Shown: piece by piece, positions 1-64,000 of the stretch
Numbering within the stretch: the stretch's first letter is position 1
Layout of the letters: the number at the start of each line of letters is the position of its first letter
From: Caballeronia turbans
GTDB taxonomy: Bacteria > Pseudomonadota > Gammaproteobacteria > Burkholderiales > Burkholderiaceae
NCBI GenBank assembly: GCA_001544655.2
Contig: FCOD02000024.1
Location: 26,971 to 90,970 of the forward strand
Direction: 5' to 3'
DNA: 64,000 nt
Notes under the pieces: generated by a model
What the model was told of the DNA's origin: nothing
Database searches by the model: none
The model's input: only the letters and a program-made list of their open reading frames with translations
Translations under genes and position numbers: made by a program

Positions 1-521
1 AACGCTTGCGCAATGAACGGAAGCTGACGCTCGACGATTTATCGCGGGCGGCCGGCGTGTCGAAGTCGATGCTGTCGGAAATCGAGCGCGACAAGGCGAA
101 TCCGACGATTGCGGTCGCCTGGCGACTGACCAACGCGCTCGGCATCAGTCTGGATCAATTGTTCGCGCAGCAGAGGCCGGTCGAAGCAATCCGCGTTGCC
201 GGGCCGCACGAAATACCGACGTTGACCGGCGATAACGGTGGTTATCAGTTGCGTGTGTGGGGACCGATAGAACTAGCGGGCAAATTCGAATGGTATGAAC
301 TCACACTGCAATCGGGCGCCGCGCTCACGTCGAACGCGCATGAACCGGGGACGCGTGAGCACGTGACGGTGCTAAACGGGACGATCGAAGTGGATGCGTC
401 GGGTTCGACGCGTCGGCTCAAAGCGGGAGAAACGGCGCGCTACGCGGCGGACGAAGCGCATGCGGTCCGCAACGTCGGACGCGCGGAAGCCAAGGCGCTG
501 CTCGTGGTGATTCACGGCTGA
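1..521 (+). CDS. XRE-family regulator with C-terminal cupin (5' truncated by window edge)
   Basis: The reading frame is open from base 3, so the true start probably lies outside the window; a TTG at 6 is the first possible start inside. Residues 5-55 form a Cro/C1-type helix-turn-helix (LTLDDLSRAAGVSKSMLSEI, then NPTIAVAWRLTNALGISLDQ). Residues about 75-170 form a cupin beta-barrel (HEPGTREHVTVLNGTIEVDA, then AGETARYAADEAHAVRNVG). This two-domain layout is typical of small-molecule-responsive repressors such as the SutR/PuuR type. The effector and targets cannot be read from the sequence because the upstream neighbour is outside the window. A parS-like palindrome follows 14 bases after the stop. 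Confidence 0.85.
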   Translation, partial: RLRNERKLTLDDLSRAAGVSKSMLSEIERDKANPTIAVAWRLTNALGISLDQLFAQQRPVEAIRVAGPHEIPTLTGDNGGYQLRVWGPIELAGKFEWYELTLQSGAALTSNAHEPGTREHVTVLNGTIEVDASGSTRRLKAGETARYAADEAHAVRNVGRAEAKALLVVIHG

Positions 522-535
522 CGCGTCCGCGGCAA

Positions 536-551
536 CTTTATGCGCACAAAG
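536..551. other. parS-like palindrome (one mismatch)
   Basis: The 16-mer CTTTATGCGCACAAAG differs by one base from the perfect palindrome CTTTATGCGCATAAAG found next to parAB at 9660 and 10509. It lies in a non-coding gap after the XRE gene, 9 kb from parAB. Distal parS copies within tens of kilobases of parAB are usual for Burkholderia replicons, so this is a plausible outlying ParB site. The mismatch lowers certainty. Confidence 0.5.
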
Positions 552-577
552 CCCGCGACAATAGTTCACCCGCAATG

Positions 578-608
578 AAAAACGGGACGCGCATCGGAGC
601 ACGTCCCG
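578..608 (-). terminator. Rho-independent terminator of the CsbD gene
   Basis: A 7-bp inverted repeat, CGGGACG (583-589) and CGTCCCG (602-608), is followed on the minus strand by five T residues (complement of 578-582). It sits 40 bases downstream of the minus-strand CsbD stop, as expected for an intrinsic terminator. Confidence 0.7.
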
Positions 609-648
609 CCGGAAACGGCGCCAACGTCGCGGCGCCGAAACGCCCGTC

Positions 649-837
649 TTACGGGTTCTTCTTCACAGTGTCCTTCAGATCTTCGCGCGCATCGCCCACG
701 CCTTTCTGGACCTTGCCCGCAGCCTGTTGCAGATCGCCCTTGGCTTCCTGAGCCGTGTCGCCAGTTACCTTCCCGACGCCCTCATTGATCTTGCCCTTGA
801 CCTGCTTGCCGACGCCTTCGACTTGATCCTTATTCAT
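649..837 (-). CDS. CsbD family protein
   Basis: A 62-residue hydrophilic, Gly/Lys/Glu-rich protein starting MNKDQVEGVGKQVKGKINEG. It has the repeated GKxKxxxGxxTGD pattern of the CsbD family, small proteins commonly induced by general stress; the molecular role is unknown. The ATG at 835-837 was chosen because GGGAG lies just upstream and the family motif begins there. A longer in-frame extension upstream is arginine-rich and looks non-coding. It is monocistronic, with its own terminator downstream. Confidence 0.88.
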   Translation of the reverse strand: MNKDQVEGVGKQVKGKINEGVGKVTGDTAQEAKGDLQQAAGKVQKGVGDAREDLKDTVKKNP

Positions 838-1055
838 CTCAGTTCTCCCGTGGTTTGCAGCGGTGTTGGCCGCGCGGTGCCGTCGAACGCACGCAGTAGC
901 GTCTGCGCGTTCAGCTCGGAAGATTTCCCAAGCATGGTTCCACGATGCGCTTCGACGGCCGGCACGCATAGCAGCGAATGTCTGAATCGCACGTAGGCGG
1001 AATCGCACATACACCCGGGTCGAGTAGCGCGACGCTATTTTCATTGCAACAAGTA

Positions 1056-1077
1056 CTGTATGTTTATACAGTATAAT
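1056..1077 (+). promoter_or_regulatory. LexA (SOS) box overlapping a TATAAT -10 element
   Basis: CTGTATGTTTATACAG (1056-1071) is a perfect match to the CTGT-N8-ACAG LexA operator. It abuts TATAAT (1072-1077), 27 bases before the start of the 118-residue gene at 1105. An operator touching the -10 box is the normal layout of a LexA-repressed promoter. No good -35 hexamer is visible. Confidence 0.8.
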
Positions 1078-1104
1078 GAGACCGGTTGGGAAAAGGGGTG
1101 AATC

Positions 1105-1461
1105 ATGGAGTCGAATGGCGAGAACCTGAGCAGGCGGCAGTTTGCCCGCGCCGTGCGCGACCTGGAGCGCATCACGCGTCAGATCGCAGGGCGTTACATC
1201 GACAAAGGCGTGCCGTTGACCTGGCGGCTATTGCACGCAATCGAGGCCGAGGCCGTCGCGGACCTCGGGTTTGCCGGACGGCACGAAGCCGCATTGCGTG
1301 AACTGTTTGCGCGTCCCGACGACTTTCATTTCCCTGAGACGGACGACGTAGTCGATGTTGCATCGTCCGACGCGTTGCCCGCCGTTTTCGCTTTCGCCGT
1401 AGACGCTTACGAGCGCGCAGCCCGACAAGGGCAACCGCGGGCGGTCATCGGCGCGCACTGA
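1105..1461 (+). CDS. Hypothetical protein, probably SOS-induced
   Basis: A 118-residue protein I do not recognise. It begins MESNGENLSRRQFARAVRDL and is rich in charged helices, with no signal peptide, transmembrane segment or metal motif. The central part (YIDKGVPLTWRLLHAIEAEA) and the acidic stretch FPETDDVVDVA are the most distinctive. The reason for interest is its promoter: a perfect LexA box over the -10 element. That suggests a DNA-damage-inducible product such as a small inhibitor or repair accessory factor, but nothing in the protein itself shows this. It faces the minus-strand DUF2252 gene. Confidence 0.72.
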   Translation: MESNGENLSRRQFARAVRDLERITRQIAGRYIDKGVPLTWRLLHAIEAEAVADLGFAGRHEAALRELFARPDDFHFPETDDVVDVASSDALPAVFAFAVDAYERAARQGQPRAVIGAH

Positions 1462-1469
1462 CGTGGCAC

Positions 1470-1499
1470 CCGGGGACGCGGCGATGCCGACGTCCCCGG
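1470..1499. terminator. Possible bidirectional terminator hairpin
   Basis: A 9-bp inverted repeat, CCGGGGACG (1470-1478) and CGTCCCCGG (1491-1499), lies between the convergent 118-residue gene and the DUF2252 gene. There is no clear T-run on either side, so intrinsic termination is only likely. Confidence 0.4.
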
Positions 1500-1526
1500 T
1501 TCCATCTCACCCGGCATCGAATAGCT

Positions 1527-2951
1527 TCAAGGCGCAAAGTCGGCCGACATGTCCGCATCGGAACGCGCTTCGAGCTTGCCGTTCCGACACGCGGCACGAA
1601 ACACCTCGTAATCCTTCTCCACCTGATCCGCGTAGCTCCGCCCGTAACGCACCAGCACTTCGGCCATGCGATCGCTGTTGCCGAGATAGCCCGAAATGTC
1701 CGGCGCGCGTCCGCCTGCCTTCGCGTGCGCGCGGGCAAGTGCCCAGCCGCAAAGCGCGGCGTATTCGCGAAAGGCGTCGTCGCTCAGGTTTTCGAGTTCG
1801 GCGGAAATTTTCATGTCGCGCAACTGACGGATGTACAGCGTACGTCCGAGCGGCCCTGTCGCCCAGCCGAGGAACGGGTCCGTGGCCGCCTGCATCAGAC
1901 GTTGACCATGAACGACGCGCTGTCCATCGTGCCCGGAATGGTCCACGTCTCTCGCGTGCTTCGCGTATCTCGCGACAACCGACGTCGATGCTTCCTTCAT
2001 CTGCAAAAAAAGCGGTTTGTCGTGGTGGTCGGTTAGCAACAGGACGAAGCAACGCGTGCCGACACTGCCCACGCCTACCACCTTGAACGCGACGTCCTGC
2101 AGCGCGAATTGCGACAGCAGCCTCGCCCGCTCCGGCGTCAGCGTGGCCACGTACTTCAGCATGAGCGCCTCGAAAATCTCGTCGCGCCTGCCTTTCAGCG
2201 TCATCCAGCCATCGTTTTTGTCGATCAGCGTGCTCTTGCCCTGAATGTGGAATACGGCAGGCGGCGCATCGCGAATGCGCCAGGCGTCGCAGGTCCGTTC
2301 CGCGAGCTTCGGCAGCATCGTCTCGTGCGTGCGGCGCGACGCCCGGTCGATGCCGCGCTTGATGCGCCGCCGCGCGTCCTCGCTCTGCAGCGTGTCGTGC
2401 ATGCGATCGAAAGTGATGCGCTCGTACCAGAGATCGAGCACGCTCATTTCGGCGTACTCGCGCAGATGCGTCTGATAGCTGCGCGCGGCGCGAAAAGCGA
2501 ACTCGTCGGCGGCAAGATCTCCGTGGCCGAGATGCCGACCGGCGATCGTGAAGCTCGCAACGAGCCGTTTCAGATCCCATTCCCAGGGTCCGGGCGCGGT
2601 TTCGTCGAAGTCGTTGAGATCGAAGATGAGCGCGCGCTCCGGCGTCGCGAAGCCGCCGAAATTGGACAAATGACAGTCGCCGCAAATTTGAATCGCGATG
2701 CCGCTGTCCGGCGTGGTGGCCAAATCATGCGCCTGCAAAATGGCGCTCCCGCGATAGAAGGTGAACGGCGAAACCAGCATGCGGCCGTAGCGCAAAGGGA
2801 TCAGCGCACGCACGCGGCCTTCGCTGCTTATCCGCAAGAGCTCGATCGGATCGCGGTCGATGTCGCCAATCGCCTCTTGTGCGCTTCGCGGCGTGCGCTC
2901 GCGCGCGGCGCGTCCCGTTGCACGGCGTTGCCGCCAGGATAGCTGGGGCAT
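1527..2951 (-). CDS. DUF2252 family protein
   Basis: A 474-residue cytoplasmic protein of the DUF2252 family, which is distantly related to aminoglycoside-phosphotransferase/kinase-like folds; its function is unknown. Typical family segments are visible: MLVSPFTFYRGSA near residue 60, the histidine-aspartate motif CGDCHLSNFGGF, and LIFDLNDFDETAPGPWEWDL near residue 110. The C-terminal KDYEVF region is also family-like. The ATG at 2949-2951 was preferred over the adjacent GTG because GGAG lies six bases upstream of it. It is monocistronic and divergent from the recombinase-like gene. Confidence 0.85.
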   Translation of the reverse strand: MPQLSWRQRRATGRAARERTPRSAQEAIGDIDRDPIELLRISSEGRVRALIPLRYGRMLVSPFTFYRGSAILQAHDLATTPDSGIAIQICGDCHLSNFGGFATPERALIFDLNDFDETAPGPWEWDLKRLVASFTIAGRHLGHGDLAADEFAFRAARSYQTHLREYAEMSVLDLWYERITFDRMHDTLQSEDARRRIKRGIDRASRRTHETMLPKLAERTCDAWRIRDAPPAVFHIQGKSTLIDKNDGWMTLKGRRDEIFEALMLKYVATLTPERARLLSQFALQDVAFKVVGVGSVGTRCFVLLLTDHHDKPLFLQMKEASTSVVARYAKHARDVDHSGHDGQRVVHGQRLMQAATDPFLGWATGPLGRTLYIRQLRDMKISAELENLSDDAFREYAALCGWALARAHAKAGGRAPDISGYLGNSDRMAEVLVRYGRSYADQVEKDYEVFRAACRNGKLEARSDADMSADFAP

Positions 2952-3137
2952 CACTCACTCCATTTTGCTCTTGTGCTTGCGGGCGGAAGGAAGCCGTATC
3001 GACGACAGTAGTGACCAAACGCACCGGCGGCAAGACAGTGTTCGACACTTTTGCGAACACCTCTGCTTGACGTTCCGCGCGTGAAGCCCGACCCTGTGCG
3101 CAGTGCAACACAGTGCGCAACGCGCCTTCCGAACACT

Positions 3138-4178
3138 ATGCCGAACACTCCCGATCTTTTTGACCAACAGCGCGCCGACTGGCAGGCCGATCCGCACGCC
3201 GCTTTCGATGCATGGCTCGCCCAGCAGTCGTTCCGGGCGTCATCGGCGGATGTGTATCGCGCGCAGTGGGGCAACTTTCTCGAGTGGCTGGCCGCGAAGC
3301 GCGCGACGCTGCATACGGTGCAACGTCCCGTGATCGAGCAGTTCGTCGCGCAGCTGGACATCCGACGTCCGCAACGCATGCGCTATCTGAGGCTGATCGA
3401 GCGCGTGCTGGATCATGTGCGCGAGGTGGAATCGGCGGCGACGAATCCGGCGCGATTCATCGCTCAGGACGGCAACGCGGCATGGCGCAAAGCGCGCGAC
3501 AACGAGCCGACCGGGTTTCTCACTCACGACGAGCGGGCGCTGCTCGTCGCGCATCTGTTTTCGCCTATGGGCGCGATGCCGGCCGGGCAGCGCTGGCGCG
3601 AGCGACGCGACCGGGCGCTGGTCGCCGTGTTTCTGGGCGGAGGCGTGAAAACGGGCGAAGCGGCGCAATTGACCGTCGACTGCTACGCGGCGGGCGCGCC
3701 GTATATCACCGTCGATGCGTCGAACCCGCTGTTGATCCGGCAAGCGCGGCTTGCGCCGTTCGCGGTCGAATTGCTCGACAACTGGATCAGCGAGCGCAAG
3801 ACGGCAGATCTAGCGGGCGAGCTGCTGTTTCCGGCCGCGTCGTCCGGCCGCCACATGCACAAGGCGACTATGCTGCGCGCGATCGACGCTGTCGTGGCCG
3901 CGTCCGGCATCGCCGCATCACGCGTCGCGCGAGCGAGTCCGCAGACGCTGCGCAACACGTACGCGGCGGAACACTTCGAAGACGGAACGGACCCCGAACG
4001 CGTCGGGCAATGGCTCGGATTTCAGCAGACGATCTCCGTGCATCGGCTGCTCCGTGCATGGCAGGATTGGATGGGTGAGCAAATACGGGAGCGGGATCTC
4101 GCTCAGGCGCGCGTTAGCGGAACGCCCGGCGGGGATTTACACACAGCCGTCGACGATCCCGAAAACCCTCACCTTTGA
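3138..4178 (+). CDS. Tyrosine-recombinase-like protein lacking catalytic residues
   Basis: A 346-residue protein with the two-domain plan of a phage-type integrase: a SAM-like N-terminal core-binding region (about 25-100) and a catalytic-type domain (about 125-320). Aligning by eye with XerC/D-type proteins, the first catalytic arginine is Lys171 (GVKTGEAAQL), the HxLRH box reads SPQTLRNTYA so only Arg272 remains, and the LGH box reads WLGF. There is no tyrosine after Tyr275, so the nucleophile is missing. The protein may bind DNA without cutting it. Its place between the DUF2252 and KfrA-like genes, beside the origin, hints at a replicon-maintenance role; this is inference. The start at 3138 (MPNTPDLF) is chosen over an upstream in-frame ATG. 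Confidence 0.75.
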   Translation: MPNTPDLFDQQRADWQADPHAAFDAWLAQQSFRASSADVYRAQWGNFLEWLAAKRATLHTVQRPVIEQFVAQLDIRRPQRMRYLRLIERVLDHVREVESAATNPARFIAQDGNAAWRKARDNEPTGFLTHDERALLVAHLFSPMGAMPAGQRWRERRDRALVAVFLGGGVKTGEAAQLTVDCYAAGAPYITVDASNPLLIRQARLAPFAVELLDNWISERKTADLAGELLFPAASSGRHMHKATMLRAIDAVVAASGIAASRVARASPQTLRNTYAAEHFEDGTDPERVGQWLGFQQTISVHRLLRAWQDWMGEQIRERDLAQARVSGTPGGDLHTAVDDPENPHL

Positions 4179-4202
4179 CCCGATACGCCCGCGAGACGGC
4201 TC

Positions 4203-5402
4203 TCACGATGCGCTGACACGCGCCGAGCGGATAAAGCCGTCGACAGCCGCGAGCTTGGATGACGCTGCACCCGATGTCCGCTCGCAGTTCGGGCAGGAGA
4301 GTTCGTATTCGTCTTCGTGGCGCTGAAGTTCCGGTTCGCCCGTTTCGCACGCCGGACAGGCGGGGGGCGCCACGACGTGCGCATCCACTTGCGTACCCAG
4401 TCTGGCGATTTCGACGGAACTCAGGCGACCCTCGGCCGCCAGCGACGCAATCAACGCACCGACTTCAGCGCTGGCCCCGGACTGGACACGCTGAGCGTCG
4501 CGCTCTCGAACGAGCGCATCGATTTCGTCGGACTGCGCCCGCACTTGCGATTCGAGCCGATCCGCGCGACTTCTTGCAGCGCTAAGTTGTTGAATGAAAT
4601 CAAATTCCTTCTGGCCTGCTTCGCGCGCGCCTGCCTGATAAGTAGCTGCCATGCCGCGCAAGGAGTCGAGCTCGACCAGCATCGGGTGAACGCGTCGTTC
4701 AGCTTCCTTGATTGCGTCCTTGATCTGCTGGGCGTAGTGCTCGGTGTTCTGGCGCAATTCGGCTTGCAGTTCGTCGACCCGGTCGCGAAGCCGCGCAGCC
4801 GACTCTTGCTCCTGCTGCAGGCGCGCCGCCAGGGTCTCGTTTTCCTTTTCCCAACGCGCGATGACCTCGCGTAGACCGGCCTGAGCGCCCGATCCCTCAT
4901 TGCGCAGCGCCTTCAGTTCGGCTTCCAGGGCGGCGATCTGTGCAGCGTTGGCTTCGGCGCGTGCCTCCGCACGCTGATGGGCCTGCTCGATCGCCTCGCG
5001 ACGAATGTTGGCATCCCGAACCTGCGCCTGCGCGGCCTGGACGGCCGCGTTGAGACGAGCTTTGTCGTCGTCGAGAGCTGCGAGTGCGAGTTTTTGAGCC
5101 TCGTCATAGAGCGCCGCCAGCAGTTCGCCTGCGCGTTGCTGCAACACCTCCGGCATCGCGCCGGCGTCGATGCGCACGCGCAGCGCCGTGCGCAGGCCCG
5201 CCCAAAAGGCTTCGATATCTTTGGGAATGTCGCTCGCGCTGCCCGTCTGTGTGAGTTCGCGGACGGTGGTGACTGAAGGTCGTATGCCGAGGTCGAAGAA
5301 AAGCCGCTTGCACGCGTGCTGAGAAAGATCTTGCCGTCGGGCGCCTGCGGTACGCATCGCTTCGATTTCCTGACGCAAGATGTCGCGGGTGTGCTGATTC
5401 AT
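4203..5402 (-). CDS. KfrA-like DNA-binding coiled-coil protein
   Basis: A 399-residue protein. Its N-terminus (about 1-110; MNQHTRDILRQEIEAM, then SVTTVRELTQTGSASDIPKD) matches the KfrA N-terminal DNA-binding domain. A long Ala/Glu/Arg-rich coiled coil follows to about residue 310. The C-terminus carries CPAC ... CPNC, a probable zinc ribbon that classical KfrA lacks. KfrA proteins are autoregulated plasmid proteins that aid stable inheritance. The gene reads away from the origin. In-frame ATGs at 5435 and 5426 overlap the palindromic operator candidate, so the ATG at 5402 was chosen; no start has a strong ribosome-binding site. Tail residues VDGFIRSA resemble nothing I know. Confidence 0.8.
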   Translation of the reverse strand: MNQHTRDILRQEIEAMRTAGARRQDLSQHACKRLFFDLGIRPSVTTVRELTQTGSASDIPKDIEAFWAGLRTALRVRIDAGAMPEVLQQRAGELLAALYDEAQKLALAALDDDKARLNAAVQAAQAQVRDANIRREAIEQAHQRAEARAEANAAQIAALEAELKALRNEGSGAQAGLREVIARWEKENETLAARLQQEQESAARLRDRVDELQAELRQNTEHYAQQIKDAIKEAERRVHPMLVELDSLRGMAATYQAGAREAGQKEFDFIQQLSAARSRADRLESQVRAQSDEIDALVRERDAQRVQSGASAEVGALIASLAAEGRLSSVEIARLGTQVDAHVVAPPACPACETGEPELQRHEDEYELSCPNCERTSGAASSKLAAVDGFIRSARVSAS

Positions 5403-5423
5403 GTCCGAGAATAAGCCGTTCAA

Positions 5424-5460
5424 CATAACGATCATAACGTTTTACGTGTTGAACGTTATG
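5424..5460. promoter_or_regulatory. Probable KfrA autoregulatory operator
   Basis: A perfect 8-bp inverted repeat, CATAACGT (5433-5440) and ACGTTATG (5453-5460), with a 12-bp spacer, plus a third copy of the half-site, CATAACG (5424-5430), in direct orientation. It lies directly upstream of the chosen kfrA-like start, where KfrA family proteins repress their own promoter. Binding is inferred from position and symmetry. Confidence 0.55.
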
Positions 5461-5546
5461 AAAATGGTTTGTTGATCTGCCCCAATGTCCCTGTCAGACC
5501 GCTTCCTGCCGTTTTAAGCATTCGAGCCGGCGTCGTCGAGGTTATT

Positions 5547-5631
5547 CGTGAAACATCCTGAGATTGTGGCTACAAGCCTATGATTTAGCAAGGGATTTAC
5601 GATATATGCGTTTTCCGGGCGATGTTTCACG
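5547..5631. repeat. 11-bp inverted repeat bracketing a relatively AT-rich segment of the origin
   Basis: CGTGAAACATC (5547-5557) and its exact complement GATGTTTCACG (5621-5631) flank 63 bases including TGATTTAGCA and TTTACGATATATG. The half-site GTTTCACG also recalls the half-site of the chromosomal parS palindrome. It may be part of the unwinding region or a second regulator's site. No gene is seen here. Confidence 0.5.
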
Positions 5632-5727
5632 CGTTTTGTATCGCAGCTAGCGAAAGAGACTCAGTGGCGCTTGAGAGTATTAGAAGTAAACACCCTTGAA
5701 CCTTGTTAACCCTGTTAACGCCGCGGT

Positions 5728-5750
5728 AAAGCCTTATCCCATAAGGCTTT
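5728..5750. repeat. 10-bp perfect dyad at the edge of the iteron field
   Basis: AAAGCCTTAT (5728-5737) and ATAAGGCTTT (5741-5750) pair perfectly around CCC. The dyad follows two GTTAAC copies (5705-5719) and comes 11 bases before the first iteron. It could be a host-factor site or a replication-fork or transcription barrier. Confidence 0.45.
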
Positions 5751-5761
5751 GCGGTTGATCG

Positions 5762-7003
5762 GGTGAGATTGTACGGGAACTATGGTGAAGCTATTCGGGA
5801 GGGATCGGTGACGGGCTTCGGGACAGTCAGTGAGCACCTGCGGGAGGGATCGTGAGGGGATTCAGGGAGCGTGGTAAACATCTAGGTGAGCGTATTCGGG
5901 AGACTAATACCCTGTCGGCGTTGCTATACGTGAATCCTCTCATGCCCAGCAATTGGGGAAAGGTGAGGATTCTCGGGAGGCGGCTAGATGGGGTGTTAAC
6001 TACATGTATGAAGTAATAATTCCCGACAGGTGAGCGTTTACAGGAAAGGTTCGGGAACGAAGGTGAGTCTTTTCGGGCGAATGTGCAACATTGCGCTGCT
6101 CCCTGGTGTAGTTTTGATCGAAGAGTGAGCTTTTTCGGGAGTAATGGACTGGCGGCCGGGGGTGTTGAGCCGCAAGACTGCCCCTCGCGACCGAAACTTT
6201 CAGGCTCGACGATGTAAGGTGAGCATTTTCGGGAAGAGACAGCGTAGTACTGGCGAACGTTCTGTAGGAAAAGTACCCAGTTTATGGTGAGGAAATCCGG
6301 GATGTCACTTTGTCGAGTTGGATGGAGAGCGAGCGCCGCCGCTTCGTCCTGATGTCGTAACTCCCGTGAAATCAGATAGATAGGCCGAGGCCCGCGTGGT
6401 TGTGATGAGGGATGGTGAGCAAATTCGGGAGCGGCTGGTACCGCTAGTTTTCTGTAGCACAGCGTCAAAAGGTGAGGCTTTGCGGGAGCCGGTGTCCGCA
6501 TAGCCACGCAGTGAAAGCGAGATAGGTGCCCAAAAAGGCGCGTTTTTCCGACGGCGACTCGCAAAGGTGAGCCTTTGCAGGAGCCCGAGGCCGTGCTTTT
6601 TGGTTCTTGCGCGCGCTTCAAGACTCAGTCGGTGAGCATTTACGGGAGGTTATTCCGTTGTGCGGACGCCGGGATAGGGCCTCGGCGTACATATAACGTC
6701 CGGTCCACCCGACTCGAAGGTGAGAGTTTTCGGGACGTCTTGCTGGGCTGGACGCAGAGTGAAGAGCGTTAGCGCTGGATTTGCACCTCAACCGTCACAA
6801 TCGCGTGCTAGTTCATGTTCAAGTGCCGGAATGTCTCTCGCGTACCACACCTCATAATGCGCCAAAAAAATCGCAGGTGAGTGTTTTCGGGACCTGCGTT
6901 CGGACGTTGCGGGCACTTCCAGAAATCCCCGCATTTCGTTTACCCGTGCGGGCAGTGCTTATATGAGATGAACCCGATTGGTGAGCGGTGAGCGTTTACA
7001 GGA
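5762..7003 (+). repeat. Replication origin: iteron array of about 19 copies
   Basis: At least 19 same-orientation copies of a 17-mer close to GGTGAGCNTTTTCGGGA start at 5762, 5784, 5807, 5829, 5851, 5885, 5962, 6029, 6062, 6124, 6218, 6286, 6414, 6471, 6566, 6631, 6719, 6876 and 6987. The best copies are at 6218 and 6719; those at 5807, 5829 and 5851 are weaker. The first five are spaced 22-23 bp, two helical turns; later gaps run from 33 to 157 bp. This is the classic binding field of a Rep_3-type initiator, and the initiator gene follows. The 1.2 kb holds no convincing gene; a long minus-strand frame across it runs through the repeats and looks accidental. Confidence 0.88.
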
Positions 7004-7035
7004 GCGCACCGCAGTGAGTGGAATGATTCGGACCA

Positions 7036-7081
7036 ACCTCACCCCTCTATGGTGAAGTCGCCCCTATAGACGCGGTTCACC
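7036..7081. promoter_or_regulatory. Inverted iteron half-sites in the initiator promoter
   Basis: CCTCACC (7036-7042) and GGTGAA (7051-7056) face each other, and GGTGAA is repeated in inverse as TTCACC (7076-7081). These repeat the head of the iteron (GGTGAG) in inverted orientation just before the initiator gene. Rep_3 initiators commonly repress their own gene by dimer binding at such inverted half-iterons. Autoregulation is inferred. Confidence 0.5.
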
Positions 7082-7123
7082 CCGATGGGTATCCTTGCTC
7101 GCAATATCGATCCTGACCATCTC

Positions 7124-8479
7124 ATGGCCACCAAGCGCGCAAAGAAGACCGACGTAGTCAGCCCGAGCTCGGCGGAATTGCGCAAGGCGGTCGAGGCTAT
7201 TGCGATTCAACCGAAGAGCGGCAAGATCACGCTGCTCACCCGAAAGCTCTTCAATGTGCTCCTCGCAGTCGCTCAGCAGGCTGACGACGCTGGCGACACG
7301 TATCGCGCGCTGTTATCGGATATCGTCGCGAACTCTGCGTTCGACTCGAACGATACCGCACTTGTCAAAGAGCATTTGCGTCGCATGGTGTCGGTGCAGG
7401 TCGAGTGGAGTACCGGCACGTCGAGCCAGAAGCCCGGTCGGAAATGGGGCATTTCGACGCTGATCGCCGATGCGGAAATTCTCGAAGATCCGACAACACG
7501 TCGCGTATGGGTCGAATTCTCTTTCGCGCCCAAAATCAAAAAGAAGCTGCTGGATCCCGTCCAGTATGCGCGACTAAGCCTGCAGTTCCAAAGCCAACTG
7601 CGCAGCAGCGCTGGCCTTGCACTCTACGAAATCTGTGTTCGCTACTTGACCAATCCCAGTCATCTGACGATGCGCGAAACGTGGGAGTGGTGGCGGCCGA
7701 TCCTTTCCGGTACGCCCGACACCGAAGCCGGCGACGAAGCCAAGCGCGAATACAAATACTTCAAGCGCGATTATCTGCGCCCCGCGATTGCCGAGGTGAA
7801 TGCGGTAACCAACATCTTCGTCGAGTTGGTCGAACATCGTGAAGGGCGGCGGGTCGCTGAAATTCAGTTCCGCGTCACCGAGCGCAAGCAGCCGATGCTG
7901 GCGCTCGACGAACATCCGAACGTGTTCGACAGTACGCTCGTTGATCGGATGGTAAAGATTGGCATTCCATTGAAAGACGCGCAGACACTTTACGCAGACA
8001 GCGAGGAAAACCGCATCCGCGCGGCGCTCCAGATGACGGAGCAGCGCATGCGCAGCACAACCCTACCGCCGGTTCGCAGCGCAGCGGCTCTTTTTAAGGA
8101 CGCGCTCAAGAAGGGCTATGCGCCGCCTGTAGAGGCACTGCCCCCCGCAACGAGCGGTACGGCGGTGCGCACGCCAGCGACCGCTTCTGCCGCCGACGAT
8201 CTCAAGGCCCGCTTGCTGAGCGAGTTTTCGGCCTACCGCCGCAAGGAAGCGCGCGTGCTGTACGACGAGCAAGGTGAGGAAGAACGGGAGATCGCGCGCC
8301 AGTCTTTCGAGGAGGATGTGCTTCCGGGGCTGGGCACGCATATGCGCGACGATTGGCGCAAGCGCGGACTGGATTCCAAGCTCGCGGAGACATCCTTCTT
8401 CGACTGGTTGGCTCGAAAGACATGGGGCGAGCCTACGGATGGCGACTTGTTGGCATTTACGCTGAGTCAGTCGCGCTGA
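7124..8479 (+). CDS. Replication initiator, RepB/Rep_3 superfamily
   Basis: A 451-residue initiator that should bind the upstream iterons and open the origin. Residues about 30-250 fit the tandem winged-helix Rep_3 fold: ITLLTRKLFNVLLAVAQQAD, then FSFAPKIKKKLLDPVQYARL, then SSAGLALYEICVRYLTNPSH, with TWEWWRPILSG and the basic YFKRDYLRPAIAEVN helix. The C-terminal third (Ala/Pro linker then a charged helical tail, about 330-451) is an extension common in Burkholderia secondary-replicon initiators. The start at 7124 (MATKRAKKTDVV) is preferred; an in-frame ATG at 7085 would add 13 residues, and neither has a strong ribosome-binding site. Confidence 0.88.
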   Translation: MATKRAKKTDVVSPSSAELRKAVEAIAIQPKSGKITLLTRKLFNVLLAVAQQADDAGDTYRALLSDIVANSAFDSNDTALVKEHLRRMVSVQVEWSTGTSSQKPGRKWGISTLIADAEILEDPTTRRVWVEFSFAPKIKKKLLDPVQYARLSLQFQSQLRSSAGLALYEICVRYLTNPSHLTMRETWEWWRPILSGTPDTEAGDEAKREYKYFKRDYLRPAIAEVNAVTNIFVELVEHREGRRVAEIQFRVTERKQPMLALDEHPNVFDSTLVDRMVKIGIPLKDAQTLYADSEENRIRAALQMTEQRMRSTTLPPVRSAAALFKDALKKGYAPPVEALPPATSGTAVRTPATASAADDLKARLLSEFSAYRRKEARVLYDEQGEEEREIARQSFEEDVLPGLGTHMRDDWRKRGLDSKLAETSFFDWLARKTWGEPTDGDLLAFTLSQSR

Positions 8480-8586
8480 CCGCTTCGCATGCACAGTGAT
8501 GCCGCAGGCGCCGCTGCAATACTTTCAGAATGAATCGTGAGACAAGAACGGCCGCCGAAGAATCAGTTCCGCGGCCATTCACTGCG

Positions 8587-9651
8587 TTACTTTTCGGCGT
8601 CGGAAGGCTGAAGCATGAGCTCGATCTGATGCAGCAACGCATCGCGCTTGTCCCGCGACAAGCCCCGCAAACGCAGTTCAAGACGATCTTCACCGTATGA
8701 CTTCAGATCGCCGACTGCGACGCCATCCAGCTTGATCTCGAGACGCTGCGCATAGCGCTGACGGCTCGGTGTCTTCGGTGTTTCTTGAGCGCTCGCACGA
8801 CCTTTGACGATATCGGCGACCTGGCGGGTGCTCAGATCGTCCGACGTGATCTTGTTGATGAGCCGCAACGTCGCGTCGCTGCCGCGCGCCGCATGATAGC
8901 GGGCGATCTGATAAGCCATGTTCGAGCCGAACCGGTCCGGCCGCGCGACCATCTCGTGCATGACGTTCTCGGGAAGCTTCGCGATGGATAGCGCCACGGC
9001 GATTGTCGATTCATCCAGACCGAGATGGTCGGCCAGTTCGCGCTGACTCTGGAAGTGCTGCTCGTCGAGGAAGCGCCGCCAGACTACGGCGTTGTCGAAC
9101 ACGGTTTGTGAGTCGCGTTGAACGTTGAGGTCGTAACCCAGCTTGTAGCTCTGAATGCCAATCGGCAGGTCGACGACCACCGCCTTGACCGTTTCCTTGT
9201 TCGCCTCTTTGAGCGCCCGTACGCGGCGACCGCCATCGCTGACGAAAAACGTTCCCGGGCTTTCGTAGTCAGGGATGACGTGAATCGCCTGCTGTTGCCC
9301 CTGCTTCGCGAGATTGACGGCCAATTCCGCAATCGAGGTCTTGAGATAGAAATGGCGCGGATTGAACGGACTGGGTTTGATTGACTTGAGCGGCAGTTCG
9401 ATCACTTGGCCCGTCGTATAACGGTTAGCGCGCCGCCACGCGCGATATTCATCGGACTCCGGTCCGGTATTCACGTCGGCGGGATCATCGGCGACGAAAG
9501 CGCTCGATCGGCCATTCGCGGCAGCCTGCCCCACGTGCTGAATGTCGACGATGCCATCGATTGCATTGAGACGATCGAGCGCCGTGCGCTTCTCACTGCT
9601 TGTCGAATCGGGGCGAGCCTTGAAGCCCTTTGCAAACTGAGACGGTTTCAT
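8587..9651 (-). CDS. parB: ParB chromosome/plasmid partition protein
   Basis: A 354-residue ParB that binds parS, spreads along DNA and stimulates ParA. Visible are the N-terminal nuclease-like core (IKPSPFNPRHFYLKTSIAEL, then VSDGGRRVRALKEAN, near 95-150), the central helix-turn-helix (SQRELADHLGLDESTIAVAL, near 205-225) and the C-terminal dimerisation region (RLEIKLDGVAVGDL). AAGGA precedes the ATG by six bases. It is the second gene of parAB; the 24-base gap after parA contains a perfect parS palindrome, so the centromere is inside the operon. It faces the initiator gene. Confidence 0.95.
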   Translation of the reverse strand: MKPSQFAKGFKARPDSTSSEKRTALDRLNAIDGIVDIQHVGQAAANGRSSAFVADDPADVNTGPESDEYRAWRRANRYTTGQVIELPLKSIKPSPFNPRHFYLKTSIAELAVNLAKQGQQQAIHVIPDYESPGTFFVSDGGRRVRALKEANKETVKAVVVDLPIGIQSYKLGYDLNVQRDSQTVFDNAVVWRRFLDEQHFQSQRELADHLGLDESTIAVALSIAKLPENVMHEMVARPDRFGSNMAYQIARYHAARGSDATLRLINKITSDDLSTRQVADIVKGRASAQETPKTPSRQRYAQRLEIKLDGVAVGDLKSYGEDRLELRLRGLSRDKRDALLHQIELMLQPSDAEK

Positions 9652-9659
9652 TCAGGGTC

Positions 9660-9675
9660 CTTTATGCGCATAAAG
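9660..9675. other. parS centromere site between parA and parB
   Basis: CTTTATGCGCATAAAG is a perfect 16-bp palindrome. It starts next to the parA stop (9676-9678) and ends 8 bases before the parB start. It resembles the TTTATGCGCATAAA-type parS sites reported for secondary replicons of Burkholderia cenocepacia. Confidence 0.88.
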
Positions 9676-10338
9676 TCAGGACAGCATGGCGAGGATCTCG
9701 TCCGCCACGGCGCGGATCTCCGCTGCCGCGAGACGCGACCCGCGATCGCTCATTTGAAGGACGGTCACACCGAGTGCCATCGCCTGCTTGTAGCACTCGC
9801 GCGTGGGGATTTGGGTTTTAAGCAAAGGAAAGCCGAGCTCTTCGAGCGCGACTTTGAGTTCGCGTGTGAGCATGCGCTTCTCTTCCGTCTTGTTGAGCAG
9901 GAAGACAGCGCGCAGATCTTCGCTCATCACCTGTGCTTGTTGGACGAGCTTAACCAGACCGACGCTTGACCAATAATCCGCAGGCGACGACGAAGTCGGA
10001 ATCACGGCGACGCTCGCCGCGAGCAGCACGACGCCGGACACTTTCTCGGTGATCGACGGTGGGCAATCCACGACGATGATGTCGTAGTCGTTGACGAACT
10101 TCTTGATCTCGCGGTGGATCTGTCCTCCCGCTTCGGAGAGATTGACGACCGGAAACGGAATTCCGCTTGCGCCGTCCGATGCGGCGCTCGACCAATGTAC
10201 CAAGGTGTTCTGACCATCCGCGTCGACCACCAGCACACGCTTCTTTTTTTCGTGAAAGGCCGCACCGAGATGCATCGCAATCGTGCTCTTGCCGACGCCA
10301 CCCTTCTGCTGCGTGATCGCTATGATTTCCGCCGCCAC
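9676..10338 (-). CDS. parA: ParA partition ATPase
   Basis: A 220-residue deviant-Walker ATPase that moves ParB-parS complexes over the nucleoid. It has the signature-lysine Walker A motif QQKGGVGKSTIA (about 9-20), the Walker A' segment VLVVDADGQNTLVHW (35-50) and Walker B DYDIIVVDCPPS (about 83-95). It has no N-terminal helix-turn-helix, so it is the short form. The start is GTG at 10336-10338, with GGAG six bases upstream; an ATG two bases further upstream is out of frame. First gene of parAB; two further parS palindromes lie in its 280-bp upstream region. Confidence 0.95.
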   Translation of the reverse strand: MAAEIIAITQQKGGVGKSTIAMHLGAAFHEKKKRVLVVDADGQNTLVHWSSAASDGASGIPFPVVNLSEAGGQIHREIKKFVNDYDIIVVDCPPSITEKVSGVVLLAASVAVIPTSSSPADYWSSVGLVKLVQQAQVMSEDLRAVFLLNKTEEKRMLTRELKVALEELGFPLLKTQIPTRECYKQAMALGVTVLQMSDRGSRLAAAEIRAVADEILAMLS

Positions 10339-10439
10339 ATTTCGCTCCGGATTTTGAAGTTCGTTGAATTTTACATTGGCGTAGTTTTTTTTCCAGTGAT
10401 AAACAGCAACAAAGCGGGTCGGTTAGCCATTCGGCCGAG

Positions 10440-10455
10440 GTTTATGCGCATAAAG
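10440..10455. other. parS site upstream of parA
   Basis: GTTTATGCGCATAAAG keeps the full 14-bp palindromic core TTTATGCGCATAAA. It lies about 100 bp upstream of the parA start. Confidence 0.82.
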
Positions 10456-10505
10456 TACGGCGCGCGGGACCGGTCCGACGCGGCCAAGTCGGTGAGACGG
10501 TCATC

Positions 10506-10527
10506 GGACTTTATGCGCATAAAGTCC
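10506..10527. other. Extended parS site upstream of parA
   Basis: The 16-bp palindrome CTTTATGCGCATAAAG (10509-10524) is extended to a perfect 22-bp palindrome by flanking GGA and TCC. It is the longest dyad of this family in the window and lies in the divergent gap between parA and the gene at 10619. Confidence 0.87.
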
Positions 10528-10618
10528 GCCCCGGCGACGTTCGATCTCAGTCATCCTCCCCAAAACAAAATCGCCTATCCTAAGCGCTGTCACAACTGCC
10601 GCTCGTGCCGGAGCCGCC

Positions 10619-13045
10619 ATGACCGTTCGCAATCTGGATATTCTTTTCGCGCCGAAGTCGATCGCTATCGTGGGGGCCTCGTCGCGTGCAGGGAGCGTCG
10701 GCGAGATGGTATGGGCGCGTATCCAATGCGCCGGATTCAAAGGTTCACTGTGGCCGGTCAACCCGAAGCACAAGTCGCTCGATGGCGAAACCGTGTATGC
10801 GGACGTCGATGCGTTGCCCGAAGCGCCGAACGTCGCCGTGCTGTGCACTCGACCGCACACATGGCCGGGGCTCGTCGAGCGCCTGGGCCGACGAGGAACG
10901 AAGGCCGTCGTAATCGTCGGCGAAGCAAAGCAACGTGGCGGTTCGTCGTCATTGCAAGACAAGCATCAATCGTCCGCCGCCGAGGCGGATGAATGGACCG
11001 GTCGAACCCTTGCAGCCGCGCGGCCTTTCCTCGTGCGGATCATCGGGCCTGGAAGTCTCGGTGTAGTCACGCCTGCGATCGGCGCGTGTCTCGGCGCGCC
11101 CGCATGCAGTGTGAAATCCGGTGGCGTTGCGTGGGTTTCCGGATCGAACGCGTTGACAAACGGCGTGCTGGGCTGGGCGCGCGCACGTGGGCTCGGCTTC
11201 TCGCGCATCGTCGCGCTTGGCGATGAAGCCGATGTCGATTCCGGCGACATCCTCGATTACCTCGCGAGCGATGCATCGACGCGTGCAATCCTGCTCGCGA
11301 TAGAAACTGTCCGGTCGGCGCGCAAATTCATGTCCGCCGCGCGCGCCGCCGCGCGAAATAAGCCCGTGCTCGTGCTTCGCAACGGCCGTGACGATCCGTT
11401 CGATCGTCTTTACGGGGCGGCCTTCCGTCGCGCGGGACTCGTCCGCGTCGATTCACTCGACGATCTGCTCGACGAAATCGAAACGCTCGGCATTGGACGC
11501 GTGGCGGCGAGCGATGTCGCGACCGTCATCACGAGCGACCGCGGCGTCGCTACCCTCGCGCAGGACGCGTTCGGCGCCGCGGGCGATGACCTCGCTCATT
11601 GGCCGGCCGCCGCCCGCGATGCCGTGGCCGCCGCACTGCCTCGCGCCCGTGCGGGCAACCCGCTTCTCCTGGGCGACGATGCCACGCCCGCCGATTTCGG
11701 CGCCGCGCTCGAGGCGCTCGCGTCGCATCGCGAAACCGGCACCGTGTTCGTCGTGCATGCGCCGACGCATAGCGCGCCCGTCGCGGACGTCGCGCGCACA
11801 TTGATCGCCGAGCGGCGTCACGCCTATCGCGGATTGCTGGCCTGCTTTTTCGGCTGCGTCGATTCGGCCACGCGCGACGAACTGCACGCGAACGGCATTC
11901 CGGTCCACACGACGCCGCATCGGCTCGCTCGCGGCTTCGCGCGCCTTGTCAATTTCCGGCAAGGCCGCGAGTTGTTGATGCAAACGCCCGACGGCCTCCC
12001 CGCCGATATCCCAGAAGATATCGATGCCGCGCAATGCGAAATCCGCAGCGCGCTCGAAAACGGCATCACCGAACTGAATGGCGAGCGGGCGGCGCGCGTG
12101 TTCGCTCGCTTCGGCATTACGGTGAAGCCAGGGCCGCCCGACTCGCTCACGAGCGATGCCGTCGAAATTCAGGCGCGGCTTCTCAACCATCGCGTGTTCG
12201 GTCCCGTGTTCGAGTTCAAGGCCGAAGGCGCACTTGGACTTGCCGACGCGCTTCACGAGTTCGCGTTGCCGCCGCTCAACCCCGTGCTCGCACGCGATCT
12301 CGTCATGCGCTCGCCGCGCTCGCGCGAACTCCCTGCCGAAACGCTGCTCAATGCGCTGACCGCGTTGTCGCAACTCGTTTGTTATATCGAGGAAGTCGTC
12401 GCGCTGCGGCTCACCTTGCGCGTGACGCGCGATTCGGTCGCGGTTCACGAACCGCAACTCACGCTTGGCGCGCATCGCAAGCCGCTTGCAATCGTGCCGT
12501 ATCCGCGCTGCCTCGAAGAGACGCTCGACTGGCGCGGCATGCGCGTCACCGTGCGGCCGATTCGCCCCGAAGACGAAGAAGCGCACGCGGCCTTCGTCGC
12601 CGCCAATACCGCCGAAGATTTGCGTCTGCGTTTCTTCGGCGCTGTCCGCAGCTTCGATCACTCGCAACTCGCGCGCATGACGCAGATTGACTATGACCGC
12701 GAGATGGCGTTGATCGTCACGCGGGCGAACGGCGAAGGGACAGGCGAGACGCTCGGCGTCGCGCGCGCGATCGCCGATCCCGACAACGAGACCGCCGAGT
12801 TCGCCGTCGCCGCACGCTCGGATATGAAGGGGAAGGGATTGGGATCGCTGCTGCTGTCGCGCATCATCGACTACGTGAAACAGCGCGGCACGCGCTGGCT
12901 GGTCGGCGAAGCCTTGCGCGAGAACGCCGGCATGATCGCACTCGCGCGCAATAGCGGCTTCGAGCTGACGAAGACCGACGATCCGACCGTCGTCGGCTTC
13001 AGGATGCGGCTGTGCGATACGCCAGCACAGCCGCGCGCCGATTAG
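10619..13045 (+). CDS. Acyl-CoA synthetase (NDP-forming)/GNAT protein acetyltransferase, Pat-like
   Basis: An 808-residue multidomain protein like the Pat/PatZ lysine acetyltransferases that tune acetyl-CoA synthetase activity. The order is a CoA-binding Rossmann domain (1-130; LFAPKSIAIVGASSRAGSVG), succinyl-CoA-ligase-like domains (about 150-450; VSGSNALTNGVLGWAR, GDEADVDSGDILDYL), a shortened ATP-grasp-like region (about 475-630) and a C-terminal GNAT domain (about 640-800; VTVRPIRPEDEEAHAAF, DMKGKGLGSLLLSRIIDYVK). It is somewhat shorter than E. coli PatZ. It is divergent from parA and overlaps the following convergent gene by four bases (TTAG). Substrates are inferred only from family. 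Confidence 0.85.
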   Translation: MTVRNLDILFAPKSIAIVGASSRAGSVGEMVWARIQCAGFKGSLWPVNPKHKSLDGETVYADVDALPEAPNVAVLCTRPHTWPGLVERLGRRGTKAVVIVGEAKQRGGSSSLQDKHQSSAAEADEWTGRTLAAARPFLVRIIGPGSLGVVTPAIGACLGAPACSVKSGGVAWVSGSNALTNGVLGWARARGLGFSRIVALGDEADVDSGDILDYLASDASTRAILLAIETVRSARKFMSAARAAARNKPVLVLRNGRDDPFDRLYGAAFRRAGLVRVDSLDDLLDEIETLGIGRVAASDVATVITSDRGVATLAQDAFGAAGDDLAHWPAAARDAVAAALPRARAGNPLLLGDDATPADFGAALEALASHRETGTVFVVHAPTHSAPVADVARTLIAERRHAYRGLLACFFGCVDSATRDELHANGIPVHTTPHRLARGFARLVNFRQGRELLMQTPDGLPADIPEDIDAAQCEIRSALENGITELNGERAARVFARFGITVKPGPPDSLTSDAVEIQARLLNHRVFGPVFEFKAEGALGLADALHEFALPPLNPVLARDLVMRSPRSRELPAETLLNALTALSQLVCYIEEVVALRLTLRVTRDSVAVHEPQLTLGAHRKPLAIVPYPRCLEETLDWRGMRVTVRPIRPEDEEAHAAFVAANTAEDLRLRFFGAVRSFDHSQLARMTQIDYDREMALIVTRANGEGTGETLGVARAIADPDNETAEFAVAARSDMKGKGLGSLLLSRIIDYVKQRGTRWLVGEALRENAGMIALARNSGFELTKTDDPTVVGFRMRLCDTPAQPRAD

Positions 13046-13587
13046 GCCGCCAGTTTCGCGAGCGCTTCGTCGATCTGGGCCCGCGACAGCGAAAGCTCGT
13101 CGAGCAATGCTTCGGCGTACGTACTTCCCGTTTCCTTTTCGAGTCGCGCGATTGTCAATGCGCAACGCGACGTGTCCTTCAATGTCGCGATGAACGGCTT
13201 GACCGATTGGCCCGATGTGAACGCGTCGAAAAGCGGCACGCGGATGTCCTCGGGCAGCGCGCGTGACGTCCACTGATATGGCTTGCCGTTGTGCGTCAGC
13301 TGGGGTGGCAGCGTGCGCTCCTTCTTTGCGGCGGGAATCAGGCCGAAGGTGCGCGCCGCATCGCCGATCTGCTCGGCCGGGAAAAGCTCGTCGGGCGTGA
13401 TGTCGAACTGCGCGATATACGTTTCTATCGCCTGCATCGCGGCCGCGCGATCGTCGCGCGTTTTCTGCGCACGGGCGACGATTTCGCGGAGCTCATCGGC
13501 TTCGTCGGACGTGATCGTGAAGTTCGCCTGCTTTTGCTGAAGCTCGGTGAATCGGAGGAATTCGGTGTCGGAGAGGAGTTTCGCCAT
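13042..13587 (-). CDS. Hypothetical protein (remote H-NS-like features)
   Basis: A 181-residue protein I do not recognise with confidence. It starts MAKLLSDTEFLRFTELQQKQ, with a helical N-terminus, then AIETYIAQFDITPDELF and later NGKPYQWTSRALPEDI. These two segments loosely recall the coiled-coil and the aromatic C-terminal DNA-binding loop of H-NS-family proteins, but the Gly-Arg-rich core is absent, so this is weak. The remaining half is helical. The ATG at 13587 gives the natural N-terminus; an upstream in-frame ATG adds 23 residues. Its stop overlaps that of the convergent acetyltransferase gene. Confidence 0.65.
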   Translation of the reverse strand: MAKLLSDTEFLRFTELQQKQANFTITSDEADELREIVARAQKTRDDRAAAMQAIETYIAQFDITPDELFPAEQIGDAARTFGLIPAAKKERTLPPQLTHNGKPYQWTSRALPEDIRVPLFDAFTSGQSVKPFIATLKDTSRCALTIARLEKETGSTYAEALLDELSLSRAQIDEALAKLAA

Positions 13588-13678
13588 CGGGAATGCGTTG
13601 AATTGAACACGGCCGCACGCGATCGCGGCGCGCCGGCTTTTTGAGAGGGCCGCCATTCTAACGCGTCGAGCGCGCCAG

Positions 13679-14476
13679 TCAGTCGTGCATCATCGAAAGC
13701 GATGCCGCGGCGTCTTTCAACAATGCCGTGACGTCTTCGATCGACGGCGCCACGTATTCGTCGATACGTCGCATATACGGGCAGGTGAGGGCGGCGATCG
13801 CCTGGCCGGATGGCCCGAGCAGCGGAAACGTCACGTCCGTCACGCCGAAGGTCTGCTGACTGTCCTTCTTCGAGTAGCCGAGTTCGCAAATCCGCCGGTA
13901 ATCGGCGTCGAGCACCGCGCGATCCAGCGCGAGCTCGCCTTTGACCTTGGTGTGCTCCGCAAGCATGTGCTCGCGCTGCTCCTCGGTCTGAAAAGCGAGC
14001 ATCACGCGGCCCGAGCCGGTGTCGATCAAACCGACGCGCGAGCCGAGCCGCACCGAAATGCCCCAGGTGCCGGGTCCATCCACTTGCGCGATGACGAGCA
14101 GATTGCCGCGATCGTAGACGGCGAGATGCACCGACTGCTCGGCCGAGTCGGCGAATCGCTGCATCACCGGCAACGCTTCGGCGATCAGGCGGTTCATCGG
14201 CGGATGCCGATGCGCGAGCGCATAGAGCTTGAGGCTCAGCGAATAGCGATCGCCTTCGGGCGAGCGCACGACGTACTGCCGCGCGACGAGCCGCTCCAGC
14301 ATCCGATACATCTCGCTCGCGTTGCGCCCGAGCATTTTCGTGATTTCCGCACGCGTCAGTCCCGACTTCTGCTCCGAAAGCAATTCGAGGATATCGAGCC
14401 CCTTGTCGAGAGCGGGCGCGCGATAGCGGTCGGCGTCGTTGTCTTCCACGTCCATGGGCAGTCTGGGTCGGTTCAT
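13679..14476 (-). CDS. IclR-family transcriptional regulator
   Basis: A 265-residue regulator. The N-terminal winged helix-turn-helix (about 20-85) reads ALDKGLDILELLSEQKSGLT then NASEMYRMLERLVARQYVV. The C-terminal ligand-binding domain (about 100-262) contains the family segments VAQ-type VIAQVDGPGTWGISVRLGSR, DTGSGRVMLAF and GYSKKDSQQTFGVTDVTFPL. It is divergent from the sugar-transport operon beginning at 14676 and very likely controls it in response to the sugar or a catabolic intermediate. Its own promoter must lie in the same 199-bp gap. Confidence 0.9.
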   Translation of the reverse strand: MNRPRLPMDVEDNDADRYRAPALDKGLDILELLSEQKSGLTRAEITKMLGRNASEMYRMLERLVARQYVVRSPEGDRYSLSLKLYALAHRHPPMNRLIAEALPVMQRFADSAEQSVHLAVYDRGNLLVIAQVDGPGTWGISVRLGSRVGLIDTGSGRVMLAFQTEEQREHMLAEHTKVKGELALDRAVLDADYRRICELGYSKKDSQQTFGVTDVTFPLLGPSGQAIAALTCPYMRRIDEYVAPSIEDVTALLKDAAASLSMMHD

Positions 14477-14675
14477 GAATTCGCGCCGAGTTTAAGCCTT
14501 CTGTCAGTCGGCGAATACCGGCTAGGGAAATTACCGACCGCTTTCGCCGCGCATCGTCCTTGACTTCAATTTGTGCGTATATGAATAATACGTTCACTGA
14601 TGAATAGATGCACCGGCAGTTTCCGAAGCCCCACGTAGCAGTCACGAAGAACCGCACAAATCAGGAGACAGACGC

Positions 14676-15677
14676 ATGAGAATCACGAAGACACTCGCCG
14701 TCGCCATTGCGGCGGCGGGCACCATCGGCCTCGCGCACGCCACCGAGAGCGGCAAGGTCGGCCTCGGCCTGCCGCTGCTGACATCGCCGTTCTGGCAGTC
14801 GTACAACAACTACCTGCCGAAATATGCGAAAGAAATGGGCCTAGACATCCTCGCGCCCGTCAATTCGAACGGCGACCCCGCGCAGCAGATCACCGACATG
14901 AACAGCCTGCTGAATCTCGGCGCGAAGGGCATTGTCGTCGGACCGCTGGATTCGGCGGCGATCAGCCGGGCGCTCGATGCGTCGTCTGCGAAGAGCGTGC
15001 CGGTCGTCGCGGTGGACGTTGCGCCGACCCAGGGCAAGGTCGCGATGGTCGTGCGCGCCGACAACCGCGCGTACGGCACGAAGTCGTGCGAGTACATCGG
15101 CGAGCACGTGAAGTCGGGCAAGGTCGTGCAGATCATGGGTGATCTGGCATCGGTGAACGGCCGCGACCGGTCCGAGGCATTTCGCGAGTGCCTCAAGAAA
15201 TATCCGTCGCTGAGTCTTCTGGAGATTCCGGCAGCATGGAAAGGCGACGCCGCCGCGACCGCGCTCGACAGCCTGCTGACTGCGAATCCCGACGTGAAGG
15301 CGATCTACATGCAGGCAGGCGGCGTCTATCTGTCGCCGACGCTCCAGACGCTGCGCCGCAAGCAACTGCTCGTCAAGGCGGGCGATCCGAAACACATTGT
15401 GATCGTGAGCAACGACGGCATCCCGCAGGAATACGATGCGATCCGCCGCGGCGAAATCGACGCGACCATCTCGCAGCCCGCCGATCTGTACGCGAAGTAC
15501 GGCCTCTTCTATATCAAGGCGGCACTCGCCGGACAGACCTTCAAGCCCGGCCCGACGGATCACGGCAGCACGATCGTCCAGCGCGCGCCCGGCATTCTGG
15601 AAGATCAGTTGCCCGCGCCGCTCGTGACGAAAGCCAACGTCGACGACAAGTCCCTCTGGGGCAACAGCATCAAATGA
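14676..15677 (+). CDS. Sugar ABC transporter substrate-binding protein
   Basis: A 333-residue periplasmic binding protein of the ribose/galactose (Peripla_BP_4) class. The signal peptide is MRITKTLAVAIAAAGTIGLAHA (1-22). Typical elements follow: FWQSYNNYLPKYAKEMGLDI, DMNSLLNLGAKGIVVGPLDS, VVRADNRAYGTKSCEYIGEH and SNDGIPQEYDAIRRGEIDAT. AGGAGA lies ahead of the ATG. It is the first gene of the operon and shares an ATGA overlap with the ATPase gene. The neighbouring catabolic genes suggest a 6-deoxy sugar such as L-fucose as ligand; that is inference. Confidence 0.92.
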   Translation: MRITKTLAVAIAAAGTIGLAHATESGKVGLGLPLLTSPFWQSYNNYLPKYAKEMGLDILAPVNSNGDPAQQITDMNSLLNLGAKGIVVGPLDSAAISRALDASSAKSVPVVAVDVAPTQGKVAMVVRADNRAYGTKSCEYIGEHVKSGKVVQIMGDLASVNGRDRSEAFRECLKKYPSLSLLEIPAAWKGDAAATALDSLLTANPDVKAIYMQAGGVYLSPTLQTLRRKQLLVKAGDPKHIVIVSNDGIPQEYDAIRRGEIDATISQPADLYAKYGLFYIKAALAGQTFKPGPTDHGSTIVQRAPGILEDQLPAPLVTKANVDDKSLWGNSIK

Positions 15678-17179
15678 GCGCGCCCGTGGTGGAAGCGCTT
15701 GGGCTGACCAAGCGTTACGGTTCGACGGCGGCGCTGTCGGACGTCACCATGCGCGTTTTGCCCGGCGAGTCGCATGCGCTCGTCGGGCGCAACGGCGCGG
15801 GCAAGTCGACGCTCGTCTCGATGATCACAGGCCTGCGCCGTCCCGACGCCGGCGAGATCCGCTTCGGCGGCGAGCCTGCGCCGCCCCTTGCGGACCGCGA
15901 CGGATGGCGCGAGCGCGTCGCGTGCGTCTACCAGCATTCGACGATCATTCGCGACTTGTCGGTCGCCGAGAACCTGTTCATCAATCGCCAGCATCGGCGC
16001 GGCGGCGTGATCGACTGGCGCACGATGCGTCGCGACGCGCGCGCATTGCTCGATCACTGGAAGATCGACGTGCGCGAAGACGCGCGCGCAGGCGACCTGA
16101 CCGTCGAGGCGCGGCAACTGGTCGAGATCGCGCGGGCGCTGTCGTATGGCGCGCGCTTCATCATCCTCGACGAGCCGACTGCACAACTGGACGGCGACGA
16201 GATCAAGCGTCTCTTCAGGCGTATCGAAGAGTTGCAGACAGAAGGTGTCACTTTCCTGTTCATTTCCCATCACTTGCAGGAGGTGTACGAAATCTGTCAG
16301 GCGGTGACCGTATTGCGCGATGCGCGGCATATCGTCAGCGCACCGGTTTCGGCGCTGCCGCGCGACAAGCTGATCGAAGCGATGACGGGCGAACAAGGCG
16401 GTCTCGCCGTCGCCGATGCGGCGGCGCGCGCGCCTTTGCCCGCGGACGCATCGATCGCGCTTGCCGTGTCCCGCCTGTGCGGAGATGACTACGACGACGT
16501 CAGCTTCGACGTGCGACGCGGCGAAGTCATCGGACTGACGGGCGCGACGACGAGCGGTCGCACGAGCGTTGCGGAAGCCATCGCCGGATTGAAGGCGCAG
16601 CGCAGCGGCACGATTGCGGTCGACGGCCGCGCGCTCACGCCCGGCGACGTGCCCGATGCATTGGCGAACGGCGTCGGCTGCGTGCCGAAGGACCGGCATC
16701 GCGAGGGTCTCGTGCTCACCCAGTCCGTCGCGGAGAACGCGTCGATGACGATCGCGCGCACGCTCGGGCGCTTCGGCATCGCGTCGCCGGCGAAGAAGAA
16801 CGCGTTCGGGCGCCGCATGATCGCGGCGCTCGGTATCAAGACGCAAGGGCCGGAGCATGTCGTGTCCGGCCTGTCCGGGGGCAATCAGCAAAAGGTGGTG
16901 ATGGCGCGCGCGCTCGCGACCGATCCGGACGTGCTCGTGCTCATCGATCCGACCGCGGGCGTCGACGTGAAATCGAAGGAAGCGCTGCTCGGCGTCGTCG
17001 AACGCGTGCGCGAGGAAGGCAAGGCGGTGCTCGTCGTCTCCGGCGAACTCGACGACCTGCGCACCTGCGACCGCGTCCTCGTGATGTTCCGTGGCGCGAT
17101 CGCGGCCGAATTTCCTGCCGGATGGCAGGACCATGAACTCATCGCATCCGTCGAAGGAGTGAGTCTCCATGAAGCATGA
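15674..17179 (+). CDS. Sugar ABC transporter ATP-binding protein (two nucleotide-binding domains)
   Basis: A 501-residue RbsA/XylG/AraG-type ATPase. The first domain has Walker A GRNGAGKST (about 38-46) and Walker B FIILDEPTAQLDGDE; its signature is poorly conserved (LTVEARQLVEIARALS). The second has the usual degenerate Walker A (GATTSGRTS), signature LSGGNQQKVVMARAL and Walker B VLVLIDPTAGVDVKS. The ATG at 15674 overlaps the preceding stop (ATGA) and starts MSAPVVEALGLTKRYG. Its 3' end overlaps the permease start by 11 bases, so translation is probably coupled along the operon. Confidence 0.92.
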   Translation: MSAPVVEALGLTKRYGSTAALSDVTMRVLPGESHALVGRNGAGKSTLVSMITGLRRPDAGEIRFGGEPAPPLADRDGWRERVACVYQHSTIIRDLSVAENLFINRQHRRGGVIDWRTMRRDARALLDHWKIDVREDARAGDLTVEARQLVEIARALSYGARFIILDEPTAQLDGDEIKRLFRRIEELQTEGVTFLFISHHLQEVYEICQAVTVLRDARHIVSAPVSALPRDKLIEAMTGEQGGLAVADAAARAPLPADASIALAVSRLCGDDYDDVSFDVRRGEVIGLTGATTSGRTSVAEAIAGLKAQRSGTIAVDGRALTPGDVPDALANGVGCVPKDRHREGLVLTQSVAENASMTIARTLGRFGIASPAKKNAFGRRMIAALGIKTQGPEHVVSGLSGGNQQKVVMARALATDPDVLVLIDPTAGVDVKSKEALLGVVERVREEGKAVLVVSGELDDLRTCDRVLVMFRGAIAAEFPAGWQDHELIASVEGVSLHEA

Positions 17180-18190
17180 CGTTTCCAGTCCCGCGATGGC
17201 CGGCGTGCCGATGCAACGCCAGCGCCCGCGCATCGAGCTCGCGCGGTTCCGCGATCTCGCGCTGCTGCCCGCGCTCGCGTTGCTGCTCGCGATCGGCGCG
17301 TTCGTCAGCCCGAGCTTTCTGACGCAGGCGAATCTGATCAGCATCCTCGGCGCGTCGCAGCGCTCGCGCTCGTCGTGCTCGCCGAATCGCTGATCGTGCT
17401 GACGGGCAAGTTCGATTTATCGCTCGAGTCGACGGTCGGCATCGCGCCCGCCGTCGGCGCGATGCTCGTGATGCCCGCGGCGTCGGCGGGCTTCGGTCTC
17501 GAGTGGCCGGTTGCGGCGGGTCTCGCGGCGATCGTGGTCGTGGGCGCGCTGATCGGCTTCGTCAACGGCTTTCTGGTCGTGCGGCTGCGCCTGAACGCGT
17601 TCATCGTCACCCTTGCGATGCTGATCGTGCTGCGCGGGATGCTCGTCGGCGCGACGAAGGGCGGCACGCTCTTCGACATGCCGCCGTCGTTCTTCACGCT
17701 CGCAACGACGCTCGTGCTCGGCCTGCCGATTTCCGTGTGGCTCGCGGCGGCGGCGTTCGCGGCGGCCGCGTTCATGCTGCGCTATCACCGGCTCGGGCGC
17801 GCGCTGTATGCCATCGGCGGCAATCCGGAAGCGGCGCGTGCGGCGGGCATTCGTGTCGAGCGCATCACGTGGGGCGTGTTCATTCTGGGCAGTGTGCTCG
17901 CATCGATCGGCGGTCTGGTCGTCACGGGCTATGTCGGCGCGATCAATGCGAATCAGGGCAACGGCATGATCTTCACGGTATTCGCCGCGGCGGTGATCGG
18001 CGGCATCTCGCTCGATGGCGGCAAGGGCACGATGCTCGGCGCGCTGTCAGGCGTTTTGCTGTTGGGCGTCGTGCAAAACCTCCTGACACTTGCGCAAGTT
18101 CCTTCGTTCTGGATTCAGGCGATCTACGGCGCGATCATTCTCGGCTCGCTGATGGTGGCGCGAATCGCGGGTGGCGACACGCAAACTTGA
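17169..18190 (+). pseudogene. Sugar ABC transporter permease, frameshifted near residue 63
   Basis: The gene starts as a normal RbsC-type permease (17169; LARFRDLALLPALALLLAIG, then FLTQANLISILGAS) and runs out of frame after base 17357, ending at 17393. The rest of the permease (LIVLTGKFDLSLESTVGIAP through GIRVERITWGVFILGSVLAS to LMVARIAGGDTQT, ending 18190) continues one frame over. Adding a single base after GCGTCG (17352-17357), to read GCGTCGGCAGCG, would restore one frame of about 340 residues with 8-10 membrane spans. Either the importer is broken or a G was lost in the assembly; both neighbours look intact. Confidence 0.85.
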
Positions 18191-18201
18191 GATATCGAAC
18201 G

Positions 18202-18519
18202 ATGCAAAAGACAACCGACCCGCGCCTCATCCTGCTGAGCCCGGAAGACAACTGCCTGATCGCCGCCGCGCGCTTGCCCGCAGGCGAAACGTTGATGATC
18301 GAAGGCGAGTCCGTCACGCTCGCGACGACCATCGAGCTTGCGCACAAGGTCGCGCGGCGGGCGCTGTCGAAGGACGAGAAGGTACTGCGCTACGGCGCGA
18401 TCATCGGTCATGTGAATGCGGATGTCGCATGCGGCGAGCATCTGCATACGCACAATCTGGAAAGCGACTACATCCCGACGTACACGCACGATGCCGGGCA
18501 CGCCTACGTACAGCACTAA
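18202..18519 (+). CDS. UxaA-type dehydratase small subunit (SAF domain)
   Basis: A 105-residue SAF-domain protein equivalent to the N-terminal domain of altronate/galactarate dehydratases. Typical segments are LSPEDNCLIAAARLPAGE and VLRYGAIIGHVNADVACGEH followed by LHTHNLES, where the His residues probably help bind the metal. It sits nine bases before the large-subunit gene, so dehydratase function is split over two polypeptides. In this operon it most likely contributes to sugar-acid (L-fuconate-type) dehydration to the 2-keto-3-deoxy acid. The start ATG at 18202 is the first one after the permease stop. Confidence 0.88.
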   Translation: MQKTTDPRLILLSPEDNCLIAAARLPAGETLMIEGESVTLATTIELAHKVARRALSKDEKVLRYGAIIGHVNADVACGEHLHTHNLESDYIPTYTHDAGHAYVQH

Positions 18520-18528
18520 AGAACACTC

Positions 18529-19821
18529 ATGAACAGTCCAGCACTGCAAGGCTATCTGCGCGCGGATGGCAGGAAGGGCATCCGCAATGTCGTCGCGGTG
18601 GCGTATCTCGTCGAGTGCGCGCATCACGTCGCGCGTGAGATCGTCGCGCACTTCCGTCCATCGTTCGATGACTTCGATTCCTTCGACCCGCAGGCCGGGT
18701 CGCCCGTGCATCTGATCGGCTTTCCGGGCTGCTACCCGAACAGCTACGCCGAAAAGATGCTGGAGCGCATCTGCACGCACCCGAACGTCGGCGCAGTGCT
18801 GTTCGTGTCGCTCGGTTGCGAGAGCATGAACAAGCACTATCTCGCCGATGTCGTGCGCGCGAGCGGCCGCCCCGCCGCCGTGCTGACGATCCAGGAAAAA
18901 GGCGGCACGCGCAGCACGATCCAGAACGGGCTCGACTGGGTGCGCGAGGCGCGTGCGACGCTCGCGGCGCAACGGAAGGTGCCGATGGCGCTCGACGAAC
19001 TGATCGTCGGCACGATATGCGGCGGTTCGGACGGCACGAGCGGCATCACGGCGAATCCTGCGGTGGGCCGCGCATTCGATGCGTTCATTGACGCGGGCGC
19101 GTCGTGCGTCTTCGAGGAAACGGGCGAGCTCGTCGGCTGCGAATTCCATATGAAGCGGCGGGCGGCGCGGCCCGAACTCGGCGACGCCATCGTGGATTGC
19201 GTGCAGAAGGCCGCGCGCTATTACACGACGATGGGTCACGGCTCGTTCTCCGTCGGCAACGCGGACGGCGGGCTGACGACGCAGGAAGAGAAATCGCTCG
19301 GCGCGTATTCGAAGAGCGGCGCGTCGCCGATCGTCGGCATCATCAAGCCGGGCGATGTGCCGCCGACGAGCGGGCTCTATCTGCTCGATGTCGTCCCCGA
19401 TGGCGAACCGCGCTTCGGCTTTCCCAATATCAGCGACAACGCGGAGATCGGCGAGCTGATCGCGTGCGGTTGTCACGTCATCCTCTTCACGACCGGGCGC
19501 GGCTCGGTGGTCGGCTCGGCGATATCGCCGGTCATCAAGGTCTGCGCGAATCCGTCGACGTATCGCAACCTGTCCGGCGACATGGATGTCGATGCCGGCC
19601 GCATCCTCGAAGGCCGCGCGACGCTCGACGAAGTGGGGCGCGAAATCGTCGATGTCACTGTCGCGGTCGCGGCGGGTGCGGCGTCGAAGTCGGAAGCGCT
19701 CGGGCATCAGGAATTCATCCTGACTTACAAATCCTTCGAACCGGTCGGACCCGCGTGTTTGCCCGGCGGCGCGGGACGCGTTACTGTGGTGCCTCGCGCC
19801 GTGGAGAGCGTTTCAAACTGA
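18529..19821 (+). CDS. UxaA-family sugar-acid dehydratase large subunit
   Basis: A 430-residue protein matching the large domain of the altronate/galactarate dehydratase (UxaA/GarD) family. Landmarks are GYLRADGRKGIRNVVAVAYL, GFPGCYPNSYAEKMLERICT, LFVSLGCESMN, GTICGGSDGTSGITANPAVG (about 160-180), FEETGELVGCE and CHVILFTTGRGSVVGSAISP. Conserved cysteines in these segments suggest an iron or Fe-S site. With the SAF subunit it should dehydrate an aldonate; the aldose dehydrogenase and lactonase genes that follow point to L-fuconate or a stereochemical relative. The exact substrate cannot be fixed from sequence. Confidence 0.88.
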   Translation: MNSPALQGYLRADGRKGIRNVVAVAYLVECAHHVAREIVAHFRPSFDDFDSFDPQAGSPVHLIGFPGCYPNSYAEKMLERICTHPNVGAVLFVSLGCESMNKHYLADVVRASGRPAAVLTIQEKGGTRSTIQNGLDWVREARATLAAQRKVPMALDELIVGTICGGSDGTSGITANPAVGRAFDAFIDAGASCVFEETGELVGCEFHMKRRAARPELGDAIVDCVQKAARYYTTMGHGSFSVGNADGGLTTQEEKSLGAYSKSGASPIVGIIKPGDVPPTSGLYLLDVVPDGEPRFGFPNISDNAEIGELIACGCHVILFTTGRGSVVGSAISPVIKVCANPSTYRNLSGDMDVDAGRILEGRATLDEVGREIVDVTVAVAAGAASKSEALGHQEFILTYKSFEPVGPACLPGGAGRVTVVPRAVESVSN

Positions 19822-19843
19822 ACGTATCGACTGGGGGTCGCAC

Positions 19844-20890
19844 ATGACAGGAGACACGCAGGCCGTTTCGCGCCGGCGCAAAATCGGCCGCACGGCGCTG
19901 GAAGTCACGGCGCTGTCGCTCGGCACCGCGCCGCTCGGCGGGCTGTATCACGAACTGACGGAAGACGAGGCGCGCGCGACCGTCGATGCCGCCTGGGAAG
20001 CAGGCATCCGCTGCTTCGATACCGCGCCGCACTACGGTCACACGAAGGCGGAGCATCGTCTGGGCGATGCCTTGCGGCGTTATCCACGCGGCGACTTCGT
20101 CCTCTCGACCAAGGTCGGCCGGCGCTTCGTCCCGCGCACGACAGCCTACGACGGCAGCGAAGGCTGGGCCGCGCCGCTGCCCTTCGAAGCGATCTACGAC
20201 TACACCTACGACGGCATCGTCCGCTCGTTCGAAGACAGCCAGATGCGGCTCGGCATGGTCGATATCGACATCGTGCTGATTCACGACATCGGCCGCGTTA
20301 CGCATGGCGAGAAGAACGCGCATTACTGGAAGCAGCTTACCGATGAAGGCGGTTTTCGCGCGCTCGAAGAGTTGAAGCAGTCGCGCGGCGTGAAAGCCGT
20401 AGGCCTCGGCGTGAACGAAGGCGCGGCGGTAATGGAAGCGATGGCCGAATTCGATATCGACTGCGCATTGCTCGCGGGCCGCTACACGCTGCTTGAACAA
20501 AACACGCTCGACGATCTTCTGCCCGAGTGCGAAAAACGCGGCGTGAGCATCCTGCTCGGTGGCGCGTTCAATTCGGGCATTCTCGCGCGCGGTCTCGATG
20601 CCAACGCGCACGGCGATCTCAAGTTCAATTACGGCGATGCGCCCAAGGACATTGTCGAGCGTGTCGGCAAGCTGGAGCGCGTATGCCGTGCGCATGGCGT
20701 TGCGCTGGCGACCGCGGCCATCCAGTTTCCTTATGCGCATAAAGTCGTCGCCACGGTGCTGATGGGGGCGCGCACGCCGGATGAAGTGCGCGAAAACGCG
20801 GCATCGTTCGCGACGCCGGTTCCGTCCGCGCTATGGGACGCGTTGCGCGCCGAAGGTCTGCTGCACGCGAACGCGGCGGTGCCGCGATGA
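19844..20890 (+). CDS. Aldo/keto reductase, D-threo-aldose (L-fucose) 1-dehydrogenase type
   Basis: A 348-residue AKR. The barrel and its catalytic tetrad are visible: Asp in CFDTAPHYGHTKAEHRLGDA, with Tyr three residues on, Lys in FVLSTKVGR, and His in DIDIVLIHDIG. The N-terminus RKIGRTALEVTALSLGTAPL is typical of the pyridoxal/D-threo-aldose dehydrogenase subfamily, which oxidises L-fucose, D-arabinose or L-galactose to the lactone with NAD(P). It overlaps the lactonase gene by ATGA. A parS-like 16-mer lies inside its 3' part and is read as codons for PYAHK. Confidence 0.88.
   Translation: MTGDTQAVSRRRKIGRTALEVTALSLGTAPLGGLYHELTEDEARATVDAAWEAGIRCFDTAPHYGHTKAEHRLGDALRRYPRGDFVLSTKVGRRFVPRTTAYDGSEGWAAPLPFEAIYDYTYDGIVRSFEDSQMRLGMVDIDIVLIHDIGRVTHGEKNAHYWKQLTDEGGFRALEELKQSRGVKAVGLGVNEGAAVMEAMAEFDIDCALLAGRYTLLEQNTLDDLLPECEKRGVSILLGGAFNSGILARGLDANAHGDLKFNYGDAPKDIVERVGKLERVCRAHGVALATAAIQFPYAHKVVATVLMGARTPDEVRENAASFATPVPSALWDALRAEGLLHANAAVPR
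20729..20744. other. parS-like palindrome inside the aldose dehydrogenase gene (one mismatch)
   Basis: CCTTATGCGCATAAAG differs at one position from CTTTATGCGCATAAAG and keeps the perfect 12-bp centre TTATGCGCATAA. It is encoded within conserved-looking codons, so it may be chance. It lies about 10 kb from parA, a distance at which functional parS sites occur. Confidence 0.4.
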
Positions 20891-21723
20891 ATGTCGACGC
20901 ACATCAGCATTACTGGGATCCATCGCGCGGCGACTACGGATGGCTCACGCCGGACATGAAGCCGCTCTATCGCGTATTCGGTCCGGACGATCTCGCGCCG
21001 CTTCGCGAGTCGGTCGGCGTTCAACGAACGGTCGTCGTTCAGGCCGCGCCGACGCTCGACGAAACGCGCTATTTGCTCGAACTCGCGCGCAATGAAGAGT
21101 CGATCGCGGGCGTCGTCGGCTGGGTTCCGCTCGATTCGCCCGATGCAGCGAAGTTCATCGACGAATTCGCGCAAGAGCCGAAGTTCAAGGGCGTGCGCCC
21201 GATGCTGCAGGACTTGTCCGACGATACGTGGATCGCACACGCGCCGCGCGAGGACGCGATCGGCCGTCTCATCGACCTCGATCTGGCCTTCGATGCGTTG
21301 ATCTTCGCGCGGCATGTGCCCTCGTTGATCGAATTCGTGGAGCGATATCCGACCTTGCGCATCGTGGTCGATCACGGCGCCAAACCGCCGATCCGCGATG
21401 GTCTCGCATCCGGCTGGCAACCCTGGGCCGACGGCATCGCGCAACTCGCCGCGTTGCGGCAAAGACTTCATTGCAAGCTCTCGGGCCTGGCGACCGAATC
21501 CGGCGAAAACTGGACCGACGAAACATTGAAGCCCTACGTCGCACATCTTCTCCGGCATTTCGGTCCCGAGCGCCTGATGTGGGGCAGCGACTGGCCCGTG
21601 CTCGACATGAATGGCAGTTACACTGCATGGCACAGCACGGCCCAAAACCTCACGTCACATCTCGAAAAAGCCGAGCAAGCCGCGATTTTCGGCGCGAACG
21701 CTCGCGCGTTCTACCGTCTCTGA
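20887..21723 (+). CDS. COG3618 amidohydrolase, probable sugar lactonase
   Basis: A 278-residue amidohydrolase-2 family protein. It starts MNVDAHQHYWDPSRGDYGWL, with the His-x-His metal motif at residues 6-8, and has ARHVPSLIEFVERYPTLRIVVDHGAKP in the middle and RLMWGSDWPVLDMNG near the end, giving the second His and the terminal Asp. COG3618 members include L-fucono-1,5-lactonase from Burkholderia multivorans. Its overlap with the aldose dehydrogenase gene supports lactone hydrolysis as the next step. The start is the ATG sharing ATGA with the preceding stop. Confidence 0.88.
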   Translation: MNVDAHQHYWDPSRGDYGWLTPDMKPLYRVFGPDDLAPLRESVGVQRTVVVQAAPTLDETRYLLELARNEESIAGVVGWVPLDSPDAAKFIDEFAQEPKFKGVRPMLQDLSDDTWIAHAPREDAIGRLIDLDLAFDALIFARHVPSLIEFVERYPTLRIVVDHGAKPPIRDGLASGWQPWADGIAQLAALRQRLHCKLSGLATESGENWTDETLKPYVAHLLRHFGPERLMWGSDWPVLDMNGSYTAWHSTAQNLTSHLEKAEQAAIFGANARAFYRL

Positions 21724-21775
21724 AACGGCTGATATACCCGGCATGTCTCAAAAACACTTTCGACTGGAGTAGTGG

Positions 21776-22519
21776 ATGGTACAAAGACTGGCAGGCAAGA
21801 CGGCGCTGATCACGGCGGCGGGACAAGGCATCGGGCTCGCGACGGCCGAGCTTTTCGCGGCAGAGGGCGCGCGCGTGATCGCCACGGATATCCGCACGGG
21901 ATCGCTCGAAGGAAAGCCTTTCGACGTGCGCACGCTCGACGTGCGCGACCCGCAGGCGATCAACGCGCTGGCCGATGAAATCGGCGCGATCGACGTGCTT
22001 TTCAACTGCGCGGGCTACGTGCACGCTGGATCGATTCTCGAAGCGAGCGAGGAAGACTGGGACTTCGCCTTCGACCTGAACGCCAGGGCGATGTATCGGA
22101 CGATTCGCGCGTTCCTGCCGAAGATGCTGGAAAAGGGCGGCGGCTCGATCATCAACATGTCGTCGGCGGCGTCGAGCGTGAAGGGCGTGCCCAACCGCTT
22201 CGTGTATGGTGCGTCGAAGGCGGCCGTGATCGGGCTGACGAAGTCCGTCGCCGCCGATTTCGTCACGCGTGGCATCCGCTGCAATGCGATCTGTCCCGGC
22301 ACGGTGGAATCGCCGTCGCTGAAGGACCGCATCGCGGAGCAGGCGAAGGCGCAGGGCGCGAGCGTCGATCAGGTCCATGCGGCGTTCGTCGCGCGCCAGC
22401 CGATGGGGCGCGTCGGCCGTGCCGAAGAAATCGCGGCACTTGCGCTTTATCTTGGATCGGACGAATCGTCGTTCACGACGGGCCAGATTCATGTCATCGA
22501 TGGCGGCTGGTCGAACTGA
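21776..22519 (+). CDS. Short-chain dehydrogenase, probable 2-keto-3-deoxy-L-fuconate dehydrogenase
   Basis: A 247-residue SDR. The NAD-binding motif is TAAGQGIGLATAEL (about 14-27), with the NAG-type segment as DVLFNCAGYVHAG, the catalytic Ser in INMSSAASSVKGVPN, and Tyr-x-x-x-Lys in VYGASKAA (about 144-150). PGTVESPSLKDRIAEQAKAQ and the C-terminal TGQIHVIDGGWSN fit this subgroup. Between the lactonase and the FAH-family hydrolase it most likely oxidises 2-keto-3-deoxyfuconate to the 2,4-diketo acid. It starts 52 bases after the lactonase stop. Confidence 0.9.
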   Translation: MVQRLAGKTALITAAGQGIGLATAELFAAEGARVIATDIRTGSLEGKPFDVRTLDVRDPQAINALADEIGAIDVLFNCAGYVHAGSILEASEEDWDFAFDLNARAMYRTIRAFLPKMLEKGGGSIINMSSAASSVKGVPNRFVYGASKAAVIGLTKSVAADFVTRGIRCNAICPGTVESPSLKDRIAEQAKAQGASVDQVHAAFVARQPMGRVGRAEEIAALALYLGSDESSFTTGQIHVIDGGWSN

Positions 22520-22561
22520 CCGGCCCCTCATTCTTTTTCCGAACCAGAAGGATCAAACCAG

Positions 22562-23410
22562 ATGAAACTGCTTCGTTACGGCCCCAAGGGTCAGGAAAAA
22601 CCGGGTTTGCTGGACGCCGAGGGCAAGATTCGCGACCTGTCGAAGGTCGTCGATGACATCGCCGGCGCGACGCTGACCGAAGCGGGCCTGGCGAAACTGC
22701 GCGCGGCCGATATCGCGTCGCTGCCCGCAGTCGACGGCAATCCGCGCATCGGGCCGTGTGTCGGGCGCATCGGCAAGTTCGTGTGCATCGGGCTCAACTA
22801 TGCGGATCACGCCGCCGAATCGAATCTGCCCGTGCCGACCGAGCCGGTCATCTTCAACAAGTGGACGAGCGCGATCAGCGGTCCGAACGACGACGTGGAA
22901 ATTCCGCGCAACTCGGTCAAGACCGACTGGGAAGTCGAGCTGGGCGTGGTGATCGGCAAGGAAGCGAAGTACGTCGACGAAGCGAACGCGCTCGATTACG
23001 TCGCGGGCTACTGCGTCATCAACGACGTCTCCGAGCGCGAATGGCAACTCGAGCACGGCACGCAGTGGGACAAGGGCAAGGGCTTCGACACATTCGGCCC
23101 GATCGGCCCGTGGCTCGTCACGAAGGACGAAGTCGCCGATCCGCAGAAGCTCGATCTGTGGCTCGAGGTCGACGGCAAGCGCTATCAGAACGGCAACACG
23201 AAGACAATGGTCTTCACGGTCGCGCAACTCGTCGCGTATCTGTCGAAGGTGATGAGCCTGCAGCCGGGCGATGTCATTTCGACGGGCACGCCGCCGGGCG
23301 TCGGCATGGGCGTGAAGCCGGAAGCGGTGTATCTGAAGGCCGGCCAGACGATGCGTCTGGGCATTCAGGGCCTCGGCGAGCAGACGCAGAAGACCGTCGC
23401 GGCGCAGTGA
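22562..23410 (+). CDS. FAH-family hydrolase, probable 2,4-diketo-3-deoxy-L-fuconate hydrolase
   Basis: A 282-residue fumarylacetoacetate-hydrolase-fold protein. The metal site and family segments are visible: VCIGLNYADHAAES (about 74-87), then WEVELGVVIGKEAKYV with the two acidic ligands, Asp in INDVSEREWQLE, KGKGFDTFGPIGPWLV, and the C-terminal DVISTGTPPGVGMG. In the oxidative fucose pathway this hydrolase cleaves the diketo acid to pyruvate and L-lactate. It is the last gene of the operon, and a strong terminator follows. Confidence 0.9.
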   Translation: MKLLRYGPKGQEKPGLLDAEGKIRDLSKVVDDIAGATLTEAGLAKLRAADIASLPAVDGNPRIGPCVGRIGKFVCIGLNYADHAAESNLPVPTEPVIFNKWTSAISGPNDDVEIPRNSVKTDWEVELGVVIGKEAKYVDEANALDYVAGYCVINDVSEREWQLEHGTQWDKGKGFDTFGPIGPWLVTKDEVADPQKLDLWLEVDGKRYQNGNTKTMVFTVAQLVAYLSKVMSLQPGDVISTGTPPGVGMGVKPEAVYLKAGQTMRLGIQGLGEQTQKTVAAQ

Positions 23411-23428
23411 CGCGCACGCGCAGCCAAC

Positions 23429-23456
23429 AAAAAACCTCGCCGCGGCGAGGTTTTTT
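23429..23456. terminator. Strong bidirectional Rho-independent terminator
   Basis: CCTCGCCG (23435-23442) pairs with CGGCGAGG (23443-23450), flanked by six A residues on the left and six T residues on the right. It ends the sugar operon and can also serve the convergent thioesterase gene. Confidence 0.92.
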
Positions 23457-23487
23457 GCTTTGAAGGACGGAGATTGAGATTGAAGGT

Positions 23488-23928
23488 TCAGGCGTGATAA
23501 ACCGGCTCGGCGGAGACGCTTTCGCCGATGCGCGTGATCGTGCCCTGCGCGACCGCGACGAGCCGCTCGGCGCCGCCATCGGTGACGAACACGTCGCACT
23601 GGCAGGTGGCCTGCGTCATCCCGGCATGGACGACGCGGGCACGCGCCATCAGCGTGCCGGAGACGGCCGGCCGCAGATAGTTGATCTTGTATTCGCCGGT
23701 GACGACCTTCGGCCCGAGCCGCAGCGCGCCCGCGAAGGTCAGTGCGTTGTCGACGAGATAACTGACCACCCCTCCGTGCACGAAGCCGTGTTGTTGCCTG
23801 AGCTCGTCCCTGATCGTCAGGCACAGCGTGAGACTCGCTGAATCGACCTGCATCAGCTTGGTTCCGAGCAAGGCGCTGAACGGTTGCGCATTCAGCGCAC
23901 CGCGCGCGATATCGACTATTTCGGCCAT
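23488..23928 (-). CDS. PaaI-family hotdog-fold thioesterase
   Basis: A 146-residue acyl-CoA thioesterase-like protein. The hotdog motif HGFVHGGVVSYLVDNAL (about 47-63) holds the HGG-x-x-x-x-x-x-D/N signature, followed by GEYKINYLRPAVSGTLMARA and CQCDVFVTDGGAERLVAVAQ. The start at 23928 has AGGAG directly upstream; the frame extends further without signals. It appears monocistronic. Substrate is unknown; PaaI relatives act on phenylacetyl-CoA-type thioesters. Confidence 0.88.
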   Translation of the reverse strand: MAEIVDIARGALNAQPFSALLGTKLMQVDSASLTLCLTIRDELRQQHGFVHGGVVSYLVDNALTFAGALRLGPKVVTGEYKINYLRPAVSGTLMARARVVHAGMTQATCQCDVFVTDGGAERLVAVAQGTITRIGESVSAEPVYHA

Positions 23929-24197
23929 TCGGACACTCCTTGGGTGGGTTCGGTGCCGTCCTGCAAAGACAATAGGAAGCGTTCGCGCGCACTGCAAGGA
24001 AGTCAGGCAAAAATTGTGCAATGGTGCGTTTCGGCTCGCAGACGCGTCCCGCCGATGCAGTCGCGAAAGCGGCGCGAAGCCTGCATTCGCGTAGATCAGC
24101 CTTTTGGCAAACGATTCAAGCTTTCCGGCGCGAATGCCGTAAACCCGCACTGTCCCCGCGTCGGCGGGCCTAATTTCGGAAAGTGTGGGTGCAAGTG

Positions 24198-25739
24198 ATG
24201 TTCGGAAAGATCAAGGTTTCATCGGGTTTGCTCGCAGTTCTGGTGGTGTTCTGTCTTTTTCAACTGGTGACCGAAGGGCTCGGTTTCTGGTCCCTCTCGC
24301 GCACGCATGACGACGTCGGCAGCCTGTCCGATATCGCTCTCAAGCAGGTGAACGCGGTCAACAAGACCACCCAGCATCTGATGGACGCGCGCATCAACCT
24401 TTCGCGCGCGGGAACGCGCATGGTGCGCGGCGGCACCGAGCCGACCGAGATCGTTCAGCACGCGCGCGAGCAGATCGCGGCGGCGGACAAGTCGTTCGCG
24501 GCGTTCCTGAACGCGCCGAAGACCGGCGAGGAGAACGCGGCGCGCACGACCGCGTTGCAGGCGAAATACGCCGAGTATTCGAAGGCTTTGAGCGAGCTCG
24601 TGCAGTATCTCGACGCCGGCAATCTCCAGGCGTTCCTCGATCAGCCGACGCAAGGTTTCCAGGACCGCTATCTCGCGGAACAGCAGAACTTCGTCAATTT
24701 CGGCGATGAAGCGGGCCGCGGCTATCTCGCGTCGATCGACACGCGTTACGCGTGGTTCCGCGCGGTGGGCATCGTGATTCTCGCGGCGCTCGTCGCCGGG
24801 ATCGCACTCGTGCACGTCGCGCTGCGCCGTGGCGTGATTCAGCCGCTGGAGGAAGCCGGCAGGCATTTCGAGCGCATCGCGAACGGGCGTCTGGATGAGC
24901 GCATCGAAGATCGCGGCACGAACGAGATCGGCCGTCGGTTCGCGGGACTCGCGACCATGCAGGCAAGCGTCGCGAGCACCGTGAAGACCGTGCGCGCGAC
25001 ATCCGATTCGATCAATCTCGGCGCCGATGAAATCGCGAGCGGCAACGCGGATCTGTCCGCGCGCACGGAGAATCAGGCGGCCTCGCTCGAAGAAACCGCA
25101 TCGAGCATGGAAGAACTGACCGCGACGGTGCGTCAGAATGCCGAGCACGCGCGCGAGGCGAACACCCTCGCGGGCGAAGCGCTCGACGCGACCTCGCGCG
25201 GTTCGAGCGTCGTGGACGATGTCGTCGAGAAGATGCGCGGCATCGCGTCGAGTTCGGACAAGATCGCGGAGATCATTTCGGTCATCGACGGCATTGCGTT
25301 CCAGACCAACATTCTCGCGCTGAATGCGGCTGTCGAGGCCGCGCGCGCTGGCGAGCAGGGGCGCGGCTTCGCGGTCGTGGCGGGCGAAGTGCGCGGGCTC
25401 GCGCAGCGCTCGGCGCAATCGGCGAAGGAGATCAAGGAACTGATCGGCGAGTCGGTCGCGCAGGTGAGCGACGGCTCCGTGCTCGTCGAGCGCGCGGGCC
25501 AGGCGATGCACGAAGTATCGGCGTCGATTTCTCGCGTCACGCAGATGATGGCGGAGATCAGCGCCTCTTCGCTCGAGCAGAGCGTGGGCATCGAGCAGGT
25601 CAATCAGGCCGTCACGCAGATGGACGAAATGACCCAGCAGAACGCGGCGCTCGTCGAACAGGCCGCGGCTGCCGCGTCGTCGCTGCACGAGCAGACGCGG
25701 CAGTTGAAGGCGGCTGTGTCGGTGTTCCAGCTCGCCTGA
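24198..25739 (+). CDS. Methyl-accepting chemotaxis protein
   Basis: A 513-residue transmembrane chemoreceptor. A first membrane segment (about 8-30; [15 protein letters not shown]) is followed by a Tar-type four-helix periplasmic sensor (about 35-185), a second segment ([20 protein letters not shown], about 187-207), a HAMP domain, and a cytoplasmic signalling hairpin with the conserved tip [20 protein letters not shown] then [21 protein letters not shown]. Methylation-type helices ([18 protein letters not shown]) are present. The ATG at 24198 is the best start; in-frame GTGs lie just upstream. The ligand is unknown and no chemotaxis genes are adjacent. Confidence 0.92.
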
Positions 25740-25751
25740 GTCAGGGCCGGG

Positions 25752-26864
25752 TCAGACCGGCAGCGCCGCGTACGACGTCGCGAGGTGATACGGCGTCGTC
25801 GACGGCATTTCGGCGCGGCTGATCTCGCCTTGCGCCGAGCGGCATTCGACCCAGCCGGTTTCATGCAGAAAGCGCGCGCGAAAGCGCTCGATTTGCGCAC
25901 CGACGGCTTCGCCGCGCGTGGCCAGCGCGCGCAGATACTCCGTCTGCGCCCAGATGCGCTGCGTGCCGTCGATCACATGGCCCGCTTCGTCGATGGCGGC
26001 ATACACGCCGCCCGTTTCCTTGTCCACGCCGCGCTGCTGCGCGAAATCGAACGCGCGAACGAGCCCTTCGTTGAGCCCTGCCGCCTCGAACGCGGGATGC
26101 CCGCTTCCCAGCGCGAGGAAGTACCACTCGAACTGATGTCCCGGCTCCAGCCGGTTGCCCGCCGTGCCCATCGGCAATTCGGCAATCGAGCCGCTCGGCG
26201 CGTGCACGAAGGCGTCCGCGACGGAGCGCGCGAGCAGCCCGAGACGCCGGTCGTAGGCGGCATCGCCGGTTGCATCGCGTGCGGCGAGCCACGCTTCGGC
26301 GAGATGCATCAGCGGGTTTTGCAACGGCGTTTCGATCGTGGCGCCGAAATCCTCGGCCAGCACCGCGTTCAGGAGATCGCCGTGGCTCGAAAAGCGCGCC
26401 TCGATGAGCCGCGACGTTTCATCGAGCAGCGCCAAAGCGTCGGCCGAGCCGCTTTTCTTCGCGTAATGCGCGCACGCGAAAACGACGAACGCATGCGTGT
26501 ACAAATCCTTTTGGCGCTCGAGCGGCGCGCCGCTTGCATCCACGCTGTAGAACCATCCGCCGTTGCGCTTGTCATGAAAATAGTGCCGTAGCGATTCGAA
26601 GAGCGTCGCGGCGTGCGCGAGATCGCCCGCTGCCGAGAACACGAATAGCTGGCGTGCGCAGGCCATCGCCCGATAGCGCTTCGGCGGCAGCGGCGCATGG
26701 TCGCCCGGCGCGACGGCTTCATACGCCAGGCCGAGCGCCGCGTTGAATCCGGGCCCGCGCCACACCGGCAGCACGATGTTCGTGTAATGCGCGCGCAACT
26801 GGGCGGCGGATTCCGGGCTCGTCGATTGCATGCGCGACGAAGCGTTTGATTGCTGATCCTGCAT
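25752..26864 (-). CDS. AGE-family epimerase/isomerase
   Basis: A 370-residue (alpha/alpha)6-barrel sugar isomerase related to N-acylglucosamine 2-epimerase, mannose isomerase and YihS. Typical segments are RAMACARQLFVFSAAGDLAH (about 65-84), NGGWFYSVDASGAPLERQKD, LYTHAFVVFACAHYAKKSG, HLAEAWLAARDATGD, the catalytic-type His in EPGHQFEWYFLA (about 245) and RIWAQTEYLRALA. The start at 26864 (MQDQQSNASS) was chosen as the first natural N-terminus; the longer frame runs over the neighbouring promoter. It faces the chemoreceptor gene with a 12-base gap. Its substrate is unknown. Confidence 0.87.
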   Translation of the reverse strand: MQDQQSNASSRMQSTSPESAAQLRAHYTNIVLPVWRGPGFNAALGLAYEAVAPGDHAPLPPKRYRAMACARQLFVFSAAGDLAHAATLFESLRHYFHDKRNGGWFYSVDASGAPLERQKDLYTHAFVVFACAHYAKKSGSADALALLDETSRLIEARFSSHGDLLNAVLAEDFGATIETPLQNPLMHLAEAWLAARDATGDAAYDRRLGLLARSVADAFVHAPSGSIAELPMGTAGNRLEPGHQFEWYFLALGSGHPAFEAAGLNEGLVRAFDFAQQRGVDKETGGVYAAIDEAGHVIDGTQRIWAQTEYLRALATRGEAVGAQIERFRARFLHETGWVECRSAQGEISRAEMPSTTPYHLATSYAALPV

Positions 26865-26985
26865 AAGAACACTCTTATTGTTTCGAGGGGCGCGCAGCCG
26901 TGCGAGGCACACGCAACTCAAAAGAATAGCAAAAGCTGCATGGAGCGCCGCGTCTTTGGACCCATTACCGCGAGGAGGACGAAAC

Positions 26986-27669
26986 GTGTTGGGAAATATG
27001 GAACTGGTGTCGCGGCTCGTGATGGCCGCGGCGCTCGGCAGCGTGATCGGCTTCGAGCGTGAGCGGCTCTCATGGGCGGCCGGCCTGCGGACGCACATGC
27101 TCGTGTGCGTGGGTTCGGCGCTCATCATGATCGTGTCCGCCTACGGCTTCGCGGATGCATTGAAGTACGACCACGTCGTGCTCGATCCGTCGCGGGTCGC
27201 GGCGCAGGTCGTCTCGGGCATCGGCTTTCTCGGCGCGGGCTCGATTCTGCTGCGCGGGGAAATCGTGCGCGGGCTGACGACGGCCGCGAGCCTCTGGTCG
27301 GTCGCGGCGATCGGGCTTGCGGTCGGCGGCGGGCTCTACACGGCGTCGATCGCGGCGACGGCGATCATCCTGATCATTCTGGCGGGGATCAAGCCGCTCG
27401 AGCGCCGCTTCATCAGCGTGAAACAGCGCCGGCAACTGACGATGCTCGTCGATCGCGGCTCGCTCTCGTTTCACGGTCTGCACGAGGCGCTCGGGCCCGG
27501 CAGCGTGCGCGTGAAACAGTTCGTCGTGCAGCAGAGCGACGATTCGCCGGATCTGGACGAGGTGCGGGTGGAGCTGTCGCGCGCATCGGCGATGGAATAT
27601 CGGGCGATTTGCGAGCGTTTGCGGCACCTCGACGGCGTGCGCGAGTTTCGCGAGGACGATACGACCTGA
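26986..27669 (+). CDS. MgtC/SapB-family membrane protein
   Basis: A 227-residue inner-membrane protein. Four to five hydrophobic helices occupy residues 5-145: LVMAAALGSVIGFERERLSW, THMLVCVGSALIMIVSAYG, VVSGIGFLGAGSILLRGEIV, GLTTAASLWSVAAIGLAVGG and ASIAATAIILIILAG. The conserved family motifs GFERE and GFLGAGSI are present. The C-terminal 80 residues form a cytoplasmic ACT-like domain. MgtC proteins help growth at low magnesium and modulate ATP synthase; the larger soluble tail fits the SapB/YhiD branch. The start is GTG at 26986, decided by AGGAGG at 26973-26978; an ATG lies four codons on. Confidence 0.88.
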   Translation: MLGNMELVSRLVMAAALGSVIGFERERLSWAAGLRTHMLVCVGSALIMIVSAYGFADALKYDHVVLDPSRVAAQVVSGIGFLGAGSILLRGEIVRGLTTAASLWSVAAIGLAVGGGLYTASIAATAIILIILAGIKPLERRFISVKQRRQLTMLVDRGSLSFHGLHEALGPGSVRVKQFVVQQSDDSPDLDEVRVELSRASAMEYRAICERLRHLDGVREFREDDTT

Positions 27670-27770
27670 AATCGCCGCGAGGATGCTGGTTTGCGCACGC
27701 GGCCATGCGACAATGCGGCCTCTCGGAAATTATCGCCGAAACGCCGGTGTGCCTTGCGCGCCGGCCATAG

Positions 27771-28907
27771 ATGCCGCCGCCTTTCGAACCTATGCCAGAT
27801 TCCGCAGTAAAGAGAGATTCCGACGCGCTCCGGGGCGATCCAGCCGCCTCATCCCGCCGCCGGCGCGGCGCGCCAGCGCATGAATTGCAGGTCACGCAAG
27901 CCATAACCGACACCGAAAGGAAACTTGCCCGCGCCGCGCGCTCGGCGCAGCGTCTCGCACAGTTGAGCGATGGTGCGCGCGGCGGCGAAACGCTCGACCT
28001 GTTCGCCGAAGACGCCGAACGTGCGCATCTCCAGGCAATGAACACCGATATCCGCCAGGGCACTTTCGAGGGTTTCGAACTGCCGGACGTATTTCTGGCG
28101 GCGGTGCAATGCAACGGCGGGACGGCGTCGCCGGGCGGCGTTGCGCCTGATTCCGCTGCCGCAAAACGCGCGGCGCGGGAGAGCGTGGCGGCGGTGGCGG
28201 CGGTGGCGGCGGTGGCGCCGGTGCGCAGCCTGTTTCAGGAAGATTTGCCCCACGTCGAGGCGCCGGAACCGGACGCGAGCAAGACGGCCGCAAAGACCGG
28301 CGCGATCGCCGCTGCCGCGACGCGATCGGCGGGCATTAGCACTTGTGTCGCGCCGGAGGGCGTACCGCCGTCGCCGGCCGCGCTCGCTTCGGCGCTGATC
28401 GCGAGCGATCGCAGTGAGCGCGGGGAACGCAACGCCGCCGAGCCGCTCGCGAAGTCGAACGTCCGCCATGCCGCGCCCGAGCTCGACCGCGCCCGCGCGA
28501 CGGCGTTCGCGGACACCGTCGACGCGCTCTACGCGGTGCTCGCCGAGCAGCGCACGTCGGCCATAGCCCACGCGCGCCGCATGAAGACGATGCTGACGAT
28601 CATCGTCTGCGTGATGCTCGTCACGGTGGCGACCGGCATCGCACAGACGTCGCTGCTGCTGCGCATGAGCCGCGACGGCAAACTGCAGCAGGACCGCACC
28701 GAGCAGTTGATGCTCAACCAGCAGGCGACGCTCGCCTCGCTCTTCGATACCGATTCCGCGACCGTCAGCCTGCACGGCGCACCCGACAGCGCGCGCGATT
28801 CCGGCGACGCCTCGCCGCTGCAGCCGGTCCGCGCCGCGCAGCCTGATTCAGCGCCGAAAAAGCACGCGCATCGCGCGCACCATCGCGCGATTTCTTCGGC
28901 GCACTGA
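27771..28907 (+). CDS. Hypothetical single-pass membrane protein with Ala-rich middle
   Basis: A 378-residue protein I do not recognise. Its N-terminal half is cytoplasmic and basic (SSRRRRGAPAHELQVTQAIT), its middle is low-complexity and Ala/Pro-rich (VAAVAAVAAVAP near 140-151), and one clear membrane segment, MLTIIVCVMLVTVATGIAQT, lies near residues 274-293. A short helical and then Ser/His/Lys-rich C-terminus follows (KKHAHRAHHRAISSAH). The first 60 codons after the membrane-proximal helix are well-behaved, and third-position GC supports coding. The start could be 27771 or the ATG at 27792. No operon partner is evident. Confidence 0.7.
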   Translation: MPPPFEPMPDSAVKRDSDALRGDPAASSRRRRGAPAHELQVTQAITDTERKLARAARSAQRLAQLSDGARGGETLDLFAEDAERAHLQAMNTDIRQGTFEGFELPDVFLAAVQCNGGTASPGGVAPDSAAAKRAARESVAAVAAVAAVAPVRSLFQEDLPHVEAPEPDASKTAAKTGAIAAAATRSAGISTCVAPEGVPPSPAALASALIASDRSERGERNAAEPLAKSNVRHAAPELDRARATAFADTVDALYAVLAEQRTSAIAHARRMKTMLTIIVCVMLVTVATGIAQTSLLLRMSRDGKLQQDRTEQLMLNQQATLASLFDTDSATVSLHGAPDSARDSGDASPLQPVRAAQPDSAPKKHAHRAHHRAISSAH

Positions 28908-29041
28908 TCCCCGCTGTCACTTTCCTGCGACACCGCCCCTTGCGGCGGCACGTCGCGTCCTCGCTCGCCGCGGCGCTCGAGGTTCGTCTTTTGGACTTCT
29001 CCGGCCCGTCCCTCTTTTCTGCGCAACTCAAAACGGTAAGG

Positions 29042-29058
29042 CTGTAGAAAAACTACAG
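29042..29058. repeat. Small dyad, half of an inverted pair flanking the 50-residue gene
   Basis: CTGTAG-AAAAA-CTACAG is a 6-bp perfect inverted repeat. Its core TAGAAAAACTACA (29045-29057) recurs exactly inverted as TGTAGTTTTTCTA at 29402-29414, so the two copies bracket the small gene at 29161. The spacing of 9 between CTGT-type halves rules out a standard LexA box. Confidence 0.5.
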
Positions 29059-29160
29059 GATTTCTTTCCGAGAAATGTTGCATTGCACTAGAAAAAGGTC
29101 AGGGCTAACCCTATAATTCTCTCTAAGGGAAAACCCTCTATCACCAAACCGGAGTCAGTC

Positions 29161-29313
29161 ATGAGCTACCTCTTCGCCCTGCTGCAAAAATTCGCTTCGA
29201 TGTTCGAGTCCGCACACCTGCCGATGGATAAAGACTATTCGTATCAAGCACGTTTCCGTGAGTCCGAGCGTCAGCGCAAGGCACGCGGCACGGCTTTCGG
29301 CATCCGTCTGTAA
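29161..29313 (+). CDS. Small 50-residue protein (DUF3563-like)
   Basis: ATG AGC TAC ... CGT CTG TAA encodes 50 residues beginning MSYLFALLQKFASMFESAHL and ending RKARGTAFGIRL. A hydrophobic amphipathic N-terminal helix and a charged C-terminus resemble the short DUF3563 proteins frequent in Burkholderia; that match is from memory and tentative. TATAAT at 29112-29117 and GGAG eight bases before the ATG support expression. No function is known. It stands alone between the membrane protein gene and the choline-transport operon. Confidence 0.62.
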   Translation: MSYLFALLQKFASMFESAHLPMDKDYSYQARFRESERQRKARGTAFGIRL

Positions 29314-29769
29314 TGCGTCGCTGAGGGCGGCGCGGGAAACACAATACAAGCAACACACGACGGCAAACGCCGTACGACCCGCCCGCCAGTCTTCATCAAT
29401 TTGTAGTTTTTCTAGCGTAGTTCCCCCGCTTCGGCCTTTCTGCCGGACGCATCTTTCTTCCACGCCTCGCGCGTCACCCTCGTTTTCTTCCCTTTCGTCC
29501 TGCCGACACAGGCTTCGCGACCCGCCTGTATCGCAAAACGACATGGCGACTTGTATTTGCGCGACACGCCGAAAATCGCAAGATCGTTCTCTTCGTACCC
29601 CGCAAACCCTTGTCCAGCAAGGCTTCGCTCGTCACTTTGCACTTCCGCCCTTATTCCGGTGTCGTATTTCCACATGTGGTTGTCGCAAATAGTCGGCTGA
29701 TGCGACTTTTTTCTGGCAACTATGTATGCACAGCGCGGACGCGCGTCCGCCCACGCCAGGAGATATTCG
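29314..29769 (+). other. Intergenic region upstream of the choline/betaine transport operon
   Basis: 456 bases without a supportable gene. It holds the right copy of the 13-bp inverted repeat (29402-29414) and presumably the promoter of the ABC operon; I see no confident -35/-10 pair or riboswitch. Open frames here are short or shadows of the downstream gene. Confidence 0.6.
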
Positions 29770-30948
29770 ATGAATTCCCCCAAGGTAGTAGTCGAAGGAC
29801 TGTGTAAGGTTTTCGGCAACAGTCCCAAACAGGCGCTGGACATGCTGGCCGGTGGCGCGACGAAGGAAGAAGTCTTCAAGCGCACCGGCCAGATCGTCGG
29901 CGTCCATAACGTCTCCTTCGATGTCAGGGAAGGCGAGATTTTCGTGCTCATGGGCCTGTCCGGCTCGGGCAAATCCACGCTGATCCGGCTCATCAACCGG
30001 CTGGTCGAACCGACGGCCGGCAAGGTGCTGATCGACGGCCGCGACGTGGCCTCGGTGCCGCGCTCGGAACTCACGGCCCTGCGCCGCAAGGACATGAGCA
30101 TGGTGTTCCAGTCCTTCGCGCTCATGCCGCAGCGCACTGTTCTTTCCAACGCCGCATTCGGCCTCGAGGTCGCGGGCGTCGGCAAGAAGGAGCGCGAGGC
30201 ACGCGCGATGACCGTGCTCGAGCAGGTCGGCCTCGCGCCCTTCGCGCAGAAGTTGCCTGCGCAACTATCGGGCGGGATGCAGCAGCGCGTCGGCCTCGCG
30301 CGCGCGCTTGCGGTGAATCCTTCGCTGATGATCATGGACGAAGCGTTCTCGGCACTCGATCCGCTCAAGCGCAAGGAAATGCAGAACGTGCTGCTCGATT
30401 TGCAACGCGAGCAGCGCCGCACGATTCTCTTCGTGTCGCACGATCTGGAAGAGGCGATGCGCATCGGCACGCGCATCGCGATCATGGAAGGCGGCCGCGT
30501 GGTGCAGATCGGCACGCCGCAGGAAATCATCACGAATCCGGCCGACGACTACGTGGAAGCGTTCTTCGAAGGCATCGACACGAGTCGCTATCTGACCGCG
30601 GGCGATCTGATGCAGACGGACGCCGTGCCGCTGATGAAGCACGCGCCGCAGATCGACGCCTCGAGCGTCGCGGCGACGCTCAACGGCAGCGCCGACTACG
30701 CGTTCGTGCTCGATGCGCAACGCCGCATCCGCGGCTTCGTCGGGCGCGATGCGAACGGCAATGCCGCGTCGCAGATCAATCCCATCGAATGCGTCCAGCG
30801 CAGCATGGCGCTCGATGACGTCGTCAATCGCGTCGTCGCCAGCCCCGCGCCGCTGCCGGTCGTCGAAGCCGACGGTTCGTATTGCGGTTCGATCAACAAG
30901 GCCAATGTCCTGAAGATTCTTACGCACCATCGAGGTTCCCATGTCTGA
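29770..30948 (+). CDS. cbcV: Choline/glycine-betaine ABC transporter ATP-binding protein
   Basis: A 392-residue ProV/CbcV-type ATPase. It has Walker A GLSGSGKST (about 61-69), signature LSGGMQQRVGLARAL (about 164-178) and Walker B LMIMDEAFSALDP. A C-terminal CBS-like region (about 280-390; SADYAFVLDAQRRIRGFVGR) often acts as an osmo- or ionic-strength sensor in QAT transporters. The long N-terminal insert QALDMLAGGATKEEVFKRTG is typical of this class. The start follows GGAG (MNSPKVVVEGLCKVFG). It overlaps the permease gene by 8 bases. The P. aeruginosa counterpart is cbcV. Confidence 0.92.
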   Translation: MNSPKVVVEGLCKVFGNSPKQALDMLAGGATKEEVFKRTGQIVGVHNVSFDVREGEIFVLMGLSGSGKSTLIRLINRLVEPTAGKVLIDGRDVASVPRSELTALRRKDMSMVFQSFALMPQRTVLSNAAFGLEVAGVGKKEREARAMTVLEQVGLAPFAQKLPAQLSGGMQQRVGLARALAVNPSLMIMDEAFSALDPLKRKEMQNVLLDLQREQRRTILFVSHDLEEAMRIGTRIAIMEGGRVVQIGTPQEIITNPADDYVEAFFEGIDTSRYLTAGDLMQTDAVPLMKHAPQIDASSVAATLNGSADYAFVLDAQRRIRGFVGRDANGNAASQINPIECVQRSMALDDVVNRVVASPAPLPVVEADGSYCGSINKANVLKILTHHRGSHV

Positions 30949-31843
30949 AATCATTCCGCTTGGCAGTTGGGTGGACCACGGCGTCCACTATCTCCTCGAT
31001 CACGACGCGAAAACCTTCGACGCCATCGGCAAGGTCATCGAAACGTTTGCCGCGGCGATCGAACACGGCCTGCAGGCCGTTCCGATGTGGCTGTTGATGG
31101 CGATCTTCGTCGGCATCGGCTTGTGGCGTGTCGGCTGGCGATTCGCGGCGTTCGTGCTGGCGTCGCTGTTGCTGATCTACGCGACCAACTTCTGGGATCA
31201 GATGGTCATCACGCTGGGCCTCACGTTGTCGTCCACGTTCATCAGCCTGTTGCTCGGCATTCCGCTCGGCATCTGGACCTCGAAGAGCAAGTACGTCGAA
31301 ATGGCCGTGCGCCCGGTCCTTGATCTGATGCAGACGATGCCCGCCTTCGTCTATCTGATTCCGGCCGCGATGCTGTTCGGCCTCGGGCGCGTGCCGGGCA
31401 TTCTGGCCACCGTCATCTTCGCGATGCCGCCGGCTGTGCGTCTTACCGCGCTCGGCATCAAGCAGGTGAATCGCGAGATCGTGGAAGCGGGTCAGGCGTT
31501 CGGCTGCACGCCGTGGCAACTGCTCTACAAGGTGCAGATTCCGAACGCGCTGCCTTCGATCATGACCGGCGTGAACCAGACGATCATGATGGCGTTGTCG
31601 ATGGTCATCATCGCGTCGATGGTCGGCGCGGGCGGTCTCGGCAACGACGTGCTCGCATCGATTCAGCGTCTGGATATCGGCCTCGGCTTCGAAAGCGGCC
31701 TGTCGGTGGTCTTGCTCGCGATCATTCTCGACCGCATCACCGAGAGCTTCGGCCGTTCGCCGGGCATGGCGCGCGCCCCGCTGCTCTCCGGTCTCAAGAG
31801 CGTGATGAAAGTGCGCCGCGAACCGGCGACGCAACAGAGCTGA
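30941..31843 (+). CDS. cbcW: Choline/glycine-betaine ABC transporter permease
   Basis: A 300-residue ProW-type permease with about six membrane spans between residues 45 and 265 (AVPMWLLMAIFVGIGLWRVG, FAAFVLASLLLIYATNFWD, ITLGLTLSSTFISLLLGIPL). The EAA loop that contacts the ATPase is visible as EAGQAFGCTPWQLLYKVQIP followed by NALPSIMTGVNQ. It partners with the upstream ATPase and with the binding protein two genes downstream. Choline versus betaine preference cannot be told from the permease. Confidence 0.93.
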   Translation: MSEIIPLGSWVDHGVHYLLDHDAKTFDAIGKVIETFAAAIEHGLQAVPMWLLMAIFVGIGLWRVGWRFAAFVLASLLLIYATNFWDQMVITLGLTLSSTFISLLLGIPLGIWTSKSKYVEMAVRPVLDLMQTMPAFVYLIPAAMLFGLGRVPGILATVIFAMPPAVRLTALGIKQVNREIVEAGQAFGCTPWQLLYKVQIPNALPSIMTGVNQTIMMALSMVIIASMVGAGGLGNDVLASIQRLDIGLGFESGLSVVLLAIILDRITESFGRSPGMARAPLLSGLKSVMKVRREPATQQS

Positions 31844-31863
31844 TAAAGGCAAAGGCACGAGCC

Positions 31864-32856
31864 ATGAAGCGCGACGCGATCGTCCCGGCGGTTACCGATT
31901 CACCGTTGTCCAATCTCGCGCACTTCGGCTTTCTCACGCTGCCGAACTTTTCGATGATCGCGTTCACGAGCGCGGTCGAGGTGCTGCGCATGGCCAACTA
32001 CGTCGGCCGTGAGCAGCACTACCGCTGGTCGATCATCACGCCGGAGGGCGAGCCGGCGCGCGCGAGCAACGGCATCACTGTGAAGCCGACGGTGACGCTC
32101 GACGAGGCGGGCATGCCCGACGTGCTGATCGTGTGCGCGGGCTGGCACGTCGCCGACTATGTCGATGACAAGGTGATCGAGCTGCTGCGGCGCGCGCATG
32201 AAGCGGGCATTCCGCTCGGCGGCATCTGCACCGGGCCGTACGCGCTGCTCGCGGCGAAGCTGCTCGACGGTTATCGCTGCACGCTGCACTGGGAAGACAT
32301 GTCGCCGGTCAACAAGCGCTTCCCGCATGTGCGATTCGCCGACGAGCTCTTCGTGATCGATCGCGATCGCCTGACGTGCACGGGAGGCACCGCGCCGCTC
32401 GATCTGATGCTCAATCTCGTCGGCATGCGGCTCGGGCAGGCGCACGCGGCGCAGGTGTCGGAGCAGTTCATTGTCGAGCGCATACGCGGATCGACGGACT
32501 ATCAGCACATTCCCGTCGATGCGCGCGTCGGTTTTTCGCGTGCCGAGCTTGTCGAAGTGGTGCGGCTGATGGAGGCGAACATCGAGGAGCCGCTGTCGCT
32601 CGAAGAGCTTGCGCGCCTCGTGCATCTGTCGCAACGGCATTTGCAGCGCATGTTCAAGATGTTCCTCAACGTATCGCCGACGCATTACTACCTGACGCTG
32701 CGTTTGCGCCGCGCACGCGAGCTGTTGCGCAACACGGATGCATCGATCGCGCGCGTGACGAGCATCTGCGGATTCCATTCGCCTTGTCACTTCAGCAAGG
32801 CGTATCGCGCGCAGTTCGGGCACGCGCCGAGCGTGGAGCGCCGCTTGTCGGCCTGA
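31864..32856 (+). CDS. GlxA-family AraC-type regulator, GbdR-like
   Basis: A 330-residue regulator with an N-terminal DJ-1/PfpI (class I glutamine amidotransferase-like) ligand domain (about 15-190; FGFLTLPNFSMIAFTSAVEV, IPLGGICTGPYALLAAKLL) and a C-terminal AraC double helix-turn-helix (about 220-328; LSLEELARLVHLSQRHLQRM, ITSICGFHSPCHFSKAYR-like). GbdR, the glycine-betaine/dimethylglycine-responsive activator of Pseudomonas, has this architecture and neighbours cbcVWX. Being embedded between permease and binding-protein genes strongly suggests it controls this operon. A close paralogue lies at 62469. Confidence 0.88.
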   Translation: MKRDAIVPAVTDSPLSNLAHFGFLTLPNFSMIAFTSAVEVLRMANYVGREQHYRWSIITPEGEPARASNGITVKPTVTLDEAGMPDVLIVCAGWHVADYVDDKVIELLRRAHEAGIPLGGICTGPYALLAAKLLDGYRCTLHWEDMSPVNKRFPHVRFADELFVIDRDRLTCTGGTAPLDLMLNLVGMRLGQAHAAQVSEQFIVERIRGSTDYQHIPVDARVGFSRAELVEVVRLMEANIEEPLSLEELARLVHLSQRHLQRMFKMFLNVSPTHYYLTLRLRRARELLRNTDASIARVTSICGFHSPCHFSKAYRAQFGHAPSVERRLSA

Positions 32857-32880
32857 CGTCTTTCTGGTCTGTTTTTCTTC

Positions 32881-32917
32881 GGCCCGCGCGGGCTTTGCGA
32901 AGTCGCGCGCGCGGGCC
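32881..32917 (+). promoter_or_regulatory. GC-rich intercistronic stem-loop before the binding-protein gene
   Basis: GGCCCGCGCG (32881-32890) and CGCGCGGGCC (32908-32917) form a perfect 10-bp stem with a 17-base loop. It lies in the 95-bp gap between regulator and binding protein. Such stems often protect or separate mRNA segments so that the binding protein is made in excess; a weak terminator is also possible, but no T-run follows. Confidence 0.55.
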
Positions 32918-32951
32918 GCGTCGTGCCTTGAAAAAACTGGGAGAGAGATAC

Positions 32952-33896
32952 ATGAAACGCTTGTGGATCGCGTCGATGGTTGCGGCGATGCTGTCGGGTG
33001 CGTATGCGGCGAACGCCGCCGAGCCCGCCGCGTGCCGAAACGTGCACTTCGCCGATGTCGGCTGGACGGATATCGCCGCGACGACCGGACTTGCATCGAC
33101 GGTTCTCCAGGGGCTGGGCTATAACCCGACAAAGACGATCGCCTCCGTGCCGATCACGTTCGCGGGCGTGAAGAGCAAGCAGATCGACGTGTTCCTCGGC
33201 TACTGGTCGCCGACGATGGACCCGATGATCGACTCGTTCAGGAAAGCGAATCAGGTGAAGGTTCTGCCGACGCCGAACCTGACGGGCGCGAAGTACACGC
33301 TCGCCGTGCCCGATTATGCGTATCAGGCCGGCATCAAGAACTTCAACGACATCGCGAAGAATTACGACAAGCTGGACGGCAAGATCTACGGCATCGAGCC
33401 GGGCAACGATGGCAATGCGCTCATCAAGAAGATGATCGACAACAATATGTACGGGCTCGGCAAGTTCAAGCTCGTGGAATCGAGCGAGGCGGGCATGCTC
33501 GTAGAAGTGAATCGCGCGATCCGCGAGAAGAAGCCGATCGTGTTCCTCGGCTGGGAGCCGCATCCGATGAACGTGCAGATGAAGATCGACTATCTCTCCG
33601 GCGGCGACGATGTGTTCGGTCCCAACTACGGCGAAGCGAAGGTGTTGACCGTCACGCCGACGGACTACGACGCGCGTTGCCCGAACGTCGCGAAGCTCGT
33701 ATCGAACCTGCAGTTCACGACGGACATCGAGAACCACGTGATGCTGCCGATCATGAACAAGACCGATGCCAACAAGGCGGCGCGCGAGTGGCTCAAGGCG
33801 AACCCGGCGGTGCTCGACAAATGGCTTGCGGGCGTGAAGACGTTCGACGGGAAGGACGGGTTGCCGGCGGTTAAGGCTTACGTCGCCGGCAACTGA
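32952..33896 (+). CDS. cbcX: Choline/betaine ABC transporter substrate-binding protein
   Basis: A 314-residue periplasmic protein of the OpuAC/ProX family. The signal peptide is about 1-22 (MKRLWIASMVAAMLSGAYA). The mature part has VHFADVGWTDIAATTGLAST, GVKSKQIDVFLGYWSPTMDP, YGIEPGNDGNALIKKM and VFLGWEPHPMN, whose tryptophan, tyrosine and acidic residues form the aromatic cage for quaternary amines. The segment order resembles choline-binding ChoX. GAGAGAGA lies before the ATG. It is the last gene of the transporter operon. Confidence 0.92.
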   Translation: MKRLWIASMVAAMLSGAYAANAAEPAACRNVHFADVGWTDIAATTGLASTVLQGLGYNPTKTIASVPITFAGVKSKQIDVFLGYWSPTMDPMIDSFRKANQVKVLPTPNLTGAKYTLAVPDYAYQAGIKNFNDIAKNYDKLDGKIYGIEPGNDGNALIKKMIDNNMYGLGKFKLVESSEAGMLVEVNRAIREKKPIVFLGWEPHPMNVQMKIDYLSGGDDVFGPNYGEAKVLTVTPTDYDARCPNVAKLVSNLQFTTDIENHVMLPIMNKTDANKAAREWLKANPAVLDKWLAGVKTFDGKDGLPAVKAYVAGN

Positions 33897-33909
33897 ATGC
33901 AGTGATGCG

Positions 33910-33957
33910 AAGAGGGCCGAAGAGGGCCGAAGAGGGCTGAAGAGGGCTGAAGAGGGC
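33910..33957 (+). repeat. Tandem 10-bp repeat after the transporter operon
   Basis: Nearly five copies of AAGAGGGCYG (33910-33957), the first two with C and the next two with T at the eighth-ninth positions, lie between the binding-protein stop and the convergent aldolase stop. It is a short VNTR-like tract, useful as a strain marker and likely unstable in number. Confidence 0.75.
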
Positions 33958-33960
33958 GCG

Positions 33961-34725
33961 TCAACTCCGGTAATCGGGCTTCGCGCCTTCGATCATCCTC
34001 AGCGCCGCCTCCCATTGCAGCGCCATGATTCCGTCGGACTCGTCCCGCCGATATTGCTCGGCCGTCACCTCGCAAACCTTCTGCGACGGCAGATTCAGTT
34101 CCGCATTGCCCGCCAGCGCGCGAATCTGAATCTCGCAGGCTCTTTCAAGGAAATACATCTCCTGAAACGCCTCCGGAATCGACTTCCCGCAGGTCAGCAA
34201 GCCGTGATTTTTCAGGATCATCGCGTTGTGCGATCCGAGATCGTTGACGAGCCGATCCCGCTCCGCGAGATCCAGCGCGATCCCTTCGTAATCGTGATAC
34301 GCGATGTGCCCGTAGTACTTCAGCGCATGCTGGCTGATCGGCAACAGCCCCTGCTTCTGCGCCGACACCGCCGCGCCCGCCGCCGTATGCGTGTGCACGA
34401 CGCACAGCACATCGGGACGCGCCATATGAACGGCGGAGTGAATCGTGAAGCCCGCCGGATTCACGCGATAGCGCCCCGGATCGTCGCTCGCGCCTGCTTC
34501 GACCGGACGGCCTTCGCTGTCGATGCGCACCAGATCCGATGCGCGCATTTCGTCGAACAGCACGCCATAGCGGTTGATCAGGAAGTGATGGTCCGCTCCC
34601 GGCACGCGCGCGCTGATGTGCGTGAAGATCATGTCGGTCCAGCGGAAGTGCCCGATCACGCGATAAAGCGCCGCCAGTTCGCAACGCACCTTCCATTCTT
34701 CCTGCGAATATCCGTGAGTCTCCAT
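33961..34725 (-). CDS. Class II aldolase/adducin-family protein
   Basis: A 254-residue class II aldolase-fold protein. Metal-binding histidines are visible in VVHTHTAAGAAVSAQ (about 110-124) and in KNHGLLTCGKSIPEAF (about 175), with TDMIFTHISARVPG near residue 30. AAGGAGGAA precedes the ATG at 34725. Family members are sugar-phosphate aldolases, epimerases or decarboxylases, and many lack a known substrate. It is followed upstream by the divergent-minded AraC gene in the same direction (49-base gap), which suggests co-regulation. Confidence 0.83.
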   Translation of the reverse strand: METHGYSQEEWKVRCELAALYRVIGHFRWTDMIFTHISARVPGADHHFLINRYGVLFDEMRASDLVRIDSEGRPVEAGASDDPGRYRVNPAGFTIHSAVHMARPDVLCVVHTHTAAGAAVSAQKQGLLPISQHALKYYGHIAYHDYEGIALDLAERDRLVNDLGSHNAMILKNHGLLTCGKSIPEAFQEMYFLERACEIQIRALAGNAELNLPSQKVCEVTAEQYRRDESDGIMALQWEAALRMIEGAKPDYRS

Positions 34726-34774
34726 GCCGTTCCTCCTTGGATTGATGAGCCGCGGAAAACGTGAACAGATGCTG

Positions 34775-35863
34775 CTAGATCGCCTGGGCGCGGCCCGGGA
34801 AAGTCTCGTCGTAGTCCATTGCCTGAGCGGCTTCCTGCGCATCCTGCGCGCCGCCCTGCTCGCGATACATCATCGGCGGCAGGCCGAATTGCTTGCGGAA
34901 CTCGCGGCCGAGATGCGATGCATCGGAGAAGCCGCAACTCGACGCGATATCCGCCACCGTCTTGTCCGAGCTCGTCAGCAGCCACGCGGCGGTGCGCAGC
35001 CGCACCTGCTTCGCGTACGCCTGCGGCGCCTTGCCGGTTTCCGCCTTGAACAGGCGTTCGAGTTGCCGCGTCGACAGATCGAGCTTGTGCGCGAGTTCAT
35101 CGAGCGTGAGCGAGCGCCCGACGTGCTGCTCCATCAGCAGGATCGCACGTTTCACCTTCGGATGCGTCGCGGGCGCGAGACCCGGCGGATGCGGCTGCGG
35201 CGCGTTGCCCTTCTGCATGTCATCGACGAGCAGGATGCGCAGCGCCTTTTGCACCGTGGCCGTTTCGAAATGACGCAGGAGAACGGCGGCGGCGACATCG
35301 ATCGAGGCGCGCCCGCCCGAACACGTAATGCGCCTTCTGTCGATCACGAAGAGGCGGTCTGCGACGAGCGCTTTCTCGTCGGCGTGCGGGAACCGCTCGA
35401 TGAAGTCCCAGTAATGAAACCAGCTCACGCAGATGCGATGCCCTTCGAGCACGCCCGCGCGCATCAGCGAAAACACGCCCGTGCACATGCCGACCATCGT
35501 CGCGTTCGCCGAGGCCGCGCGGCGGATGAACTGCAGCGTCGCCTCGCTGGTGGCCGGGCCGGAATGCAGCAGGCCGCCGACCACGACGACGTAATCGAAC
35601 GGCTCGGCCTGATCGTAGGTTTCCCACGGCGTGATCTGAATGCCGCAGCTCGCGCGCACCGGCGCGAGCGTCTCGCCGATCACGCTCCACGAGCAGCGTA
35701 CCGGACGGCTGAAATCGCCTTCGTCGGCGGAGAGGCGCAACAGGTCGACGAAACCGGCGAACGCGGTCAGCGTGAAGTTCGGCAACAGGATGATGCCGAA
35801 GCGGATGCGCGATTTCGACTGACCGTCGACGGATGACGGCGGAAGCTGCTCTGCGGCGTTCAT
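34775..35863 (-). CDS. GlxA-family AraC-type regulator
   Basis: A 362-residue regulator with a DJ-1/PfpI domain (about 20-195; FGIILLPNFTLTAFAGFVDL, MVGMCTGVFSLMRAGVLEGH) and a C-terminal AraC domain (about 245-345; LTLDELAHKLDLSTRQLERL, VADIASSCGFSDASHLGREF). It is clearly more distant from the regulators at 31864 and 62469 than those are from each other. The aldolase-fold gene follows in the same direction. The ATG at 35863 (MNAAEQLPPS) was chosen; another in-frame ATG at 35905 adds 14 residues and neither has a good ribosome-binding site. The effector is unknown. Confidence 0.87.
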   Translation of the reverse strand: MNAAEQLPPSSVDGQSKSRIRFGIILLPNFTLTAFAGFVDLLRLSADEGDFSRPVRCSWSVIGETLAPVRASCGIQITPWETYDQAEPFDYVVVVGGLLHSGPATSEATLQFIRRAASANATMVGMCTGVFSLMRAGVLEGHRICVSWFHYWDFIERFPHADEKALVADRLFVIDRRRITCSGGRASIDVAAAVLLRHFETATVQKALRILLVDDMQKGNAPQPHPPGLAPATHPKVKRAILLMEQHVGRSLTLDELAHKLDLSTRQLERLFKAETGKAPQAYAKQVRLRTAAWLLTSSDKTVADIASSCGFSDASHLGREFRKQFGLPPMMYREQGGAQDAQEAAQAMDYDETFPGRAQAI

Positions 35864-36002
35864 GCGGGAGACATGCGGCTGGACGTTATCCAGCGAGCAT
35901 AACACTCGGCTGCGAGCCTCGGGGGCGCGTCAGAAATGCAAACGCGGCCGGCGTCGCGTGACGGCGGCCGCGTGATTCGAAACGGATGAAACAGGAAGCG
36001 CT

Positions 36003-36317
36003 TCAGCCGCCGAGCACGGCGAACGCCCAGGCGAAGGCGCTACCGACGAGCGCGCCGATCGAGCGGCCGAGCACGCTCGCGATCGTGTAATCGCCCCAGC
36101 GCTGCTCGATTTCGGCCTTCAACACGCCGAAATAGCGCAGCACGGGATCGATTGAGCTGAGCAGCATCAGCGCTGCCCAGACGGGCGCCTCGCGCGTGAG
36201 CACGCGATCCACCGCGAGAAGGTCGAGGGCCTGGAGCGTGCCGACGACAAGGACGCCGATGACAAAAGCGAGAGTCCAGGATTTGAAGAACTGATCGGGT
36301 AAGGCGTGAGATTCCAT
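36003..36317 (-). CDS. Hypothetical small membrane protein
   Basis: A 104-residue protein with probable membrane helices at about 14-32 (TLAFVIGVLVVGTLQALDLL), 46-62 (VWAALMLLSSIDPVLRY) and 85-103 (SIGALVGSAFAWAFAVLGG). I do not recognise the family. It stands alone between the AraC gene and the serine dehydratase promoter region. Confidence 0.6.
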   Translation of the reverse strand: MESHALPDQFFKSWTLAFVIGVLVVGTLQALDLLAVDRVLTREAPVWAALMLLSSIDPVLRYFGVLKAEIEQRWGDYTIASVLGRSIGALVGSAFAWAFAVLGG

Positions 36318-36711
36318 CGATGCAAACCGGAGAAGCGGGAGAAGGGCGGAACGTGAACCGAAGCCTCTTGGCGCGGCTCGTCTGAGAACCTAGGGAATAT
36401 ACCGACGCCTGTTCGCGCGTCGCTTCGGACCAGTCTCAAAAATGTGGAAAGTGCAACGAAGATGCGCAAAAACGCGCCGCGTGCGAAATGCTCTGTTATC
36501 GCAATTGGCATTGGTGAGTGTCACGGAGCCGCGAATGCGCCGGAAACCATCGTAAAAACGCCACCGCCTTACGGCGTTTGAAGCCCTGACGCCGCGGTCC
36601 CATTTCGATGGCGCTTTTGTTCTATCGAGTCCTTTCAGGGTTTGGTGCAATGAACGCCATACCGAAACCACGGTCGCGCATCGTGCGCCACGCCAAAACT
36701 CAGGGACAACC
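36318..36711 (+). promoter_or_regulatory. Long leader upstream of serine dehydratase
   Basis: 394 bases without a supportable gene. The one structure I can point to is AAACGCC (36556-36562) with GGCGTTT (36573-36579), a 7-bp hairpin about 130 bases before the sdaA start that could be an attenuator or upstream terminator. I looked for the conserved bulges of the glycine riboswitch and did not find them. Confidence 0.45.
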
Positions 36712-38106
36712 ATGAACGTCAGCGTCTTCGATCTGTTCAAGATCGGCATCGGACCGTCCAGCTCGCATACCGTCGGGCCGATGATCGCGGCGTGCCGTTT
36801 CGCATCGCATGTCGAGGACGCCAATCTGCTCGCCTTCGTGACCCGCGTGCGCGCCGAACTGTTCGGCTCGCTCGGTGCGACCGGCAAGGGCCACGGCACC
36901 GACAAGGCCGTGCTGCTCGGCCTCGAAGGCAATCTGCCCGATCTCATCGATCCCGACGTGATCGCGCCGCGCCTTGCCGAGATCCGCGCGACCAAGCGCC
37001 TGAAGCTGCTCGGCAAGCATGAGGTCGTGTTCGAGGAACGCGAGCATATCGGCTTCTATCGCAAGCTGATGCCGGGCGCGCCGGGGTCGAGCATCGTGCA
37101 TCCGAACGGCATGCGCTTTCAGGCGTTCGACGAGAACGGCCAGTTGCTCGTCGAGAAGGAGTATTTCTCGGTCGGCGGCGGCTTCGTCGTGAATCGCGAA
37201 GGCGATCGCGTGAACGGTCTGCGCGTCGGCAACACGGTGCCGCATCCGTTTCGCACCGGCGACGACCTGATGCGCGTCTGCGAGGAGACGGGTCTGTCCA
37301 TCGCCGAAGTGACGATGCACAACGAGTGCGCGAACCGCACCGAAGCCGAAGTGCGCGAAGGCCTGCTCGCCGTGTGGCGCGTGATGGCCGCGTGCGTCGA
37401 GCGCGGCTGCAAGGAGCGCGGCGAGTTGCCCGGTCCGATGCATGTGAAGCGCCGCGCAGCCGATCTGAGCGCCTCGTTGCGCTCGCGTTCCGAAGAGTCG
37501 CTGCGCGATCCCCTGTCGATGCTCGACTGGGTCAATCTCTACGCGATGGCCGTCAACGAGGAAAACGCATCGGGCGGCCGCGTCGTTACCGCGCCGACCA
37601 ATGGCGCGGCCGGCGTGATTCCCGCCGTGCTGCACTACTACGTGAAGTTCATGCACGGCTCGAACGACGAAGGCATCGTGCGCTTCCTGCTCACCGCGGC
37701 CGCCATCGGCATCATCTACAAGGAGACGGCTTCGATCTCCGGCGCGGAAGTCGGCTGTCAGGGCGAAGTCGGCGTCGCGTGCTCGATGGCCGCGGCCGCG
37801 CTCGCCGCCGTGATGGGCGGCACGCCCGCGCAAGTGGAGAACGCCGCGGAAATCGGCATGGAACATAACCTCGGCATGACCTGCGATCCGGTCGGCGGGC
37901 TGGTGCAGATTCCGTGCATCGAGCGCAACGCGATGGGCGCGATCAAGGCGATCAACGCCGCGCGCATGGCGATGAAGGGCGACGGCAAGCACTACGTGTC
38001 GCTCGATTCGGTCATCAAGACGATGCGTGAGACCGGCGCCGATATGAAGACGAAATACAAGGAGACGTCGCGCGGTGGCCTCGCCGTCAACGTCATCGAA
38101 TGCTGA
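36712..38106 (+). CDS. sdaA: L-serine ammonia-lyase (iron-sulfur type)
   Basis: A 464-residue single-chain L-serine dehydratase that converts serine to pyruvate and ammonia. The N-terminal beta domain starts [20 protein letters not shown], with VGPM after it, the substrate-binding SSSHT motif. The [4Fe-4S] ligands are in [17 protein letters not shown] (about 344-360) and [14 protein letters not shown] (about 387-400). AGGGAC precedes the ATG. Placed just before soxBDAG, it completes conversion of betaine carbon via glycine and serine to pyruvate. In P. aeruginosa, sdaB sits in the matching cluster. Confidence 0.95.
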
Positions 38107-38146
38107 ATTGCCCAAACGCATAAACCCTGCACCATAGGAAACACCC

Positions 38147-39391
38147 ATGAGCCGCTACTCGATATTCAGCCTGCTGCGCAACGGCATGTCGTATCACGAG
38201 AACTGGGAACGCCAGTGGCGAAGTCCCGAGCCGAAGCGCGAGTACGACGTCGTGATCGTCGGCGGCGGCGGTCATGGTCTCGCGACCGCGTATTACCTCG
38301 CGAAAGAGCACGGCATCACGAACGTCGCGATTCTCGAGAAGGGATGGATCGGCGGCGGCAATACCGCGCGCAACACGACCATCGTGCGCTCGAACTATCT
38401 GTGGGACGAATCGGCTGCGCTGTATGAGAAAGCGATGAAGCTGTGGGAAGGCCTCTCGCAAGACCTCAACTACAACGTGATGTTCTCGCAGCGCGGCGTG
38501 ATGAATCTCGCGCACACGCTGCAGGACGTGCGCGACACCGAGCGCCGCGTGAACGCGAACCGCCTGAATGGCGTCGATGCCGAGTTCCTCACGCCGCAGC
38601 AGATCAAGGAAATCGAGCCGACGATCAATCTCAACAGCCGCTATCCGGTGCTGGGCGCGTCGATTCAGCGTCGCGGCGGCGTCGCGCGTCACGATGCGGT
38701 CGCGTGGGGCTTCGCGCGCGGCGCGGACCAGGCGGGCGTCGACATCATCCAGAACTGCCAGGTGGTGGGCATTCGCCGTGACGGCAATCAGGTGACGGGC
38801 GTCGATACGACCAAGGGCTTCATCAAGGCGAAGAAGGTCGCGATCGTCGCGGCGGGCAACACGACGACGCTCGCGGACATGGCCGGCGTGCGTCTGCCGC
38901 TCGAAAGCCATCCGCTGCAGGCGCTCGTGTCGGAGCCGATCAAGCCGGTCGTGAACACGGTCGTGATGTCCAACGCGGTGCACGCGTACATCAGCCAGTC
39001 CGACAAGGGCGATCTCGTGATCGGCGCGGGCGTTGATCAGTACACGGGCTTCGGTCAGCGCGGCAGCTTCCACATCATCGAAGGCACGCTGGAAGCGATC
39101 GTCGAAATGTTCCCGGTGTTCTCGCGCGTGCGCATGAATCGCCAGTGGGGCGGCATCGTCGATGTCTCGCCGGATGCGTGCCCGATCATCTCCAAGACCG
39201 ACGTGAAGGGGCTCTACTTCAACTGCGGCTGGGGCACGGGCGGCTTCAAGGCGACGCCGGGCTCGGGCTGGGCCTACGCGCACACGATCGCGAAGGACGA
39301 GCCGCATGCGTTGAACGCGCCGTTCTCGCTGGATCGCTTCTATACCGGTCATCTCATCGACGAACACGGCGCGGCTGCCGTGGCTCACTAA
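38147..39391 (+). CDS. soxB: Sarcosine oxidase beta subunit
   Basis: A 414-residue flavoprotein subunit of heterotetrameric sarcosine oxidase. The FAD-binding GxGxxG motif is [20 protein letters not shown] (about 31-50), followed by [20 protein letters not shown], the region carrying the covalent FMN His in this family (near residue 170: [14 protein letters not shown]). [20 protein letters not shown] is near the C-terminus. It oxidises sarcosine to glycine, with formaldehyde passed to tetrahydrofolate on the alpha subunit. First gene of soxBDAG, 40 bases after sdaA. Confidence 0.95.
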
Positions 39392-39411
39392 CCGCATCGA
39401 GGAAAAGAAAC

Positions 39412-39711
39412 ATGTTGCTGATCGAATGCCCCTGGTGCGGGCCGCGCGCCGAAACCGAATTCTCGTGCGGCGGCGAAGCGGATATTGCACGTCCGCTCGA
39501 CACGGAAAAGCTCACCGACCGCGAATGGGGCGACTACCTCTTCATGCGCAAGAATCCGCGCGGCGTGCATCGCGAGCAATGGATGCACGCGCAAGGCTGC
39601 CGCCGCTGGTTCAAGGCGCAGCGCGACACGGTGAGTTATGAAATCCAGGGCTACGAGACGTTCGACCGTCCGCTGGCTGTGATGCAAGACAACGGAGGCA
39701 CGTCGAAATGA
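39412..39711 (+). CDS. soxD: Sarcosine oxidase delta subunit
   Basis: A 99-residue zinc-binding subunit. It begins MLLIECPWCGPRAETEFSCG, with Cys6 and Cys9, and continues DREWGDYLFMRKNPRGVHRE and MHAQGCRRWFKAQRDT, whose His and Cys complete the zinc site. GAGG lies upstream of the ATG. Its stop shares ATGA with the soxA start, so translation is coupled. Confidence 0.94.
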   Translation: MLLIECPWCGPRAETEFSCGGEADIARPLDTEKLTDREWGDYLFMRKNPRGVHREQWMHAQGCRRWFKAQRDTVSYEIQGYETFDRPLAVMQDNGGTSK

Positions 39712-42710
39712 GCCAGAAAGACCGACTCGGCGTAGGCGGCCGCATCAATCGCGCGATCCCCGTCACCTTCACGTTCAACGGCAAGACGTATCAGGGCTAT
39801 GAAGGCGATACGCTCGCATCCGCGCTGCTCGCGAACGGCGAGCGCTTCATTGCGCGCAGCTGGAAATACCACCGTCCGCGCGGGATCGTCACCGCGGGCG
39901 TGGAAGAACCGAATGCAGTCGTGCAACTCGAAACCGGCGCGTACACGGTGCCGAATGCCCGTGCGACGGAAGTCGAGCTGTATCAGGGTCTCGTCGCGGC
40001 GAGCGTGAACGCGAAGCCGAGCATCGAGAACGATCGCATGGCGGTCAATCAGAAGATCGCGCGCTTTATTCCCGCGGGCTTCTACTACAAGACGTTCATG
40101 TGGCCGCGCAAGCTCTGGCCGAAGTACGAAGAAGTGATCCGCGACGCGGCGGGCCTCGGCGAAGCGCCGAAGCATCTCGACGCCGATCGCTACGACAAGT
40201 GCTTCGCGCACTGCGATGTGCTCGTGGTCGGCGGCGGCCCTTCGGGTCTTGCGGCGGCGCATGCGGCCGGCATGTCGGGCGCGCGCGTGATTCTGGTCGA
40301 CGATCAGCGCGAACTCGGCGGCTCGCTGCTGTCATGCCGCGCGGAGATCGATGGCAAGCCCGCAATGCAATGGGTGCAGAAGATCGAAGCCGAACTGCGC
40401 AAAATGCCTGACGTGAAGGTTCTTTCGCGCAGCACGGCGTTCGGCTATCAGGATCACAACCTCGTCACGATCACGCAGCGCCTGACGGAGCATTTGCCCG
40501 TGTCGCGGCGCAAGGGCACGCGTGAACTGATGTGGAAAGTGCGTGCGAAACGCGTGGTGCTCGCGACCGGCGCGCACGAGCGTCCGATCGTCTTCGGCAA
40601 TAACGATCTGCCCGGTGTGATGCTCGCATCGGCGGTGTCGACGTATCTGCATCGCTATGCGGTGCTGCCCGGCCGTCGCGCCGTCGTCTTCACGAACAAC
40701 GACGACGCGTATCAATGCGCGCTCGATCTGAAGACCGCAGGCGCCGACGTGACCGTCGTCGATCCGCGTCCGGCCGAATCGAAAGGCACGTTGCCCGCGG
40801 CGGCGCGTCGCTATGGCGTGCGCGTGATGAACAACGCGGTGATCACCGTGGCGCGCGGCAAGCTGCGTGTCGCGTCGGTGGAAGTGGCTTCGTATGCGAA
40901 GGGTGAGATCGGCCAGAAGCAGACGGAACTGCAATGCGATCTCGTCGCGATGTCGGGCGGCTGGAGCCCGGTGCTGCACCTCTTCGCGCAATCGGGCGGC
41001 AAGGCGCACTGGCACGACGAGAAGGCGTGCTTCGTTCCGGGCAAGGCGATGCAACTGGAAAGCAGCGTCGGCGCATGCGCGGGCGAGTTCTCGCTGGCGC
41101 GCGGCATCCGTCTCGGCGGCGATGCGGGCGTGGAAGCGGCGCGTGCGGCGGGTCATATCGTCGTGAAGCCGAATGCCGTGCAGGTCGCTGAAATCGTCGA
41201 AGCGCCGATGATGCCGCTGTGGATCGTCGGGAACCGGGACATGGCGACGCGCGGTCCCAAGCAGTTCGTCGATTTCCAGAACGATGTGTCCGCGGCGGAC
41301 ATCTATCTGGCGGCACGCGAAGGCTTCGAATCCGTCGAGCACGTGAAGCGCTATACGGCGATGGGCTTCGGCACCGACCAGGGCAAGCTCGGCAACATCA
41401 ACGGCATGGCAATTCTCGCGCAGGCGCTCGGCAAGACGATTCCCGAGACCGGCACGACGACCTTCCGCCCGAACTACACGCCTGTCACGTTCGGCACGTT
41501 CGCGGGCCGCGAGCTCGGCGAGTTTCTCGATCCGGTACGCAAGACCGCGATTCACGAATGGCACGTCGAGAACGGCGCGATGTTCGAGGATGTCGGCAAC
41601 TGGAAGCGTCCCTGGTATTACCCGAAGGCCGGCGAGGACATGCACGCGGCGGTCGCGCGTGAATCGCTCGCGGTGCGTCAGAGCGTCGGCATTCTCGATG
41701 CATCGACGCTCGGCAAGATCGACATTCAGGGCCCGGACTCCGCGAAGCTGCTGAACTGGATGTACACGAATCCATGGAGCAAGCTCGAAGTCGGCAAATG
41801 CCGCTATGGCCTGATGCTCGACGAGAACGGCATGATCTTCGACGACGGCGTCACGGTGCGCCTCGGCGAACAGCACTACATGATGACGACGACCACCGGC
41901 GGTGCGGCGCGCGTGCTGACGTGGCTCGAACGCTGGCTGCAGACAGAATGGCCCGACATGCGCGTGCGTCTCGCATCGGTGACGGATCACTGGGCAACGT
42001 TCGCGGTCGTCGGCCCGAACAGCCGCAAGGTGCTGCAGAAGGTGTGTCACGACATCGACTTCGCGAACGCGGCGTTCCCGTTCATGAGCTATCGCGATGG
42101 CACGGTCGCGGGCGCATCGGCGCGCGTGATGCGCATCAGCTTCTCGGGCGAGCTCGCTTATGAGGTGAACGTGCCGGCGAACGTCGGACGCGCGGTGTGG
42201 GAAGCGCTCATGCTTGCGGGCGCGGAATTCGACATCACGCCGTACGGCACGGAAACGATGCACGTGCTGCGCGCGGAAAAGGGCTACATCATCGTCGGAC
42301 AGGATACGGACGGTTCGATGACGCCGTACGACCTCGGCATGGGCGGGTTGGTCGCGAAGTCGAAGGACTTCATCGGCAAGCGTTCGCTGACGCGATCGGA
42401 TACGGCGAAGCCCGGGCGCAAGCAGTTCGTCGGCCTCCTGACCGATGATCCTTCGTTCGTGCTGCCCGAGGGCGCGCAGATCGTCGCGGGTCCGTTCCAC
42501 GGCGATACCGCGCCGATGCTCGGTCACGTCACGTCGAGCTATTACAGCCCTATTTTGAAGCGCTCGATTGCATTGGCCGTGGTGAAGGGCGGCCTCGAAA
42601 AGATCGGCGAATCGGTCATGATTCCGCTCGCGAACGGCAAGCGGATCAACGCGAAAATCACCAGTTCGGTGTTCTACGACAGCGAAGGAGCACGTCAGCA
42701 TGTTGAATGA
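39708..42710 (+). CDS. soxA: Sarcosine oxidase alpha subunit
   Basis: A 1000-residue subunit. The N-terminal ferredoxin-like region (RINRAIPVTFTFNGKTYQGY, then WKYHRPRGIVTAGVEEPNA) precedes an NAD-binding Rossmann domain (VLVVGGGPSGLAAAHAAGMS, about 175-195). The C-terminal 400 residues (from about 600) resemble GcvT, the tetrahydrofolate-binding aminomethyltransferase domain that captures formaldehyde as 5,10-methylene-THF (GILDASTLGKIDIQGPDSAK, then MRISFSGELAYEVNVP). Length agrees with the family. It overlaps soxG by 11 bases. Confidence 0.96.
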   Translation: MSQKDRLGVGGRINRAIPVTFTFNGKTYQGYEGDTLASALLANGERFIARSWKYHRPRGIVTAGVEEPNAVVQLETGAYTVPNARATEVELYQGLVAASVNAKPSIENDRMAVNQKIARFIPAGFYYKTFMWPRKLWPKYEEVIRDAAGLGEAPKHLDADRYDKCFAHCDVLVVGGGPSGLAAAHAAGMSGARVILVDDQRELGGSLLSCRAEIDGKPAMQWVQKIEAELRKMPDVKVLSRSTAFGYQDHNLVTITQRLTEHLPVSRRKGTRELMWKVRAKRVVLATGAHERPIVFGNNDLPGVMLASAVSTYLHRYAVLPGRRAVVFTNNDDAYQCALDLKTAGADVTVVDPRPAESKGTLPAAARRYGVRVMNNAVITVARGKLRVASVEVASYAKGEIGQKQTELQCDLVAMSGGWSPVLHLFAQSGGKAHWHDEKACFVPGKAMQLESSVGACAGEFSLARGIRLGGDAGVEAARAAGHIVVKPNAVQVAEIVEAPMMPLWIVGNRDMATRGPKQFVDFQNDVSAADIYLAAREGFESVEHVKRYTAMGFGTDQGKLGNINGMAILAQALGKTIPETGTTTFRPNYTPVTFGTFAGRELGEFLDPVRKTAIHEWHVENGAMFEDVGNWKRPWYYPKAGEDMHAAVARESLAVRQSVGILDASTLGKIDIQGPDSAKLLNWMYTNPWSKLEVGKCRYGLMLDENGMIFDDGVTVRLGEQHYMMTTTTGGAARVLTWLERWLQTEWPDMRVRLASVTDHWATFAVVGPNSRKVLQKVCHDIDFANAAFPFMSYRDGTVAGASARVMRISFSGELAYEVNVPANVGRAVWEALMLAGAEFDITPYGTETMHVLRAEKGYIIVGQDTDGSMTPYDLGMGGLVAKSKDFIGKRSLTRSDTAKPGRKQFVGLLTDDPSFVLPEGAQIVAGPFHGDTAPMLGHVTSSYYSPILKRSIALAVVKGGLEKIGESVMIPLANGKRINAKITSSVFYDSEGARQHVE

Positions 42711-43353
42711 AATCAAAGCTTCCGCCACGGTCGTCGATCGTGCCATGAGCGGGCAAGGTGTGTGGCAGGAGTCCCCGCTCGTCGGCGCCGATGCGTTGAT
42801 GAAAGCGCATCAGAGCGGCTCGCCGAAGAAGTTTCGCCTGACCGAGCGGCCGTTTCTCGAACTCGTGAACGTGCGCGGCGATACGCGCGATCCGGCCTTC
42901 GTCAGGGCGGTGCAGAACGTGATCGGCTGTGTGCCGCCCGAGAAGGCGAACACCATTGCGCGCGCCAACGGCTACACGATGCTGTGGCTCGGCCCGGATG
43001 AATGGCTCGTGCATTCGGATACCGCGCACGACGCATCGCGCACCGCACCGCTCGAAGCGAAACTGCGCGAGGCGTTCGTCGGCCAGTTCTCGGCGGCGGT
43101 GGATATCGGCAGCGGTTATACGGTGCTCGAGATCGATGGCCCGAAGACGCGTGAAGTGCTTTCGCGCGGCTGCCCGCTCGATCTGCATCCGAAGATCTTC
43201 GGCGAAGGACAGTGCGCGCAGAGCCATTATTTCAAGGCTTCAGTGACGCTCGTGCCGCTGGGCGGCGATCGCTTCGAGATCATCGTGCGCCGCAGCTTCG
43301 CGGACTACTTCGTGAAGATCATGCTCGATGCCGCCGAGCCGCTGCTCTCATGA
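42700..43353 (+). CDS. soxG: Sarcosine oxidase gamma subunit
   Basis: A 217-residue subunit, also GcvT-like, that packs against alpha. Recognisable parts are KKFRLTERPFLELVNVRGDT, ANGYTMLWLGPDEWLVHSDT and SRGCPLDLHPKIFGEGQCAQ followed by SHYFKA. The start overlaps the soxA 3' end and the stop overlaps the following FolB-like gene by ATGA, giving a tightly coupled operon. Confidence 0.94.
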   Translation: MLNEIKASATVVDRAMSGQGVWQESPLVGADALMKAHQSGSPKKFRLTERPFLELVNVRGDTRDPAFVRAVQNVIGCVPPEKANTIARANGYTMLWLGPDEWLVHSDTAHDASRTAPLEAKLREAFVGQFSAAVDIGSGYTVLEIDGPKTREVLSRGCPLDLHPKIFGEGQCAQSHYFKASVTLVPLGGDRFEIIVRRSFADYFVKIMLDAAEPLLS

Positions 43354-43787
43354 AGCCGTTCGAGCCGCTCGAAGCAGGTGGACGGGGCTGGCGCGTTGTC
43401 GTCGATGAACTGATCGTGAAGACGCGCGTCGGCCTGTACGAGCATGAGCATGAGGGGCCGCAACCCGTGTGCATCGATGCGAGCCTGTGCTATCGCGGGA
43501 TGCCGCATGAATCGGACGATGGGTTGATCGACTACGAGGCGTGGTGCAATCGCGTGAGCGCGTTTCTCGAGACGAAGACGCATACGCGCTTGCTCGAGAC
43601 GCTCGCGGTGGAGATCGCGGCGCTGTCGTTCGAGCAATGGCCCGCGCTGGATGCGCTCACGCTCTCGCTGCACAAGCCGAAGATCCGGGAAGGCACGAAG
43701 CGCCTCGGTCTCGAACTCGACTGGCGGCGCGCGGATTTCGATGCGTGGCGGATGAACGTCGGCGCGCAACATACGTTCGTGCGATGA
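43350..43787 (+). CDS. Dihydroneopterin aldolase-family protein (FolB-like)
   Basis: A 145-residue tunnelling-fold protein. Family signs are WRVVVDELIVKTRVGLYEHE (about 14-33), IDYEAWCNRVSAFLETKTHT, LLETLAVEIAALSFEQWPAL (with the catalytic-type Glu) and LTLSLHKPKIREGTKRLGLE. FolB makes a precursor of tetrahydrofolate, the acceptor of the formaldehyde unit in sarcosine oxidase, so a dedicated copy in the sox operon makes metabolic sense. Overlapping starts and stops (ATGA on both sides) put it firmly in the operon. Confidence 0.85.
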   Translation: MKPFEPLEAGGRGWRVVVDELIVKTRVGLYEHEHEGPQPVCIDASLCYRGMPHESDDGLIDYEAWCNRVSAFLETKTHTRLLETLAVEIAALSFEQWPALDALTLSLHKPKIREGTKRLGLELDWRRADFDAWRMNVGAQHTFVR

Positions 43788-44056
43788 ACGCGTCGCGCGA
43801 TGCCGCCGCGCGGCTTTCCGCGCGCACGTTCCAGAAGCGTGATGCGGACGCGGCGCTTGCGTTGCTTGAGCGGAGCATTGCGTTGAAGCATCGGAGGATC
43901 GCGTTGATCCGATATCTGCACGCGCAGTTTCTCGATGCGCCGCTGGAGGCGCGGCATCATGAGTACGTGAAGGGGATTGCGGCGCGATTGAGTGCGGAGG
44001 CGGTGATGCGCGTTGTGGCGGCGGCGCGGGGGCGTTTTGAGGGTGAGGGGGCGTGA
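43784..44056 (+). CDS. Small hypothetical protein, last gene of the sox operon
   Basis: A 90-residue, mostly helical, arginine- and alanine-rich protein (MNASRDAAARLSARTFQKRD, then LLERSIALKHRRIALIRYLH). I do not recognise it. ATGA overlap with the FolB-like gene argues that it is translated. Its stop is only 24 bases from the first decayed CRISPR repeat, so the array's distal end abuts the operon and no terminator is visible between them. Confidence 0.68.
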   Translation: MNASRDAAARLSARTFQKRDADAALALLERSIALKHRRIALIRYLHAQFLDAPLEARHHEYVKGIAARLSAEAVMRVVAAARGRFEGEGA

Positions 44057-44080
44057 TGGGATTTGGGTGTTGCAAGTTGC

Positions 44081-46550
44081 GGTGTGTCTCGGCGCACGCG
44101 GAGGAACCCTCCGGACTTCAGGCTGGCGAGCGGCGGCATTAACGGTGTATCTACGCACGCGTGGAGGAACCTCAGCGATGTGCTGGTGAGGTGCGACTGG
44201 ATAGGGTCTATCTCCGCACACGCGGAGGAACCTCAGCCGATCGGCCGCTCGGAACCTTGTAGACGGGTCTATCTCCGCACACGCGGAGGAACCAAGCGGC
44301 CGCCGCCCACAAGCACGTCATAACCGGGTCTATCTCCGCACACGCGGAGGAACCCCGATGCGAAGGGTGTGATGCGACCGCAACTCGGGTCTATCTCCGC
44401 ACACGCGGAGGAACCGAACCACATTAAGCGCTCCGGACTCGCCCTCAGGGTCTATCTCCGCACACGCGGAGGAACCGCGATACAGAGGGCCGAGATACTC
44501 CCGTCCACGGGTCTGTCTCCGCACACGCGGAGGAACCTGTTCGAAGCGGAATTACCGTCGCGTGCCCGCGGGTCTATCTCCGCACACGCGGAGGAACCAA
44601 AGTCGGGCGATGCGGGCGTCTCGGGCGTGAGGGTCTATCTCCGCACACGCGGAGGAACCTCGAGCACGCGTTTCGTGATGCTGTTCTGGATGGGTCTATC
44701 TCCGCACACGCGGAGGAACCAAGGAATCTGAATGGGATCAGAAGGAGCTTACGGGTCTATCTCCGCACACGCGGAGGAACCGTCGTAGTCGAGCGTGCAC
44801 GGTTCTTCGGCCAAGGTCTATCTCCGCACACGCGGAGGAACCCTGCAGAATGCCTTCTGCGCCTTTCGCGACAACGGTCTATCTCCGCACACGCGGAGGA
44901 ACCCGTGGGCATGGCAAGGGATTAACTGATATGCCGGGTCTATCTCCGCACACGCGGAGGAACCAGCAACGCGACTGCTGACCCGATCGAGTACCTGGGT
45001 CTATCTCCGCACACGCGGAGGAACCTGTAGCGACCGCCGAAAACACGGGCATGGAAAAGGTCTATCTCCGCACACGCGGAGGAACCGACGATTTCCTGCG
45101 CAAATTCCCGCAAGGTCCGGGTCTATCTCCGCACACGCGGAGGAACCGTCGAGCACGTGACAAAATAAAAAGTGCAAAAGGGTCTATCTCCGCACACGCG
45201 GAGGAACCTGGGTGTAGAGCTTCGTGCCGTTCTGAATCGACGGTCTATCTCCGCACACGCGGAGGAACCGATTTGTCTGGGGCCCTAAAGATCGCGAAGC
45301 AAGGTCTCTCTCCGCACACGCGGAGGAACCCGAGGTCGAGCTCGTTGAGCGTGCGCTCACCGGGGTCTATCTCCGCACACGCGGAGGAACCGGGCGACGA
45401 GAGAGACGCTCACGCTGCCTTCCGGGTCTATCTCCGCACACGCGGAGGAACCCCGACCGGATACTCGAGGTCGGCCCAATGCCCGGGTCTATCTCCGCAC
45501 ACGCGGAGGAACCGGCGTGATGATGTCCATGTCCACCCATCCCACGGGTCTATCTCCGCACACGCGGAGGAACCGACAACACTTATGCGGACATGACGCT
45601 GGACACGGGTCTATCTCCGCACACGCGGAGGAACCCTGGCGAAGAACGTGCGGTGCTCGTTCCCTCACGGTCTATCTCCGCACACGCGGAGGAACCATGC
45701 TCAAGTCGATCCGCCAGCGCCGCGGTGAGGGTCTATCTCCGCACACGCGGAGGAACCGATGACGCCGGCCTATATGGCTGCGTGCTTCCGGGTCTATCTC
45801 CGCACACGCGGAGGAACCCGACCACACCAGAATGCAGCGCGACGCGGGCATGGTCTATCTCCGCACACGCGGAGGAACCATCCTCTACCGCGCGTGCGCG
45901 AAGGATGCCGAGGGTCTATCTCCGCACATGCGGAGGAACCAGTTCGTCCAGACTGCCGATATCGCCTTTCCAGGGTCTATCTCCGCACACGCGGAGGAAC
46001 CTCGCCGGAACAGTCGAGCCTCAACAAACCGCTGGGTCTATCTCCGCACACGCGGAGGAACCAAGCCAAGCCACAGCGGAGAGCCGCCCCCCCAGGGTCT
46101 ATCTCCGCACACGCGGAGGAACCCCGCCGACGGTTCCGGTGCCGCGCGGCGCCACGGGTCTATCTCCGCACACGCGGAGGAACCCACCTCTTCCCAGACC
46201 TGTGACCGGAGATCCCGGGTCTATCTCCGCACACGCGGAGGAACCTGAAGCAAGTGGCGGCTGTGGATAACTCGGTCGGGTCTATCTCCGCACACGCGGA
46301 GGAACCCTGGAATGCCGCCGCCATGACGCGGTCCTGTGCGGTCTATCTCCGCACACGCGGAGGAACCTACGCCGAGCAGGTCAGCAAGCAATGCTTCTGC
46401 GGTCTATCTCCGCACACGCGGAGGAACCCGGACAAGAGCTTTCTCGGCAACGCGTCGGAAAGGTCTATCTCCGCACACGCGGAGGAACCTGTCGTATCGC
46501 TCATTCAGTCTGGCTCGGTGAGGGTCTATCTCCGCACACGCGGAGGAACC
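44081..46550 (-). CRISPR. Type I-E CRISPR array 1 (41 repeats, 40 spacers)
   Basis: 28-nt repeats with core CTCCGCACACGCGGAG and end GGAGGAACC start at 44081, 44144 and then every 61 bases from 44205 to 46523 (33-nt spacers if the repeat is taken as 28 nt). In crRNA sense the repeat is read on the minus strand, beginning GGTTCCTCCGCGTGTGCGG, the class I-E form. The first two repeats (44081, 44144) each carry four mismatches and mark the old distal end; single variants occur at 44510, 45303 and 45913. So transcription runs leftward from a leader at 46551. Open frames across the array (VYLRTRGGT, SISAHAEEP types) are artefacts. Confidence 0.98.
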
Positions 46551-46824
46551 TCTCCCACTTACTTTCATGATTTAAAAGAACAAACGACCGATTCGATGTT
46601 CCGAACAGGCCAGCCGGCCGAGAGTATGGCGAGTGGCCCGCTGGCTGTCAAACATAGAAACGCTGAACTGCCGCGCCACGCTCATGCAGGACCCCGCCGT
46701 ATGCAGCATGCAGATCGCACGCACGATTTAGGCGGATTCGTATGGAATTACCTACGCTCGAAAAGTAAAAAGATAGTCATCCAAAACAAAAAACGATCAC
46801 TGCGTGACATAGAGGCAACCGCAC
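46551..46824 (-). promoter_or_regulatory. Array 1 leader and divergent cas3 promoter region
   Basis: 274 bases between the newest repeat and cas3, without a gene. The first 35 bases next to the repeat are relatively AT-rich. On the minus strand TTGTTCTTTTAAATCATG (complement of 46566-46583) resembles TTGTTCTTTGAAAAT in the array 2 leader. The cas operon promoter must lie in the right-hand part, where AAAAGTAAAAAGATAG and AAAACAAAAAACGATC are AT-rich. Confidence 0.7.
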
Positions 46825-49488
46825 GTGATCAGAGAGCGCATGCGAACAGAGACAAACAAGAGCGATACTTTCGTCGCGTGGGGCAAGCGGCCGAGAGACG
46901 GAGACGAGCACTCGCTCTTCCATCCGCTTTGCGATCACATGCTGGATGTGGCGGCGTGCTTCATGGCGATCGCGCATTGCGGGCGCATTCGCGACGCCTT
47001 GAGCGTCAGCGCCGGTCGGTCATTGAGCGAGCAGGATGTCGAGCGGCTCACAGCACTTGCCTATCTGCACGACTTCGGAAAGGCCAATAGCGGCTTTCAG
47101 GCGAAACGATGGAAAGGCCCCGCGCCGCGCGAATGGCCGCAGAAAGCAGGACACGGCGTGGAGGCGCTCCACGCGTTCCACTGCGGTGGAGCACCGCTTT
47201 CAGAACTGCCCATCGAAGCGATATCGACATGGGGCGGCGGTGTGTATGAACTTCTGCTGGCGAGCCTGGGCCACCACGGTCGTCCCCTCAAGGATCCATC
47301 GGGAATCGATCCGCTGATATGGCGGCCCGTGCGCGATGCCGCCGGTCGCGATCTCTACAGTCCTGCCATCGCGCTGAAGGAAATCGGCGCTGCCTTGCGT
47401 CAGCACTTTCCACTGGCATTCGACTCGGGCGGCGAGCCGCTCCCGTCCACGCCCGCGTTCGTTCATCTGTTCGCGGGCCTCGTGCAATTGGCCGACTGGC
47501 TCGGTTCCGATCTGCGCTTCTTCGAGTACGGCACGCCAGGCTCCGCGCGCGCGCTGAAAGACGCGCTCGATCGGGCATCGAAGGCGATTGCATCTATCGG
47601 ACTCGAAACCTCGGCGCTGCGCGCGCAGCTGATTCGCGAAGGATTCTCTTTCCAGTCCGCTTTCGAAGTCGATGCGCCACGCCCGGTTCAAAGCGCGCTC
47701 GGAGAGGAAGAACTCGGCCCGCTTCTCATCCTCGAATCGGAAACCGGTAGCGGCAAGACCGAAGCCGCGCTGTGGCGCTTCGCGAAGCTCTTCGAGGCCG
47801 GCAAGGTCGATTCGCTGTATTTCGCGCTGCCTACGCGCGTGGCCGCCGCTCAGGTTTATGAGCGCGTGCGCAAGTTCGTCGCGCGTCTCTGGCCGAAGAA
47901 CGCGCCGGTCGTCGTGCGTGCCCTGCCGGGCTACGAAAGCGCGGATGGCAATGAAAAATTCGCCTTGCCGGACTTTCAGGTCTTGTGGGCCGATCATCCC
48001 GACGATGCGACGGCGCACCAGCGCTGGGCCGCCGAGTCGCCGAAGCGGTTTCTCGCGGCGACGATCGCCGTCGGCACGATCGATCAGGCGTTGCTCGCGG
48101 CGCTGCAAGTGCGTCATGCGCATCTGCGTCATGCGGCGCTTTGCCGGTCCTTGCTCGTCGTCGACGAAGTGCACGCGTCCGACGCCTACATGTCGCAAGT
48201 GCTGGAGCAACTCCTCAAGGCGCATGTCGCCACGGGCGGCCATGCGCTGCTTTTGTCCGCCACGCTCGGTTCAGGTCAGCGCGCGCGGTTTCAGCGCATC
48301 GCGAGCGGGGGCGGGGAAGTCGCTGTGCCAGATATCGAAGAAGCCGTGCGATCGCCGTACCCCGCGCTCACGGACGGTGGAACCGTTCGAGGATTGCCCG
48401 GCTCCGGAAGATCGAAGACGGTCCACTGGCAAACACTCGACGCAATCGACGATCACGAGCGCATCGCCCAACTCGCATTCGATGCCGCGAAGCAAGGCGC
48501 GCGCGTATTGATCGTCCGCAACACCGTACCGGCCGCAATCGCGACACAAAAGGCGGTGGAAGCGTTGGTCGACGCATCCGGCGATCGCGCATGGCTGTTC
48601 GATCTCGAGGGCGTCCCGACGCTGCATCACAGCCGCTTCAGCCGGCAGGACAGGCCGTGTCTCGATGCGCGCGTCGAAAAGCGCGTCGGCAAGGTGCGCG
48701 AGGCAATGCAGGCGTGCATCGTCGTTGGCACGCAGACGCTCGAGCAAAGCCTCGATATCGACGCGGACATGCTCATTACAGATATCTGTCCGATGGACGT
48801 GCTGTTGCAGCGCATCGGCCGCTTGCATCGGCACGAACGCAAAGGCGAGGATCGCCGGCCGAAGGGTTTCGAAGAAGCGCGCGCTTGGGTGCTCATACCG
48901 GCGAGCGGTTCCTTCGAAGCGTGCCTTCAGGTGCCGCGCAATGGCCTCGGCCCGCTGAAAGACGGCGGCGGCGTCTATCCCGACTTGCGCATGATCGAAG
49001 CGACGCGACGTCTGATCTGCGAGCAGCCGAGCCGCGTGATTCCGCGCGAAAACCGCAGCCTCGTGGAGCGCGCGACACATCCCGATTGCCTGCATTCGAT
49101 ACAAAAAGAACTCGGCGCATCGTGGGAGCAACTTGCGCAACAGCTCGAAGGCGGCACGAGCGCCAAGCGAATAACCGCGCGACTCAATGTGCTTTCCTAC
49201 GACGCGCGTTTCGATGAAGCCGGGTTCCCTGACGGCGACGAGCACATCGCCACGCGTCTTGGCGCGGCCGACCGTCTCGTCGAGTTCGAACCGCCTGAGC
49301 CGGGGCCGTTCGGCGCGGAGGTGCGCCAGATCGCCATCCGTCATCACATGCTGTCACCCCGGCTCGACGCAGACGCGAAGCCGGATTCGATCGTCCGTCA
49401 CGACGGAGGTTTCGAATTTGCCTTGGGCGCCGCTCGCTATTCGTACACCCGGTTCGGTATCGAGAAGATCGGCGCGCGCAAAGTTTAG
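46825..49488 (+). CDS. cas3: Cas3 helicase-nuclease (type I-E)
   Basis: An 887-residue fused HD nuclease and SF2 helicase that shreds target DNA after Cascade binding. HD motifs are His33 and His38 (HPLCDHMLDVA) and YLHDFGKANSGF (His82-Asp83). Helicase motifs are Walker A SETGSGKTEA (about 307-316), DEVH (about 447-450), SAT (about 478) and VI QRIGRLHRH (about 661). Length matches E. coli Cas3 (888). The start is GTG at 46825 (AGAGG nine bases upstream); ATG at 46840 is an equal alternative. First gene of the cas operon, ten bases before cse1. Confidence 0.96.
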   Translation: MIRERMRTETNKSDTFVAWGKRPRDGDEHSLFHPLCDHMLDVAACFMAIAHCGRIRDALSVSAGRSLSEQDVERLTALAYLHDFGKANSGFQAKRWKGPAPREWPQKAGHGVEALHAFHCGGAPLSELPIEAISTWGGGVYELLLASLGHHGRPLKDPSGIDPLIWRPVRDAAGRDLYSPAIALKEIGAALRQHFPLAFDSGGEPLPSTPAFVHLFAGLVQLADWLGSDLRFFEYGTPGSARALKDALDRASKAIASIGLETSALRAQLIREGFSFQSAFEVDAPRPVQSALGEEELGPLLILESETGSGKTEAALWRFAKLFEAGKVDSLYFALPTRVAAAQVYERVRKFVARLWPKNAPVVVRALPGYESADGNEKFALPDFQVLWADHPDDATAHQRWAAESPKRFLAATIAVGTIDQALLAALQVRHAHLRHAALCRSLLVVDEVHASDAYMSQVLEQLLKAHVATGGHALLLSATLGSGQRARFQRIASGGGEVAVPDIEEAVRSPYPALTDGGTVRGLPGSGRSKTVHWQTLDAIDDHERIAQLAFDAAKQGARVLIVRNTVPAAIATQKAVEALVDASGDRAWLFDLEGVPTLHHSRFSRQDRPCLDARVEKRVGKVREAMQACIVVGTQTLEQSLDIDADMLITDICPMDVLLQRIGRLHRHERKGEDRRPKGFEEARAWVLIPASGSFEACLQVPRNGLGPLKDGGGVYPDLRMIEATRRLICEQPSRVIPRENRSLVERATHPDCLHSIQKELGASWEQLAQQLEGGTSAKRITARLNVLSYDARFDEAGFPDGDEHIATRLGAADRLVEFEPPEPGPFGAEVRQIAIRHHMLSPRLDADAKPDSIVRHDGGFEFALGAARYSYTRFGIEKIGARKV

Positions 49489-49497
49489 AGCCCATTC

Positions 49498-51099
49498 ATG
49501 CACATCCAATTCAGCTTGCTCGATCAAGCGCTGATCCGCTACCGGACCAGCAATCGACAGGAACGGTACGCGACGCTGCCGGAACTGCTGATCGCGTTCA
49601 ACAATGACGAGGTGAGCGATTTTCCCGCGCTGCGTCCGCATCAGCGTCATCCGTGGCATGCGTTTCTCGTGCAGCTTGCGGCGATCGCGCTTCATGCGGC
49701 GAAGCGCGATACGCCCTTCGAAACCGCCGGCGAATGGCGCACGGCATTGCTTGCACTGACGCCCGACGATAGCGACGGCGCGGCGTTCTCGCTCGTCGCA
49801 CCGGACGATCGCCCAGCCTTCTTGCAGGCGCCGTGTGAGCGTGGGGCATCGCGCACGTGGAAGAAGTGCCTTGCAACGCCCGACGCGCTCGACATGCTGG
49901 TGACATCGAAGAATCACGACCTCAAGGCCCAACGCATGGCTCATGCACAAGCCGAGGACTGGATCTACGCGCTCGTCAGCCTGCAGACACAAGATGGCTT
50001 TCTTGGTGCGGGCAACTATGGCATTTCGCGCATGAACGGCGGCTTCGCCAGTCGTCCGGCGTTCGGTGTGGTGCCGATCGGCCGCTGGGGGAAGCGCTGG
50101 GCGCGTGACGTCCGGCTTCTGCTTCGCAATCGCAACCAGATTGTGGAGATGTTCGAGTTGAAGGAAAAAGACGGCATCGCGCTCGTGTGGCTTCAGCCTT
50201 GGGACGGCGCGAGCAGCCTTTCCTTCGACCAACTCGATCCCTTCTATATCGAAGTGTGCCGGCGCGTGCGTATTCAGGCGCACGGCGAAACGTTCGCCGC
50301 CATCGCCACGACCAGCAAGACCACGCGCATCGCCGCGAAGGAACGGTGCGGCAAGACGGGCGATGCCTGGACGCCGATCGAGGCCGCCGAGGGCAAGGCG
50401 CTGTCGATCACGGCGAGAGGCTTCGATTACAAACTCGCGAGCGCGCTTGCGTTCTCGAGTGAATACAAGCCGACCATCACGCAAAATGTGCAGGAAGACG
50501 ATGCAAAAGAAGGCCTCGTCATCCTCGCTCAAGCTATCGCGCGCGGTAAGGGAAAGACCGAGGGATATCACGAAAGACGCATTCCGATTACGACGAAGAT
50601 GCGCGACTTGATGCTGCGGCAAAGCAGCGATGAGGTCGCCAAGGTGGCACAAGAGCGCATCACGGCAATCAGCGATGTCCGCAAGACGCTTTGGGGCGCG
50701 TTGTGTGCGCTCCTGGGCAACGACGCTCAGAACGTGAGCGACGAGATCAAGAACAAAGCGGGCAAGTTTGCGAGCGCGTTCGAGCAAGGCGAAGACCAGC
50801 GATTCTTCGACGATCTCGGCAAGGAGATCGAAGCCGACGACCGGGACGGTGAGCACGACCAATGGCTCCTTGCGATCGTCGATCGCGCCGCCGCAGTGCT
50901 GGAGCAAGCATTCGTCGCGGGACCGCGCAGCGCGGAACGCGTCTATCGCGCTCGAGGCGCGGCGCTTTCGCGTTTTCACGGTTTCTTGCGTTCAGAGAAA
51001 GCGCCGAATCGAATCGCTCGCGTGTTGAAAGACCGCGATGAAGCGCGTAAAGCCGCGCAATCCGAATCGTTCGAAGGGGATTCAGATGACTCAAATTGA
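49498..51099 (+). CDS. casA: Cascade large subunit Cse1 (CasA/Cas8e)
   Basis: A 533-residue Cse1 that recognises the PAM and recruits Cas3. The N-terminal half fits the family: LPELLIAFNNDEVSDFPALR, PHQRHPWHAFLVQLAAIALH, then GNYGISRMNGGFASRPAFGV and GKRWARDVRLLLRNRNQI. The C-terminal 150 residues are helical. It starts MHIQFSLLDQALIRYRTSNR and overlaps cse2 by 14 bases. Confidence 0.93.
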   Translation: MHIQFSLLDQALIRYRTSNRQERYATLPELLIAFNNDEVSDFPALRPHQRHPWHAFLVQLAAIALHAAKRDTPFETAGEWRTALLALTPDDSDGAAFSLVAPDDRPAFLQAPCERGASRTWKKCLATPDALDMLVTSKNHDLKAQRMAHAQAEDWIYALVSLQTQDGFLGAGNYGISRMNGGFASRPAFGVVPIGRWGKRWARDVRLLLRNRNQIVEMFELKEKDGIALVWLQPWDGASSLSFDQLDPFYIEVCRRVRIQAHGETFAAIATTSKTTRIAAKERCGKTGDAWTPIEAAEGKALSITARGFDYKLASALAFSSEYKPTITQNVQEDDAKEGLVILAQAIARGKGKTEGYHERRIPITTKMRDLMLRQSSDEVAKVAQERITAISDVRKTLWGALCALLGNDAQNVSDEIKNKAGKFASAFEQGEDQRFFDDLGKEIEADDRDGEHDQWLLAIVDRAAAVLEQAFVAGPRSAERVYRARGAALSRFHGFLRSEKAPNRIARVLKDRDEARKAAQSESFEGDSDDSN

Positions 51100-51679
51100 A
51101 GGCGTCGCGCCGCAAACATGGCGCGTCTCGAGCAATCAGGCACAAACGCTCGCCCGTTTCATCGAAGCCGGAAGACAAGGCGAAGGCGCGCTGAAGGCGG
51201 ACCATGTCGCGCTCAAGCGTCTCAACCCGGATGCGGAGTCGCTGACGGTGCAACAGATTGCGGCCCTCACGCGCGCTTTGCAGCGTGCGAAAGTGGATTG
51301 CGAACAATTGAGCGTCGAGGGCTGGAAGCGATGGGCCGTGATCGTGAACGGCATCGCGCTGACGGGTCATCACATGCCGAAGGATGGCGAGAGCAAGGCG
51401 AACGCACGATTCGGATTCCAGTTGAGGCGCGCAGGCGTGTCAGATGCGCGCGTCACCCGGCTTTTCAACGCGCGTGGCGATGCGTTTTTCCCACTGCTGC
51501 AGCGTGCTCTTCGCATGATGCAAAGCAGGAATGTCGAGCCGAACTGGGCCGAACTGGGCACCTTCGTCCTGAACGAAAGCGCGGAACATTCCAAGGGAAA
51601 GCGTTGGGCGGAAGCGCTGCGCATCCGGTTCGTCCATGACCATGCCAGCGCCAGCCCCGAAGGCGCAAAGAAGCCGTGA
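51086..51679 (+). CDS. casB: Cascade small subunit Cse2 (CasB)
   Basis: A 197-residue all-helical Cse2 that stabilises the crRNA-target hybrid as a dimer. Family segments are LARFIEAGRQGEGALKADHV, WAVIVNGIALTGHHMPKDGE and RFGFQLRRAGVSDARVTRLF followed by FFPLLQRALRMM. The ATG at 51086 follows GAAGGGG; an in-frame ATG at 51038 lies deep in cse1 and is not needed. A 51-base gap separates it from cas7. Confidence 0.92.
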   Translation: MTQIEGVAPQTWRVSSNQAQTLARFIEAGRQGEGALKADHVALKRLNPDAESLTVQQIAALTRALQRAKVDCEQLSVEGWKRWAVIVNGIALTGHHMPKDGESKANARFGFQLRRAGVSDARVTRLFNARGDAFFPLLQRALRMMQSRNVEPNWAELGTFVLNESAEHSKGKRWAEALRIRFVHDHASASPEGAKKP

Positions 51680-51730
51680 CCGCCGGCACGCAGACAAACG
51701 CCTACTCAATCAGCAACCGAAGGACCGAAC

Positions 51731-52912
51731 ATGACTCACCCGCGCTTCATCCAGATTCACACGCTGCAAAGCTACTCCGCCGCGCTTCTCAACCGTGACG
51801 ATTCCGGCCTCGCGAAACGCCTTCCGATGGGCGATGCCATCCGCACGCGTATTTCATCGCAATGTCTCAAACGGCACTGGCGCACGGCCGACGATCACCA
51901 CTCGCTGGCGACGCTCGGCGTGCCGATGGCCGTCCGTTCGCGCATCACGCTCACGATGATCCGCGACGAACTGATCAGGCAGAACGTGCCCGAGGCCCTT
52001 GCTCAAACCGCGGCCGAGGCCTTGCGCGATGCAGGCTTGCTCGACAAGGGCGGAAAGAAGCTCAAGGGAAAGGATGCGTTGGAAACCGGGCAGGCCGTTC
52101 TGCTCGGCAAGGCGGAAATCGACTATCTCGTGCAGCGTTGCGCGACGCTGGCGCGAGAATGCCAGGAGGAGGCGGCCTTGACATCAGCGGTCGCCGGCTT
52201 CCTCAAGGAGGAGAAGGCGAACATCGAAGCGCTCAAGCACGGCAGCGGTCTCGAGTCGGCGCTCTTCGGTCGCATGGTCACGTCGGATATCCTCGCGTCG
52301 CGCGATGCCGCAGTGTATGTCGCGCACGCGTTCACCGTGCACGAAGCGCAGGTGGAGAACGACTATTTCACCGTCGTCGACGACCTCTTGCGCGAAACCG
52401 GCGAACGCGGCTCAGCAGGCCTCTTCGACACGGAACTCGCGTCCGGTCTCTACTATGGTTATGTCGTCGTGGATGTGCCTCAACTGGTGGCGAATCTCGA
52501 AGGTATCGGCATGGCGGAGTGCTTTTCGGCGCATCCCGAGCGGCGCGAACTGGCAGGACGGGTCGTCAACAACCTGCTGCATCTGATCGCGACCGTCAGT
52601 CCCGGCGCGAAGCGCGGTTCGACAGCGCCATTCGGTCACGCGAGCCTGATGCTCGTCGAAACGGGTGACTGGCAGCCGCGCAGTCTCGCGGGCGCTTTCG
52701 AAACGGCGCTGAAGCTGAAGGGCGCGAATATCCGCGAGCACGCAATCAGGCAACTCGCGCGGGAAATCGACAAGCACGACGCGGCATATGGGGCGCCGCT
52801 CGATCGCCGGTATCTCGCGCTCGATGACGAGACGCCGATGCCGAAGGCCCAACGCCTCTCACTCGATCAACTCGGCAAGTGGGTTCAGAACCGCATCGTC
52901 GAGGGCGCGTGA
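51731..52912 (+). CDS. cas7: Cascade backbone protein Cas7e (CasC)
   Basis: A 393-residue Cas7/CasC, six copies of which line the crRNA spacer. The start FIQIHTLQSYSAALLNRDDS followed by GLAKRLPMGDAIRTRISSQC and LKRHWR is diagnostic. SGLYYGYVVVDVPQLVANLE and KRGSTAPFGHASLMLVETGD are further family regions. AACCGAAGGA lies upstream. It ends two bases before the cas5 start. Confidence 0.95.
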   Translation: MTHPRFIQIHTLQSYSAALLNRDDSGLAKRLPMGDAIRTRISSQCLKRHWRTADDHHSLATLGVPMAVRSRITLTMIRDELIRQNVPEALAQTAAEALRDAGLLDKGGKKLKGKDALETGQAVLLGKAEIDYLVQRCATLARECQEEAALTSAVAGFLKEEKANIEALKHGSGLESALFGRMVTSDILASRDAAVYVAHAFTVHEAQVENDYFTVVDDLLRETGERGSAGLFDTELASGLYYGYVVVDVPQLVANLEGIGMAECFSAHPERRELAGRVVNNLLHLIATVSPGAKRGSTAPFGHASLMLVETGDWQPRSLAGAFETALKLKGANIREHAIRQLAREIDKHDAAYGAPLDRRYLALDDETPMPKAQRLSLDQLGKWVQNRIVEGA

Positions 52913-52913
52913 C

Positions 52914-53651
52914 ATGTCCCGACATCTGCTGATGCGCTTGCGCGCACCGCTCGTGTCGTTCGGCGGCGAAACGATCGACAGCAACGGCGTGATCCGCGAC
53001 TTTCCCGCGCTGTCGATGGTGACGGGCCTGATCGCCAATGCGCTCGGTTACGATCGCGGCGACTTCGCTTCGCACGACCGGTTGCAGGCGCGCATCGTGA
53101 TGGGCACGCGGCTCGATGACGGCGGCACGCGGCTCGTCGATTTTCAGACAGCGCAGCTCGGCAAGCGCGACGAGGCATGGACGACGCGTCGTGAGCCCGA
53201 GACGCGTCAGGGCGACTCGTACGAGGGCCCGCATTTGCGTCATCGCGAGTATCACGCGGATCTCGACGCGCTCATCGCCATGCGGCTCGAACCGGCGGAC
53301 GAGAAACCGACGCTCGATGACATCGCGGCCGCGCTCGATCGGCCGAAGCGTCCGCTTTTCATCGGCCGCAAGCCTTGTCTGCCGATGACGCGCGTGTTCA
53401 TCGACATCATCGATGCCGACGACATACTCGACGCGCTGCAACAGACCGCTGCGCCGGACCTGCCCGAGTTCCGCGTTCAATTGCCCGAAGGCGAGGGCAC
53501 GCCGCGTCAGTCGCGATGGCAGGACGTATGCGACGAACGCAACTGGAAGACTGGCGTTCACGGCGGCTGGCGGCGCGTGCTCGAAGGGAGCGGCCCAACA
53601 CGGGTGACGCCTGCAGCGAATTCATCGAACTTGGCGGAACGATCCGTATGA
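52914..53651 (+). CDS. cas5: Cascade Cas5e (CasD)
   Basis: A 245-residue Cas5 that caps the crRNA 5' handle. It begins MSRHLLMRLRAPLVSFGGET, then LSMVTGLIANALGYDRGDF, and has DRPKRPLFIGRKPCLP near residue 145, all typical of the I-E form. The ATG at 52914 overlaps the cas7 stop region, and its own stop shares ATGA with cas6. Confidence 0.94.
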   Translation: MSRHLLMRLRAPLVSFGGETIDSNGVIRDFPALSMVTGLIANALGYDRGDFASHDRLQARIVMGTRLDDGGTRLVDFQTAQLGKRDEAWTTRREPETRQGDSYEGPHLRHREYHADLDALIAMRLEPADEKPTLDDIAAALDRPKRPLFIGRKPCLPMTRVFIDIIDADDILDALQQTAAPDLPEFRVQLPEGEGTPRQSRWQDVCDERNWKTGVHGGWRRVLEGSGPTRVTPAANSSNLAERSV

Positions 53652-54418
53652 CCGTCTTCAACTTGATGCACTGCCAACCCGATTCGCGCAAGCTCGTGCT
53701 GTGGGCCTCGCGGCAAGGCTGGTTGCCGGCGGGCGGCGATCTCGGCTATGCATTGCATGCGGCGCTCCATCTCGTGTTCGGTGAGCGCGCGCCGAAGCCT
53801 TTTTACTATCGCGATGCGCGCGCGGGACTGCTGGCCTACACGCAAAGCGAGGCTGAACAACTGCACGAGGCGGCCGCGATGTGCGCGGCGCCCGATCTCG
53901 CCGACGCACTGGGTCTCGACGCAGGGCCGCGAAGTCCCGGCCTGTGCGTGCGTGCGTTTCCGCATCGCTGGGACGCGGGCCGCGTGCTGGGTTTCGAGGT
54001 CCGCGTGCGGCCCACGCGCCGTAACAGTTACGTAGAGAATGATCGCAAGCACGCGAGCGAGCGCGATGCGTATCGCGAAGACGAAGCGCGCATGGAGGAC
54101 CAGCAGCCCCTGCCGCGCGAGGCCGTCTATGCACAGTGGCTCGCCGAGCAATTCGAGACCAGTCGCGCCGCGAAGCTGGTCGAAGCGCGCATGACGCGCT
54201 TTCAGCTCACGCCGGTCTTGCGCCGGACACAGTCGAGCGAGCAGGGGTACGGAGGCCGCAAGCCGCACACCATCGTCGGTCCGGATGCCACGTTCAGCGG
54301 GCACGTTCGCGTCGAGGATACGGACGCGTTCGCAAGCCTGCTCATGCGCGGCGTCGGGCGTCATCGTGCGTTCGGGTTCGGCATGTTGCTGCTCAAGCCG
54401 GCGTCGATATCGGCATGA
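53648..54418 (+). CDS. cas6: Cas6e crRNA endoribonuclease (CasE)
   Basis: A 256-residue Cas6e that cuts the pre-crRNA 3' of the repeat hairpin and stays bound to it. The active-site region is DLGYALHAALHLVFGE (about 31-46), offering Tyr34, His37 and His41. The Gly-rich RNA-binding loop appears as LLMRGVGRHRAFGFGMLLLK near the C-terminus. The hairpin it would recognise is the CTCCGC/GCGGAG stem of the repeats in both arrays. Confidence 0.94.
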   Translation: MTVFNLMHCQPDSRKLVLWASRQGWLPAGGDLGYALHAALHLVFGERAPKPFYYRDARAGLLAYTQSEAEQLHEAAAMCAAPDLADALGLDAGPRSPGLCVRAFPHRWDAGRVLGFEVRVRPTRRNSYVENDRKHASERDAYREDEARMEDQQPLPREAVYAQWLAEQFETSRAAKLVEARMTRFQLTPVLRRTQSSEQGYGGRKPHTIVGPDATFSGHVRVEDTDAFASLLMRGVGRHRAFGFGMLLLKPASISA

Positions 54419-54434
54419 GTCGCGCAACACGCCC

Positions 54435-55322
54435 GTGCTGAAGGGTCGCCTCGGACTCGACACTTCGCGCGTTCCGCATGTGGATCGTCACGGTCTCGTG
54501 TGGCTCGAGCGCGGTGAGTTGAACGTGATCGACGGATGCCTGCATTTTTCGAGCGGGAAATATGTCGATCAGATTCCGCATCAGTCGGTGTCGATGATTC
54601 TGCTCGGCCCGGGCAGCAGCGTGACGCACGACGCACTGCGTCTGCTCGCCCGTCATGGGACGCTGCTCGCGGCGGTGGGCGTCGACGGAGTGCGTACCTA
54701 CACCGCGCCGCCGTTGATGCCGGACCGTTCGAGCGTCGCGCGCCGGCAAGCGGAACTGTGGGGCAGCCCGCGACGGCGCTTGAGCGTCGCGCGGCACATG
54801 TATGCGCTGCGTCTGGGCGAAGTGCTGCCGCATCGCGATCTCGACACGCTTCGCGGCATCGAAGGCGCGCGCGTGAAGACGATCTATCGGCTGCGGGCGC
54901 AGCAGTTCGGCATCGACTGGGACGGGCGTCGTTATGACCGTGCGAATCCCGAAGCCACCGATCTGCCGAATCAGGCGATCAATCATGCAGCGACGGCGGT
55001 GCAGGCGGCGGCCGCCATCGCTGTGCAGGCGCTGGCTGCGATACCGCAGCTCGGATTCATCCACGAGGATTCGGGGCAAGCGTTCGTGCTCGATATCGCC
55101 GATCTTTTTCGCGATGACATCACGCTTTCGATAGCGTTCGCCGCCGTAAAGGAAGCCGGGCGAAACGATCAGACGATCGACCGTCTGGTGCGGCGCGAGG
55201 CGGCGCGGGTGTTTCGCAAAAAGGCGGTCATTCCCGCGATGATCGATCGCGTGAAGCAAGTGCTGCGTCTGGACGAGAAGCTGGAGGAGAACGATGGCGC
55301 TGGTCGTGGTAGTGACGCGTGA
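54435..55322 (+). CDS. cas1: Cas1e adaptation integrase
   Basis: A 295-residue type I-E Cas1. Catalytic residues match E. coli Glu141/His208/Asp218/Asp221 as Glu143 (GIEGARVKTIY), His210 (LGFIHEDSGQ), Asp220 and Asp223 (VLDIADLFR), with the same spacing. The start is GTG at 54435 (read MLKGRLGLDTSR), since that is where homology begins and no in-frame ATG is nearby; the ribosome-binding site is poor, so coupling to cas6 is likely. It overlaps cas2 by 29 bases. Confidence 0.94.
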   Translation: MLKGRLGLDTSRVPHVDRHGLVWLERGELNVIDGCLHFSSGKYVDQIPHQSVSMILLGPGSSVTHDALRLLARHGTLLAAVGVDGVRTYTAPPLMPDRSSVARRQAELWGSPRRRLSVARHMYALRLGEVLPHRDLDTLRGIEGARVKTIYRLRAQQFGIDWDGRRYDRANPEATDLPNQAINHAATAVQAAAAIAVQALAAIPQLGFIHEDSGQAFVLDIADLFRDDITLSIAFAAVKEAGRNDQTIDRLVRREAARVFRKKAVIPAMIDRVKQVLRLDEKLEENDGAGRGSDA

Positions 55323-55593
55323 TGTGGCGGACCGGTTTCGCGGATTTCTTGCCTCGGTGATGCTGGATGTCTCGGCGGGGGTGTATGTCGCGCCGCGCAT
55401 GAACAAGGGCGTGCGCGAACGGACCTGGTCAGTGCTTGCCGATTGGCACGGACACGAGCCGCGAGGCAGTGTGGTGATGGTTTGGCGGGATCTGGATGCG
55501 GTCGGTGGTATCGGGATCGCGCATCTCGGTGCGCCGCCGCGAGAGCTTGTCGATGTCGATGGGATGTATGTCGTGCGGCGGTTGATGGCGTAG
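55294..55593 (+). CDS. cas2: Cas2e adaptation protein
   Basis: A 99-residue Cas2 of the E. coli subfamily that forms the Cas1-Cas2 spacer integrase. It starts MALVVVVTRDVADRFRGFLA and has SAGVYVAPRMNKGVRERTW, then SVVMVWRDLDAVGGIGIAHL. It starts inside cas1 after GGAGG (GAAGCTGGAGGAGAACG), which supports the ATG at 55294. Array 2 begins 88 bases after its stop. Confidence 0.94.
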   Translation: MALVVVVTRDVADRFRGFLASVMLDVSAGVYVAPRMNKGVRERTWSVLADWHGHEPRGSVVMVWRDLDAVGGIGIAHLGAPPRELVDVDGMYVVRRLMA

Positions 55594-55681
55594 GTGCGCG
55601 TATTGTTCTTTGAAAATTCGGCGTTTGAGATTGGATCAGAAGGGGGATTTTGCGTTTCTGGTCATGGGGTTATGAGGTAGA
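55594..55681 (+). promoter_or_regulatory. Leader of CRISPR array 2
   Basis: The 88 bases between cas2 and the first repeat are AT-richer than their surroundings and include TTGTTCTTTGAAAAT (55603-55617), which resembles a motif in the array 1 leader. There it starts 33 bases from the repeat, here 79. Polarity fits, since repeats decay at the far end. Confidence 0.7.
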
Positions 55682-56257
55682 GGTTCCTCCGCGTGTGCGG
55701 AGATAGACCCAAAGGCACTTGCGCGCGTGGAGAGATGGCGCGGGTTCCTCCGCGTGTGCGGAGATAGACCCAGGACCGTGGCCAGCGCGGTCATCAGCCC
55801 CCAGGTTCCTCCGCGTGTGCGGAGATAGACCTCTGCGTCAGACCGGCAAAAACTTGCGTCTGCGGGTTCCTCCGCGTGTGCGGAGATAGACCCCAGAGGA
55901 GCGGAAGGGGAGAGGCTTTTTCACCGGTTCCTCCGCGTGTGCGGAGATAGACCGCTCTACGAACGCCTAACCGCGCTCAACATTGCGGTTCCTCCGCGTG
56001 TGCGGAGATAGACCGTGCCGGGCGTCACGCGTGCGTGGGTCGCGCCGGGTTCCTCCGCGTGTGCGGAGATAGACCCGTGATACCGTCTTTCTCTGCCACG
56101 GACGAGACGGTTCCTCCGCGTGTGCGGAGATAGACCTGAGGACGATGCCGAGGCTTTGATCGCAGAAAAGGTTCCTCCGCGTGTGCGGAGATAGAGCCAG
56201 GTTGACATGACCGACCCGCTCAAGAGCGAGATTCCTCCGCGTATGCGGAAACATCCC
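55682..56257 (+). CRISPR. Type I-E CRISPR array 2 (10 repeats, 9 spacers)
   Basis: The same 28-nt repeat as array 1, here in crRNA sense on the plus strand (GGTTCCTCCGCGTGTGCGG start), begins at 55682 and recurs every 61 bases to 56170. The repeat at 56170 has one change. The last, at 56230, has six mismatches of 28 and lies inside the 3' end of betA on the opposite strand. Leader-proximal repeats are identical, so growth is from the cas2 side. Array 2 and array 1 therefore both grow next to the cas operon and point away from it. Confidence 0.97.
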
Positions 56258-57929
56258 CCACCTCCCCCCGCGCCCGCTTCCCCCCCGCCACAAAATAAGG
56301 CGTCGCCACGCGCCCCAACGCCTCCCTTCCCCGAATCCGATCCGCGATCTTCTCCGCCAACATGATCGTCGGCGCATTGAGATTCCCGGTCGTGATCTGC
56401 GGCATGATCGACGCATCCAAGACGCGCAATCCTTCCATCCCATGCACGCGTCCCTCCCCATCGACGACAGCCATATCGTCGTAGCCCATCTTGCACGAAC
56501 AGGAAGGGTGATAAGCCGTCTCCGCCTTCGCTCTCACGAAGGCATCGAGTTCCGCATCGCTTTTCAGGTCATCGGAAGGATGAAGCTCGCGCCCCCGATA
56601 CCGCGCGAGCGCAGGCTGACGCATGATCTCCCGCGTGATGCGAATCGCATCGCGGAACTCGCGCCAGTCGAGCGGATCGGCCATGTAGTTGAAAAGAATG
56701 CCCGGATGCGCATGCGGATCGCGTGACTTGAGCTTCACGCGCCCGCGGCTCGGCGAGCGCATCGATCCGACGTGCGCCTGAAATCCGTGCATCTTGATCG
56801 GATTCGATCCGTTGTAGTTGATCGCCACCGGCAAGAAGTGATACTGAATGTTCGGCCACGGGTCGTCGTCGCGTGTGCGGATGAACCCGCCCGCTTCGAA
56901 CTGATTGCTCGCGCCGATGCCCGTGCCGTTCAGCATCCACTCGAGGCCGATCGCCGGCTGATTCCACCACTGCAACGCCGGATACAAGGAGACAGGCTCC
57001 TTGCATTCGTATTGCATGTACATCTCCAGGTGATCCTGCAAGTTCTCACCGACACCCGGCAGATCGTGCACCACGGGAATCTCCAGCTCCCTGAGCCACG
57101 CCGGCCGCCCCACGCCCGAGCGTTGCAGCAATTGCGGCGAAGCAATCGCGCCGCTGCACACGAGCACCTCGCGCCGCACATGCGCCGTGACACGCTGCCC
57201 GCCGTGCAGATACGCGACGCCGATTGCACGCTTGCCCGCGAACACCACGCGGTCGGTGGTTGCATGCGTAACGATCGTGAGATTCGCGCGATGCTTCGCG
57301 CGATCCAGATACCCGCGCGCCGTGCTCGCACGCCGTCCGTTCGCAGTCACAGTGCGATCCATCGGGCCGAAACCTTCTTGCTGATAACCGTTCAGATCCT
57401 CGGTGCGCGGATAACCCGCCTGCACGCCGGCCTCGACCATCGCGGCGAAAAGCGGATTGTTGCCGGGCTTGCTCGTCGTCACATGCACGGGGCCATCGCC
57501 GCCGTGATACGCATTCGGACCGATATCGCGTGTCTCCGCCTTCCGAAAATACGGCAGGCAGTCGAGATAGCTCCAGTCATCGAGCCCCGGCTGCGCGGCC
57601 CAGTTATCGTAATCGAGCGCATTGCCGCGGATATAGCACATGCCATTGATGAGCGACGATCCGCCCAGCCCCTTGCCGCGCCCACATTCCATGCGGCGGT
57701 TGTTCATATGCGGCTCGGGCTCGGTTTCATACGCCCAGTTATAGCGCCGCCCCTGAAGCGGATATGCCAGCGCCGCGGGCATCTGCGTGCGAAAGTCGAA
57801 GCGATAGTCCGGCCCGCCCGCTTCGAGCAGCAGCACGCTCACGTCCTCGTCTTCGGTGAGGCGCGACGCGAGCACGTTGCCCGCCGATCCCGCGCCGACG
57901 ATGATGTAGTCGTATTCTTTCGCGCTCAT
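56220..57929 (-). CDS. betA: Choline dehydrogenase (GMC oxidoreductase) with CRISPR-derived C-terminus
   Basis: A 569-residue GMC flavoprotein oxidising choline to betaine aldehyde. It has the FAD motif [20 protein letters not shown] (about 7-26), [15 protein letters not shown] (about 83-97) and the catalytic His region [13 protein letters not shown] (about 465). No clear ribosome-binding site was decisive; the ATG at 57929 gives the standard N-terminus. The last twelve or so residues ([12 protein letters not shown]) are encoded by the decayed CRISPR repeat at 56230-56257 and flanking bases, so the native stop seems lost. The body is intact and the tail probably tolerated. betB follows upstream by 12 bases. 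Confidence 0.92.
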
Positions 57930-57941
57930 CGCAAATACTCC

Positions 57942-59411
57942 TTAAAACACGGGCTGATAGGGGCCGAGCTCGACCTGCACGGACTTGATGCGCGTATAGG
58001 CATGCAGCGTGACGATGCCGTTCTCTCGCCCGATGCCCGATTGCTTGTAGCCGCCCACGGGCATTTCCGCCGGCGATTCACCCCACGTATTGATCCAGCA
58101 AATGCCCGCCTGAAGCCGATGAATCACGCGATGCGCGCGCGACAGGTTCTCCGTCACGACACCGGCCGCAAGACCGTAATCCGTATCGTTGGCGCGCGCG
58201 ATGACTTCGCTTTCGTCATCGAACGCGAGAATGCTCATCACGGGTCCGAAGATTTCCTCGCGCACGATGCGCATGTCGTCGCGACAATCGGCGAAGACGG
58301 TCGGCTCGACATACTGGCCGGAAGCGAAGATGCCATCGGTCATGCGCGAACCGCCCGCGACGAGCCGCGCGCCTTCGCGCTTGCCGCTCTCGATGAAGCC
58401 GAGCACCTTCCGCAATTGCGCTGCGCTCACGAGCGGCCCGAAGTTGGTATCCGGATCATCGGGTGCGCCGATGCGAATGCGCTTCACGCGCGCCAGAACC
58501 AGCGCTTCGAATTCATCCATGACACCGCGCGCCACGAACACGCGCGTGCCGTTCGTGCACACCTGTCCCGAGCTGAAGAAGTTCGCGCTCATCGCGATAT
58601 CGGCGGCGCGTTCGAGGTTGGCATCGTCGAAGACGATGAGCGGCGACTTGCCGCCCAGTTCCATCGTCACTTCCTTGAGCGTCGAGCCGCCCGCGTGGGC
58701 CATCACCTTCTTTCCCGTTTCGACGCCGCCCGTGAACGAAATCTTGTCGATGCCGGCATGTTCGGCGAGCATCGCACCGACCCGGCCATCGCCCTGCACG
58801 ACGTTGAAGACGCCCGCGGGCACGCCCGCTTCGGTATAGATTTCGGCAAGCTTCAACGCGGTCAGCGGCGTGACTTCGCTCGGCTTGAAGATCATCGCGT
58901 TGCCCGCGGCGAGCGCGGGCGCGGACTTCCAGCACGCGATCTGAATCGGGTAATTCCACGCGCCGATGCCCGCGCACACGCCGAGCGGTTCGCGCCGCGT
59001 ATAGACGAACGACGATTCGCGCAGCGGAATCTGCTCGCCTTCGATGGCCGTCGCAAGCCCCGCGTAATACTCGATGACATCCGCGCCCGTGACGATATCG
59101 ACCGTGCGCGTCTCGGCGATCGGCTTGCCGGTATCGCGCGTTTCGATCGCGGCGAGCTCGTCGTTGCGCGCGCGAAGCAGGTCGACCGCGCGGCGCAGGA
59201 TGCGCGAGCGCTGCATCGCGGTCATCGCGGCCCATTCGCGCTGGCCCTCACTCGCCGAGCGCACCGCGCGATCGATATCCGCCTGCGACGCCTGCTGCAC
59301 GCGCGCGAGCGTTTCGCCGGTCGCGGGATCGAGCGTGTCGAAGGTTTCGCCGCTCGTCGCATCGACGTATTCGCCGCCGATATAAAGCCGTTGCTCTCCG
59401 AATGCGGACAT
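57942..59411 (-). CDS. betB: Betaine aldehyde dehydrogenase
   Basis: A 489-residue NAD(P)-dependent aldehyde dehydrogenase producing glycine betaine. Visible are [20 protein letters not shown] (about 150-170), the cofactor loop [12 protein letters not shown], the catalytic Glu in [10 protein letters not shown] and catalytic Cys in [15 protein letters not shown] (about 285). The C-terminus [13 protein letters not shown] is typical of BetB. AAGGAG precedes the ATG at 59411; the longer frame upstream belongs to another gene. Order on the minus strand is betI, betB, betA, as in E. coli. Confidence 0.95.
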
Positions 59412-59437
59412 GTCGCGCTCCTTCAAAAGTGATGGAC

Positions 59438-60025
59438 TCAACCGCGCGCTTCCAGCACGAGGTCGATGTAGTCGTAGGCGAGCCGCAGCGCGCCCTTCGT
59501 ATCGAACGGTTCGCCCGCGAGCGCGCCGCGCAGCCACAGGCCGTCGATCAGCGCGGCGAGGCCGCTCGCGGCACGGCGCGCGGCCGGCTTCGGCAATGCT
59601 CGCGCGAAATCCGCGCACAGATTCGAATTCAGACGCCGGGTGTTCACGCGTTGCAGCCGCCGCAGCTCCGGCTTGTGCATGCTCTCCGACCAGAAGGCGA
59701 GCCACGTCTTCATGACCGGCCCGTTCACCTGTTCGACGTCGAAATTCGCGGCGACGACCGCGCGCAGCTTCGAGCGCGGATCGGGCTTCGCGGCCTTGCG
59801 GCGGCGTGACGTGCCCTGCCACAGCGAGCGCAGCACATGACGCATCGTGGCTTCGAGCAGGCCATCCTTGTCGCCGAAGTAGTGACTGACGATTCCCGTC
59901 GACGTACTCGCGCGCTGCGCGACCGAGGCGAGCGTCGCGCCCGCGAGCCCCGACTGGTCGATGGTGTGCAACGTGGCGTCGATGAGTTGTGCGCGGCGGA
60001 TCTCGCGCATTCCGAGCTTGGGCAT
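59438..60025 (-). CDS. betI: TetR-family repressor BetI
   Basis: A 195-residue TetR regulator of choline oxidation genes. The helix-turn-helix is at about 10-55: [20 protein letters not shown], then [20 protein letters not shown]. The choline-sensing C-terminal domain contains [20 protein letters not shown] and [15 protein letters not shown], close to known BetI. It leads the betIBA operon and has a matching operator at 60069-60088. Confidence 0.94.
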
Positions 60026-60068
60026 GGCGGTTCTGTAGCAGACGAGTTGCGCCGATACTAGGTTTTTT

Positions 60069-60088
60069 ATTTTGAACGGTCAATCAAT
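60069..60088. promoter_or_regulatory. BetI operator candidate
   Basis: On the minus strand the site reads ATTGATTGACCGTTCAAAAT, close to the E. coli BetI operator built around TTGATTG and CGTTCAA. It lies about 45 bases upstream of betI, in the divergent gap toward fdhA. Self-regulation by choline-free BetI is expected. Confidence 0.7.
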
Positions 60089-60273
60089 AAAAACCGGGTC
60101 GAAAGGATTTCGGGGCGCGATGTCGGTTTCAGTCAAACGCGCGTCGCATTGAGTGACAGTCGCGGCTTCGCGAGAGCGCTACCCTCGTTTCACGGGCGCG
60201 ATGAGGCAACGATGAGCCAAAGGAGTGCGGCGGACTCGTCGCGCGTGCCGTCCACGAATCATGGAGACGATCA

Positions 60274-61470
60274 ATGAGCAGCAATCGCGGCGTCGTTTAT
60301 CTGGGGCAGGGCAAGGTCGAGGTGCAATCCATCGACTATCCGAAAATGGTGGATCCACGCGGCCGCGACATCGGCCACGGCGTCATTCTGAAAGTAGTCA
60401 GCACCAATATTTGCGGTTCGGACCAGCACATGGTGCGCGGCCGGACGACTGCGCAGGTCGGTCTCGTGCTCGGCCACGAGATCACGGGCGAAGTCATCGA
60501 AGTGGGGCGCGATGTGGAGACGCTCGCGGTCGGCGATCTCGTGTCGGTGCCCTTCAATGTCGCTTGCGGCCGTTGCCCGACCTGCAAGGCGCAGCACACG
60601 GGCGTGTGCCTGAACGTGAATCCGTCGCGCGCGGGCGGCGCGTACGGCTATGTCGATATGGGCGGGTGGATCGGCGGCCAGGCGGAATACGTGATGGTTC
60701 CGTACGCGGACTTCAATCTGCTGAACTTTCCGGACAAGGCCCAGGCGATGTCGAAGATCCGCGACCTCACCTGCCTCTCCGACATTCTTCCGACGGGTTA
60801 TCACGGCGCGGTGATGGCGGGCGTCGGGCCGGGCTCGACGGTGTATATCGCGGGCGCGGGCCCGGTCGGCATGGCGGCGGCGGCATCGGCGCGCCTGCTG
60901 GGTGCGGCGTGCACGATCGTCGGCGACATGAACGAGGAGCGTCTTGCGCACGCGCGTGCGATGGGCTTCGAGACGATCAACCTGTCGAACGACGCGACGC
61001 TCGGCGAGCAGATCGAGCAGATTCTGGGCAAGCCGGAAGTGGACTGCGCGGTGGATTGCGTGGGCTTCGAGGCGCATGGCCACGGCAGCGACAGCGGCCA
61101 CGAAGCGCCCGCGACGGTGCTCAATTCGCTGATGGAGATCACGAAGGCGGCGGGCGCAATCGGCATTCCGGGTCTCTACGTGACCGACGATCCCGGCGCC
61201 GTAGACGCCGCCGCGAGGAAAGGCAGCCTGAGCATCCGCTTCGGCCTCGGCTGGGCGAAGTCGCACTCGTTCCATACCGGGCAGACGCCGGTCATGAAGT
61301 ACAACCGCAATCTGATGCAGGCGATTCTGTGGGACCGGTTGCCGATTGCGGATATCGTCAATGTGACGGTCGTGTCGCTCGATGAAGCGCCGGACGGTTA
61401 TCGCAAGTTTGATGGCGGTGCGCCGCGGAAATTCGTCATCGATCCGCATGGGTTGTTGAAGGCGGCTTGA
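60274..61470 (+). CDS. fdhA: Glutathione-independent formaldehyde dehydrogenase
   Basis: A 398-residue zinc-containing medium-chain dehydrogenase that oxidises formaldehyde to formate with tightly bound NAD. Catalytic zinc ligands are in STNICGSDQHMVRG (Cys about 47) and GHEITGEV (His); structural zinc cysteines are in CGRCPTCKAQHTGVC (about 98-112). The NAD motif is VYIAGAGPVGMAAAASA (about 190-206). FDH-specific parts are NPSRAGGAYGYVDMGGWIGG and WAKSHSFHTGQTPVMKYN. It removes formaldehyde freed during sarcosine and dimethylglycine demethylation. It is divergent from betI. Confidence 0.95.
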   Translation: MSSNRGVVYLGQGKVEVQSIDYPKMVDPRGRDIGHGVILKVVSTNICGSDQHMVRGRTTAQVGLVLGHEITGEVIEVGRDVETLAVGDLVSVPFNVACGRCPTCKAQHTGVCLNVNPSRAGGAYGYVDMGGWIGGQAEYVMVPYADFNLLNFPDKAQAMSKIRDLTCLSDILPTGYHGAVMAGVGPGSTVYIAGAGPVGMAAAASARLLGAACTIVGDMNEERLAHARAMGFETINLSNDATLGEQIEQILGKPEVDCAVDCVGFEAHGHGSDSGHEAPATVLNSLMEITKAAGAIGIPGLYVTDDPGAVDAAARKGSLSIRFGLGWAKSHSFHTGQTPVMKYNRNLMQAILWDRLPIADIVNVTVVSLDEAPDGYRKFDGGAPRKFVIDPHGLLKAA

Positions 61471-61932
61471 GGGTAGCGCCCCCGGAGGTTGTTTTGCTGC
61501 GGGGGCAGTTGGCCGTGTTTGTTGGTCTATTAGCATTGCCCCGGAGAGGGGCTTTTGCGCGCAAGAAATCGCCGTGCGACGGAGTTTAACGCTTCCGTAA
61601 AAAAGCGCACGCGGGATTCCGCCGTATTCTTTCAAGTCCGGCGCGTGGTTGCGCCGCGAACGGGTCTTGGCAGCTTGAAGCAATCCGCACCGGCACGGCA
61701 AGCTTTAATCACGTCTTGCTCCACGGCTTGCGCGCCGTGCGTGGCTGGTTCATCTGGGTCGAGGCGGCATCGCGCGGCGTGCGCGAAGACTTGCACAGGC
61801 GCAGCTTCGTTGCGGTCGCATTCATCACGCGCGCCGCGTCCTTCACAAGACCTACGGCGTATTCCCCTGAACTAGCGGAAATCAAGCCAAAAACGCCATC
61901 CTGCGAACAAAAATCGGCGTCATACTTGACGC
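61471..61932 (+). other. Intergenic region after fdhA
   Basis: 462 bases with no supportable gene. GCCCCC (61478-61483) and GGGGGC (61501-61506) can form a hairpin eight bases after the fdhA stop, a possible terminator without a T-run. The remainder shows only short frames with no ribosome-binding site. Confidence 0.55.
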
Positions 61933-62463
61933 ATGAAGGCCGATTATCTCCGCACCGCGCTTTCCGTCCGCCTCGCGCGCCCCGATGACGCCGCCGAGAT
62001 CGCGCGCATCCACGTCAAGGCCTGGCAGGCCGCTTATCGTTCGATCTTTCCCGCCGAATTTCTCGATTCCCTCTCCATCGCGAAGCGTCGCGCGCTATGG
62101 ACCGCCTTGATCGCACGCGGCACGCCACGTGTGATGCTTGCGCAACGCAACGACATCCTGCTGGGCTGGATCGCATGGGGACCGTCGCGCGACCACGACA
62201 AAGGCAGCACGGACGCCGAAATCGAAGCCATCTACGTCGATCCGGCGCATTGGCGCAAGGGCGCAGGCAGGATGTTGATCGACGAGGCCATCAACGCCGC
62301 GGCGAGCGAAGGCTATCGGGAAATGACGCTCTGGGCGCTGGAAGAAAACGCGCACGGCCTGCGCTTTTATAAGGCACTCGGCTTTGCGCTGGATGGCGTG
62401 TTCCGCACGGAACGTGTCGGCGGATGCGAAGTCTGCGAAACGCGCCTTCACCTGAGGATCTGA
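61933..62463 (+). CDS. GNAT-family N-acetyltransferase
   Basis: A 176-residue acetyltransferase. The fold is clear: VRLARPDDAAEIARIHVKAW at 12-31, the beta4 strand and acetyl-CoA loop at DAEIEAIYVDPAHWRKGAGR then MLIDEAINAAASEGYREMTL (about 98-137), and AHGLRFYKALGFALDG near 145-160. The acceptor is unknown. It is convergent with the AraC gene, five bases between their stops. Confidence 0.88.
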   Translation: MKADYLRTALSVRLARPDDAAEIARIHVKAWQAAYRSIFPAEFLDSLSIAKRRALWTALIARGTPRVMLAQRNDILLGWIAWGPSRDHDKGSTDAEIEAIYVDPAHWRKGAGRMLIDEAINAAASEGYREMTLWALEENAHGLRFYKALGFALDGVFRTERVGGCEVCETRLHLRI

Positions 62464-62468
62464 GCGGC

Positions 62469-63464
62469 TCAGGCCACCATCGCAGGGACGGAAGACAACG
62501 ACGGCACCTGTTTGCGCCGTTCGCGCGTCGGCGCCGTGCCGAACGCATCGCGATAGCTTTTCGAGAAATGACACGCCGACTGGAAGCCGCACGCCATCGT
62601 AATATGCATGATGGACATGTCGGTCTGCAGCAGCAGCTCGCGCGCGCGCCGCAGACGCAAGGTCAGGTAGTAATGCGTCGGCGTCATGCCGAGGTGCTCG
62701 CGGAATAGCCGCTGCAATTGCCGTTGCGACATGCCCGCGAGCCGCGCCAGTTCTTCGCGCGACAACGGCTCCTCGATGTTGTTCTCCATCAGCGAGATGA
62801 CTTCGAAGAGCGACTTGTTCGCCGACCCGAGACGCGCCACCAGAGGCATGCGTTGCTGTGCGCTCGTATCCCGCACATGCTCGACGATGAACTGCTCGGC
62901 AATCTGCGTGACCCGCGCCGTGCCGACGCGCGCGGCGATCAGATTCAGCATCATGTCGAGCGGCGCGACGCCGCCCGTGCACGTCACGCGATCGCGGTCG
63001 ATCACGAACAGCTCCTTGAGAAAGCGCGTGTCGGGAAACTCTTCCTTGAGCGCCGACATGTTCTCCCAGTGGATCGCGCACGCATAGCCGGCGAGCAGTC
63101 CCGCGCGCGCCAGGGCATAGGTGCCGGTGCAAAGCGAGCCGAGCACGCTGCCCGTGCGTGCGAAGCGGCGCAAGGCCGACAGATGCGCGGGCGTCGTCGA
63201 GCGCTGCACGTCGATGCCGCCGACCACGAACACGATGTCGGGCTGTCCCACGCAGTCCACCGGACCGGTATCGACGGAGAGCCCGTTGCTCGCCGTGACG
63301 GGCCCGCCGTCCGGACTCACGATCGACCATCGATAGAGCGGCTGCCCTGTCAGGTAGTTCGCCATGCGCAGGACTTCAACCGCATTCGTGAACGCGATCA
63401 TCGTGAAGTTGGGAAGCGGCATGAACGCGAAGTGCGACAGCGACGCCGTGCGATCGGAGGACAT
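62469..63464 (-). CDS. GlxA-family AraC-type regulator, GbdR-like
   Basis: A 331-residue paralogue of the regulator at 31864. Both share LPNF(S/T)MIAFT(N/S)AVEVLRMANY, the YRWSI strand and most of the AraC domain (here LSREELARLAGMSQRQLQRL, then YLTLRLRRARELLLQTDMS). The DJ-1-like domain contains LGSLCTGTYALARAGLLAG. It is divergent from the membrane dipeptidase gene at 63903, so it may regulate that operon. The ATG at 63464 (MSSDRTASLS) was chosen; one 14 codons upstream is possible. GbdR, SouR or CdhR roles are all open. Confidence 0.87.
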   Translation of the reverse strand: MSSDRTASLSHFAFMPLPNFTMIAFTNAVEVLRMANYLTGQPLYRWSIVSPDGGPVTASNGLSVDTGPVDCVGQPDIVFVVGGIDVQRSTTPAHLSALRRFARTGSVLGSLCTGTYALARAGLLAGYACAIHWENMSALKEEFPDTRFLKELFVIDRDRVTCTGGVAPLDMMLNLIAARVGTARVTQIAEQFIVEHVRDTSAQQRMPLVARLGSANKSLFEVISLMENNIEEPLSREELARLAGMSQRQLQRLFREHLGMTPTHYYLTLRLRRARELLLQTDMSIMHITMACGFQSACHFSKSYRDAFGTAPTRERRKQVPSLSSVPAMVA

Positions 63465-63902
63465 GTGAGAACTGATTCCTTGGAATCTGATGTTTGACGC
63501 CGTCAATCGCGGCGCTTTACCACTTCTTCAATTTTGGTTTCGAGTGCAACTACCATGCCATCAGGCTAAACCCTGAGCCATGGAAGCCACCGTGCATGCT
63601 TTGCTGCGGGTACGCACTAGGGCGGGGCCATGTGTCGCGAGCCGCGCACTGCCTGAGCGCACGATCGTTCCGATGCAGTGCAGCAGAAAGAACGAATACA
63701 TGCGCTACACCGAATCCGAATTCGCCACTTGTCGAAAACAGACGTGCATGTCGGAAAAGGCAAAGAACACGTCTGAATTCGTAAATTGACCGGCAGGGCG
63801 AAAGTCAAGAATAGACGCAACGACGAAGGAATCGATCAGGCGCTCCAAAGCGCGTCAGACCTTCGTCTTTCCCCTCTACCCGGCAACGCGGAGCACACCC
63901 AG
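63465..63902. promoter_or_regulatory. Divergent promoter region before the dipeptidase gene
   Basis: 438 bases between two divergent genes, lacking a convincing ORF. Short frames here are not supported by a ribosome-binding site. It should hold the promoter and activator sites for the dipeptidase operon; I cannot point to a clear consensus. Confidence 0.5.
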
Positions 63903-64000
63903 ATGAGCACCCTCCACAACGACAGCATCATCATCGACGGACTGAACATCTCGAAGTTCGAGCGCTCCGTGTTCGAGGACATGAGAAAGGGCGGCGTGAC
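63903..64000 (+). CDS. Membrane dipeptidase (peptidase M19), 3' truncated by window edge
   Basis: The 32 visible codons read MSTLHNDSIIIDGLNISKFE then RSVFEDMRKGGVT. IIIDGLNIS matches the N-terminal metal-binding strand of M19 dipeptidases, where a normal enzyme has D-H/G; here DGLN replaces the usual DGHND. The same protein opens the dimethylglycine-demethylase cluster in Pseudomonas (PA5396-like, followed by dgcAB), which matches the surrounding betaine genes. Confidence 0.75.
   Translation, partial: MSTLHNDSIIIDGLNISKFERSVFEDMRKGGV

Follow-up and report, generated by a model that had tools for sequence, protein, structure and literature searches.

The 3′-end of betA in the stretch of Caballeronia turbans DNA studied here (the window: 64,000 nucleotides of contig FCOD02000024.1, numbered from its first letter) runs into a CRISPR array on the opposite strand, which raises the question of whether a conserved enzyme can take its last residues and its stop codon from CRISPR DNA, and whether such a tail is of any use to the enzyme. 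The answer that we consider likely is that a type I-E locus occupies the space between two convergent genes, betA and geneX, with one of its arrays abutting the betA stop codon by its outer end, and that the native stop has been lost here, the reading frame taking seven residues from the terminal repeat and two from the terminal spacer. The resulting tail is genuine, as far as comparison with relatives can tell, but is probably a neutral genomic accident in a soil bacterium.

A type I-E locus with two arrays

The cas genes are located at 46825-55593 (forward strand) and comprise cas3, cse1, cse2, cas7, a putative cas5, cas6e, cas1e, and cas2. Cse1, Cse2, Cas7, Cas6e, and Cas1e all score above their NCBIfam cutoffs, and the domains of Cas3 and Cas2 above the Pfam cutoffs, which identifies the system as type I-E; the putative cas5 is an open reading frame (52788-53651, forward strand) that we placed within the set. 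The set ends in cas2 and is followed by array 2 (55682-56257, forward strand; 10 repeats including the terminal one), whose leader is assumed, from the orientation, to be on the cas2 side. Array 1 (44081-46550, reverse strand; 41 repeats when up to six mismatches are allowed) faces outward, and its far repeat directly adjoins geneX (43784-44056, forward strand), a gene for 90 amino acids with no Pfam or NCBIfam match, which lies next to betA and converges on it where the CRISPR locus is missing; the eight other CRISPR-bearing species have geneX as well.

Tandem Repeats Finder gave no array in the interval 55300-56700, for which the lack of any relationship among the spacers is presumably the reason. 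Other frames through array 2 give spurious ORFs (55957-56496 and 55967-56461). Two further arrays of the same repeat family are found elsewhere in the genome (G000 contigs C48, 306793-307430, and C61, 87840-88776; loci L154 and L155); among the open frames listed through or near both outer ends of these arrays, none was judged to be a real gene entering the array.

The betA reading frame ends in array 2

The betA gene (56220-57929, reverse strand) encodes a choline dehydrogenase of 569 amino acids: its product scores 913.8 bits against the TIGR01810 equivalog cutoff of 732.1 and 970.6 bits against the NF002550 subfamily cutoff of 605 (both NCBIfam). The best betA match in the plasmid collection is 85% identical. 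Residues 1-554 align with the BetA of relatives, R554 (56268-56270) being the final invariant residue in an alignment of 22 BetA sequences, and the Pfam GMC_oxred_C match stops at residue 525. Beyond this conserved part, the frame crosses the terminal repeat of array 2 (56230-56257) and closes at a TGA (56220-56222, reverse strand) within the terminal spacer, after using 7 nt of that spacer (56223-56229, reverse strand) for the end of S567, R568, and S569. A spurious CRISPR ORF would be a frame inside the array that encodes no conserved protein; betA, with its conserved residues 1-554, is not of this kind.

The terminal repeat, which lies at the end of array 2 far from cas2, is decayed, with 6 mismatches in 28 positions to the array 2 consensus; when the local DNA was shuffled 5000 times, no shuffle gave an equally good match. 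It keeps its register (it starts 60 nt from its neighbour; the other spacings in array 2 are 61 nt), it forms the outer end of the array, and its decay is mostly in the 3′ part: read in the sense of the crRNA, the first 20 nt (56230-56249) match at 18 positions, and the remaining 8 nt (56250-56257) at four. An earlier note on this DNA had placed the repeat, with its six mismatches and its period of 60, within betA on the opposite strand, and had read SAYAEES in the frame from which the peptide SISAHAEEP arises elsewhere in the arrays; both readings were confirmed, the second directly from the codons of an intact repeat. The same note put the repeat-derived tail at about 12 residues, which is what the 28-nt footprint and the spacer code together (G558-S569). 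An array-derived tail does exist, but because only the first 20 nt of the repeat are recognisable, the part that we regard as securely array-derived is nearer nine residues, namely S561-S567 from the repeat (S567 being shared with the spacer) and R568-S569, with the stop, from the spacer.

Decay at the far end of a terminal repeat is ordinary: substitutions and truncations at the 3′-end of the last CRISPR repeat are documented in a review (PMC8047081). In the eight species examined among the nine with an array beside betA (described below), the first 20 nt of the terminal repeat (11-18 matches of 20) are better kept than the last 8 nt (1-4 of 8). We also considered that the repeat had been cut specifically by the betA junction; this idea is weakened by the outer repeats at the geneX end, which likewise lose matches in their last 8 nt (2-6 of 8 in seven species, C. 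cordobensis and G006 having yielded no repeat at the threshold used), the one in the window being less decayed (6 of 8). Cas6e processing of crRNAs relies on the repeat hairpin, and the hairpin half of the last repeat may survive because the last crRNA still needs it.

The G-rich junction

The recognisable repeat is separated from the last conserved residue by 18 nt (56250-56267, reverse strand) that encode GEVGDV, the 3′ 8 nt of which fall inside the unrecognisable last third of the repeat. These codons may be either the native betA end or G-rich junction DNA. They resemble ELGDV, the end of BetA in INDeC2 (which on the betA tree is the closest relative without CRISPR), at a level reached in 7 of 20000 protein-level and 796 of 20000 DNA-level shuffles; summed over three clade mates, which were picked after the match had been seen, the resemblance was equalled in 0 of 20000 protein-level shuffles. 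We rejected the view that GEVGDV, in the light of ELGDV in INDeC2 and GEV in two other relatives, must be the native end, since the DNA-level support is weak and the G-rich junctions of the CRISPR carriers fit too; by eye, the codons are also similar to the junction DNA of C. zhejiangensis and G053.

The end of betA (56250-56300) is G-rich on the coding strand, with runs of 7, 6, and 5 G, and the same is true of several CRISPR-bearing relatives. In C. cordobensis, a run of 56 G interrupts betA short of its end (L095, 11581-11636), at the same G-rich junction beside the array; this run is probably an assembly fault.

Relatives with an empty site

In the CRISPR-free C. jiangsuensis, C. megalochromosomata, C. 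hypogeia, C. calidae, C. novacaledonica, and INDeC2, window-like DNA extends up to 56258-56269 (the betA end), and at most about 240 nt further on a match begins to 44037-44057 and beyond (the geneX side); it is at exactly this site, between betA and geneX, that the window has the 12-kb type I-E locus with both arrays. The spacing between the two genes is wider in five other CRISPR-free genomes, namely BR12568055 (about 310 nt), C. ptereochthonis, C. arvi, G035, and G017. In the empty-site species betA has other tails and other stops, and different DNA follows the body of the gene, which bears out the claim that the native betA stop is gone from the window and that array DNA supplies the end of the reading frame. 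Relatives without CRISPR that share both the window's betA end and the DNA after it were looked for, and none of those inspected has them: AYAEE occurs in the betA tail of one of 47 genus genomes (the window only) and in none of 80 loci of the species collection. The 47 genomes are those with a betA match among 58 searched; betA is broken or frameshifted in three of them (G008, G015, and G046), in which its true end was not read.

A hairpin followed by an A-run was seen (by eye) 3′ of betA in 8 of 10 CRISPR-free loci inspected, and the one in INDeC2 was scored as a terminator for the opposite strand by a simple scan. The terminator scan of the window gave no such site between betA and array 2; of the two sites that it did score on the betA strand, one falls within betA itself and the other at the next-to-last repeat (56191-56174), and the latter, being past the betA stop, could serve betA. 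It scored no others.

In the CRISPR-free C. novacaledonica there is a 20-nt repeat core with 5 mismatches between betA and geneX (L048, 11712-11731), equalled in 3 of 400 shuffles and the best of 11 species tested; allowing for the 11 tests, it is only suggestive of a scar from the loss of a whole locus. By eye, this core is like the geneX-side outer repeats of C. pedi, C. glebae, and C. peredens.

Nine species carry an array beside betA

An array beside betA is not peculiar to this strain, since nine of the 47 genomes have one within 700 nt of the gene: the window, C. pedi, C. cordobensis, C. zhejiangensis, C. peredens, C. fortuita, C. glebae, G006, and G053 (the other 38 have none within that distance). 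In the eight other carriers betA is followed by the array, a cas segment, and geneX, as in the window, and in six of the eight a second array was found before geneX.

The position of the stop codon relative to the terminal repeat forms a series: counted from the start of the repeat, its first base is at +35 in the window, +14 in C. glebae, +1 in C. pedi and C. peredens, -3 in C. zhejiangensis, -4 in C. fortuita and G053, -5 in G006, and -19 in C. cordobensis. In the seven carriers apart from the window and C. glebae, the stop thus begins between -19 and +1, at most 20 nt before the repeat or at its unrecognisable edge. A remnant of the repeat at the same place was recovered in C. pedi, C. fortuita, and C. 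glebae (equalled in 1, 0, and 3 of 5000 shuffles, respectively), and in C. zhejiangensis and G053 (15 of 20 nt each), for which the automatic search took the second repeat and the outermost one was chosen by eye. The match is weak in C. peredens (75 of 5000) and no better than chance in G006 (511 of 5000); for C. cordobensis, the automatic repeat search found a G-run only.

The betA of C. glebae also ends inside its repeat, in the same frame as in the window, with the tail end GSA and only three residues after the last conserved arginine. The earlier note had called the window's arrangement rare, a word to be used with caution given C. glebae and the seven other carriers with stops at -19 to +1. 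In C. peredens the repeat comes directly after the stop, and the tail resembles (score 20, without shuffles) that of the CRISPR-free G017, its sister on the flank trees; this arrangement is as expected for the state before the loss of the stop. The outermost spacers beside the betA end in C. zhejiangensis (L049) and G053 (L145) are nearly identical (3 differences in 34 nt, by eye), and the array end is therefore either old or exchanged.

Origin of the tail

Direct observations are the reading frame and the repeat, together with the empty site of the relatives and their different betA ends. The events that would connect them are as follows: the outer end of array 2 would have come to abut the betA stop codon, and a small deletion in the G-rich junction, perhaps between G-runs, would then have removed the native stop. 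The open frame now closes at the first stop in the array DNA, having taken seven residues from the terminal repeat, of which the hairpin half survives, and two from the terminal spacer. The longer BetA would be made as protein, with a tail that we expect to be functionally neutral.

The strongest competitor, though a rather improbable one, is an assembly or base-calling error in the G-rich junction, in which case the true betA would have its own stop or another frame and the tail would be an artefact. The G-runs of 7, 6, and 5 just before the repeat are where an error would shift the frame, the draft genome is in 120 contigs, and the implausible 56-G run in the betA of C. cordobensis points the same way; but the 7-G run is also present in C. 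calidae and C. glebae, and C. glebae, which is not the sister of the window on the flank trees, reads into its own repeat in the same frame. Moreover, adding or removing one base in the 5-G run leads into the other two frames, which run 84-88 codons further and would give a BetA of 657 or 653 amino acids. Of the three frames, the observed one is thus the shortest, and no early stop would be restored by a single slip in that run.

That the tail has been domesticated, its repeat-derived residues being kept for some benefit to BetA (stability, localisation, or regulation), had also been proposed, and we find this very hard to credit. The tail is in frame, intact, and short, it ends quickly, and C. 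glebae uses the same frame, but the same frame in two species is a coincidence expected about once in three, and C. glebae has only three residues after its last conserved arginine. The tail also lies past R554 and outside the recognised domain (the GMC match to 525), and is known from one genome of the species, in which a fixed change and a strain oddity are not separable. The tails of the close relatives of the window, moreover, differ with or without CRISPR: the 21 loci L039-L059 show 12 different lengths. More distant relatives are more uniform (561 amino acids in 25 and 562 in 11 of the 59 loci L060-L118, read from residue 1), an indication that the end is not free everywhere and that some constraint on it is possible outside the close relatives of the window. 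For the window itself, the repeat-coded tail is probably functionally neutral.

Chance likeness to a repeat, with the tail simply native betA, is refuted for SAYAEES and next to negligible overall, given the 18 of 20 matching nt at the right spacing, unmatched in any of the 5000 shuffles, and the remnants at the same place in C. pedi, C. fortuita, C. glebae, and (by eye) C. zhejiangensis and G053, even though BetA tails near the window are too variable for the homologous end to be named with certainty and GEVGDV may be native.

History of the locus

The presence of the locus changes at least six times on each of two flank trees (24 rows, 9 with the locus and 15 without), which do not separate gain from loss. 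When only the nine carriers are compared, three main groups are common to the cas tree and to a flank tree, but the placing of C. peredens is in conflict: the 24-row flank trees put this species with the CRISPR-free G017 (100/100), apart from C. pedi and the window, whereas the cas data place it with C. pedi and reject a grouping of the window with C. pedi (p 1e-5). At least one exchange of the locus is therefore likely, on the evidence of these trees.

A broader reading, which we offer as speculative and rather doubtful, is that two convergent stop codons enclose a fixed slot in which the CRISPR-Cas locus is repeatedly gained or lost. The hairpins of its terminal repeats would replace the hairpin of most CRISPR-free sites, and one short stretch of DNA would serve three purposes at once: it would provide the last crRNA with its 3′ handle and the betA mRNA with its 3′ hairpin, and two species would also use it as code for the end of BetA; each change in the slot would then rewrite the tail.

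Comparison with known systems

We consider the finding real, well supported by comparison, probably neutral in effect, and of modest interest. It offers a naturally occurring example, with relatives that show the empty site, in which DNA of a CRISPR array has become the end of a protein-coding gene, and the series of nine species illustrates the mutual erosion that is possible between a stop codon and the end of an array. For annotation it carries a warning: real genes can have their ends in array DNA, and the masking of CRISPR arrays can truncate them. Among the matches listed from the open-licence literature, we found nothing on genes that take their end from a terminal CRISPR repeat, which is weak evidence of absence, and in the same literature no paper on Caballeronia with CRISPR and type I-E systems.

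Three kinds of systems come close. As in the degenerate terminal repeats described in PMC8047081, decay affects the 3′-end of the last repeat; unlike in those, the decayed repeat here also codes, on the other strand, for the last residues of an enzyme encoded next to it. A second parallel is the spurious translation of CRISPR arrays (PMC7673337), which shares with our case the reading of repeat DNA as protein; in our case, the frame belongs to a genuine and conserved enzyme, of which only the last residues are array-derived. Finally, the Rickettsia palindromic elements, which according to a review (PMC10969869) are inserts within genes that occur in many copies, are likewise short palindromic repeats of non-genic origin that are read in frame in a host protein; the betA tail differs from them in coming from the end of an array that abuts the gene, in one clear case together with C. 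glebae.
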